A stretch of DNA of 40,945 nt from Bacteroidales bacterium (GTDB lineage: Bacteria; Bacteroidota; Bacteroidia; Bacteroidales; G3-4614), in assembly GCA_017935575.1 (NCBI GenBank), contig JAGBHI010000052.1:1-40945 (forward strand), in the 5' to 3' direction. Numbering within the stretch: position 1 is the stretch's first letter; each line of letters begins with the position of its first letter. This document shows positions 1 through 40,945 of this stretch, one piece after another. The notes under the pieces were generated by a model, which saw nothing but the letters and a program-made list of their open reading frames with translations, was not told the origin of the DNA and did no database searches. The translations under genes and the position numbers were made by a program.

Positions 1-330
1 CACAAAAATTATTGCCATAAATATTAATGTCTGAACTATAATATTTTGACTTATTGTAGTACAATATTCATATATTGCCCCGAACGCCTGCATCTTTAAC
101 ATTGCCAACATCACCAATGTTGAGAATGTTGATGTTATTAGTGAGAAACGATTATTTGTTCTGAAATATTTTTGCTGTTTTGCATACTTCTCTTCATCGT
201 ACAAACCTGCAAGTTGAGTGGGTATTTGCGATGATGCCGCCTTTAAATTGCGGTATGAGAGCCATTCTGATACCAAATACTCTCCAACCACAATTGCTAC
301 TATTATCAGTAATAATGTATTGCTATCCAT
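1..330 (-). CDS. Ste24/M48 CAAX-protease-like membrane peptidase, N-terminal part (runs off left edge)
   Basis: The reading frame is open from an ATG at 330 to the window edge (110 codons). It starts MDSNTLLLIIVAIVVGEY, a first membrane helix. A cytoplasmic-looking stretch follows with the motif AGLYDEEKYAKQQKYFRTNNRF, interrupted here only by the window numbering of residues 41-63, and then two more hydrophobic segments, the last containing IVQTLIFMAIIFV. This order, including the 'YDEEKYAKQQ.Y' region, is the known N-terminal domain of Ste24-type CAAX prenyl endopeptidases (peptidase family M48), which precedes the HExxH protease domain. That catalytic part lies outside the window. The start is 6 bases after the tsaD stop on the same strand, so the two genes are probably cotranscribed. 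I see no clear Shine-Dalgarno sequence. Confidence 0.8.
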   Translation of the reverse strand, partial: MDSNTLLLIIVAIVVGEYLVSEWLSYRNLKAASSQIPTQLAGLYDEEKYAKQQKYFRTNNRFSLITSTFSTLVMLAMLKMQAFGAIYEYCTTISQNIIVQTLIFMAIIFV

Positions 331-336
331 ATATTT

Positions 337-1356
337 TTATAATTCAACTCTTGAAAAAGAGGGTGCGTCAATATCGCAAAACTCTTTATCAATATATTTA
401 TAATATCCTGTTATTGCAACCATTGCCGCATTATCAGTGGTATATGAAAATTTGGGGAGATATACTTTCCAACCAAACCTTTGGGCATGAGATATAAACG
501 ACTCACGAACTGCCGAATTTGCCGAAACTCCACCTGCAACAGCAACCTCTTTTATTCCCGTTTGTTTAACTGCTTTACGCAATTTATCCATCAATATATC
601 CACAATGGTACTTTGCAATGATGCAGCTAAATCGTTTTTGTTTTTTTCGATAAAATCGGGGTCTTTTGCCAATTCATCACGCAAAAGATATAGGAACGAG
701 GTTTTTAATCCACTAAAACTATAATTTAGTTCGGGGATATGAGGTTTATTAAAGAGAAACTTTTTTGCATCGCCCTCTTTTGCAAGTTTGTCAATTATAG
801 GACCTCCGGGATAACCTAATCCCATAACCTTTGCACATTTATCAAATGCTTCGCCCGCAGCATCATCAATGGTTTGCCCTATAACCTCCATTTTGTTATA
901 TGCCTCAACTTTTATTATCTGAGAGTTACCACCCGATACCAAAAGACATAAAAAAGGGAATTTAGGCGCTGTATCTTGCTCGGGGGTATCTTTTATGAAA
1001 TGAGCTAAAACATGAGCCTGCAAATGGTTTACATCAATTAACGGTATTGATTGAGAGAGAGCAAATCCCTTTGCAAATGAGTTACCAACCAAAAGAGAGC
1101 CCATAAGACCCGGACCGCGAGTAAATGCGATTGCCGTAATATCCTCTTTTGAAAGCCCACTGCGTTTAATTGCCTCTGACACAACAGGCACTATGTTTTG
1201 TTGATGCGCGCGAGATGCCAATTCAGGGACTACTCCTCCATACGACTCGTGAACCGCCTGACTTGCTATTACGTTTGACAATAGAACCCCATCACGTATT
1301 ACAGCTGCCGATGTATCGTCGCATGAAGATTCTATTCCTAATATTGTTATACTCAT
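337..1356 (-). CDS. tsaD: tRNA N6-threonylcarbamoyladenosine transferase TsaD
   Basis: TsaD transfers the threonylcarbamoyl group from TC-AMP to A37 of tRNAs that read ANN codons, in the cytoplasm together with TsaB and TsaE. The 339-residue length is normal for the family. The N-terminus GIESSCDDTSAAV is the ASKHA-fold phosphate-1 region. The metal-binding HLQAH motif is at residues 111-115, followed by the SGGNSQ loop at 141-146, and the C-terminal half carries YSFSGLKTS and VAGGVSANS. All expected motifs are intact. The start ATG at 1356 is the natural one because ITILGIESS follows directly. The M48 protease gene begins 6 bases downstream. The gene is divergent from the TamB-like gene. Confidence 0.97.
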   Translation of the reverse strand: MSITILGIESSCDDTSAAVIRDGVLLSNVIASQAVHESYGGVVPELASRAHQQNIVPVVSEAIKRSGLSKEDITAIAFTRGPGLMGSLLVGNSFAKGFALSQSIPLIDVNHLQAHVLAHFIKDTPEQDTAPKFPFLCLLVSGGNSQIIKVEAYNKMEVIGQTIDDAAGEAFDKCAKVMGLGYPGGPIIDKLAKEGDAKKFLFNKPHIPELNYSFSGLKTSFLYLLRDELAKDPDFIEKNKNDLAASLQSTIVDILMDKLRKAVKQTGIKEVAVAGGVSANSAVRESFISHAQRFGWKVYLPKFSYTTDNAAMVAITGYYKYIDKEFCDIDAPSFSRVEL

Positions 1357-1379
1357 AATAGTTTATTGGTTATTTGCTA

Positions 1380-1406
1380 CAAAATTACTCATTTAGAACA
1401 AATCTA
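1380..1406 (-). promoter_or_regulatory. Candidate promoter elements for tsaD
   Basis: On the minus strand two octamers match the Bacteroidota -7 consensus TAnnTTTG: TAGATTTG (1399-1406) and TAATTTTG (1380-1387), both shortly upstream of the tsaD ATG. Neither has a well-spaced TTTG -33 element, so which one is used is uncertain. Confidence 0.35.
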
Positions 1407-1496
1407 TAGCTCTATTTTAATGAAAATATTATTAAGGCAAATTAAAACAAAAAGCAATAGGAAGCGATTTTTATATTGATATTTAACTTTTTCTCT

Positions 1497-1526
1497 TTTG
1501 TAATTTATAGAACTTGCTTAAATTTG
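1497..1526 (+). promoter_or_regulatory. Bacteroidota-type promoter of the TamB-like gene
   Basis: A TTTG at 1497-1500 (-33) and TAAATTTG at 1519-1526 (-7 consensus TAnnTTTG) are separated by 18 bases. The predicted transcript would start near 1533, giving a leader of roughly 15 bases before the TTG start at 1549. Confidence 0.55.
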
Positions 1527-1548
1527 TATTTAAATATAGTATTATAAC

Positions 1549-4500
1549 TTGATTAAATTTTTATCAATAATACGAATAATATTGGTTTGGTTGCTACTCA
1601 GTATTGGTGTGGCATATACTGCTATATATATACTACTGAGTGTAAACTCTGTACAAAACAATATTGCGAATAAATCAACTAAATATTTATCGGAATTTCT
1701 TGATTGCAATGTTAGTATTGAAAAGGTAAAGTTATCGCCATTTAATCGTGCTGCTATAAACAATATTGTAATTTTTGATAAGAACAACGACACTCTTTTT
1801 TATGCCAAAAAGGCAAATGCCTCTTTAAGATTACTTGAACTTCTCAAAAAAGAGATTGTAATAAGTTCTATTAGCGTCTCTGATTTTTGTATTCATATAA
1901 ACAAAAAGAACGAAGGAAGCGACCTTAATATTAATTTCCTAATTGATAAATTTAAAAACAAAAAGAGAAACCCAAATCCTCCCAAATTGGCCATTAATAC
2001 TCTATTGCTACAGGGAGGACATATAAAATATGACGTTACCGATGCCGAATATAAAGACAATGGTTTATTTGATAAAAATCACATAGATATTAATGATGCT
2101 CTTATAAATGCCTCTCTGAAAAGTATAAGCAGAGACTCTATAAATATAAGTGTCAGAGCTCTCAGACTATCGGAGAAATCGGGATTTTATATAAAAAATA
2201 TAGCATTTAAATTAATTGGAAATAAAGAGAACATCAGACTTCGTAATTTTGCATTTGACGGTAAAGAGAGCAAGTTAAGAATAAAAGAGAACTATATTCT
2301 TTTACCAAAAGATATTGATGCAAACAACTTTATGGAGATTGCCGATTTAAATTTTGGTATTAATAACGGAATTTTGGTTCTTTCTGATTTCTCGTCATTT
2401 ATTCCCATATTCAAAGAGTTTAACACCCCAATAAACATAAGTTGTGCTATAACCGGAAATCCGAACCATCTTTTCCTTGATACATTAAAAATCAATTATG
2501 CAAACGACGGATTGGTAGCATCGGGATATGGCTCAATAGACAATATATTTCCAGAGCCAAAGAATGCCTTTATATTTGGCGAAATGAAAGAACTTAATTT
2601 AACATCAAAAGGTGCTGTAACCATGCTCAACGACCTAAATGTTAAGTTAAAAGATTATTCCACTCTATACAAGATTAAACACCTGTCGTTCAAAGGGCAG
2701 ATATCAGGATTTACATCAAAACTTGTAACATACGGAGAATTTAAAAGCGGAATAGGTAATGTTGAAACTGATATGACCATTGAAAAAAGCAAAGGACTAA
2801 AATTCAAAGGAAATATTAAATCAAACAAATTAGATATAAACAAACTAATATCAGACAAAGGCTTGGGAGAGATAGCTTTCAATCTTAAATTAGACGGAAG
2901 CCATTCAAAATCGAGCAATACCGGCAAAGTTAAAGGAGAGATAAATTTATTAGAATATAACAACTACAAGTATAAAAATATTGCCGTTGATGCCAAATAT
3001 GCCGATAAAGAGTATATTGGTTCAGTAGCTTTAAACGATTCAAATATTATCCTGAGCATTGACGGTTTAATGAACCTGTCAAAGAATGAAAATAAATTTG
3101 CGCTTAAATTGAAAGGCGAAAATATAAAACTCAACGATATTAACTTAACCAAGAAATACGAAGGCTCTATTCTGAATTTTGATATTGATGCGAACTTTAC
3201 CGGAAATAGAATAGATAACGCCGATGGAGAGGTTGTAATAAACAGTTTTTCATTTGCCAACAACGGAGAGATATTTGTTTTAGATAGTGCCTATATAAAA
3301 GCCAACAACTCTGCTTCGCCACAATTTATTGAAGTAAAATCGGAGCTCATAAACGGAAATATAATTGGAAAATATAAATTCAGTTCGTTAAAAAACAGCT
3401 TTATTGGAATATTATCGGAGGTTATGCCAACATTCTTTATCAATAAAGCAAAAGCCGTTGAAAACTACAACAGGTTTAAATTTGGATTTAAAATTCCCAA
3501 CACCGAACTTTTAACAAAAACATTTGAGCTTCCGTTTATGTTGAGTGATGAAAACCATATTAACGGATATTATAACGACTCAATAGGAAGATTTTCGGTA
3601 GGAGTTGAGGTACCTTCGTTTTCGACAGGTAAGATATTCTTAGAAAACAGTAATATAAGCCTTGAAAAATTTGGTGATGCTATACAAGGTATTGCAGGAA
3701 CAAGACATATAACCTCAAAAGGAATAAAAACCGATTGGAATATTGCATCAATATCTTCGGCAGATAGTTGCCACGTAAATATTGATTGGCAGAATACTAA
3801 AAATCCGAATATATTTAGTGGAGATTTTGCAACTACAGCCCATTTCTTAGCAAGTCAAGATGGAAATATTGTAGATATGATGATATACCCATCTACATTT
3901 ACAATCAGCGACAGCATTTGGAATATAGCTCCTGCAACCCTTTTTGCTCAAGGCAAAGAGATTTCAATTCACGATTTTGAAATTGCACGAGACAATCAAC
4001 ATTTAAAAATCAATGGAGAGATAAGCAAAAACCCCGAGAAACAACTAAATATAAACCTTAAACAGATTGACCTCTCTTATATATTTGATGTATTAAACAG
4101 GAGAAACATTGTTTTTGGAGGCGAAGCTACGGGAGATGTAAATATCAGTGAAATTTACAGAGGCGGTATGCCTGTTATGAAGACTGACGGATTGTTTGTT
4201 AAAGATTTCTCATACAACCATTCTGTTTTTGGAGACCTTGATGTTGAGAGCAAATGGGACGATGAGGAGAAAGCCATATGTTTTGATGGTGAAGTATCGC
4301 AACCTAATATTGAGAAATCAAAGGTTATGGGACGAGTTATGCCAACTCGCGATTCGCTCTATTTTTATATTGACGCCCACAAATTAAGGATAGGATTTAT
4401 ACAACCATTTACCGAAAAGATAATGTCAGGTGTTGGTGGACGAGTTAGTGGTGTAGTAGAATTTTTTGGACGATTTAAAGCTCTTAACGTTGTGGCCAAT

Positions 4501-6069
4501 GCCTATGCCGAAAATTTCAATTTCGGAATTGATTACCTCAATACCAGATATTACATAACTGACAGTGTTAAATTGGACAAGAAAGGCATTTGGGCTAAGA
4601 ATATAACAATTAAAGATAAATTCGGACATACAGGTAAGGCTGATATGGCATTAGAACATACCAATTTCAAAAAGATGAAATACGAAATTACATTGCATGA
4701 TGTAAATAACTTCCTTGTATTTGATGTTACCGAAAAATTAAATCCCCTATATTACGGAACGGTATTTGGTACAGGTAGTGGATTGATTAAAGGTGATGGT
4801 CTTGCTACAACTATTAGTGTAAATATGAGAACCAATCCTAATTCAAACTTTACATTTGCACTACTTGATGAAGAAGATGCCGGAGACTATAAATTTATTA
4901 CATACATTGATAAAGATGCAACAGAGGTTAAAGAGGTAGAGGTTGTTACCGAAAAACCATGGGAGAGATTTAGCAACATAAACATAACTACCCCCAAACC
5001 CAAACATAAATTACATGTTAATCTTAGAATTGATGCCACTCGCGATGCAATGATGCGATTAGTTATAGACCCTGCAACAAACGATCAAATAAAGGCTTGG
5101 GGCGAAGGTGGTATAAGAATTGAATATGATACAAATGATGAATTAGGAATATATGGTACATATACTGCCGAAAAAGGTAGCTACAGTTTGAATTTGCAAG
5201 ATTTAATTTCAAAAGACTTTATTGTTGAAGAAGGAAGTTCAATAAGTTTTACAGGAGATCCAATGAACGCAAATCTTAATATAGGCGCATACTATAATGT
5301 ACAGGCTAACCTCTTGGACCTTGACGAAAGTTTTGCTCACGAAAATGAGCTTAATCGTACTACCGTACCCGTACACACAACATTACATTTAACAGGAAAT
5401 CTTCAAAAACCGGAATTTACATTTGATTTGACTTTCCCAACCCTCAGCCAAAATATATACCGAAGGGTTAAGACAATTATAAATTCTGACGATATGATGA
5501 ACCGACAAGTTTTATATCTGCTTGCACTGAATAAATTCTATACACCGGAATATATGAGCGTGAGCGAACGTCATAACAACGAACTTGCCGCAGTTGCATC
5601 ATCGGCTTTATCGTCTCAATTAAACAACATTCTTGGGCAGATAAGTGAGAACTTTAACATTGGAACAAACTTCAGAAGTGATAAAGGAGACTTTACCGAC
5701 CTTGAATTTGATGTTGTTCTATCATCACAACTATTAAACAACCGATTAATATTTAACGGTAACTTAGGCTACAGAGATAAATCGGTTAGCAATAATAGTT
5801 TTATTGGAGACTTTGATTTAGAGTATTTAATAAACAAATCAGGTACTTTCCGTCTTAAAGCATATAACCATTACAACGACAAAAACTACTATATTAAATC
5901 AGCTCTTACCACTCAAGGTGTTGGTGTAATGTTTAAGAAAGATTTTAATAAAGCCATTGAAATTTTTAAACGTAACCCCGAAGATGTTGCTGACGAAAAA
6001 GCAAAGAGAGAGAAACGTAAAGCTCGCAGAGAAGAGAGAAAAGAGAAGAGGAATAGTAATGATGAGTAA
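1549..6069 (+). CDS. TamB-like (DUF490) translocation/assembly module protein
   Basis: This 1506-residue protein has one N-terminal membrane helix (about residues 5-30), and then a very long beta-rich, Asn/Ile/Lys-rich body. The C-terminal third is typical of TamB/DUF490 proteins of Bacteroidota, with the region DDMMNRQVLYLLALNKFY and ending in repeated beta strands. TamB spans the periplasm as a hydrophobic groove and is linked to outer-membrane protein assembly and phospholipid transport; that role is from the family and not shown here. The last 20 or so residues are strongly basic/acidic (KREKRKARREERKEKR). The start is TTG at 1549: an in-frame TAG lies at 1537-1539 and no ATG occurs before the membrane helix. 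The gene is monocistronic and converges on the glycosyltransferase gene. Confidence 0.88.
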   Translation: MIKFLSIIRIILVWLLLSIGVAYTAIYILLSVNSVQNNIANKSTKYLSEFLDCNVSIEKVKLSPFNRAAINNIVIFDKNNDTLFYAKKANASLRLLELLKKEIVISSISVSDFCIHINKKNEGSDLNINFLIDKFKNKKRNPNPPKLAINTLLLQGGHIKYDVTDAEYKDNGLFDKNHIDINDALINASLKSISRDSINISVRALRLSEKSGFYIKNIAFKLIGNKENIRLRNFAFDGKESKLRIKENYILLPKDIDANNFMEIADLNFGINNGILVLSDFSSFIPIFKEFNTPINISCAITGNPNHLFLDTLKINYANDGLVASGYGSIDNIFPEPKNAFIFGEMKELNLTSKGAVTMLNDLNVKLKDYSTLYKIKHLSFKGQISGFTSKLVTYGEFKSGIGNVETDMTIEKSKGLKFKGNIKSNKLDINKLISDKGLGEIAFNLKLDGSHSKSSNTGKVKGEINLLEYNNYKYKNIAVDAKYADKEYIGSVALNDSNIILSIDGLMNLSKNENKFALKLKGENIKLNDINLTKKYEGSILNFDIDANFTGNRIDNADGEVVINSFSFANNGEIFVLDSAYIKANNSASPQFIEVKSELINGNIIGKYKFSSLKNSFIGILSEVMPTFFINKAKAVENYNRFKFGFKIPNTELLTKTFELPFMLSDENHINGYYNDSIGRFSVGVEVPSFSTGKIFLENSNISLEKFGDAIQGIAGTRHITSKGIKTDWNIASISSADSCHVNIDWQNTKNPNIFSGDFATTAHFLASQDGNIVDMMIYPSTFTISDSIWNIAPATLFAQGKEISIHDFEIARDNQHLKINGEISKNPEKQLNINLKQIDLSYIFDVLNRRNIVFGGEATGDVNISEIYRGGMPVMKTDGLFVKDFSYNHSVFGDLDVESKWDDEEKAICFDGEVSQPNIEKSKVMGRVMPTRDSLYFYIDAHKLRIGFIQPFTEKIMSGVGGRVSGVVEFFGRFKALNVVANAYAENFNFGIDYLNTRYYITDSVKLDKKGIWAKNITIKDKFGHTGKADMALEHTNFKKMKYEITLHDVNNFLVFDVTEKLNPLYYGTVFGTGSGLIKGDGLATTISVNMRTNPNSNFTFALLDEEDAGDYKFITYIDKDATEVKEVEVVTEKPWERFSNINITTPKPKHKLHVNLRIDATRDAMMRLVIDPATNDQIKAWGEGGIRIEYDTNDELGIYGTYTAEKGSYSLNLQDLISKDFIVEEGSSISFTGDPMNANLNIGAYYNVQANLLDLDESFAHENELNRTTVPVHTTLHLTGNLQKPEFTFDLTFPTLSQNIYRRVKTIINSDDMMNRQVLYLLALNKFYTPEYMSVSERHNNELAAVASSALSSQLNNILGQISENFNIGTNFRSDKGDFTDLEFDVVLSSQLLNNRLIFNGNLGYRDKSVSNNSFIGDFDLEYLINKSGTFRLKAYNHYNDKNYYIKSALTTQGVGVMFKKDFNKAIEIFKRNPEDVADEKAKREKRKARREERKEKRNSNDE

Positions 6070-6101
6070 TTGAATAATACAAACAAGACATCAATTATTT
6101 G

Positions 6102-6971
6102 TTAAATATATTTATTTAATTCAACAATATAATCTTTAATTATTTTCAAATTAGGGTAGTTATATATACGAACATTCCATTCCTTAATTATCCTATTAAT
6201 GTAGAGTTTACTTATAAGTGTTCCACCAAAGTATGATAATATTTTAGAAACGGCTACTCTCTCAGTTTTAAAATCTGTTAATATAACTTCATCTGATTCT
6301 GGAGTAGCCATAACAGAGTTTGAATGATGTCTGTAATAATATAAACGAGCAGAAGTAAAAGCTATTTTATTTACTTCTGATAAATAATCAATTAACGCAA
6401 CAAAATCCTGACCTCTTTTTAAAGAGGTTGAAAGATGCCGTTTAACAATATCTGCCCTAATCAACTTATCCCACAACACAGGGCTACATTTGTTATTTAG
6501 GAAATCACAATTCTCAATATCTGATCTACTTAGTAATACATTCCCAAATTTATTCCATAGATCCAATGGTTTCCCTAATATACCATTTTTATCAACAGAA
6601 TATGACTTACACACGGAAATATCTGCATCCTCATCGGAAATCAATGAATACAAATGTTTATACATATTTCTATCAACATAGTCATCTGAATCAACAAAAC
6701 CGATGTATTTACCTCTTGCAACTAATACACCAGAATTGCGAGCTTGACCTTGACCTTGATTAAGTTGATGTATAACTTTGAAATTATGATATTTTTTTGC
6801 ATATTCATCTAATATTATAGAAGAACCATCAATGGAGCCATCATCAACCATAATAATTTCTATACTTTCCAATGTCTGATTTAATAAACTGTCCAAGCAA
6901 TATTTCAAATATGGTTTTGAGTTATATACTGGCACAATGACACTTACTAAATAGTCTTCACATTGAATCAT
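6102..6971 (-). CDS. Family 2 glycosyltransferase, last gene of the radical SAM/RiPP operon
   Basis: The 289-residue protein has a GT-A fold: VSVIVPVYNS at the N-terminus, the nucleotide-binding VDDGS at 42-46, NQGQGQARNSG at 71-81 and the metal-binding DSDD at 94-97. There is no membrane segment, so it should be cytoplasmic. The donor and acceptor cannot be told from sequence. Its ATG overlaps the stop of the M42 peptidase gene (ATGA, 6968-6971), so it is translationally coupled to the operon. By analogy with MftF, the family 2 glycosyltransferase of mycofactocin operons, it may sugar-coat the matured peptide; that is inference. A cell-surface polysaccharide role is the alternative, but no other polysaccharide gene is nearby. 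Confidence 0.85.
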   Translation of the reverse strand: MIQCEDYLVSVIVPVYNSKPYLKYCLDSLLNQTLESIEIIMVDDGSIDGSSIILDEYAKKYHNFKVIHQLNQGQGQARNSGVLVARGKYIGFVDSDDYVDRNMYKHLYSLISDEDADISVCKSYSVDKNGILGKPLDLWNKFGNVLLSRSDIENCDFLNNKCSPVLWDKLIRADIVKRHLSTSLKRGQDFVALIDYLSEVNKIAFTSARLYYYRHHSNSVMATPESDEVILTDFKTERVAVSKILSYFGGTLISKLYINRIIKEWNVRIYNYPNLKIIKDYIVELNKYI

Positions 6972-8005
6972 AAAATAAAAGATTTAACAAGCGCAATACA
7001 ATTTTTTACATCTGTTATTGATACCACCTCAGATGGAGAATGCATATATCTCACAGGATATGAAACTATTGCCGTTTGTATCCCTTTACATTGTATCTGT
7101 ATAGCCCTCGCTTCGGTACCGCTAGCATTAGGGTGCCCCTCTAATTGATAGGGGATATTTTCACTAATTGCAGTCTGGACAATTTCATTTATTAAATTTC
7201 TATCTGTATCTGGACTAATACATAAAGACGGTCCCCTGCTTAGACGAACATCGCCATATAATCTCTGATTTATGTTAGGATAGTCCGTTGCGTGAGTTGC
7301 ATCTATAACTATAGCTATGTCTGGCTTTATTTGTGTAACAGCAGGCATAGCTCCTCTTAATCCTATTTCTTCTTGAACCGTTGAAACAAAATAAATATCA
7401 TAATTGGTTTTACAATTATGTAATTCTCTCATTAATTCCAATAATATAAGACTTCCTATTTTGTTATCAGCAGAACGAGTAACTAAGTAATCATCACTTA
7501 TCTGTACACGATCTGTAGAAAAAGTAACAGGATCACCAACTGATATACATTGCAATGCATGTTCTTTTGATTTAAAACCTAAATCGACCCAAGTATCTTC
7601 TATTGAAAACGAGTTTCTTTCTTTTTCACTCAACAAATGTATTGGTTTACGTCCAACTATTCCCAAAAAAGAGTTACCGCGATGATGTACTGCAAGTCTT
7701 GTCCCTGGCAGCAACATCAAATCCACTCCTCCAATTGGGACTATATACAACATCCCGTTGTCATCAATATATTTAACCATGAAACCAACCTCATCAATAT
7801 GAGCCGTAATCATCAGTTTCTTCTTGCCTGGATTATTCTTGTGAGCAACAACATTCCCAAGCGTATCAAAATCAATTTCATCAACATATTTATTTGCAAA
7901 CTGTTCAAACAATTTTTGACCCTCTCTCTCAAAACCTGAAGGAGTTGGAACATCCAAAACCTTTGTCAGATAAAGATCACTTTCTTTATTAAAACAAATA
8001 TCCAT
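6968..8005 (-). CDS. M42-family metallo-aminopeptidase in the RiPP operon
   Basis: The 345-residue protein matches the di-metal M42 (glutamyl aminopeptidase/FrvX/TET) family. It has PTPSGFE at 21-26, the metal ligand motif AHIDEVGF (H69, catalytic D71), the bridging Asp in ADNKIG (D180), the catalytic and metal pair QEEIGLRGA (E212, E213), a further Asp in VIDATHATDYP (D235) and the final His in RYMHSPSEV (H322). All metal ligands seem present, so it is likely active. M42 enzymes form large tetrahedral complexes that trim short peptides in the cytoplasm. Being 3 bases after a radical SAM gene and overlapping the glycosyltransferase gene, it may remove leader residues from the modified precursor. 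A general peptide-salvage enzyme is possible but less likely in this position. Confidence 0.88.
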   Translation of the reverse strand: MDICFNKESDLYLTKVLDVPTPSGFEREGQKLFEQFANKYVDEIDFDTLGNVVAHKNNPGKKKLMITAHIDEVGFMVKYIDDNGMLYIVPIGGVDLMLLPGTRLAVHHRGNSFLGIVGRKPIHLLSEKERNSFSIEDTWVDLGFKSKEHALQCISVGDPVTFSTDRVQISDDYLVTRSADNKIGSLILLELMRELHNCKTNYDIYFVSTVQEEIGLRGAMPAVTQIKPDIAIVIDATHATDYPNINQRLYGDVRLSRGPSLCISPDTDRNLINEIVQTAISENIPYQLEGHPNASGTEARAIQIQCKGIQTAIVSYPVRYMHSPSEVVSITDVKNCIALVKSFIL

Positions 8006-8008
8006 AAA

Positions 8009-8944
8009 TTATTTAAAAGGAATAAAAGATTTTTCACCTAAAACTTCGGCTGTTTTTTTCCATGTTCCCGGACATTGTGCCTGAACAATGCACTCCTGAC
8101 ATGGTTTGAAGTTTGCACCACCATCCCCCTTGAGGTTAAAACGGATTTTATTATCTATGGGATTCTCATATGGCAAATATAGAGCTGTCATTTCCTCCTC
8201 ACTTTCATATTTCTGCAGGAACGACCAATAGTAAGGATCTATACAGCATAACGGGGTATTAAATATACGAACAATCCTGTTTCTTCCATTTCTTTGATAT
8301 TCTACGACTTTATCCAAAGTATTCTCAAGATAAGGTCTGGAAACAGAAAACGGTACTGATGAATCACCCTTATTTGTCAGTGCCGTTCCTGTCAGGTCAA
8401 TATTGCAAAGCACCCAAGGCACATTATCTGGGAATGTTTCGTAGAGCCAATCAACATACTCAGGAAGAAGTTGATATGTACTATTATTGATAATATGCTT
8501 TATGGTCACTTTGACACCAGCCTGAATCAGATTGTTTACTCCGAGCAGGGATTTTTGGAAACTACCCAACACGGAGGTCACACGATCATGTTCATTTTCC
8601 CTGAAACTATGAAACGCCGTCGTGAGTTCAAATTCGTTTCCTGCCACAGCAATGAACCTCTTCAAAAATTCTGGATCGGAAAACTTCAAGGAATTTGAGA
8701 GAATCCCAAGTTTTAGACCTTTCCTATTTATATATGACACAAGGTCTAAAATACCCTTATAAATGGTTGGTTCTCCACCTGAAATCAAGACCATTTCAAT
8801 GCTCTCTTTTTCAATCGCCTTGTCAACAGCATCATATAGTTCATCCAAGGTTAATTGTGTATAACGTCTCGCATTCAACGCACATGGACAGAAGACGCAC
8901 TTCTCGTTACAAATATATGATGGAGATATAAATAATGTTTTCAT
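8009..8944 (-). CDS. Radical SAM enzyme with short C-terminal cysteine cluster (paralog A)
   Basis: The 311-residue protein starts MKTLFISPSYICNEKCVFC. The cluster cysteines C12, C16 and C19 form the radical SAM CxxxCxxC motif, followed by the SAM-binding SGGEPTI. The C-terminal part has TPLCCIDPYYW and then CQECIVQAQCPGTW, a SPASM/twitch-like set that may hold an auxiliary Fe-S cluster. It is a clear paralog of the 308-residue protein at 10688-11614: same start, CNE(K/R)C.FCPC, SGGEPTI, IDPYYW and CPGTW. I do not recognise a named family. The gene lies 3 bases before the peptidase gene and 27 bases after the SPASM maturase gene. Peptide or small-molecule modification is inferred from the neighbours. 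Confidence 0.85.
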   Translation of the reverse strand: MKTLFISPSYICNEKCVFCPCALNARRYTQLTLDELYDAVDKAIEKESIEMVLISGGEPTIYKGILDLVSYINRKGLKLGILSNSLKFSDPEFLKRFIAVAGNEFELTTAFHSFRENEHDRVTSVLGSFQKSLLGVNNLIQAGVKVTIKHIINNSTYQLLPEYVDWLYETFPDNVPWVLCNIDLTGTALTNKGDSSVPFSVSRPYLENTLDKVVEYQRNGRNRIVRIFNTPLCCIDPYYWSFLQKYESEEEMTALYLPYENPIDNKIRFNLKGDGGANFKPCQECIVQAQCPGTWKKTAEVLGEKSFIPFK

Positions 8945-8971
8945 TTATTAGGGTTCTTATATATTAAGTTC

Positions 8972-10300
8972 TCATTTAAGTAAAATATTTTCAAGTATAG
9001 ATAGTGTTTGTTTACAGAATCGTGTGTCTGGCTTATGAATTGTGGCAAATTTTCTTTCTGTATTTATGACACAACCACCGCCACATATTCCTAATGCTGG
9101 ACAGTCATAACATTCTGGCATATATAATGGGGAACGCTTCTGCCACTCTTTGTACATAGATGATTGAGCTGGGTCAAACGTATCATCAAATATATCGGTG
9201 ATGAAATGTTTTTTATCCATAATATGCTCATGACAAATACCAACTGACCCATCTGGTGCTATAGCAATCTGTCGTCCTCCTGCTGCATTACAATCAAACA
9301 GGCACGGATGTTTCTTTTCAAACACCTGCAAACGACGCCCTGTTCTGTTTTCTGTTATATTGTGTTCAGTTAATTCAAAATACGCTGATGACACAAAATC
9401 TGCAGCAGCATTATCATAGTCACCATCAAGTTGTATAATATCATTATCGAGAATGACATTAAAACCGATATTTGTAGCTTCAACAGTATTGATAAAATAA
9501 TCAAGAACTTCTGATCTTCTTTCTATAGTTTGTGGTGTAAGTGTACATGCAACATTCAAATCAATACCTATTTCTTTGCACTTCTTAAAGTTTTTTGTAG
9601 CAATTTCCCAAGCTAGTGTTCTTAAATCAGGGAATACTCTATTAATTGATGCCTCCTTATCACCATCAAGAGAAAAAGTTAATGTAACATCATGTTTTTT
9701 TATAAAACTAATATCATTATCATCAAGCAATGTACCATTAGTAACCACTAATATTTTTGTTTTTTGGGGAAGGATCCCAAACAAGATATAATCCTTTATT
9801 TTTTCTATTGCATGATACAAAACTACCTTATTGTGAAATGGCTCTCCTCCGTAAAAAATTATTGTTTTTCTTTCATCAAAGCGTTCCTTGTCCAAATTAA
9901 TAAGTCTAACAAAAAAGTCAAGACCCTTATCAAATGTACCAATAGACATTATTCCTTCCTTTGTATTTGCAACCTCAGATTGTTTTTCAAAACAATATTT
10001 ACATGCAAGGTTACAATTCTTTGTTAAAAAGAAATAGGCTGTTGATATATATGGTTCTTGTATTTCATTTCTGTAAATTTCTAACAGTTTTTCGTCAGAA
10101 TTATCAGATAAACAAATAAAACCTTCTTTTGATAATATATTATATAATTCTGAATCACGAGAAATATTTATAGCTCTTCTGTTTATATCAATTTCAGATT
10201 CTCCGATAGAGACTAATTTCATTTTCAAAGAGTGGTATAGAACTCTTTCTCCACGGTGATTCAATAGATGTGAATATCTTGATAATTTATACTGAGTCAT
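8972..10300 (-). CDS. Radical SAM/SPASM peptide maturase
   Basis: The 442-residue protein has an N-terminal domain of about 85 residues (RYSHLLNHRGERVLYHSL) typical of SPASM peptide maturases. The radical SAM motif CNLACKYC follows (C96, C100, C103), then YGGEPF, and a SPASM domain with CNAAGGRQIAIAPDGSVGIC, CYDCPALGICGGGC and a final FC. Enzymes of this class install carbon-carbon, carbon-sulfur or carbon-oxygen links in ribosomal peptides. The gene is the first after the precursor peptide gene, separated from it only by a GC-rich hairpin, which makes it the best candidate for the enzyme acting on that peptide. The exact chemistry cannot be read from the sequence. Confidence 0.9.
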   Translation of the reverse strand: MTQYKLSRYSHLLNHRGERVLYHSLKMKLVSIGESEIDINRRAINISRDSELYNILSKEGFICLSDNSDEKLLEIYRNEIQEPYISTAYFFLTKNCNLACKYCFEKQSEVANTKEGIMSIGTFDKGLDFFVRLINLDKERFDERKTIIFYGGEPFHNKVVLYHAIEKIKDYILFGILPQKTKILVVTNGTLLDDNDISFIKKHDVTLTFSLDGDKEASINRVFPDLRTLAWEIATKNFKKCKEIGIDLNVACTLTPQTIERRSEVLDYFINTVEATNIGFNVILDNDIIQLDGDYDNAAADFVSSAYFELTEHNITENRTGRRLQVFEKKHPCLFDCNAAGGRQIAIAPDGSVGICHEHIMDKKHFITDIFDDTFDPAQSSMYKEWQKRSPLYMPECYDCPALGICGGGCVINTERKFATIHKPDTRFCKQTLSILENILLK

Positions 10301-10325
10301 AGCTGTTAAATTTATTAATTACAAG

Positions 10326-10364
10326 GGGGCTGTGTCAAAATACAAATAAAAAAGACACAGCCCC
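10326..10364 (-). other. GC-rich hairpin between precursor gene and maturase gene
   Basis: GGGGCTGTGTC (10326-10336) pairs perfectly with GACACAGCCCC (10354-10364) around a 17-base loop. On the transcribed minus strand the loop is U-rich, but no U-tract follows the stem, so it is not a standard terminator. In many RiPP operons a leaky hairpin after the precursor gene raises precursor over enzyme mRNA; that role is inferred. The plus-strand sequence resembles the left end of the IS1182-like element at 40784 (14 identical bases, GGCTGTGTCAAAAT, and the same hairpin layout). Confidence 0.7.
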
Positions 10365-10383
10365 ACATTGATAATCTTCTGCA

Positions 10384-10611
10384 TTAATTGCAGATTGCAC
10401 CCCAGTTATTCCAACCGTTATTCATCCATGATTCCCATGCACGGTTCTCAAACTTTGATGCTAAAGAGCAATTGTTTGATTCATTATTTGAATCATACAT
10501 TGCTGTAATGCTAGCAGCATTACCTTCAAGCTCGATACTAACTTCTGTACCTAACTTCTCTGAAAAAACTTTTACAGTCTTCATTGGTTTAAAATTTAAA
10601 AAATTAAACAT
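10384..10611 (-). CDS. RiPP precursor peptide with Trp/Asn-rich C-terminal core
   Basis: This is a short gene between two radical SAM genes. From the first ATG (10611) it encodes 75 residues; an internal ATG at 10584 (MKTVKVFSEKLG) would give 66. The first ATG has a weak GGAG about 11 bases upstream, so the start is undecided. Residues 10-47 look like a leader (charged, then Asn/Ser-rich). The C-terminus is unlike it: FENRAWESWMNN followed by GWNNWGAICN, with W59, W62, W67, W70 and C74. Two W-x-x-W motifs and three aromatic-x-Asn triplets (F-E-N, W-M-N, W-N-N) fit substrates of radical SAM cross-linking enzymes such as those making darobactin or three-residue cyclophanes. I know no close relative. 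Confidence 0.75.
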   Translation of the reverse strand: MFNFLNFKPMKTVKVFSEKLGTEVSIELEGNAASITAMYDSNNESNNCSLASKFENRAWESWMNNGWNNWGAICN

Positions 10612-10687
10612 AAGTGCATTTCTCCATATGAGATAATGCTTTTTCTTTTCATATATCTTTTAAGTATTATAACAAACAGTATAAAAT

Positions 10688-11614
10688 TTACTCACAAACA
10701 ATACTCTTCAATATTGATTCATCAAAATTGTTCTTGAAACTACGCCATGTGCCTGGACAATATTTATTCAATTCACAATTTGTACATGCTTCAAACAATG
10801 GACCACTATCACTACCAATATCCCATAACAATTCACTATTAGGCACTTTATATGCTGCAACATTTTCTTGTGTTGAAGTTTCTATAAATCCCCAATAATA
10901 TGGGTCTATTAAACATAATGGGGTAGTTAATACCTTTACATTTCGTTTGTGTCCAAGTTTCCTTTGTTCAATTACGATATCTAAAGCCTGCTCTAAATAG
11001 GGAATAGAATCACGAAAATCCACAGCAACATTCTCTTTATTTGATGCTGCTGTACCATTAATATCTATATTGCAGAACAACAATGTAACATTATCTTCAA
11101 ATTGAGATGTTGCCCATTTTATATATTCTGGAAGATCCTTATATGTATAGTTAACGATATTATTTTTTATAGATAACTTTACATTATGTTTAAGCATATT
11201 TGAGATTCCTTTCATGCTCCTATTGAAACTGCCCTTGTGTTGTGTCAAAAAATCATGTTTCTCTGGAATATGACTATGGAAAGCTACCGTCACATCAAGT
11301 TTTGAGCCATCAATAATTGAAAACATTTTTTCAGCAAATGTATCATCTGCAAGACGTAAAGCATTTGTAAGTAAACTTATATTAACATCAAATCTTTTAA
11401 TATAATCCAATATTTTAAAGAAGTCGGGGTGAATTGTTGGTTCTCCTCCAGACAATAATATATTTTCAACTCCTTTTTCTTCTATTGATTGACGTACTGT
11501 CATACATACTTGATCGTATGTTAGCGAAGGCACAGTTACAGAGTCTTTTGAACATGGACAAAATTGACAACGCTCATTACATACATACCCTATTGCACAA
11601 TATAATGTTTTCAT
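10688..11614 (-). CDS. Radical SAM enzyme with short C-terminal cysteine cluster (paralog B)
   Basis: The 308-residue protein starts MKTLYCAIGYVCNERCQFC, with cluster cysteines C12, C16 and C19, followed by LLSGGEPTI. It ends with TPLCLIDPYYW and CTNCELNKYCPGTW, a reduced SPASM/twitch-like set. It is the paralog of 8009-8944, so the operon carries two copies of the same uncommon type on either side of the precursor and SPASM maturase. The stop is 76 bases before the precursor ATG, and the start is 2 bases after the 467-residue maturase gene. Two paralogs could act on different residues of one peptide or form a heterodimer; both ideas are inference. Confidence 0.85.
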   Translation of the reverse strand: MKTLYCAIGYVCNERCQFCPCSKDSVTVPSLTYDQVCMTVRQSIEEKGVENILLSGGEPTIHPDFFKILDYIKRFDVNISLLTNALRLADDTFAEKMFSIIDGSKLDVTVAFHSHIPEKHDFLTQHKGSFNRSMKGISNMLKHNVKLSIKNNIVNYTYKDLPEYIKWATSQFEDNVTLLFCNIDINGTAASNKENVAVDFRDSIPYLEQALDIVIEQRKLGHKRNVKVLTTPLCLIDPYYWGFIETSTQENVAAYKVPNSELLWDIGSDSGPLFEACTNCELNKYCPGTWRSFKNNFDESILKSIVCE

Positions 11615-11616
11615 CT

Positions 11617-13020
11617 TTATATTTTGTTTAATTTTACTCTTCCCCTTGTCAATGGGAATATAGCATTTGGCTCAGAAAGAATTAATTCTATTAGTTTTGG
11701 ATACAATGTTTTATTTGCAATACATTCCTGATTATCAACACCCTCAACACATCCTTTTTTATACTTTATTGCTGTAGTACACCCCCCTTTGCAATAGAAC
11801 CAAAAAGGACAGTTGTCACATTCATTTATATGCTTTTTATTGAAAAAATCACAATTAGATTTCTTCGCATTATTGACAAGAGTAATTAGGTCTTGCTTAT
11901 CATGAACAGAGCCTATAGCCTCTTTCTTGTAATCAGTGACATCACACGGATAAATCAGTCCATCCTGATCAAAAGCTATCATCTTTGTGCCACCCATACA
12001 CCCTCGTGAAGTACATATATTAGATTTACTTCGGACAAGGAGATTCATTAATTTCTCTTGAACATTCAATTCTGTAATTGGATATCCTCTTTTATTCAAT
12101 TCAACTAATTTTGAAAGTAATGTTATCTCTGCTAATTCCACTTGCTCCTTAGTTAAGCATAATCCAGCATCTTTCATTACGGGATTATCTTTAACAAGAT
12201 TAAGTTTAAAACATGAAACTTTAACTTCTGTTGCCAAAAACTCAATGATTTCTTTAAGATACGGAAAACTTTTGCTAGTCAATACTGTTACTACGCCAAA
12301 ATTCTTTAAATTTTCATTATTTGCCAAAATCTTTACACCTCGCATCATTTTTTCAAATGATGGTTTTCCATTCATTAAAGGTCTATGCATATTCTGGACT
12401 AACTCAAATCCATCAATGCTAACTCCTAAACGAATATTTCTTATAGCACACTCCTCGGCTAATTCTTCCGTTATAAGACTTGCATTTGTTTCAATAGAAA
12501 TTAATGGATATAATCCCTTTTCTTTAAACATATTGTCCATCCTTCTGATTTTATCAAATGCTATTAATGGTTCTCCGCCCCAAGGTTGTACACAAAAATT
12601 TTTAATCTTGTATTTAATACAATAGTCAATAATATAATTGGTGATAGCATCAAGATTTTTATCAGATATTGTACGAACTTTATCTTCTAAATGCCTAAAA
12701 CAATATATACAACGGAAATTACATGCCTGTGTTAAATCAAATATAAAGAATGTCGGTTGTACTCTTTCTTTTACCTGACATTCAAGACAATTTCCTCTTT
12801 CAATCAATCCTCGTTGAATCATCTTGAATGCAAGAGGCTCTTCAATATTTTGATAATATAATTGATCACATAGTTCTGACGATAATATAATAGAACAGCC
12901 ATTCTCAGGATTTAAAAGGAAACCATTCCTTTCAATTTCATCTTTGAAAAGATAGCCACCTTTAAATCTACCAATATTACCTCCTATATCAAAAGATCTT
13001 ATATACTCTAAACTTCCCAT
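11617..13020 (-). CDS. Radical SAM/SPASM peptide maturase (second type)
   Basis: The 467-residue protein begins with a domain of about 90 residues that could hold a peptide-recognition fold, ending in CLEC. The radical SAM motif CNFRCIYC follows (C100, C104, C107), then PWGGEPL, TNASLI and GVSIDG. The C-terminal SPASM region has CTSRGCMGGTKMIAFDQDGLIYPC and CDNCPFWFYCKGGC plus a later Cys pair. This layout is that of sulfatase-maturase/peptide-maturase proteins such as thioether and carbon-linked RiPP enzymes. It differs clearly from the SPASM protein at 8972, so the two probably do different chemistry. Its ATG overlaps the stop of the 94-residue gene by one base, which indicates coupled translation. 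Confidence 0.88.
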   Translation of the reverse strand: MGSLEYIRSFDIGGNIGRFKGGYLFKDEIERNGFLLNPENGCSIILSSELCDQLYYQNIEEPLAFKMIQRGLIERGNCLECQVKERVQPTFFIFDLTQACNFRCIYCFRHLEDKVRTISDKNLDAITNYIIDYCIKYKIKNFCVQPWGGEPLIAFDKIRRMDNMFKEKGLYPLISIETNASLITEELAEECAIRNIRLGVSIDGFELVQNMHRPLMNGKPSFEKMMRGVKILANNENLKNFGVVTVLTSKSFPYLKEIIEFLATEVKVSCFKLNLVKDNPVMKDAGLCLTKEQVELAEITLLSKLVELNKRGYPITELNVQEKLMNLLVRSKSNICTSRGCMGGTKMIAFDQDGLIYPCDVTDYKKEAIGSVHDKQDLITLVNNAKKSNCDFFNKKHINECDNCPFWFYCKGGCTTAIKYKKGCVEGVDNQECIANKTLYPKLIELILSEPNAIFPLTRGRVKLNKI

Positions 13021-13304
13021 TATTCTATTATCTTTTTAAGTACCAATAATGTATATATTGACTCTGCATCTTTATCAAAACAATCATTAATAAGCATTAA
13101 TACATCATGTATCCCTTTTTCTAATTCCTTTATAAACCGTAACGCAGACTCGTTGCTTTTAAAGTTTGCTAATAACAATGAGTCAAAAAGAGTATTATAA
13201 AACATAACATCTTTCCCATTTATAGAATATTCAACATGCTGAGATAAATAATAAAGATTTATATTCTCTTTGCTGAAATAATTAGAATACAATATATTTC
13301 GCAT
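13020..13304 (-). CDS. Small protein coupled to a radical SAM maturase (possible peptide-recognition protein)
   Basis: The 94-residue protein is not one I recognise. It has an N-terminal part with ISNG-like beta strands (YSINGKDVMFYNTLFDSLLLA) followed by helical segments, and no signal peptide, membrane helix or cysteine pair. Its stop overlaps the start of the 467-residue SPASM maturase by one base. Size and position match PqqD/MftB-type RiPP recognition elements, which bind the leader peptide and present it to the radical SAM enzyme; this is inference from context. A second precursor is less likely because the C-terminus (LLVLKKIIE) has no core-like composition. Confidence 0.6.
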   Translation of the reverse strand: MRNILYSNYFSKENINLYYLSQHVEYSINGKDVMFYNTLFDSLLLANFKSNESALRFIKELEKGIHDVLMLINDCFDKDAESIYTLLVLKKIIE

Positions 13305-13331
13305 AATTAATTTTTATTATGAATAATAACT

Positions 13332-14186
13332 TTAAATATTTTTTTTACAAAACCCTTTTTTTAGATGTGGACAAATATCTATATCTTGTAAAACAGTAAA
13401 CCCTGTCGTTTTAATATTTCCCAATAGTTTACCATTACAATATACAATATCCCCTTTTTCAGTAATTCTAATATATCTAAAACCATCAAAACAGCGAGTT
13501 CCATAGATTGGGTTATTTGCAAATTCCCACCAATTATCAATACTAACATTATTTTCACATGCTATTTTGAATTTTTTCTTATCTATTAATGACATTTTTT
13601 CTATTGAATTAATAACCATATTCTTCATCATAGAAAACTGCCTATCATTGTACGATTCTGGATATTTAACTCCTCGTTCAACACCTCTCATCAACTTTGG
13701 TAATAAAATAACTCCTTGACTTTGATAATCCTTTATAAAATCAGATATCTGTTCAAATTCGTCAGGCATCATTACAATTGTCGCGTAAACAAAAAAACCA
13801 GCTTCTCTAAGAGCCATATAGTGCCGAATAAAAGGCTTCATGTGTTGTTTCCTATAAGGATAATGTACACTTGCATTTATAAATATAAATTTTTCAGATT
13901 TGACCTTTTCTATAAAAGTATTTACAGGTATAGTTAAATTGGTATTCATGCTTATATAATGACCTTTTTGCTCAAGTTTGATGCATAAATCAATAATATT
14001 TGGGACAAGAAAAGGCTCACCTCCTGTTAAATGAAATAATATAGGTTCACTTATATTATCAATAAAAGAATAGTCAACTGATTTGCATTCTGCATTTCTT
14101 GTATCAGCATTTTGTAAACAATAATAACAGTTAAGATTACACTTTTCTGTCAATATCCAATCAACTATTCTATTAACTTGGATCAT
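13332..14186 (-). CDS. Radical SAM protein, first in the maturase series
   Basis: The 284-residue protein has the motif CNLNCYYC (C16, C20, C23), HLTGGEPF at about residues 50-59 and NTNLTIP. The C-terminal region has RCFDGFRYIRITEKGDIVYCNGKLLGNI and then CPHLKKGFC, a SPASM-like remnant with four Cys. The shortness of this end suggests one auxiliary cluster at most. Its first 14 bases overlap the end of the TrkA-like gene, so it belongs to the same operon. The substrate is unknown; the neighbours point to peptide modification. Confidence 0.83.
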   Translation of the reverse strand: MIQVNRIVDWILTEKCNLNCYYCLQNADTRNAECKSVDYSFIDNISEPILFHLTGGEPFLVPNIIDLCIKLEQKGHYISMNTNLTIPVNTFIEKVKSEKFIFINASVHYPYRKQHMKPFIRHYMALREAGFFVYATIVMMPDEFEQISDFIKDYQSQGVILLPKLMRGVERGVKYPESYNDRQFSMMKNMVINSIEKMSLIDKKKFKIACENNVSIDNWWEFANNPIYGTRCFDGFRYIRITEKGDIVYCNGKLLGNIKTTGFTVLQDIDICPHLKKGFCKKNI

Positions 14187-15321
14187 TTATATATTCTTTT
14201 AATGTGTCATCAACAATATTGTATACTACAATATTATTATCTTCTTTTTTTGTTTCTATCTTATCAATTAATTCTTTCTCAATATTCATGCCCATGAGTG
14301 TTATTTTCATATTTATATCACTCCAATCTATCCATTTACATGCTGTTGAAAATAGCAACCAATCAGCGCCTAAACAAATAAATACCTCAAAAAACTCTGT
14401 CTTAAGATCAAATCCACACTCAGATAAATATTTAGTTAAATCACGATGAACCAATCCTTTTATATCAGAACAATTATAATGAAGTCTTGGACCTTCAGGA
14501 TAGATATCTTTTATTCTTTTAAGTGTTATATTACTTTGCTCTATGGCTATAATTCTATTACTTTCTCTATATTTTTCAATAAGGCGTTTCCCGATGCTTC
14601 CTAATCCTAGAATAATTATATTACCATTATTTATGAACGGCAAAGAATGCATAACTAATTCTGAAAAATTGAATACTTTAAACCCATTTTCTTCATTCGA
14701 AAGAAACTTTATAATATTTTTATTATCTAACTGCTCAATTCTTACTGATTTCTTAATATTGTTTCCCAACTTTAATTTTATTAACTGCATACAAACAAGG
14801 ATATTAATATAATCGCTTCCTGTTGATATAATTATCTCAGAAGCATTCTGTATCCTCGCCTCCAATAAAGTTGATAGTAAAGACGCATCCTTTTTTATAT
14901 GAATTTCATTCAATGAAATAATAGGATTATTAATAGCTGGATCAATTACAATTACCTTCTTTTTTTGAGCGATTATCCTTTTTACAATATGCTTGCCTGT
15001 AAATCCATATCCACATACAACTACATGATTATTGAAAAATCTCATGCATAACCATTTCCAGCCTTCATGTGATAAAGAATAAATTAATTGAATTCCTCCA
15101 CATATTACAACTATAGGTGCTAAAAAACGAGCGATATTAATACTCAAGCAAGTCTCTGGAGATGAGCTGCCTAATGTAAATAACTGCATTGTTTTATATA
15201 GTGCATCAAAAAATGAATATCCTTCATCATCATGGACGCATAAGTATCCATACATCGCACATATTACTGTTATTACTGCAAATATGATTATCCAAACAAT
15301 AAGTTTTTTTCTAAAAAACAT
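14173..15321 (-). CDS. Ion-channel-like membrane protein with two TrkA-N (RCK) domains
   Basis: The 382-residue protein has a first membrane helix (residues 8-28), a re-entrant pore-like region (38-58) and a second helix (64-82). Two Rossmann NAD-binding motifs follow, GYGFTG at 104-109 and GLGSIG at 239-244. The pore has LFTLGSSSP where potassium channels have TVGYG, as in the divergent TrkA-N/RyR-type putative channels, so potassium selectivity should not be assumed. It is the first gene of the RiPP operon and overlaps the next by 14 bases. Export, self-protection or sensing of membrane state by the peptide system are all possible; none is shown. No strong promoter is visible in the 65 bases upstream. 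Confidence 0.75.
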   Translation of the reverse strand: MFFRKKLIVWIIIFAVITVICAMYGYLCVHDDEGYSFFDALYKTMQLFTLGSSSPETCLSINIARFLAPIVVICGGIQLIYSLSHEGWKWLCMRFFNNHVVVCGYGFTGKHIVKRIIAQKKKVIVIDPAINNPIISLNEIHIKKDASLLSTLLEARIQNASEIIISTGSDYINILVCMQLIKLKLGNNIKKSVRIEQLDNKNIIKFLSNEENGFKVFNFSELVMHSLPFINNGNIIILGLGSIGKRLIEKYRESNRIIAIEQSNITLKRIKDIYPEGPRLHYNCSDIKGLVHRDLTKYLSECGFDLKTEFFEVFICLGADWLLFSTACKWIDWSDINMKITLMGMNIEKELIDKIETKKEDNNIVVYNIVDDTLKEYINDPS

Positions 15322-15386
15322 ACATAATATATAAATAGGTCTACTCTTTTCTGGATTTTCGGTTTACTCCAATTTTTGTTTACAAA

Positions 15387-15779
15387 TTAATCATCTAATC
15401 CGTTTAACGTCCAAGTTGTTACTTTTCCACACCTTTTACAACGTGTAGTAACGACTGAATAATTATCATCAATTATTTCTAAATCATCATAACCACATTT
15501 AGTACACTCTAATGTACACTCCTTTCCCCCTCTTCGGATTATAGTTTCTTTTGAACCACTTAAAAAAAGCCAATATACTGCATAAAATCCTATGATAAAT
15601 ACCAATAATGCTTTCCACCAACTAAAAAATATCCACACTATAATAGAAGCCACTATTATAAGTATATATCCTATCCAATCTAATACTTGATATTTACCTC
15701 TTAATCTTATGCATATTTTGCGAATTATAATAAAAGCTATTATAAATATTATTAAGCTAACCCATACACTCATAATCAA
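15387..15779 (-). CDS. Small membrane protein with C-terminal zinc ribbon
   Basis: The 130-residue protein has three hydrophobic segments (about residues 4-20, 35-52 and 55-74). A cytoplasmic tail carries CTKCGYDDL (two Cys spaced by two residues) and, about 25 residues later, CKRCGKVTTW, a classic zinc-ribbon pair. I do not recognise the family. The gene sits 65 bases upstream of the channel gene and 55 bases downstream of the next membrane protein gene, on the same strand, so it may belong to one long transcript with the RiPP operon. Confidence 0.6.
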   Translation of the reverse strand: MIMSVWVSLIIFIIAFIIIRKICIRLRGKYQVLDWIGYILIIVASIIVWIFFSWWKALLVFIIGFYAVYWLFLSGSKETIIRRGGKECTLECTKCGYDDLEIIDDNYSVVTTRCKRCGKVTTWTLNGLDD

Positions 15780-15834
15780 TTCTTAAAAGTTTTATTTTGT
15801 TTATTATCATATACTAACACGCCGTTATTCATTT

Positions 15835-16551
15835 CTATTCTGTAAATTTTGGTATGTTATATTTGCTCCATATAGAGGTGTTAATATTAAACTCTTCTTG
15901 CTTACCTCTAATCAATGCTGAGTGTGCAAAAATAGGTTGCAAATACTTAGTCATAGGTTTATTTACTATTGTACCCTCCTCTATATCTTTACTTAATTCA
16001 CTTTTGTCGCTATGCACTAATATCTTTAAGTCTTCTCCTAATATATACTCATATAAATTATAACACGCCAATAATCCATCTATGTAAAGCATACCCTTTT
16101 CAAGGGTATCATTAGGATATATGCCTCTCAATTTCTCATCATGAATTTCCAAAATCTTTAATTTTTCATCTACACTTAAAGTAGGATTAGTCATAAAATT
16201 GATAAACAAATTAAAGTATTTATCACGCAGTTCTTCGGTTGGGAAGTTTTCCGCAACATGATCATAAAACCAAATTGTCTGTTCATATGTACACTTTTGC
16301 CCTACATTTGTCAAAAATTTTGCGTCAGACTCTTTTACCTCTTCGTTTTTCTCTTCTTCGTTTCCTGCGTTATTTTTAATGTCGGTTTTTTTGATAAAGA
16401 ACCATATCCAATAGATAATAAATGCAAAAGGAACGATGAAGAATGCTATCGTAATAATTAATTTCAAAAAGAATTTAATATTAACTCGTAGCCACATGTG
16501 AGCAATTGTTCCAACAGACAAAACAATCCATATCAAATTTAATGCATTCAT
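15835..16551 (-). CDS. Membrane-anchored protein of unknown function
   Basis: The 238-residue protein has two N-terminal membrane helices (about residues 4-22 and 29-52). A charged linker rich in Glu, Asn and Lys follows, and then a helical, soluble-looking domain of about 150 residues (WFYDHVAENFPTEELRDKY...). I recognise no motif. It is the first gene downstream (minus strand) of the inverted-repeat-flanked segment at 16778-16980, so it would be the first gene read if that segment's promoter were flipped. Confidence 0.55.
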   Translation of the reverse strand: MNALNLIWIVLSVGTIAHMWLRVNIKFFLKLIITIAFFIVPFAFIIYWIWFFIKKTDIKNNAGNEEEKNEEVKESDAKFLTNVGQKCTYEQTIWFYDHVAENFPTEELRDKYFNLFINFMTNPTLSVDEKLKILEIHDEKLRGIYPNDTLEKGMLYIDGLLACYNLYEYILGEDLKILVHSDKSELSKDIEEGTIVNKPMTKYLQPIFAHSALIRGKQEEFNINTSIWSKYNIPKFTE

Positions 16552-16777
16552 AATTTTAAATATTAATAATTTTAAACAACTAAAAAACTTATATACTACA
16601 CCTTAAAAAGCAGATTATATTCTTTGAGGAATACCATCATAAACATACTAATAACCGCTAAAGCAATTCTTATATTGGTTTTATTCTCCTTTATTAAATA
16701 ATGCCTTAAAGCCATTACCAATAAGATTGAACAATCGTACTATAAGTGCAATAACGAGTTTAATCAAATAAATCAAC

Positions 16778-16798
16778 CTCTCTTCGTAAGAGAAGTTG
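16778..16798 (+). repeat. Left inverted-repeat arm of the inverton
   Basis: The arm begins CTCTCTTCGTAAGAG and continues AAGTTG. It is also internally palindromic (TCTCTT-CGT-AAGAGA), extended outward by ATCAAC/GTTGAT, as expected for two recombinase half-sites around a short spacer. It could alone form a terminator-like hairpin. Confidence 0.7.
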
Positions 16799-16917
16799 AT
16801 CGCTTATTTTTTATCTGAGACTTAATGTTTTACGTTAGAAAATACTGCTGATTTGCTTTAGAATTAAGACTTAGTCTTATATATTTTTTTATTTTGGAAA
16901 AATTTATTCTATATAAT

Positions 16918-16950
16918 TTGGCATAATTAGCATTAATTTATGTACCTTTG
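16918..16950 (+). promoter_or_regulatory. Promoter-like sequence inside the inverton, pointing right
   Basis: TTG at 16918-16920 (preceded by T) and TACCTTTG at 16943-16950 match the Bacteroidota -33 and -7 elements. The spacer is 22 bases, slightly long. The -7 octamer is identical to that in front of tRNA-His at 40520. In this orientation it reads into the convergent recombinase gene. After inversion it would read left into 16551 and beyond. Confidence 0.5.
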
Positions 16951-16959
16951 TCAAAGTAA

Positions 16960-16980
16960 CAACTACTCTTACGAAGAGAG
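16960..16980 (-). repeat. Right inverted-repeat arm of the inverton
   Basis: The arm reads CAACTA then CTCTTACGAAGAGAG on the plus strand, the reverse complement of the left arm with one mismatch. T-rich sequence follows directly (gtttttatttttc), so a rightward transcript might also end here. Confidence 0.7.
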
Positions 16981-17007
16981 TTTTTATTTTTCTCATCTAT
17001 CAATTAG

Positions 17008-18216
17008 TTATATCAACTTCAATATCATATTATTAGCCTTGTCTATTGCTACTGTATCTAACGACGCAAGATAGATGCGTGTTGTTGCTTCTGAATTGTG
17101 TCCCATTCCCTCACTTATTACTGACAATGGTACATTTTTATTTTTAGCTATACTTGCCCACGCATGCCGAGCAACGTACATTGTAAGAGGTACTGATATC
17201 TCTAACTTTTTACCTATAATTTTAAGACTATGATTAATATTGTGTGCGGCATAAATATATTGCTTTCGCTCCTCAATATTACTAATAGGCTTGATTATTG
17301 GCAGTAGATATAAGGAGGTTGTATTATCATATTTTTCTACTATGTCCTGCATACATTTTTCCCATCTGATATAAAGCTGTTGTCCTGTCTTGCGCCTACG
17401 ATACGATAGCACACCATTTGATAAATCTTTTTTACGCAGATATGCCATATCTACAAACGACATTCCTCGTGTATAAAACGAAAATAGAAACATATCGCGA
17501 GCAAATTCAAAAGTTGGCTTTGCTGAAAAATCAAGTTCCTTAATTTTTTTGATAATTTTAAGTGATACTGCTCTTTTTATGGTTTTATCAATTCCTGTAT
17601 AAACATTCTTAAATGGTTTTTTATCAAAAATCAAACCCTTTTCTACTGCACGATTATATATTGCTCTAAGATTCCGCATATAAAATGATGAAGTATTTGG
17701 AGTAACTCCTCTATTTCGTAAATAGATTTCATATCTTTTTATCATATCTGAGTCTATATCTTTCATATCTATATCTTCTCCCTCTCTAAATCGTTTTAGA
17801 CTACGGAGTGCTGATGCATATGTTTCGGACAAACGTATCTTACCCAACATTTTTTGGTTGGCAATTAAACGTTCCATAAATAAGAATAATTTGTTTTCTG
17901 TGGAATAAATTAAAAATTGTTCTGTAATATCATTGGTTGTATATTCTTTTCCATTATATTCCATTCTGAAAATAATTGTTTGAAGATATTTTATATCTGT
18001 ACGGATATTATTTCTTATCTTCTTTAATTGCGATATCCTTTCTTCATTGTTTTTTGACAATACCACATCTGACATATCTGAATCCCATTCATTAACATAA
18101 AGGTGGTAATTTGTATTTATCTGACGTACTACACAATTATGTACTACTTGATAAATAATTATGCCTTCGCTACTTTCAATTTTTGATTTTCTGAATTTTA
18201 CTTTTATTGTTGCCAT
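17008..18216 (-). CDS. Tyrosine recombinase (Bacteroidales invertase/integrase type)
   Basis: The 402-residue protein has an N-terminal arm-binding domain (residues 1-95), a SAM-like core-binding domain (about 105-205) and a catalytic domain. Catalytic residues visible are R250 (YTRGMSF), K276 (RRKTGQ), R350 (YVARHAW, where the usual box II His is Tyr347 as is common in this Bacteroidota group), H373 (GMGHNS) and Y382 (TRIY). It should be active. Length and motifs fit both integrases of mobile elements and the local DNA invertases of Bacteroidales. With inverted repeats 27 bp away and no other mobile-element genes, inversion of the adjacent promoter is the favoured job. Confidence 0.9.
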   Translation of the reverse strand: MATIKVKFRKSKIESSEGIIIYQVVHNCVVRQINTNYHLYVNEWDSDMSDVVLSKNNEERISQLKKIRNNIRTDIKYLQTIIFRMEYNGKEYTTNDITEQFLIYSTENKLFLFMERLIANQKMLGKIRLSETYASALRSLKRFREGEDIDMKDIDSDMIKRYEIYLRNRGVTPNTSSFYMRNLRAIYNRAVEKGLIFDKKPFKNVYTGIDKTIKRAVSLKIIKKIKELDFSAKPTFEFARDMFLFSFYTRGMSFVDMAYLRKKDLSNGVLSYRRRKTGQQLYIRWEKCMQDIVEKYDNTTSLYLLPIIKPISNIEERKQYIYAAHNINHSLKIIGKKLEISVPLTMYVARHAWASIAKNKNVPLSVISEGMGHNSEATTRIYLASLDTVAIDKANNMILKLI

Positions 18217-18327
18217 ATCATAAATTAAATTTTATTTATTATGATTAATTTAATGATACTCTGCTCAATATTATTATATATAGTGCTACTCTTTTTATAA
18301 TAAATATTTAGTGAAAATATGATACAA

Positions 18328-18366
18328 ACAGAGCGAGGAGCATGATAATCATGCTCCTCGCTCTGT
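18328..18366 (-). terminator. Perfect 19-bp-arm palindrome, terminator of the GH84 gene
   Basis: Arms 18328-18346 and 18348-18366 (ACAGAGCGAGGAGCATGAT and its complement) pair perfectly around a single base. On the minus strand it follows the GH84 stop by 18 bases and is followed by a T-rich stretch (TTTGTATCATATTTT). It also separates that gene from the recombinase promoter region. Confidence 0.8.
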
Positions 18367-18384
18367 TGTCTTGTTATGTAATTA

Positions 18385-21120
18385 TTAATACTTATATATT
18401 ATTTCGCATATCTCTTTGTTGCCTTTCATTTGTAACTTTTTGGTGGTGCTTTGTGGCGCAAATGAGAAGTAAAGCGATACCGGTGTCTCTTTTTGAAGTT
18501 CTTCTCCGCCTTCGGTTAATTGAACTACTTCTACTCCCTCTGCTGAGCGCATTAGTATTGTACACTCTTTTACTCCATCGGGTATGATTATTTCAACTGT
18601 TCCCTCGCTCTTGTATGTTGTTTCCAAGTTCCCGTCAAATAAATTTTCTGTTCCGTTTGCTCCTGAAAGGTTTGCTGTTACATCAAATTTATCCATCTTC
18701 ATTGGCACTGCTGCTGATGTTGAATTTATATATCTTACATAACGGCATGGCGATGGTGTTGTACTCCATTTCTCGCCATCTTGTGAATACTCTACTGTTA
18801 GATTTGCATTGAATTTGGCATCAATGGCTGTTATTGCTGCAATGTACGGAAGTTCTATTCCTACATATTCGCCGGGATTCATATCAATAAATTCCAATAC
18901 TCGTTTAACTGTTATTTGGTCTTTAAAGGTTGTTACGCGGTTTGATGCCAATCGTGGCATATTTGTATATATTGTTGCTTCGCGTTTAACAGGGTTTACC
19001 TCAAATGAGCGTACTGCAACCCAATTCTCTCGTGATGAGTCGTCAAGACGTGCCAATCGTACGTATTGTGCTTGAACGGGTATGCCTTCCCAAATAATAT
19101 CATAAACACCATTTATATTATCGCGCAAGATTTGCCAATTCTCTCCGTCAAGAGAGTACTCAAGACGAGCCATATCAAAGTAATCGACATCGTTTGGCAC
19201 GTTGCGTCCTTGATTTATAACAACCTTTTTAACATCGGTTACCTCGCCTAAGTCTATTCCGAACCAACTGCCATCTTTTTGTGCATCGCCCGATGTATAG
19301 AAGCTGTTTATATCGCCATCAAACATTGGTTTTACTTGTGTGGTTGCAAGATTGGCAAATGTTCCTATTGCTTTGCGTACTGGTAATGGCTTGCCCGATA
19401 ATGTTGATACATATTTATTTATCAATGCATCGTTTGCATCATCAATAAATGGTTGTAGTTTAAGAGTTCCCGATTTGTGTGCAAGGTATGCTGCTTGTTC
19501 TTCGTCTGTCATACGATTTTCTTCGTATAGATTCCAAAACTTCTCATACTCGCCTGCCTCATATAGTTTAATCAGTTGTAAAGTTTTTTGTCCGCGAATA
19601 CCCAACTTCTCAAACTCTACTAACCATGGACGCAATTCAGCAGCCAATGCTCTATTTTCGCACAAAGAGTCAATTACGGCAGGTGCCTCCTCTACTCTCT
19701 TGAACTCCGCCATAAGGGCATCGTATTGTTGTTGTGTATAGTTATCAATTGTAAAGGTTTCGGTCTCCCACGATTCGTCGCGACGATAACCTGTTTCTGT
19801 ATCGCAAGAGTGCATTGCAAAGGTACGATATGCTTCTTTTGCCGCAGGCATTAACTCTTGTAAGCCTGCCTCCCAATTTTTCATGGGTTCATATGCTTTA
19901 ATGTTCCAAGTGTAATCAGCAACACCATAAAGTGCCAATTTTGAAGCCTCGCCATGCTCCATGGGGTTACTTACAAATCCTGCCATTGTTGCAGTTGTTG
20001 CAGTACTATCCAAACCATAAACAGGACCTTGCAATATAAGGTTGCGAACATAATCGGTAACAGGATAGTTCCACCAAATGAACGATGGGCGTTTGATACG
20101 CTCACTTACCCAATTGAGAGTTTCAGTAGTAATATCGCCACAAACAAAATCGCCTGTCCACATAACGTGAATTGATGGGTGCAATACTTTTCCTAATAGA
20201 GCTAAATAGCCGTCAGGTGCGGGGTTAGCCCATAGTTTTGTGTAGTCTGTAGGACATATTATAAGTGGTGCTACATCGCCTTTAACTTCTACAAATTCAG
20301 TGTGCAAGCGATTTAAAAGTTGTGCCTGCATATCGGGACGTGTTCCTATACCTGAAATATCGTCAAAGAAGAGAGCAAATGAGCGAATTCCCAAATCATA
20401 CATTGCCTCAAATTTGTTGTATAGTTTCTTATAATCGCTCTCTGTCCATTGAATATCTTTTCCCGGGTGTATTGCCCAGATGAAATCAACGTAGTTGCGT
20501 TTTGAAGCCTCAACCAACTCTTTTATTTTTTGTGCCTCCTCTTCGGGGTACGGCAAACGCCAATATGGTGAACTATGATATGGGTCATCTTTAGGCCCGT
20601 ATAGGTATGAGTTCATTTTGAATTTACCGTAAAAATCAATAAGAGAAACGCGAGTTGAATGCGACCATGGGTTTCCGTAAAAGCCCTCAACTACTCCGCG
20701 ATATGGCATATCGGGATAGTCGGTTATTGTCATATATGGGATTGCTTTCTCTACTGCCAATTGACGCAAAGTTTGAACTGCATAAAATGCTCCTCGTTCG
20801 TCGTAAGCCGAAACTACAATACCATCTGCCGATACATTTAGTATATATGCTCCACTCTTAGCAAGTGTTGTATCGGTTTGAGCAAGATTTTCGTCAACGA
20901 TTATTGACATAGGTACTCCCTCTTGAGAAACATTTAAATAGGATTTTACCATTTCGGCAACATCTCCTTCAACTTTAAAGCCTTTATCAATCTTTAATGA
21001 ACCCTTCTTTGCCAACTCAATTTTTTGAGGTGTAGGGTTAATTTGCACTTTTAACTCATTGGCGCAACTTATTAGAAACATCGCACTTAAAGCAATAGAT
21101 AAAAATTTTAATTTCATCAT
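18385..21120 (-). CDS. GH84 beta-N-acetylglucosaminidase (O-GlcNAcase-like) lipoprotein
   Basis: The 911-residue protein removes beta-linked N-acetylglucosamine by substrate-assisted catalysis in the known family. It starts with a lipoprotein signal (lipobox LISC, Cys19). The GH20b/GH84 N-terminal domain follows to about residue 135, and the GH84 barrel begins PYRGVVEGFYGNPWSH (139-154) and KMNSYLYGPKDDPYH. The catalytic Asp pair is in FFDDISG (D253, D254). The sequence closely resembles the known B. thetaiotaomicron GH84 enzyme. A helical region precedes an F5/8-type (discoidin) carbohydrate-binding domain near 600-720, and another beta domain ends the protein. Surface or periplasmic use of host mucin glycans is likely. 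Tandem ATGs at 21120 and 21117 leave the start uncertain by one codon. Confidence 0.93.
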   Translation of the reverse strand: MMKLKFLSIALSAMFLISCANELKVQINPTPQKIELAKKGSLKIDKGFKVEGDVAEMVKSYLNVSQEGVPMSIIVDENLAQTDTTLAKSGAYILNVSADGIVVSAYDERGAFYAVQTLRQLAVEKAIPYMTITDYPDMPYRGVVEGFYGNPWSHSTRVSLIDFYGKFKMNSYLYGPKDDPYHSSPYWRLPYPEEEAQKIKELVEASKRNYVDFIWAIHPGKDIQWTESDYKKLYNKFEAMYDLGIRSFALFFDDISGIGTRPDMQAQLLNRLHTEFVEVKGDVAPLIICPTDYTKLWANPAPDGYLALLGKVLHPSIHVMWTGDFVCGDITTETLNWVSERIKRPSFIWWNYPVTDYVRNLILQGPVYGLDSTATTATMAGFVSNPMEHGEASKLALYGVADYTWNIKAYEPMKNWEAGLQELMPAAKEAYRTFAMHSCDTETGYRRDESWETETFTIDNYTQQQYDALMAEFKRVEEAPAVIDSLCENRALAAELRPWLVEFEKLGIRGQKTLQLIKLYEAGEYEKFWNLYEENRMTDEEQAAYLAHKSGTLKLQPFIDDANDALINKYVSTLSGKPLPVRKAIGTFANLATTQVKPMFDGDINSFYTSGDAQKDGSWFGIDLGEVTDVKKVVINQGRNVPNDVDYFDMARLEYSLDGENWQILRDNINGVYDIIWEGIPVQAQYVRLARLDDSSRENWVAVRSFEVNPVKREATIYTNMPRLASNRVTTFKDQITVKRVLEFIDMNPGEYVGIELPYIAAITAIDAKFNANLTVEYSQDGEKWSTTPSPCRYVRYINSTSAAVPMKMDKFDVTANLSGANGTENLFDGNLETTYKSEGTVEIIIPDGVKECTILMRSAEGVEVVQLTEGGEELQKETPVSLYFSFAPQSTTKKLQMKGNKEICEIIYKY

Positions 21121-21169
21121 AGTTTATTATTGTTATTGATTATTTCGCAATTTTTATAGAGTCTATCTG

Positions 21170-21199
21170 CAAATATAGGCAATTTATCCGACTCAACAA
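21170..21199 (-). promoter_or_regulatory. Promoter of the GH84 gene
   Basis: On the minus strand TTG (21197-21199) is followed after 19 bases by TATATTTG (21170-21177), a good match to the Bacteroidota consensus, about 50 bases before the start. Confidence 0.55.
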
Positions 21200-21295
21200 C
21201 TTGACTTGGGACAAAATGGTGATAGAATTCAACGATTTCCAAAAAAAATTAAAAACTCTTACATCATAATATGCCAACAAAAATATAGGGTTACG

Positions 21296-21323
21296 GGTTA
21301 TAATATTATTAATTAATATAACC
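21296..21323 (+). promoter_or_regulatory. Palindromic operator-like site upstream of katA
   Basis: GGTTATA (21296-21302) and TATAACC (21317-21323) form a dyad 9 bases before the katA ATG. The stretch starting TTATAAT at 21298 partly resembles a PerR box (about 11 of 14 positions). No standard TAnnTTTG promoter is visible upstream of katA, which would fit control by an activator or repressor of the peroxide response. AT-rich chance palindromy is possible. Confidence 0.35.
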
Positions 21324-21332
21324 TTATATTTT

Positions 21333-22841
21333 ATGAACGATAAGAAGTTTTTGACAAATGAGGTTGGTGCTCCTGTTACGGACAATACCAACTCGCTTAC
21401 TGCAGGTAAAAGAGGTGCTATGCTATTAGAGGATACTTGGTTTTTGGAGAAACTTGCGCACTTTGACCGAGAGGTTATCCCCGAACGCAGAATGCACGCC
21501 AAAGGTAGTGGTGCATTTGGAACTTTTACTGTTACTCACGATGTTACTAAATATACCTGCGCAAGCATATTTGCAAAGGTAGGTAAGAAAACTGATCTGT
21601 TTGCTCGATTTTCGACTGTTGCGGGTGAGCGCGGTGCTGCCGATGCAGAACGTGATATTCGTGGTTTTGCAGTTAAGTTTTATACTGATGAGGGTAATTG
21701 GGATTTGGTTGGTAATAATACCCCTGTTTTCTTTCTACGCGACCCCTTGCAGTTCCCAGACTTAAACCATGCTATTAAACGCGACCCTCAAACGAACTTG
21801 CGCTCACCTCAAACCAATTGGGATTTTTGGACTATGTTACCCGAAGCTCTACATCAGGTTACTATTGTGATGTCGGACAGGGGTATTCCTGCTTCGTACC
21901 GACACATGCACGGTTTTGGCTCTCATACTTTCAGCTTAATTAACAAAGATGGTGTACGCTCATGGGTAAAATTTCACTGGGTTACTCAACAAGGTATTAA
22001 GAACCTATCCAACGAAGAGGCTGCCATGATTATTGCAAAAGATAGAGAGAGTCATCAACGCGACCTTTTTGAAGCTATAAAACGTGGTGATTTCCCACGC
22101 TGGAAACTCTATTTTCAAATAATGAGCGAGGAGCAGGCAGAGAACTACAAGGAAAATCCTTTTGATTTGACAAAAGTTTGGAGCCACAAAGATTTTCCGC
22201 TGATTGAGGTTGGTGTAATGGAACTAAATCGTAATCCCGAGAACTACTTTGCCGAAGTGGAACAGGCTGCTTTTAATCCTGCCCACGTTGTTCCCGGTAT
22301 AGGTTTTTCGCCAGACAAAATGTTACAAGGAAGACTCTTCTCTTATGGTGATGCTCAACGTTACCGACTTGGAGTTAATCACGACCAAATTCCTGTAAAC
22401 CGAGCAAGATGCCCTATCCATAGTTTTCATAGAGATGGGCAAATGCGTGTTGATGGCAATGAAGGGGCAAGAAAAGGTTACTCGCCCAATAGTATTGGTG
22501 AGTGGCAAACACACCATGCCCAATATGGCTATTCGCCTTCGCATGAGGGCAGTATGCGACACAATCCTTATGAAGACCGCGAAGATAACTGCTTTTATCA
22601 GGCAGGCGATTTGTATAGGCTTATGACCGAAGAGAAACGTAGATTATTACTTGAAAACACCGTTGCCGATATTATGCCTGTTACCGAAAATATAAAATTG
22701 CGACACTGCGCCCATTGCTACCTTGCCGACAAAGAGTATGGCGCTCGTTTAACTGAGATGCTTCATCTTGATTTGGAGATAGTTCTGCGACTTGCAGGCA
22801 TGAATCATAAAGAGAGACTTGAGGCTACAAGTAGTTGTTAG
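21333..22841 (+). CDS. katA: Heme catalase
   Basis: The 502-residue, small-subunit monofunctional catalase breaks hydrogen peroxide into water and oxygen. The distal His lies in [12 protein letters not shown] (H55), the distal Asn in VGNNTPVFF (N129), and the heme-ligand Tyr in [14 protein letters not shown] (about residue 341). All are intact. Length and motifs match clade 3 catalases, including the katA/katB enzymes of Bacteroides that help survive oxygen exposure. The gene is divergent from the GH84 gene, with a dyad just upstream, and is monocistronic and convergent with argB. Confidence 0.96.
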
Positions 22842-22870
22842 TTATTAGAATAGCTAATCATAGCTAACAA

Positions 22871-22886
22871 CTAAAAACTAACAACT
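22871..22886 (+). repeat. Extragenic CTAAAAACTAACAACT repeat, copy 1
   Basis: This 16-base sequence lies in the short convergent space between katA and argB. It forms part of a wider set of CTAACAACTA and TAGTTGTTAG units that can pair as a hairpin and may serve as terminator for both genes. The same 16 bases occur inverted at 24848-24863. Confidence 0.6.
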
Positions 22887-23658
22887 ATAATACGATATGT
22901 GTTCCGGCTTGGGGTTTATCTATTGCCGATGCGTGAGTGATAACCACCTCTTTTACTCCTGCTTCTAATGCTTTAAAGGCACTTTGCAGTTTGGGTAACA
23001 TTCCGCCTGATACTACGCCTGAGGCTTTTAACTCCTCAAATTTTTCGCGGTTTATAAGAGGTATTACAGAGTTATCGTCATTTTCGTCCATCAAAACTCC
23101 GGGCTTTTCAAAGCAGTAGATAAGGGTTACATCAAACTTCTCGGCTACTCCTTTTGCTACCTCACTCGCTATGGTATCGGCATTTGTATTTAAAAGGTTG
23201 CCTTTACCATCGTGAGTGATTGGTGCTACTACGGGATATGTTCCGCCCTCTAATAAGCGTGCCAACATATCGCCATCAACCTTTACCACATCTCCTACAT
23301 ATCCGTAATCTATGGGGGTTGCAGGGCGTTTGTTTGAAAGGATTATTCCTGCATCAGCTCCGCATACTCCTATTGCATTTATTCCTCGTGATTGCAATGA
23401 TGCCACTATGGTTTTGTTTACCAATCCTGCATATACCATAGTTACAACTTTAAGTGTCTCGGCATCGGTTACTCGTCTGCCGTCAATCATTTGGGTTTCA
23501 ATTCCTAATTGTGCCGATATTCTTGTTGCTGAACGCCCTCCGCCATGTACAAGAATTTTACGACCTTCAACCTTTGCATAGTCGTTTAAAAGTATATTGA
23601 GCGTGTCGTTCTCTTCTACTATTTTTCCTCCTACTTTTATTACCTTTAGTTGTTCCAT
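22885..23658 (-). CDS. argB: Acetylglutamate kinase ArgB
   Basis: ArgB phosphorylates N-acetyl-L-glutamate (or the succinyl form used by Bacteroidetes), step two of arginine synthesis, in the cytoplasm. The 257 residues have the amino-acid-kinase start VIKVGGKIVEE, the loop LVHGGGRSAT, and C-terminal NTNADTIA, SGGMLPKL and ATAA-like end VVITHASA. The start is ATG at 23658: GGAGGAG lies 7 bases upstream and the stop of prfB is at 23660, one base before it. A longer reading frame exists only through a TTG at 23673 inside prfB and is rejected. No other arginine gene is in the window. Confidence 0.95.
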   Translation of the reverse strand: MEQLKVIKVGGKIVEENDTLNILLNDYAKVEGRKILVHGGGRSATRISAQLGIETQMIDGRRVTDAETLKVVTMVYAGLVNKTIVASLQSRGINAIGVCGADAGIILSNKRPATPIDYGYVGDVVKVDGDMLARLLEGGTYPVVAPITHDGKGNLLNTNADTIASEVAKGVAEKFDVTLIYCFEKPGVLMDENDDNSVIPLINREKFEELKASGVVSGGMLPKLQSAFKALEAGVKEVVITHASAIDKPQAGTHIVL

Positions 23659-23659
23659 T

Positions 23660-24770
23660 TTACTCTCCTCCAAATTCCATTAGGTACGATTTTATAAATT
23701 GGTCTAAATCTCCGTCCATCACTCCACCTACATCTGATGTTTGGTAGTTGGTGCGGTGATCTTTTACACGACGATCGTCAAATACATAACTTCGTATTTG
23801 TGAGCCCCACTCTATCTTCTTTTTGCCTGCCTCTACTTTTGCCTGCTCCTCCATACGATGTTTTAACTCTTTATCGTATAGTATTGAGCGTAGTTGCCGC
23901 ATGGCATTTTCGCGGTTTTTAGGCTGGTCGCGAGTTTCGGTGTTCTCAATCAAAATCTCCTCCTCTTCGCCGGTGTATGGGTCTTTGAAGTTATATCTTA
24001 ATCGCACTCCCGACTCCACTTTGTTTACGTTCTGACCTCCTGCTCCGCCCGAACGGAAGGTATCCCACGATATTGCAGAGACATCAACTTTTACCTCAAT
24101 TGAGTCATCTACAAGAGGTGTAATAAATACTGATGCAAACGATGTCATTCGTTTGCCTTGCGCATTGTAGGGCGAGACACGAACTAATCGGTGTACTCCG
24201 TTTTCGCCTTTTAAGTAACCGTATGCAAATGCTCCTTCGGCATGCATGGTTACGGTTTTTATTCCTGCTTCATCTCCCTCAATTAGGTGGTCAATAGCAA
24301 GTCTGTACCCCTTAGCTTCGCACCATCGAGAATACATTCGCATAAGCATCTCTGCCCAATCCTGACTCTCGGTGCCTCCTGCTCCTGAGTTTATCTTTAT
24401 TACGGCGTCCATCTTATCCTCCTCGCGTCGCAACATATTGCGTAACTCAAGTTCCGATATAAGATTTATGGCACGTTCGTATGCTTTATCAACGTCTGCC
24501 TCTTCAACAACTCCCTCTTTCAAAAATTCGTATGCAAGTTGTAGCTCCTCTACTGCCGCAGCTACCTGATTGTAGCCGTCAATCCAATATTTAAGCTCTT
24601 TTATTTTCTTCATCTGAAGCTCCGCCTTATCTCTATCGTTCCAAAAATCGGGAACATGTGTGCGAAGTTCTTCCTCTTCTAACTCAATTTTCTTGCCTTC
24701 GGGGTCAAAGATACCTCCTCAACGCCAACTTGCGTTCTTCTGTCTCTTTAAGTTGTTCTATTGTTATCAT
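23660..24770 (-). CDS. prfB: Peptide chain release factor 2, with programmed +1 frameshift
   Basis: RF2 ends translation at UAA and UGA. The first frame runs from ATG at 24770 for 21 codons (MITIEQLKETEERKLALRRYL) to an in-frame TGA at 24705-24707. One base is then skipped (24707) and reading goes on with GAC to the stop at 23660, giving 369 residues in total, normal for RF2. The peptidyl-hydrolysis motif GGQNVNKVESG is present. The codon-recognition loop reads SPY where E. coli has SPF. The GGAGGAG near the 3' end doubles as ribosome binding site for argB. The gene has no damage; the internal stop is the known autoregulatory device. Confidence 0.95.
24704..24720 (-). promoter_or_regulatory. 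prfB programmed +1 frameshift site
   Basis: On the coding strand the site reads AGGAGG-TAT-CTT-TGA-C. A Shine-Dalgarno-like AGGAGG sits just before the slippery CTT and the UGA stop, followed by C, the same arrangement as in E. coli (AGG GGG TAT CTT TGA C). Low RF2 makes ribosomes pause at UGA and slip +1, raising RF2 synthesis. Confidence 0.95.
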
Positions 24771-24833
24771 CTATATTACATTTTTGCAACAGCGAAATTA
24801 ATATTTGTTAAGGGATTTGCCAAACTTTTTTTT

Positions 24834-24863
24834 AGTTGTTAGTTGTCAGTTGTTAGTTTTTAG
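24834..24863 (+). repeat. Extragenic AGTTGTTAG repeat cluster, copy 2
   Basis: Three overlapping AGTTG(T)TAG units lie in the region between prfB and rsfS. The last 16 bases (24848-24863) are the exact reverse complement of the repeat at 22871-22886. Their function is unknown; such short repeats recur between genes in Bacteroidota. Confidence 0.55.
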
Positions 24864-24919
24864 AATTATCTTTGCGAAAGTTTATAATTGCCATTTTGGC
24901 ATACATTGTATGACGTTGA

Positions 24920-24950
24920 TTGTGCAAATTAACTATTGGCACTATTTTTG
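24920..24950 (+). promoter_or_regulatory. Promoter of the rsfS-ftsH-cdsA operon
   Basis: TTG at 24920-24922, a 20-base spacer, and TATTTTTG at 24943-24950 match the Bacteroidota consensus. The start codon of rsfS is 43 bases downstream. Confidence 0.5.
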
Positions 24951-24993
24951 TACTTTATTTGTTATAATTATTAATTAACAGAGATATATTTTA

Positions 24994-25353
24994 ATGGATA
25001 TTCAAGAACAACTTATTTCAACAATTATTGATTCAATTCAAGATAAAAAGGGTAGTAAGATTATTGTTGCAGACCTATCTGAGATAGAGGGTGCTACTGT
25101 CAGAAACTTTATTATTTGTACCGGTAAATCAACCACTCAGGTTGCTGCCATTGCCGATAACATCAGAGAGAAAGTAAGGGTTGACCTTAATATAAAGCCT
25201 TATGGGTACGACGGCTACAAAAATTCTCAATGGATTGTTATTGACTATGGACAAATGTACGTTCATGTATTTTTACCCGAAATCAGAGACTTTTATAAAT
25301 TGGAACAACTTTGGAGCGATGCAAAAATCGACACAATTCCTGACTTGGATTAA
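24994..25353 (+). CDS. rsfS: Ribosome silencing factor RsfS (Iojap family)
   Basis: The 119-residue protein binds uL14 on the large subunit and blocks subunit joining when nutrients are low. It has the family signature: VADLSEIEGATVRNFIICTGKSTTQVAAIADNI, the central GYDGYKNSQWIVIDYGQMYVHVFLPEIRDFYKLEQLW and length as usual. The region WIVIDYG..VHVF is the most conserved part. It is the first gene of an operon with ftsH (32 bases later) and cdsA, a common order in Bacteroidota. Confidence 0.94.
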   Translation: MDIQEQLISTIIDSIQDKKGSKIIVADLSEIEGATVRNFIICTGKSTTQVAAIADNIREKVRVDLNIKPYGYDGYKNSQWIVIDYGQMYVHVFLPEIRDFYKLEQLWSDAKIDTIPDLD

Positions 25354-25385
25354 TAGTAAGTTGTTTAACCTAAACTAATTTTAAA

Positions 25386-27440
25386 ATGAGTAAAAAAGGC
25401 GGATTTAAATTCAGTTTATATTGGGTTTACTCTATTATTGCCATAGCCCTTATATCGCTATATTATATGAACGACGACTCTCTGCAAAAAGAGGTGTCTT
25501 GGACTAAATTTACAGAAATTGCCACTAACGGTGGTGTAAAAGAGGTTACTGTTTATACAAACAAGGATATGCTTGAGGCTGTTCTTGTTGACTCTATTGC
25601 TGCCAAAGTTTTTGACAGAGAGGTTGAGAAAGTAGGAAAAAATCCTAAAGTTATTGTTAATATACCTTCAGCAGACCAATTTGACAAGGTCTCGGCTGAA
25701 TGGCAAAAGGATAATAACTTCTCTGCTCCTGTAAGCTACGAAAAGAGTAGCGACTTCAGCGATATTATATGGGGATTTGGGCCTATACTTTTGTTGGTAA
25801 TTTTCTGGATTTTTATGATGCGCCGCATGAGTGGCGGTGGCTCCGGTGGAAGTGGCGGAGTTTTCAATGTCGGAAAATCAAAGGCTCAGGTTTTTGATAA
25901 AAACGGTCCTATAAAAGTTACTTTTAACGATGTTGCAGGGCTTTCAGAGGCTAAACAAGAGGTTGAAGAGATTGTTGAGTTTTTGAAAAATCCTAATAAA
26001 TATACCGCTTTAGGTGGTAAAATTCCTAAGGGTGCTTTACTTGTTGGCCCTCCGGGAACAGGTAAGACTTTGCTTGCTAAAGCTGTTGCCGGCGAAGCTA
26101 ATGTTCCTTTCCTCTCTTTGTCGGGTTCTGACTTTGTTGAGATGTTTGTGGGTGTTGGTGCTTCACGCGTGAGAGACCTATTTAAACAGGCAAAAGAAAA
26201 AGCTCCTTGTATTGTTTTTATTGACGAGATTGACGCTGTTGGACGTGCAAGAGGTAAAAACGTTGGTATGGGCGCAAATGAAGAACGCGAAAACACTCTT
26301 AACCAGCTACTTACCGAGATGGACGGTTTTGGCTCAAATAGTGGCGTGATAATTCTTGCTGCTACAAACCGTGTTGATATTTTAGACAAGGCTCTTTTAC
26401 GTGCTGGACGTTTTGACAGACAGATATATATTGAACTTCCTGAGTTGAACGACCGTAAAGCTATTTTTGGTGTTCACTTGAAAGGCGTGAAGATTGACAA
26501 GAGTGTTGATGTTGATTTGCTTGCTCGTCAAACTCCGGGATTTTCAGGTGCTGATATTGCCAATGTTTGTAAAGAGGCTGCTTTGATTGCTGCACGACGA
26601 AATAAAGAGAGCGTCAGTCGCGAAGACTTTATGGACGCTGTTGACAGAATTATAGGTGGTTTGGAGAAACGCGGAAAGATTACCACAGAAGATGAGAAAC
26701 GTTCTATTGCTATTCACGAAGCAGGACATGCTACGTTGAGTTGGTTCCTTCAATATGCCAATCCTTTGGTTAAAGTTACCATTGTTCCAAGGGGTAAAGC
26801 CTTGGGCGCAGCATGGTATCTGCCCGAAGAGCGCAAAATTACCACAATGGAACAAATTCAAGATGAAATGTGTGCCATTTTAGGTGGTAGGGCTGCCGAA
26901 GAGTTGTTTATAGGAAAAATCTCGACAGGTGCCGCCAATGACCTTGAACGTGTTACCAAACAGGCTTACGCTCTTGTGGTATATTTTGGTATGAGTCCTG
27001 AACTACCTAACCTATCGTACTATGATTCGTCAGGTCAGGAGTATGGTTTTACCAAACCTTACAGCGAAGATACTGCCAAACTTATTGACAAAGAGGTTAA
27101 CAGAATTATTGCAGAGCAATATGCGAGGGCTAAGAAAATTTTGTTGGAGAAAGCCGAAGGACATCATGCCTTAACCTCAATCCTTTTGGAGAGAGAGGTT
27201 ATCTTTACTGAAGATGTTGAGAATATTTTTGGCAAACGTCAATGGAGCTCTCGTACTGAAGAGATAATGGAGGCTGAGGAGAAGAGATTGGCAGAGGAGA
27301 AGGCCGAAGCTGAAAAATTAAAAGAGGCAGTTAATAGCGAAATGAAACAGCTTGAAGAAAATAGCGAGGAGGATATTGACAAGGCAGAGAAAGAGATTGA
27401 CGGAGATAATAAAAATGATATTGTAACCGATAAAGAGTAG
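25386..27440 (+). CDS. ftsH: ATP-dependent zinc metalloprotease FtsH
   Basis: FtsH unfolds and degrades membrane and regulatory proteins at the inner membrane. The 684 residues hold a first membrane helix (about 10-28), a short periplasmic domain, a second helix (about 129-145) and a Gly/Ser linker (GGGSGGSGG). The AAA+ module has Walker A GPPGTGKT (221-228), Walker B FIDEIDAVG, and the pore loop MFVGVGASRVR. The zinc site HEAGH is at 444-448. The C-terminal 60 residues are highly charged and Glu/Lys-rich, with predicted coiled-coil character. All motifs are intact. The gene is directly followed by cdsA after 4 bases. Confidence 0.97.
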   Translation: MSKKGGFKFSLYWVYSIIAIALISLYYMNDDSLQKEVSWTKFTEIATNGGVKEVTVYTNKDMLEAVLVDSIAAKVFDREVEKVGKNPKVIVNIPSADQFDKVSAEWQKDNNFSAPVSYEKSSDFSDIIWGFGPILLLVIFWIFMMRRMSGGGSGGSGGVFNVGKSKAQVFDKNGPIKVTFNDVAGLSEAKQEVEEIVEFLKNPNKYTALGGKIPKGALLVGPPGTGKTLLAKAVAGEANVPFLSLSGSDFVEMFVGVGASRVRDLFKQAKEKAPCIVFIDEIDAVGRARGKNVGMGANEERENTLNQLLTEMDGFGSNSGVIILAATNRVDILDKALLRAGRFDRQIYIELPELNDRKAIFGVHLKGVKIDKSVDVDLLARQTPGFSGADIANVCKEAALIAARRNKESVSREDFMDAVDRIIGGLEKRGKITTEDEKRSIAIHEAGHATLSWFLQYANPLVKVTIVPRGKALGAAWYLPEERKITTMEQIQDEMCAILGGRAAEELFIGKISTGAANDLERVTKQAYALVVYFGMSPELPNLSYYDSSGQEYGFTKPYSEDTAKLIDKEVNRIIAEQYARAKKILLEKAEGHHALTSILLEREVIFTEDVENIFGKRQWSSRTEEIMEAEEKRLAEEKAEAEKLKEAVNSEMKQLEENSEEDIDKAEKEIDGDNKNDIVTDKE

Positions 27441-27444
27441 GAAT

Positions 27445-28299
27445 ATGAAAAGTGTTATTATTAGAACCATTACAGGTGTTTTATTTATTGCAGTTGTTGT
27501 TGCTGCAATTTGGTATAATCCTATAACATTATGGGCGCTTCTTGCTCTGATATCGGGAGTATCGCTTTATGAGTTTTATAAAATTATATTCAAAGGCGAG
27601 TTTACTATAATGCAATATCTTATGCATATTACAGCTGGTATCTATCTTACAACCATTGTTTGGATGGAATCGACCATGGTAATGGAGGCCACAGATAACA
27701 GAGCCTTGACTTATGCTCCATACCTGCTCTATGTTATGATTGTATTCATTACTGAGCTATATGCTAAGAGAGAAGAGCCGTTTACTTATGCAGCAAAAAG
27801 TTTGGTAGGACATCTTTATATTGCCCTCCCTGTAGGATTACTAAGTATGATTGCTTTCAGCGGATTATCAATATTATCTATCTATATGCCTACTATGTTG
27901 TTTGCCCTTTTAATTATTATTTGGGTTTACGATACAGGTGCTTTTGTTACAGGTATGACATTTGGTAAACACCGTTTGTTTGAACGTATCTCACCCAAGA
28001 AATCGTGGGAAGGTTTTTGGGGTGGTGTAGGTTTTGCTCTACTTGCAGCATGGGGTATTTATGCTATACTTGAAAACTACGGTATTAACTCAATGGAGCT
28101 ATACAAATGGTTAGGGTTTGCCATTGTCGTGGTAGTATCTGCTACAATGGGCGACTTGACAGAATCTCTTTTGAAACGTACATACGGAGTTAAAGACTCA
28201 GGGAAAATACTTCCCGGACATGGTGGTATGATGGACCGATTTGACAGTGTATTTATGGCTGCTCCTGCTGCTTATATCTATTTGAGTTTGGTTATGTAG
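27445..28299 (+). CDS. cdsA: Phosphatidate cytidylyltransferase CdsA
   Basis: CdsA makes CDP-diacylglycerol from phosphatidic acid and CTP in the inner membrane, the branch point for all phospholipids. The 284-residue protein has seven or eight hydrophobic helices. The conserved SPKKSWEG (about 187-194) and the C-terminal signature KDSGKILPGHGGMMDRFDS confirm the family. It is translationally close to ftsH. A strong terminator hairpin follows at 28320. Confidence 0.95.
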   Translation: MKSVIIRTITGVLFIAVVVAAIWYNPITLWALLALISGVSLYEFYKIIFKGEFTIMQYLMHITAGIYLTTIVWMESTMVMEATDNRALTYAPYLLYVMIVFITELYAKREEPFTYAAKSLVGHLYIALPVGLLSMIAFSGLSILSIYMPTMLFALLIIIWVYDTGAFVTGMTFGKHRLFERISPKKSWEGFWGGVGFALLAAWGIYAILENYGINSMELYKWLGFAIVVVVSATMGDLTESLLKRTYGVKDSGKILPGHGGMMDRFDSVFMAAPAAYIYLSLVM

Positions 28300-28319
28300 A
28301 TAAGAGTTTGTTTTTTCTC

Positions 28320-28360
28320 AAAAAGCAGGGACGTAATCTGTGATTACATTCCTGCTTTTT
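28320..28360 (+). terminator. Terminator after cdsA
   Basis: AAAAAGCAGG pairs with CCTGCTTTTT, with an inner GTAATC/GATTAC stem around TGT. The A-rich and T-rich flanks allow it to work for either strand, so it may also serve the convergent secreted-protein gene. Confidence 0.85.
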
Positions 28361-28441
28361 ATTTAATTGAATATGATTTAAAGGATTTCTTAAATATGTT
28401 GATGACTTTAATATACTTAATATGTTTACAAAACCAATAAA

Positions 28442-29134
28442 TCAAGGGCAAACCGGGCGTATATAATAACCATTATTACGTCCAGAACCTGTAGTCTGCA
28501 TACCTCCACGAAAATGGTAGTAAAATGCATATGCACCATCTCCTCCAGAACCTGAAGTCGTCCAATAATCAGCAATATCCGGCATAAATATAAAATTTCC
28601 ATTAGGTCCTATTACCTTAATAAATGGATCACCGAGAATTGTTAATACTTCATAACTACAATTTTCTATTAATTCTAAGAACTCTTTATGTGTTGGCATT
28701 CTCCAATTACCACCCCAATTTACATGGGCTGCATCGTCTGAAAGGTCTAACTCGGTTTTATTATCTACAGTGCCATAATATGAATCGGTGCAGTATTTTG
28801 TCAATGTTTTATTTGTACCGTTACAGTATTTATAGGTACTCCAATCGTAAGTGCTTTTTGGAGAGGTCTCACCCCAAGCAAAATAATATCCTGTATCTTC
28901 AGGTGAAGAAGCTCCTACATTACAGGTTGCCCATTTGACAGATAAACCCAAATCAACATATTCGTGTCCGTTATATGGATTCTTTTCAAATTTTATACTA
29001 TCAATCTCTGAGGTTGAGAGACAATATAATATTTTACCGTCTTTATATATATTCAAAGTAGGTTGTAATTGTGCATACGAATTATTTGCTACAGCAAATA
29101 TTACTATTAGCAATGTGGTTATTCTTGTTTTCAT
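28442..29134 (-). CDS. Secreted protein with FISUMP-like domain
   Basis: The 230-residue protein has a standard signal peptide (cleavage near SYA-Q, residue 21). A stretch follows (IDSIKFEK) that also occurs in many Bacteroidota exported proteins. The rest is the repeat-rich, aromatic domain seen in FISUMP-type proteins: EYVDLGLSVKWATCNVGA, YYFAWGET, WRMPTHKEF, YWTTSGSG and the end YYIRPVCP. The domain is common and of unknown function; a cell-surface or secreted role is inferred. The gene is 49 bases downstream of a second secreted-protein gene on the same strand. Confidence 0.8.
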   Translation of the reverse strand: MKTRITTLLIVIFAVANNSYAQLQPTLNIYKDGKILYCLSTSEIDSIKFEKNPYNGHEYVDLGLSVKWATCNVGASSPEDTGYYFAWGETSPKSTYDWSTYKYCNGTNKTLTKYCTDSYYGTVDNKTELDLSDDAAHVNWGGNWRMPTHKEFLELIENCSYEVLTILGDPFIKVIGPNGNFIFMPDIADYWTTSGSGGDGAYAFYYHFRGGMQTTGSGRNNGYYIRPVCP

Positions 29135-29183
29135 TTCAAAAAATATTTTTTTTATGAGGAATGAGGAATGAGAAATTTAATTC

Positions 29184-29687
29184 CTAATTAATTATAATCT
29201 TCTTAGTTACTATCTCTCCTTTTGATTGTACTGCTACTATATAGATACCTGTGGGGCAATTCCCTACTTCAAGAGTGGCTGTTTCTACTCCCGGAGTAAG
29301 TGTTTGCAAAAACTCGCCTTGTATATTGTATAACTGTACTTGGGTGATTATTTCAGGGCTTGTGATACGTACTTCGCCTCCGTAATAGATTATCTCTACA
29401 TCAGCGATCTCTGCTACTGCCTCCTCTATGGAGGTTATATCGGTATCGCCAAAGGTGATAACTTCAATATTATTTATCGCCATAGAAGTTACAATAGCTG
29501 AAATGATAATGTTTACTTCATCTTCTGAAGGGAAGGTAATTTTGTCTATTTCGTCAATATCTATTGACTGAAATGAGCCTTGCGATGTTAGATAGACATT
29601 CATATAGTCCGTTGCGTGAACAGGCAACCACGTTATCGGGATGAATGCTAATAACATCAGCAATTGTTTGATGTAGTTTTGTTGCAT
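29184..29687 (-). CDS. Secreted protein with C-terminal sorting-like domain
   Basis: The 167-residue protein begins with a signal peptide (LLMLLAFIPITWLPVHA). It shares the short IDIDEIDKITFPS type of segment with its neighbour, and ends with a beta domain closing in PTGIYIVAVQSKGEIVTKKIIIN. That ending is like the C-terminal domain by which type IX secretion substrates are sorted. The protein is nearly all signal peptide plus this domain, so it may be a small or decayed cargo. The type IX machinery itself is not in the window. Confidence 0.7.
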   Translation of the reverse strand: MQQNYIKQLLMLLAFIPITWLPVHATDYMNVYLTSQGSFQSIDIDEIDKITFPSEDEVNIIISAIVTSMAINNIEVITFGDTDITSIEEAVAEIADVEIIYYGGEVRITSPEIITQVQLYNIQGEFLQTLTPGVETATLEVGNCPTGIYIVAVQSKGEIVTKKIIIN

Positions 29688-29725
29688 AATTGTGTTGTTT
29701 TAAAGAGTTATAATTGACAACTATG

Positions 29726-29733
29726 CAAATGTA
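29726..29733 (-). promoter_or_regulatory. -7 promoter element upstream of the sorting-domain protein
   Basis: TACATTTG on the minus strand matches TAnnTTTG 39 bases before the start. No well-spaced -33 is visible because the expected position lies in AT-rich sequence next to an eight-base C tract (29753-29760). Confidence 0.4.
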
Positions 29734-29906
29734 TATATAAATTCACATTTTACCCCCCCCAATTGTTAATATATGTTAATATTGTTTATTTTATTAGTTT
29801 CTGTGTTATTAGCGGTAGTACTTTTATATTATTTTAAAAGTATGGCAGATGAGAGATGTTGGATATTTTGCAAATAAAATGAAGTACAGGGCGATAAAGT
29901 GTGAAG

Positions 29907-29943
29907 ATGACCCCAAAGTCAAGACAATAAACTTTGGGGTCAT
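29907..29943 (-). terminator. Hairpin downstream of def
   Basis: ATGACCCCAAAGT (29907-29919) and its complement (29931-29943) form a perfect 13-bp stem with an 11-base loop, about 70 bases after the def stop. It has no U-tract on the minus strand, so it may act as an mRNA end or with a cofactor. Confidence 0.6.
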
Positions 29944-30014
29944 ATTTAAATACTATTCGCTATCCTTTATAGGAAAACTTATATAAAGTTATCTAAATCT
30001 TTTTACAGCTTAAA

Positions 30015-30572
30015 CTACTTTTTTGCTCCACGAGTACGATAGTCGCAATATACTTTACCTTTTACTATGTTATTGAGTTTCCCTTTTATCAACTGCTTAC
30101 GTATGGGCGATACGTGGTCAATAAATAGTTTACCCTCCAAATGGTCGTTTTCGTGCTGTATTACGCGCGCAATATAACCTTCAAACCACTCAGTGTGAGG
30201 CTCAAACTTTTCATCTACATAACTTACCTTTATCTTCTCCTGACGCGTTACCGATTCACTTATTCCTGGTAGGCTAAGACAACCTTCGGGACGTGTTATT
30301 TTTTCGCCCTCAAACTCCTCGATACGAACATTCATCATTGTCTTTTTTAACCCTTTATACTCTGGATAAGTGTCAGAGATTGGGTCAAGGTCAATTATTA
30401 AAAGGTTCAACGCTAATCCTATTTGGGGGGCTGCCAAACCTATTCCCTCTGATTGTGTAAGGGTTTCGTACATATTCACCAACAATTTATCCAAATCGGG
30501 ATAATCGGGTGTTACATCTTCGGTTTGCTTACGCAATACGGGCATGCCGTATAGATATATTGGTAGTATCAT
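30015..30572 (-). CDS. def: Peptide deformylase
   Basis: Def removes the formyl group from N-terminal Met of new proteins. The 185-residue protein has all three motifs: [10 protein letters not shown] (43-52), EGCLS (metal ligand C98) and HENDH (ligands H140 and H144, catalytic E141). The spacing and length are usual for the enzyme. Its ATG overlaps the ruvX stop by 4 bases, so the two genes are coupled; this pair is frequently adjacent in Bacteroidota. Confidence 0.97.
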
Positions 30573-30994
30573 AGTTTGTTATATTTTATCTGTTCTAAAT
30601 AGCTTTGTAATATTATCACTGCGCTTACGCGATCGGCTAATCCCTTATCGCGTCGTGCCGATTTTTTTACTCCTCCTGATATTATTGCCTGATGTGCAAG
30701 CACGGTTGTAAATCGTTCGTCGTGCATGGTAACCTTCATTGCAGGAAACTTCTCTTTGAACTTCTTCACAAAGGTATTTACTCTTGCCATATTTTCAGAT
30801 GGTGTATTGTCGGATTGCTTGGGTTGTCCCACAACAACCTCCTCAACATCTTCTTTTGCAATATAGTCGGTTAAGAATTTCATTAACTCAGAGGTTGGTA
30901 CGGTAGCCAATGAATTGGCTATGATTTGCAGGGTATCGGTTACTGCCAATCCCGTACGTTTTGCTCCGTAGTCTATTGATAATATTCTGCCCAT
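30569..30994 (-). CDS. ruvX: Holliday junction resolvase-like protein YqgF/RuvX
   Basis: The 141-residue RNase H-fold protein has [16 protein letters not shown] at the N-terminus (catalytic Asp7), the central [14 protein letters not shown], and the DERFTT motif near residue 98, with a final Asp-rich region (DRVSAVIIL). The family is linked to pre-16S rRNA 5' maturation and was first predicted to resolve Holliday junctions. It overlaps def by 4 bases and lies 24 bases downstream of the acyl-CoA ligase gene. Confidence 0.93.
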
Positions 30995-31018
30995 TGTCTG
31001 ATTATTAATGAGTCTTTC

Positions 31019-32920
31019 CTACTCCAACGCTGAAAGGTTCTCTTTGTTCTCTAAAGCTTTTCCTTCGGCAGTGTACATATACTCAATACGAGATGCGTAT
31101 GCTTTCTCAATTTTTCCGCGAACCATCTTCATTGTGCTGTTTATCATCTGATTTTGCTCAGTAAATGGTTCTGCTAATACGGCAAAGCATGATGGCAACC
31201 AACGCTCGGGGAATTGTCCTTCAAACTCTCCTCCTTTTTTGAATTTGTTTACAGCAGCTTCAATTCTACGAAGTGCGGCACGACGTCCCTCCTCGGTTTC
31301 AAGTGTTAAGCCATCTTCTGCAATACGACGTTTTAATTGATCTTTGTTTGGTACTATCAATGCTGTTGTATATGCCGATTGGTTGTTATATAGCATTACT
31401 TGGTCAATGTATGGTGAGTGTTCAACCAACGACTCCTCTATTCCTTCAGGACTATATTTTTCACCATCACTTGATATCAAAAGACTCTTAAAGCGTCCTT
31501 TTACATAAAGAAGCCCCTCTTTTGTCATATATCCGAGGTCTCCTGTGTATAGGTATCCGTCGCGAACTGTTTCTGCTGTTGATTCGGGATTTTTCCAATA
31601 TCCTGCCATTACATTTTCGCCCTTAACTACAATCTCTCCCATCTCTCCAAGTGGCAACTCTTTACCTTCGCTATCACATATTTTTAATTCAATGGGTTTT
31701 ACAAGTTTTCCTGACGATCCAAAACGGTACATTTCAGGACCATTTGATGAGATTACTGGTGTTGCCTCTGATAATCCGTATCCCTGGAACATTGGCATTC
31801 CTATTCCTACATAGAATTTTTGAAGATCTTTATCGAGCAATGCTCCTCCACCAATAAAGAAACGTAACGAACCTCCAAAATTCTCCCTTACTTTTGAGAA
31901 TATTATCTTATCAAATAGTGCAACCAAAGGTTTTAAAAGATAACGCAAGCCCTTAAAGTCAAGGTTGCTATCGCCATAGTATATTTGTGTTATCTTCATT
32001 CCGTACTTGAAGAGTTTCCATGTGGCTGTTCCTTTAGCACGTATTCCTTGCTCAATGTTCTTTTTGAATGTTTTTGCTAATGCCGGTACACTTAAGATAA
32101 AGTGAGGTTTAACTTCTCGTATATTTAATGGTATGTTTTTCAAAGTCTCTAATGGATTGCGTCCTACCTGTACTGTTGCTACGGTTGCTCCTTTTGACAT
32201 CATTATATAGAAACCTACAACATGTGCAAAACAGTGGTCAAGAGGCAATATTATTAAGGTACGCCATGTTTGGTCAATACCTACAAGTGTTAATGCCTGC
32301 TCAACATTTGCAGTGTAGTTACGGTGTGTCAAAACAACGCCTTTGGGATCGGCTGTTGTTCCGCTTGTATAGGTTATTGTTGCATAGTCATCATTTTCTA
32401 TCGTTTTTGCTACTGCCAAAAATTCTTCGGTAGTATGAGATGAAAGAAAGTCATCTCCCATCTTCAAAACCTCTTCTAAAGCTATCTCTTTTTCTTGATA
32501 ACTCTCTTGCGCATCAAATACAATTACTTTTTCAATTGCCGGTATTTGATTAATAATCAATCTTATTTTTTTGAGTTGATTACCAGAGACCATTACATAC
32601 TTTACATCGCCATGTATCAGACGGAACAATAGGTCGTTACTCTCTTCAAGTTTTATTGATAATGGGACATTGATTGCTCCTGCATAAAACATTGCCAACT
32701 CTCCTATAATCCACATATTGCGACCCTCGCTCAAAAGGGCCATAGTATCTCCCTTTTTTACGCCTAATGCTTGTAATCCGGCTCCAAGCCTATATACTTG
32801 CTCTTTTACTTGTGAATATGTTGTGGGTAAAAACTCCTTACCTGTTTTCTCCAATAAAAATGTATTATCGGCATATAGTTTCACCGACTCTTCAAATAAA
32901 TCAATTAAAGTTCTTTTCAT
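31019..32920 (-). CDS. Long-chain fatty acid-CoA ligase (AMP-binding family)
   Basis: The 633-residue enzyme activates fatty acids through an acyl-adenylate to acyl-CoA. The P-loop-like motif ITYTSGTTADPKGVVLTHRN is at about 182-201, then FIGGGALLD, the GYGLSEATPV motif and the YTGDLGYM and GRFKSLLISSDGEKYSPE hinge region. The C-terminal Lys expected for adenylation is in the usual position near KEN/MVRGKIEK. Length and FAA1/FadD-type order fit long-chain ligases of Bacteroidota. It may head a transcript with ruvX and def. Confidence 0.93.
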   Translation of the reverse strand: MKRTLIDLFEESVKLYADNTFLLEKTGKEFLPTTYSQVKEQVYRLGAGLQALGVKKGDTMALLSEGRNMWIIGELAMFYAGAINVPLSIKLEESNDLLFRLIHGDVKYVMVSGNQLKKIRLIINQIPAIEKVIVFDAQESYQEKEIALEEVLKMGDDFLSSHTTEEFLAVAKTIENDDYATITYTSGTTADPKGVVLTHRNYTANVEQALTLVGIDQTWRTLIILPLDHCFAHVVGFYIMMSKGATVATVQVGRNPLETLKNIPLNIREVKPHFILSVPALAKTFKKNIEQGIRAKGTATWKLFKYGMKITQIYYGDSNLDFKGLRYLLKPLVALFDKIIFSKVRENFGGSLRFFIGGGALLDKDLQKFYVGIGMPMFQGYGLSEATPVISSNGPEMYRFGSSGKLVKPIELKICDSEGKELPLGEMGEIVVKGENVMAGYWKNPESTAETVRDGYLYTGDLGYMTKEGLLYVKGRFKSLLISSDGEKYSPEGIEESLVEHSPYIDQVMLYNNQSAYTTALIVPNKDQLKRRIAEDGLTLETEEGRRAALRRIEAAVNKFKKGGEFEGQFPERWLPSCFAVLAEPFTEQNQMINSTMKMVRGKIEKAYASRIEYMYTAEGKALENKENLSALE

Positions 32921-32937
32921 AATTGTATATTTCCTAT

Positions 32938-32975
32938 AAAAGAGGATATGCGAAATTTTTCACATTTCCTCTTTT
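32938..32975 (-). terminator. Terminator after the DUF4270 gene
   Basis: AAAAGAGGA (32938-32946) pairs with TCCTCTTTT (32967-32975), with additional pairing inside. It ends in a short T-run on the minus strand and lies 80 bases after the DUF4270 stop. Confidence 0.6.
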
Positions 32976-33057
32976 CTGTTTATTTCTATATAATTTATCG
33001 TATTTTATTCCTTTGGGATAATTGACAAATAAAATATTTACAGACTCGTTTTTTAGA

Positions 33058-34521
33058 TTAATAATCTTTTGTGCTGTATATGAATTTTATTTTTATATTC
33101 TCCACATCAATTTGAGCAAATTTTGGAGCTTGCAAATATGGATATACAGATTTTACAGTTCCATCTGTCTCTGTTGTTATACCTATTGGTATCAAAATCA
33201 TATTTGAATCCTTTTTATAATCATCTTCGGCTCCATTATTTGGATCATGCTTAATGATATTGGTTATATATGCCTGAATATTACCAAAATCATATGACTT
33301 AGTTGCCGAGCTATATGTTGCTATAAAGAAATTTGTTTTGTCGGGCAACATTCTATCATAGAAAAATATATTTGGATTTATATATTTTTTCTCTCCATCA
33401 ACAAATATATTACCATCAGCACGCATCAATAACAAATACGGTGGGGGTGATATTTCATATTCATTATTTTCAGTGAAATATACAGGGATTGAAAGGTTCA
33501 GAGAGTTTATAAGCCCCATTACTCCCGGCTTCTCTATCGTATCTTTAAAGCGTTTTATAATTTTTGAAATTGGTAATGTTATATTTACATTATAACCTAA
33601 TGGAGTTGTTATTATCGGTTTACCACTTGCCGCTATTGAAACAACTTCTGATGCCCAATTGACACTCATATGATTTACCGACTCCACCTCATTGGTTGAA
33701 ACAAATATTGGAGTGGCTTTATTTACCTCTTTTTTTACACCATCAATCTCTGCCACCTCACCATATACGTTGTAAACATAACTTCTATGGTAAATTTCCA
33801 ATGTAGTAGAATATGTTCTTATTATTGAACCTCCTCCATAATTATGGGTTATATATATTCCAGGTATATATTGCTGTAACTCCTCATCTGTAGGATAATG
33901 TTTGAAACTTTTGTAAAGGTCAAAGAAGTCTTGTGCCCACTCTTTTGAGGTTTGACCATTTCGAGAAACAGGCATTGTAACAGTTACTGTGTCAGATGTT
34001 ACTGTTGAGGGTGTAGATGTAAAAACTTTCTCACCTAAAACAGATTGCATATCACAATAATCCAAAGGATTAACATTGGTGAATACTGTATCGTTTGAGA
34101 ATGAGGTCAGAGGCTTATTCAATTGATATGCAGCAACTCGCATCGGAGCTTTATCATCACCAGTTGTTTGATTTACAAGAAATTTAATTTTTAAAACTAT
34201 TGAATCAACCATTGATGTTTTTACCAAATTAGTATCAAATGCTCCAATATATTTTAATTCGGTAAGGTAGTCGCTGCTTATATCTCCGAACTTGGGGATC
34301 TTTATATCTCCCAACATGTGATATTGTGCCCTGTTTACTGCATAATTCACCAAAGTAGAATATAAAGAATCCGATTCCGCTGAATATCCCAGCGATGAAT
34401 CGGAATGAATTTCTACTTCGGTATAATCCAAAGATGAACCTATAAGATTATTATTGTCGCTACATGAAACGGCAAAAACAGATATAAATAATAATATACA
34501 AAGATTCCTTATATTTTTCAT
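33058..34521 (-). CDS. DUF4270 lipoprotein
   Basis: The 487-residue protein has a lipoprotein signal (FAVSC, Cys20). It has the family opening DNNNLIGSSLDYTEVEIHSDSS, the LGDIKIPKFGDISSDYLTEL segment and beta-rich remaining sequence. DUF4270 proteins are surface or periplasmic lipoproteins limited to Bacteroidota; their function is unknown. The gene follows the starch-synthase-like gene by 12 bases, a pairing I know from many Bacteroidota, where panC and panD are divergent neighbours as here. Confidence 0.88.
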   Translation of the reverse strand: MKNIRNLCILLFISVFAVSCSDNNNLIGSSLDYTEVEIHSDSSLGYSAESDSLYSTLVNYAVNRAQYHMLGDIKIPKFGDISSDYLTELKYIGAFDTNLVKTSMVDSIVLKIKFLVNQTTGDDKAPMRVAAYQLNKPLTSFSNDTVFTNVNPLDYCDMQSVLGEKVFTSTPSTVTSDTVTVTMPVSRNGQTSKEWAQDFFDLYKSFKHYPTDEELQQYIPGIYITHNYGGGSIIRTYSTTLEIYHRSYVYNVYGEVAEIDGVKKEVNKATPIFVSTNEVESVNHMSVNWASEVVSIAASGKPIITTPLGYNVNITLPISKIIKRFKDTIEKPGVMGLINSLNLSIPVYFTENNEYEISPPPYLLLMRADGNIFVDGEKKYINPNIFFYDRMLPDKTNFFIATYSSATKSYDFGNIQAYITNIIKHDPNNGAEDDYKKDSNMILIPIGITTETDGTVKSVYPYLQAPKFAQIDVENIKIKFIYSTKDY

Positions 34522-34533
34522 AATTTATTAGGG

Positions 34534-35340
34534 TTAGAGAGATATCTCATCGTACAAGTTATTGTACGCCTCAATCATATCTTCTTGATATGGAAGATAT
34601 TTCTTACCGAGACTTTGAGCGTACTCGCCAATCTCTTCTTTAGAGTCTGCTGAAGCAGAAGCAACAGCATCTGAATAATGAGCTGCCAACTTTAAAATAT
34701 CGCTATGAGAATATCCGTTTTCAGATGTTATGCCCAATTCTGAAATATCTATTCCATCCATAGCCAACTTTTCTCCTAAACGGCTACTCCATGATGACGA
34801 AAACTCATTAGCATAATCAGAATATACTATTTTAGCATCGCGATATATTGGATCGTCACTATAATTCTTCTTCAAATATAATGGAGTTAAAGCTGTTAAA
34901 CTTCCATGGCAATGAATTATATCCGGAACCCAGCCCATTTTGCGAACTGTTTCAATTACTCCTCGCGCTAAAAAGATTGCTCGTTCGTCATTATCAACAT
35001 ACTCTGTTCCGCCCTCATCTTTCATAACTCCTCTTTGCAAGAAATAATCCTCATTTACAAGGAAAAATACTTGTAAACGAGTTGTGGGCAATGATGCAAC
35101 CTTTATTATCAATGGGTGATCGGTATCATCAATTATTATATTAACACCTGATAAACGTTGTACTTCGTGTAGTTGATTACGACGTTCATTAATAACTCCA
35201 TAACGAGGCATAAAAGTACGCGGTTCGCGACCCTTTTCCTGCATCTTCAATATCAAATTACGAGTTTGGTCAGACATCTCTGACGACGGCAAATAGGGAT
35301 AAACTTCTTGAGCTATTATCAGTACTCTTTTTTTCTCCAT
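34534..35340 (-). CDS. Stand-alone starch/glycogen-synthase-like N-terminal domain (GT5-like)
   Basis: The 268-residue protein matches only the N-terminal Rossmann half of GT5 starch/glycogen synthases (about 480 residues or more): VLIIAQEVYPYLPSS, PRYG, and DIIHCHGSLTALTPLYLKK. The K-x-G-G motif that binds ADP-glucose and should follow the first strand is replaced by SSEMSDQTR, and the C-terminal half is absent. It is therefore probably not a synthase by itself. This short form is conserved next to panC in Bacteroidota, so it is not a recent truncation. Role unknown; a GT5-derived regulatory or binding protein is the likely reading. Confidence 0.82.
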   Translation of the reverse strand: MEKKRVLIIAQEVYPYLPSSEMSDQTRNLILKMQEKGREPRTFMPRYGVINERRNQLHEVQRLSGVNIIIDDTDHPLIIKVASLPTTRLQVFFLVNEDYFLQRGVMKDEGGTEYVDNDERAIFLARGVIETVRKMGWVPDIIHCHGSLTALTPLYLKKNYSDDPIYRDAKIVYSDYANEFSSSWSSRLGEKLAMDGIDISELGITSENGYSHSDILKLAAHYSDAVASASADSKEEIGEYAQSLGKKYLPYQEDMIEAYNNLYDEISL

Positions 35341-35765
35341 TACGGTATTATTTTATTAAATCCAATGCCAAATTTAGGCTCTAATTTTTGCTATAATTTA
35401 TCATTTGCAAAGATAGTGCAAACCGAGAGCAGAGTCAAACAAGTTTGAACTATGCCGAGGTGCCACCTATTTTCGCAAAAATTTATCTTCTGCAAAGATA
35501 ATAAAAAATTTTGGCGAAAACGCCAAATTTATATGGGTTTTATTTTCCAAAAAGCGGTTTTAAAGAAGAATTTAGCATTTATTCACATTAAGACCTATTT
35601 GATATAATTTTATTGTAAAGAAAGAGTGATTTTATAGCGTATAAATTATTTTTAATACTATTATTTGTTTAATTTTGCACCAATTTAAAATCAATACAGA
35701 TAAAACTTTATTACAAAGTAATAACATGCCTTAATGTGTATTGAATAATTTAATAACATTACGCA
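35341..35765. other. Divergent intergenic region between GT5-like gene and panC
   Basis: No gene is seen. The region contains the leftward promoter(s) at 35408 and near 35493, and a rightward TAATTTTG (35670-35677) that could serve panC with an 80-base leader. The middle part is AT-rich with no clear riboswitch-like structure. Confidence 0.5.
35408..35439 (-). promoter_or_regulatory. Promoter of the GT5-like/DUF4270 operon
   Basis: On the minus strand TTTG (35436-35439) is followed after exactly 20 bases by TATCTTTG (35408-35415), a perfect consensus. A second copy of the same ATTTATC(A/T)T(T/C)TGCAAAGATA context lies about 85 bases upstream (to 35500), possibly a tandem promoter. Confidence 0.7.
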
Positions 35766-36614
35766 ATGAAAATAGTTGCTAAAATTGCAGAACTAAAAGA
35801 GATATTAAACGAATATAGAGATCAAGGCAAATCAATAGGTCTTGTTCCTACAATGGGTGCCCTACATCAAGGGCATATTTCGTTAGTTAAACGTTGCATT
35901 CAAGATAATGATTGTTGCGTTGTTTCAGTTTTTGTTAACCCAACTCAATTTAACGACAAAAACGACCTTAAACACTATCCAAGAACGCCTAAAGAGGATT
36001 GCGCTTTATTAGAAAGTGTAGGTTGCTCAATTGTTTTTATTCCTGAAGTGGAAGAGATGTATCCCGAAGAGGATAATCGTATTTTTGATTTGGGAAGTGC
36101 TGCAGAAGTGATGGAAGGACGTTTCCGTCCCGGACATTTTAACGGTGTGGCTCAAATTGTCAGCAAACTTTTTTATGCTGTTGAACCCAACAAAGCATAT
36201 TTTGGAGAAAAGGATTTTCAACAAATTGCAGTTATTAGAGCAATGGAACGCCAAATTAAAACAGGAGTTGAGATTATTGATGTTCCAATAGTTAGAGAAG
36301 ATGATGGTTTGGCTATGAGTAGCCGAAATCGCAGACTTACTGAAAGCCAAAGAAAAAACGCTCCTAAAATATGGGAAACTCTATCTAAAAGTTATAACTT
36401 TGCAAAAGATCATAGTGTTGAAGAAACAACAAATTTTGTTATTGATACTCTTAATAAAATCCCTGAGTTTAAAGTGGAGTATTATGAAATTGTTGACGGG
36501 GATACACTTCAACCAATAAAAGATTGGATTGAGACAAAACGTCCTGTTGGTTGTATAGCAACTTTCTGCGGAGAGATAAGACTAATTGACAATATAACAT
36601 ATTCTGTAAAATAG
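35766..36614 (+). CDS. panC: Pantothenate synthetase PanC
   Basis: PanC joins pantoate and beta-alanine using ATP, the last step to pantothenate. The 282-residue enzyme has the HxGH-like nucleotide motif [11 protein letters not shown] (H34, H37), [27 protein letters not shown] and the KMSKS-like end MSSRNRRL. All are intact. panD follows 6 bases later, so both genes for beta-alanine and pantothenate are made together. Confidence 0.96.
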
Positions 36615-36620
36615 ACGGAG

Positions 36621-36974
36621 ATGCTTGTAGAAATTCTTAAATCAAAGATTCATCGCGCCACTGTTACTGAGGCAAATCTAAATTATATAGGCAGTATAAC
36701 AATTGACGAAGCTATAATGAATGCTGCCGGAATAATGGAAAATGAGCGAGTTCATATTGTAAACAATAACAACGGTGCCAGATTTTCAACTTACGTAATT
36801 AAAGGCGAAAAAAATTCAGGCGTAGTATGCCTTAACGGAGCTGCAGCCCGTTTAGTTCAACCCGGAGATGTTGTTATTATTATGGCATACGCAATGATGG
36901 AGCAGAAGGAAGCTGAAACATTTAAACCAAAAGTTGTTTTCCCTGAAGCAAAAACAAATAAAATAGTTGGATAA
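36621..36974 (+). CDS. panD: Aspartate 1-decarboxylase PanD
   Basis: PanD makes beta-alanine from aspartate. The 117-residue proenzyme self-cleaves at Gly24-Ser25 (YIGSITID) to make the pyruvoyl group; that site is intact. The later [16 protein letters not shown] and [20 protein letters not shown] regions are typical. It supplies the substrate of PanC, encoded just upstream. Confidence 0.96.
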
Positions 36975-37003
36975 ACATAGTTTACAACATAGATAATACT
37001 ATC

Positions 37004-37035
37004 ACAAAAAGGGGCAAAACCCTTTTTGTTGTTTT
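37004..37035 (+). terminator. Terminator after panCD
   Basis: ACAAAAAGGG (37004-37013) pairs with CCCTTTTTGT (37020-37029), followed by TGTTTT. Confidence 0.8.
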
Positions 37036-37076
37036 AAAAAAGTTACATTGATTTTATAAATTAACCATTATACAAG

Positions 37077-38399
37077 ATGTTTGAAAATTTAAGTGAACGC
37101 TTAGAAAGATCGTTTAAGATACTAAAAGGAGAAGGTAAAATTACCGAAATTAATGTTGCAGAAACTCTAAAAGATGTAAGAAAAGCTCTTTTAGATGCCG
37201 ATGTCAACTATAAGGTTGCTAAACAATTCACTGATACCGTTAAAGAGAAAGCTCTTGGTATGAACGTGCTAACTGCCGTTAAACCCGGACAATTAATGGT
37301 AAAACTCGTTCATGACGAACTTGCACTGTTAATGGGTGGTACTGCTGCCGACTTTAATGTATCAGGAAACCCTGCAGTTATATTAATGGCAGGTTTGCAA
37401 GGTTCGGGTAAAACTACATTCTCTGGCAAACTTGCAACTCTTCTTAAAAACAAAAAAAGCAAAAGACCTCTTTTGGTTGCTTGTGATGTTTACCGTCCCG
37501 CAGCTATTGAGCAACTAAAAGTATTGGGCGAACAAATAGGTGTCCCTGTATATAGCGAAGAGGGAAACAAAAATCCTGTTGAAATAGCACAAAACGCGAT
37601 AGCTCAAGCTAAACGTAACAACAATGATGTTGTTATTGTGGATACAGCAGGACGCTTGGCTGTTGACGAAGAGATGATGAACGAGATTGAAGCTGTAAAA
37701 AACGGCATCAATCCCAACGAAATATTATTTGTTGTTGATTCAATGACAGGTCAAGATGCTGTAAATACTGCAAAAGAGTTTAACGACCGTCTTGACTTTA
37801 CAGGTGTTGTTCTTACCAAACTTGATGGTGATACTCGTGGTGGTGCAGCCCTATCAATCAGAACTGTAGTAAACAAACCTATTAAGTTTGTTGGTACAGG
37901 CGAAAAGATGGAGGCGCTTGATGTATTCCACCCAGAGCGTATGGCAGACAGAATTTTGGGAATGGGCGATATAGTTTCGTTTGTTGAGCGTGCACAAGAA
38001 CAATACGACGAAGAGGAAGCTCGCCGTCTTCAAAAGAAAATAGCTAAAAACCAATTTGATTTCAACGATTTCCTTGGACAAATTCAACAAATCAAAAAAA
38101 TGGGTAATCTTAAAGACCTTGCATCAATGATTCCCGGCGTTGGAAAAGCCTTAAAAGATGTTGATATCAAAGATGATGCTTTCAAGGGTATTGAAGCTAT
38201 TATTGGCTCAATGACTCCGAAAGAGAGAAGTAACCCTGATATTATAAACAGCAGTCGCAGACAAAGAATTGCAAAAGGTAGTGGAGTGTCAATTCAAGAG
38301 GTAAACAGAATTTTAAAACAATTTGATACCACTCGCAAAATGATGCACAAACTCAGCAAAAATCCAATGCAAGCAATGCGTAACATTAAAAGAAGATAA
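37077..38399 (+). CDS. ffh: Signal recognition particle protein Ffh
   Basis: Ffh binds 4.5S RNA and signal sequences and docks ribosomes to FtsY at the inner membrane. The 440-residue protein has the N domain (1-90), the GTPase G1 motif GLQGSGKTT (106-114), ACDVYRPAA, VDTAGR, TKLDGDTRGGAAL and the Met-rich M domain from about residue 320, with RIAKGSGVSIQEVN for RNA binding. It is complete. folD starts 3 bases after its stop. Confidence 0.97.
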   Translation: MFENLSERLERSFKILKGEGKITEINVAETLKDVRKALLDADVNYKVAKQFTDTVKEKALGMNVLTAVKPGQLMVKLVHDELALLMGGTAADFNVSGNPAVILMAGLQGSGKTTFSGKLATLLKNKKSKRPLLVACDVYRPAAIEQLKVLGEQIGVPVYSEEGNKNPVEIAQNAIAQAKRNNNDVVIVDTAGRLAVDEEMMNEIEAVKNGINPNEILFVVDSMTGQDAVNTAKEFNDRLDFTGVVLTKLDGDTRGGAALSIRTVVNKPIKFVGTGEKMEALDVFHPERMADRILGMGDIVSFVERAQEQYDEEEARRLQKKIAKNQFDFNDFLGQIQQIKKMGNLKDLASMIPGVGKALKDVDIKDDAFKGIEAIIGSMTPKERSNPDIINSSRRQRIAKGSGVSIQEVNRILKQFDTTRKMMHKLSKNPMQAMRNIKRR

Positions 38400-38402
38400 A
38401 CC

Positions 38403-39281
38403 ATGCAGTTGATAGATGGCAAGGCTATTGCAGCCGAAATTAAAAAAGAGATAGCCCAAGAGGTTGAAGAGATTGTAAAAAACGGAGGTAAAACTCCTCA
38501 TTTAGCAGCAATTCTTGTTGGTCACGACGGAGGTAGCGAAACCTATGTTGCCCACAAAGTAAAAGCTTGCGGAGAGTGTGGTTTTAAATCAACCCTTATC
38601 CGTTTTGAGGACGATATCACAGAAGAGCAACTTCTTAAAGAGGTTGAACGTTTAAACAACGATGATGACGTAGATGGATTTATTGTTCAACTACCTTTAC
38701 CAAAACATATATCTGAACAAAGAGTTATTGAGGCTATTGATTACAAAAAAGATGTTGACGGATTTCACCCAATAAATGTTGGTAGAATGTCAATAGGACT
38801 TCCATGCTTTGTTTCGGCTACACCTGCAGGTATTATGGAACTTCTTAAACGATACAACATAAACACACAAGGAAAAAGTTGCGTTGTATTAGGACGTAGT
38901 AATATCGTTGGTAAACCTGTTGCAACACTTATGATGCAGAAAAGTAACCCCGGAAATGCAACAGTAACCGTATGTCATAGCCGTTCAGAGAACTTAAAAG
39001 AGATTTGTAAAAATGCCGATATAATAATAGCAGCTTTAGGTTCTCCCGAATTTGTTACAGCAGATATGGTTAAAGAGGGAGCTGTTATTGTTGACGTAGG
39101 TACTACTCGCGTTCCTTCGGATAAAACAAAAAGCGGATTTAAACTTACAGGCGATGTCAAATTTGACGAAGTAGCTGATAAATGCTCATACATAACACCT
39201 GTACCCGGAGGTGTTGGCCCTATGACAATTGTTTCGTTAATGCGCAATACTCTACTTGCAGGCAAAAAGTGCATATATTAA
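38403..39281 (+). CDS. folD: Bifunctional methylenetetrahydrofolate dehydrogenase/cyclohydrolase FolD
   Basis: FolD interconverts methylene-, methenyl- and 10-formyl-tetrahydrofolate with NADP. The 292-residue protein has the active-site Lys in [12 protein letters not shown], the VQLPLPKHI motif, the cofactor loop [14 protein letters not shown] and the end [12 protein letters not shown]. It is in an operon with ffh and followed by a strong terminator. Confidence 0.97.
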
Positions 39282-39306
39282 AATATTATATATAATACCT
39301 ATATTT

Positions 39307-39336
39307 AATGAACGCCATACGGCGTTCATTTTTTTT
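39307..39336 (+). terminator. Rho-independent terminator after folD
   Basis: AATGAACGCC pairs perfectly with GGCGTTCATT around ATAC and is followed by six or more T. Confidence 0.93.
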
Positions 39337-39384
39337 AATAAATTTTATTTGCGGTATTTATAGTTATAAATTACATTTGTTCAA

Positions 39385-40515
39385 ATGTTTAACGCAAAGT
39401 TTAAAATATTATCCCTATTTATACTCATAGCTCTATTACCATGTAGTGGTAATACGCAAACCATATCAATGCTATTTGCAGGTGATGCAATGCAACACCA
39501 GGCTCAACTTGATAATGCATACAATAATGGAACCTACAAATACAATAACTTTGACGCTATAAAAGATGAAATATCGTCGGCAGATATTGCTGTTGTAAAT
39601 TTTGAGACTACACTCGGAGGTAAACCTTATAGCGGCTATCCTGCTTTTTGCTCACCAACAGAATTTGCAACAGCACTGAAAGATTGTGGCTTTGATATAT
39701 TTCTTACAGCAAACAATCACTCACTTGACAGAGGAAGTAACGGAGTATTCAAAACCATTGAAATATTGGACTCTTTAAAAATAAAACATTTAGGGACATA
39801 TAATAGCCAGAACGAACGAAACATAGAGCACCCCTTCATAATTAGAAAAGGAAATATAAAGATAGGAATGCTTAACTATACCTATGGAACCAATGGCATA
39901 GTAGCCAAACAAGGAGCTATTATAAACTATATTGACACAACTATAATTAAAAGAGATATAGCTTTCTGCAAAATAAAAAAGTGTGATATAATAATAGCCA
40001 ATATGCATTGGGGAGATGAATATCAACTAATACCAAATATTCATCAAAAGAGACTCTCAGAATGGTTACATAAGAATGGTGTAAGAATAGTAATAGGTTC
40101 CCACCCCCATGTTGTACAACCTATAACAGTCGAAACCGATAGCTGTGGCAATATTGAGAATATAACCGTATTTTCATTAGGAAATTTCATATCAAATATG
40201 AAAACAAAAATGACTATGGGTGCTATAATATTTAAACTATTCGTTACAAAAGAACAAGATAAAATCAAAATAACAAATCCTCAATATTCAAAAATATTTA
40301 CACAACGCCCTGATGTAGTAAAAAATTCAAATTTTGCAGTTATTCCATGCGACAGCACAACTATAAACAATATCAACTTACCTCAAAAGTTAAGAGAGGA
40401 TATGAAAATATTCAATAACGAAATTGACAACCTATTTAACAAACATAACAAAGGTGAAATTATTGAATATTTTTTCTCTAAAAAGAGCCTACATTCTTGC
40501 ATAAAACAAAAATAA
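39385..40515 (+). CDS. CapA-family (PGA_cap) metallophosphatase-like exported protein
   Basis: The 376-residue protein has a signal sequence or lipoprotein-type start (LIALLPCSGNTQ; the Cys in LLPC may be lipidated). It then follows the CapA/PgsA-type metallophosphoesterase pattern: MLFAGDAMQHQ, ADIAVVNFETTLGG, FLTANNHSLDRG, IANMHWGDEY and the metal-binding GSHPHVVQP. In Bacillus the family helps build poly-gamma-glutamate capsule, but most Bacteroidota copies have no known substrate. No capsule genes surround it. Confidence 0.88.
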   Translation: MFNAKFKILSLFILIALLPCSGNTQTISMLFAGDAMQHQAQLDNAYNNGTYKYNNFDAIKDEISSADIAVVNFETTLGGKPYSGYPAFCSPTEFATALKDCGFDIFLTANNHSLDRGSNGVFKTIEILDSLKIKHLGTYNSQNERNIEHPFIIRKGNIKIGMLNYTYGTNGIVAKQGAIINYIDTTIIKRDIAFCKIKKCDIIIANMHWGDEYQLIPNIHQKRLSEWLHKNGVRIVIGSHPHVVQPITVETDSCGNIENITVFSLGNFISNMKTKMTMGAIIFKLFVTKEQDKIKITNPQYSKIFTQRPDVVKNSNFAVIPCDSTTINNINLPQKLREDMKIFNNEIDNLFNKHNKGEIIEYFFSKKSLHSCIKQK

Positions 40516-40527
40516 ACATTACCTTTG
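40497..40527 (+). promoter_or_regulatory. Promoter of tRNA-His
   Basis: TTG (40497-40499), a 20-base spacer and TACCTTTG (40520-40527) lie 16 bases before the tRNA. They overlap the end of the CapA-family gene. Confidence 0.7.
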
Positions 40528-40542
40528 CATCGCAAAACAAAT

Positions 40543-40617
<75 letters not shown>

Positions 40618-40621
40618 CTGA

Positions 40622-40651
40622 AAGCTGTACATTCGTACAGCTTTTTTTTTT
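40622..40651 (+). terminator. Terminator of tRNA-His
   Basis: AAGCTGTAC pairs perfectly with GTACAGCTT around ATTC and runs into ten T. Confidence 0.93.
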
Positions 40652-40759
40652 GGTGGCTCTCACGGAGAAGTTATCTCACAAACAAGAAAGGTCGGCACAC
40701 ACAAACAAGTTGTGTTATTGCCTCCGTTTGTTTCGATCAATTTTTACTCCGTAAAAAAG

Positions 40760-40783
40760 TCGAGCCCCATTATTCACCCTGAA
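40760..40783 (+). repeat. 24-bp direct repeat, distal copy (att-like scar)
   Basis: This is the exact copy of 40599-40622, without the rest of a tRNA. The 137 bp between the copies hold only the tRNA terminator and a short non-coding sequence, so any integrated element has been lost or reduced. The IS1182-like end begins at the next base. Confidence 0.85.
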
Positions 40784-40945
40784 GAGGCTGTGTCAAAATG
40801 TAAATTTTTTGGCACAGTCTTTTTTTTAGCACAAAGTCCCGACTTTCACAAGCCGGGACTTTGCTATTACCTAAAATATTTGTAACTTTAGGCATAATAT
40901 TTCGCCTTATGACAAAGTTACATTTTCGTCCTTACATATCCAATC
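40784..40945 (+). mobile_element. IS1182-like insertion sequence, left end (runs off right edge)
   Basis: The element seems to start with GAGGCTGTGTCAAAATG. A hairpin (40786-40794 with 40811-40819) followed by eight T would stop read-in transcription. A second stem, AAAGTCCCG/CGGGACTTT (40833-40862), follows. The transposase gene opens at 40909. The other end is outside the window, so the boundary is inferred. Confidence 0.7.
40909..40945 (+). CDS. IS1182-family transposase, N-terminal fragment
   Basis: ATG at 40909 opens MTKLHFRPYISN and runs off the window. The opening M-x-K-x-x-FRPY is the typical first line of IS1182-family DDE transposases. Only 12 residues are visible, and the hairpin-rich upstream sequence supports the call. 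Confidence 0.65.
   Translation, partial: MTKLHFRPYISN

Follow-up and report, generated by a model that had tools for sequence, protein, structure and literature searches.

The minus strand of the DNA analyzed in this study (40,945 nucleotides, a single contig from a 2.0 Mb Bacteroidales genome, in the following called the window) carries, from position 15321 down to position 6102, a contiguous set of genes which probably constitutes a complete cassette for the biosynthesis of a RiPP of undescribed type, yielding one fixed product with a Trp/Asn-rich core along the route proposed below. The cassette is a RiPP pathway, yet its architecture and its precursor are undescribed, as neither the searched family models nor the literature (open-licence PMC) contain a description of this gene set. 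This agrees with the first-pass annotation of the window, which had proposed a RiPP-type pathway without a match to any characterized class.

Gene content, precursor and predicted recognition protein

In the direction of transcription the genes are Kch, rS5, D, B, C1, A, FR, C2, M42 and GT2. Kch (14173..15321), which had been left out of the otherwise correct initial gene list, encodes an ion-channel-like protein with two TM segments and a TrkA_N (RCK) domain (PF02254, 65.9 bits) and is a variable accessory gene. The short radical SAM protein rS5 (13332..14186; PF04055, 43.2 bits) has no N-terminal extension and exhibits four conserved C-terminal Cys residues, probably holding one auxiliary cluster. 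It is followed by D (13020..13304), a protein of 94 aa, by the radical SAM/SPASM maturase B (11617..13020) and by the HxsC-like radical SAM protein C1 (10688..11614; TIGR03977, 112.6 bits). The precursor peptide A (10384..10584) precedes a second radical SAM/SPASM maturase, FR (8972..10300; TIGR04136, 279.8 bits), and C2 (8009..8944), a paralog of C1 (39% identity) which is present in the gut versions of the cassette only. The last two genes encode a metallo-aminopeptidase of the M42 type (6968..8005; PF05343, 281 bits) and a GT2 glycosyltransferase with a DSDD motif (6102..6971; PF00535, 128.8 bits). PF04055 scored above the Pfam cut-off in all five proteins that had been called radical SAM enzymes, and the motifs read from the sequence (CxxxCxxC, CPGTW at the end of C1 and C2, CPHLKKGFC at the end of rS5 and the SPASM domains in B and FR) are real and conserved. 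In the M42 protein, residues H69, D71, D180, E212/E213, D235 and H322 are invariant in five loci, so that the metal ligands and the catalytic Glu are intact. The single-strand arrangement was found as annotated, whereas the description of the genes as mostly overlapping was overstated: three junctions overlap (Kch/rS5, D/B and M42/GT2) and gaps are present at the remaining ones. A tyrosine integrase gene (17008-18216) adjoins the cassette, and a small membrane/zinc-ribbon protein is encoded upstream of it in two loci (window 15387-15779; L024 3400-3762).

A short precursor had been annotated with a length of 75 aa; the gene is present, but a start at position 10584 and thus a length of 66 aa is most likely, as this Met is common to all six homologues. 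The peptide consists of a leader (approximately residues 1-40) and a C-terminal core, AWESWMNNGWNNWGAICN. Among the gut loci the A peptides share 89-98% identity, with a Trp/Asn-rich core of 18 residues (AWESWxNNGWNNWGAICN), in which the W-x-N motif occurs twice, and a C-terminus, LASKFENRAWESW(M/I)NNGWNNWGAICN, that is fixed apart from the M/I position. Even the more distant peptide from genome G109 retains W-E-x-W-M-N-x-G-W-N-N-W-G-A-I-C-N, with the last nine residues being invariant. The leader is likewise strongly conserved. A contains at most two Cys residues, and the peptide of the window contains no His. The pN values of A among gut loci were 0.006-0.064, with pS values of 0.53-0.74 (0.92 to G109) being near saturation, while the enzymes exhibited pN values of 0.10-0.38, the highest of which belonged to GT2, the fastest-evolving gene of the set. 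A is therefore by far the most constrained gene and is under much stronger purifying selection than its maturases, a pattern unlike that of a diversifying bacteriocin. A precursor sequence that hardly changes between hosts points to an undescribed peptide product.

Directly 3′ of the stop codon of A lies a strong hairpin (10325..10364, minus strand; z -3.9), which was found at this position in all six loci (z between -3.6 and -7.1 in the other five), with stem sequences that are unrelated to each other. No hairpin was found in the spacer between C1 and A in the five loci tested. It appears likely that this hairpin sets the ratio of precursor to maturases by attenuation or via mRNA stability, which would be one way to yield more precursor than enzyme.

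The protein D has no family match in NCBIfam or Pfam. Its AlphaFold2 model (pLDDT 87.5) consists of three strands followed by three helices, and the top matches obtained with Foldseek and VIA-align were mostly RREs, namely TbiB1 (with leader), ThcOx, McbB, TigE and PbtF (Z 5.8-7.0), with PqqD ranking lower. As Z values of this size (7 or less) can also result from a common arrangement, it is the predominance of RREs among the best matches that supports the assignment. D is thus predicted to be a stand-alone leader-recognition domain, in line with the role of recognition protein suggested initially for the 94-aa protein, and its position next to precursor and maturases is conserved. An identity of D with HxsD was rejected (hhalign probability of 0.1 against four annotated HxsD proteins and two proteins in HxsD position), and a profile comparison with the N-terminal extensions of B and FR gave no match. 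C1, C2 and rS5 begin directly with the radical SAM domain, a layout for which a separate RRE makes sense; these three enzymes would depend on D. The AlphaFold2 model of B was of low confidence (pLDDT 64.7) and was left unused.

Distribution and conserved gene order

A contig scan with the C1/C2 alignment across 84,980 species genomes, which detects only loci with two peptide patterns and thereby misses the G109 type, yielded four further loci. All of them stem from MAGs of the animal gut, three of which were recovered from goat colon, water deer cecum and water buffalo colon, the fourth being Candidatus Gallipaludibacter. The order rS5-D-B-C1-A-FR-C2-M42-GT2 is kept in three of them (L021, L023 and L024), each including a conserved rS5, and the fourth (L022), whose contig begins within B, keeps it from B onward. 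The flanks differ among the gut loci; all that they have in common is the zinc-ribbon protein in the window and L024, and several small genes in L023 and L024. A sixth locus (L029), from a genome of another family (G109), was obtained when 393 Bacteroidales genomes were searched with profiles; this minimal version consists of D, B, one C, A and FR and lacks rS5, C2, M42 and GT2. The conserved gene order in five gut loci together with the minimal version in the sixth argues that the operon is not a product of chance, and the outcome that would have refuted the first-pass reading, a lack of joint conservation of these genes, is not observed.

Some features are restricted to individual loci. A Kch homologue (34% identity) lies within the operon in L022 only, between M42 and GT2, so that Kch is attached to the cassette in two of the five gut loci; both genes (window 14173-15321; L022 5955-7034) lack the GYG filter motif, and their attachment points differ. 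The Kch protein might respond to the product. In L024, an additional gene encoding 151 aa without a Pfam match (9028-9483) is located between FR and C2. In L022, a stop codon interrupts the N-terminal part of B near the contig start (1-245), reflecting either an error or decay, and the contig is labelled Clostridia yet resembles the Bacteroidales loci.

The cassette is rare and mainly found in animal-gut Bacteroidales, and its parts travel together. Among the 393 Bacteroidales genomes, A, B and C each occurred only in the genome of the window and in G109, apart from one marginal precursor match (E 0.002) with a stop codon inside. FR was found at E 1e-60 in one of 395 genomes across the phylum, and none of seven genomes of the same genus contained the cassette. 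A conserved transporter, secretion motif or immunity gene was not found among the six loci. Carriage on plasmids or phages was rejected: nothing closely related to C1 or FR was present in the plasmid collection (best FR match: 33% identity), and viral contigs gave no relative of C1/C2 and two distant ones of FR (23%). A clean empty site was not found either. In four same-genus genomes tamB is directly followed by a gene matching the window at 31 kb, with the GH84-type gene being located elsewhere; as tamB and the GH84-type gene thus lie apart, the region 6070-31018 of the window has undergone rearrangement, and the borders of an insertion could not be drawn cleanly. The reading as a defence system was rejected, as a PADLOC search yielded only generic viperin-type radical SAM scores.

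Relation to described systems

Judged by sequence comparison, the nearest testable relatives of the maturases appear to be HxsB for B, HxsC for C1 and C2 and the FibroRumin maturase for FR. In hhalign comparisons B matched the HxsB set with an E-value of 4e-23 over 410 columns and C1 the HxsC set with 2e-28, the homology being distant but extending over most of their length. B, however, scored about equally against sulfatase-maturase and PapB models, which makes its tie to HxsB not an exclusive one. Canonical Hxs loci (TIGR03977 for HxsC, TIGR03978 for HxsB) are ordered hxsD-hxsB-hxsC, often followed by hxsA, which is the same order as D-B-C-A in the cassette. Nevertheless, plain membership in this system was rejected. 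B reached 103.9 bits (cut-off 370) and C1 and C2 reached 112.6 and 115.2 bits (cut-off 267.9), and D shares with HxsD its position only and no sequence relation. HxsA contains SHRSHSSH repeats and an N-terminal hydrophobic, signal-like stretch, whereas the 66-aa A has neither His-Xaa-Ser repeats nor such a stretch, and the extra maturases, the peptidase and the GT2 are additional to the Hxs gene set. In a tree of the C proteins with HxsC as outgroup, the single C of G109 groups with C2 and not with C1 (support 0.94), which suggests that the split between C1 and C2 may predate the gut versions.

FR comes closest to TIGR04136, the FibroRumin maturase family, of which it is a divergent relative, with scores of 279.8 bits in the window and 287.8 bits in G109 that stay below the cut-off of 400. 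The FibroRumin-type loci examined carry Cys-rich precursors and a single maturase, unlike the Trp/Asn-rich A and its several enzymes; with FR under the cut-off and no Cys-rich precursor beside it, plain FibroRumin membership was rejected as well. With B and C being Hxs-like and FR being of the FibroRumin type, the cassette joins an Hxs-like core and a FibroRumin-like enzyme on a new type of precursor. On a Campylobacter plasmid (L041, 9391-11484), the gene of a UvrA-like double ATPase overlaps a FibroRumin maturase gene, and this ATPase is a possible partner or self-protection gene.

With mycofactocin the cassette shares a common logic of precursor, separate recognition protein, radical SAM enzyme, peptidase and glycosyltransferase (PMC7491314). 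However, the radical SAM enzymes, the peptidase (here M42) and the precursor belong to different families, MftD is missing and five radical SAM enzymes are present. Common descent with mycofactocin or PQQ, to which the first-pass annotation had likened the cassette, is not supported, and membership in these systems was rejected on family scores: no protein reached the cut-offs for MftC or MftF (TIGR03962: at most 58.4 of 265 bits; TIGR03965: 53.9 of 280 bits). Trp-Asn motifs and SPASM maturases are common to the cassette and to the triceptides and darobactin-type RiPPs. Yet, no maturase of the cassette reaches the family cut-offs of these RiPPs (B: 99 bits against DynA, 92 against YhhB and 65 against DarE), and the cassette differs by its several maturases, its separate RRE and the lack of a transporter.

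Proposed pathway and alternative explanations

In the pathway considered most probable, D would bind the leader of A, and B, C1 and FR would form the core set that introduces radical-chemistry modifications into the C-terminal core. These modifications would most likely be Trp-centred C-C cross-links. Cross-links from i to i+2 between Trp and Asn are known from SPASM enzymes (PMC11002830), and the triplets W-M-N and W-N-N of the core fit this cyclophane motif. C2 and rS5 may add further modifications in the gut versions. The M42 aminopeptidase would then degrade the leader from its N-terminus up to the cross-linked core, a role that is plausible given that an aminopeptidase has been described as theoretically sufficient for core release in mycofactocin (PMC7491314), and GT2 would perhaps glycosylate the product. 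The minimal locus lacks M42, GT2, C2 and rS5, so that a product made there would not need them. This counts against the scheme, as does the unusual number of five maturases for a core of 18 residues. The product may serve as a cofactor or signal within the producing cell or in its vicinity, an internal role that is slightly favoured by the lack of a conserved transporter or immunity gene. The more specific idea of a new intracellular peptide-derived cofactor or redox group, for which several radical SAM enzymes would convert the invariant Trp/Asn core following a PQQ- or mycofactocin-like logic of independent origin, appears rather unlikely.

The invariance of A and the missing transporter would also be compatible with an antibiotic that has a conserved target and leaves the cell through a system encoded elsewhere. 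A cross-linked peptide of the darobactin or triceptide kind that is exported for antibacterial action or signalling carries a minor, yet appreciable probability. It would explain the resemblance of the core to known cross-linked peptides and the scores of B against the DynA, YhhB and DarE models, and a rare, host-associated cassette with varying flanks is reminiscent of many accessory weapons. However, B stays below the cut-offs of these models, the core of A does not diversify, and a conserved export or immunity function is missing from all six loci. Alternatively, A might stay a whole modified protein of 66 aa with a structural or regulatory function, as HxsA may do, instead of being cut to a small molecule. 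The conservation of the leader and the hxs-like gene order would fit this idea, which nevertheless appears very unlikely in view of an aminopeptidase with an intact active site in all five gut loci and of the missing signal-like stretch of HxsA. Quite improbable, too, is a pathway restricted to D, B, C, A and FR with rS5, C2, M42 and GT2 being neighbours that serve another task. The absence of these four genes from the minimal locus would be expected in that case, but they occur in the same order and on the same strand in all sufficiently complete gut loci despite differing flanks, and C2 is a paralog of C1.

The proposed scheme of a complete RiPP cassette would thus describe a self-contained pathway in which several types of radical SAM maturases act on one nearly invariant peptide. 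The natural occurrence of a minimal version with five genes and an extended version with nine makes the order of the modifications testable by stepwise addition of the enzymes. The combination of a constrained precursor and the lack of a transporter raises the possibility that gut Bacteroidales use the cassette to produce a peptide-derived cofactor or signal, and not a diversifying bacteriocin.
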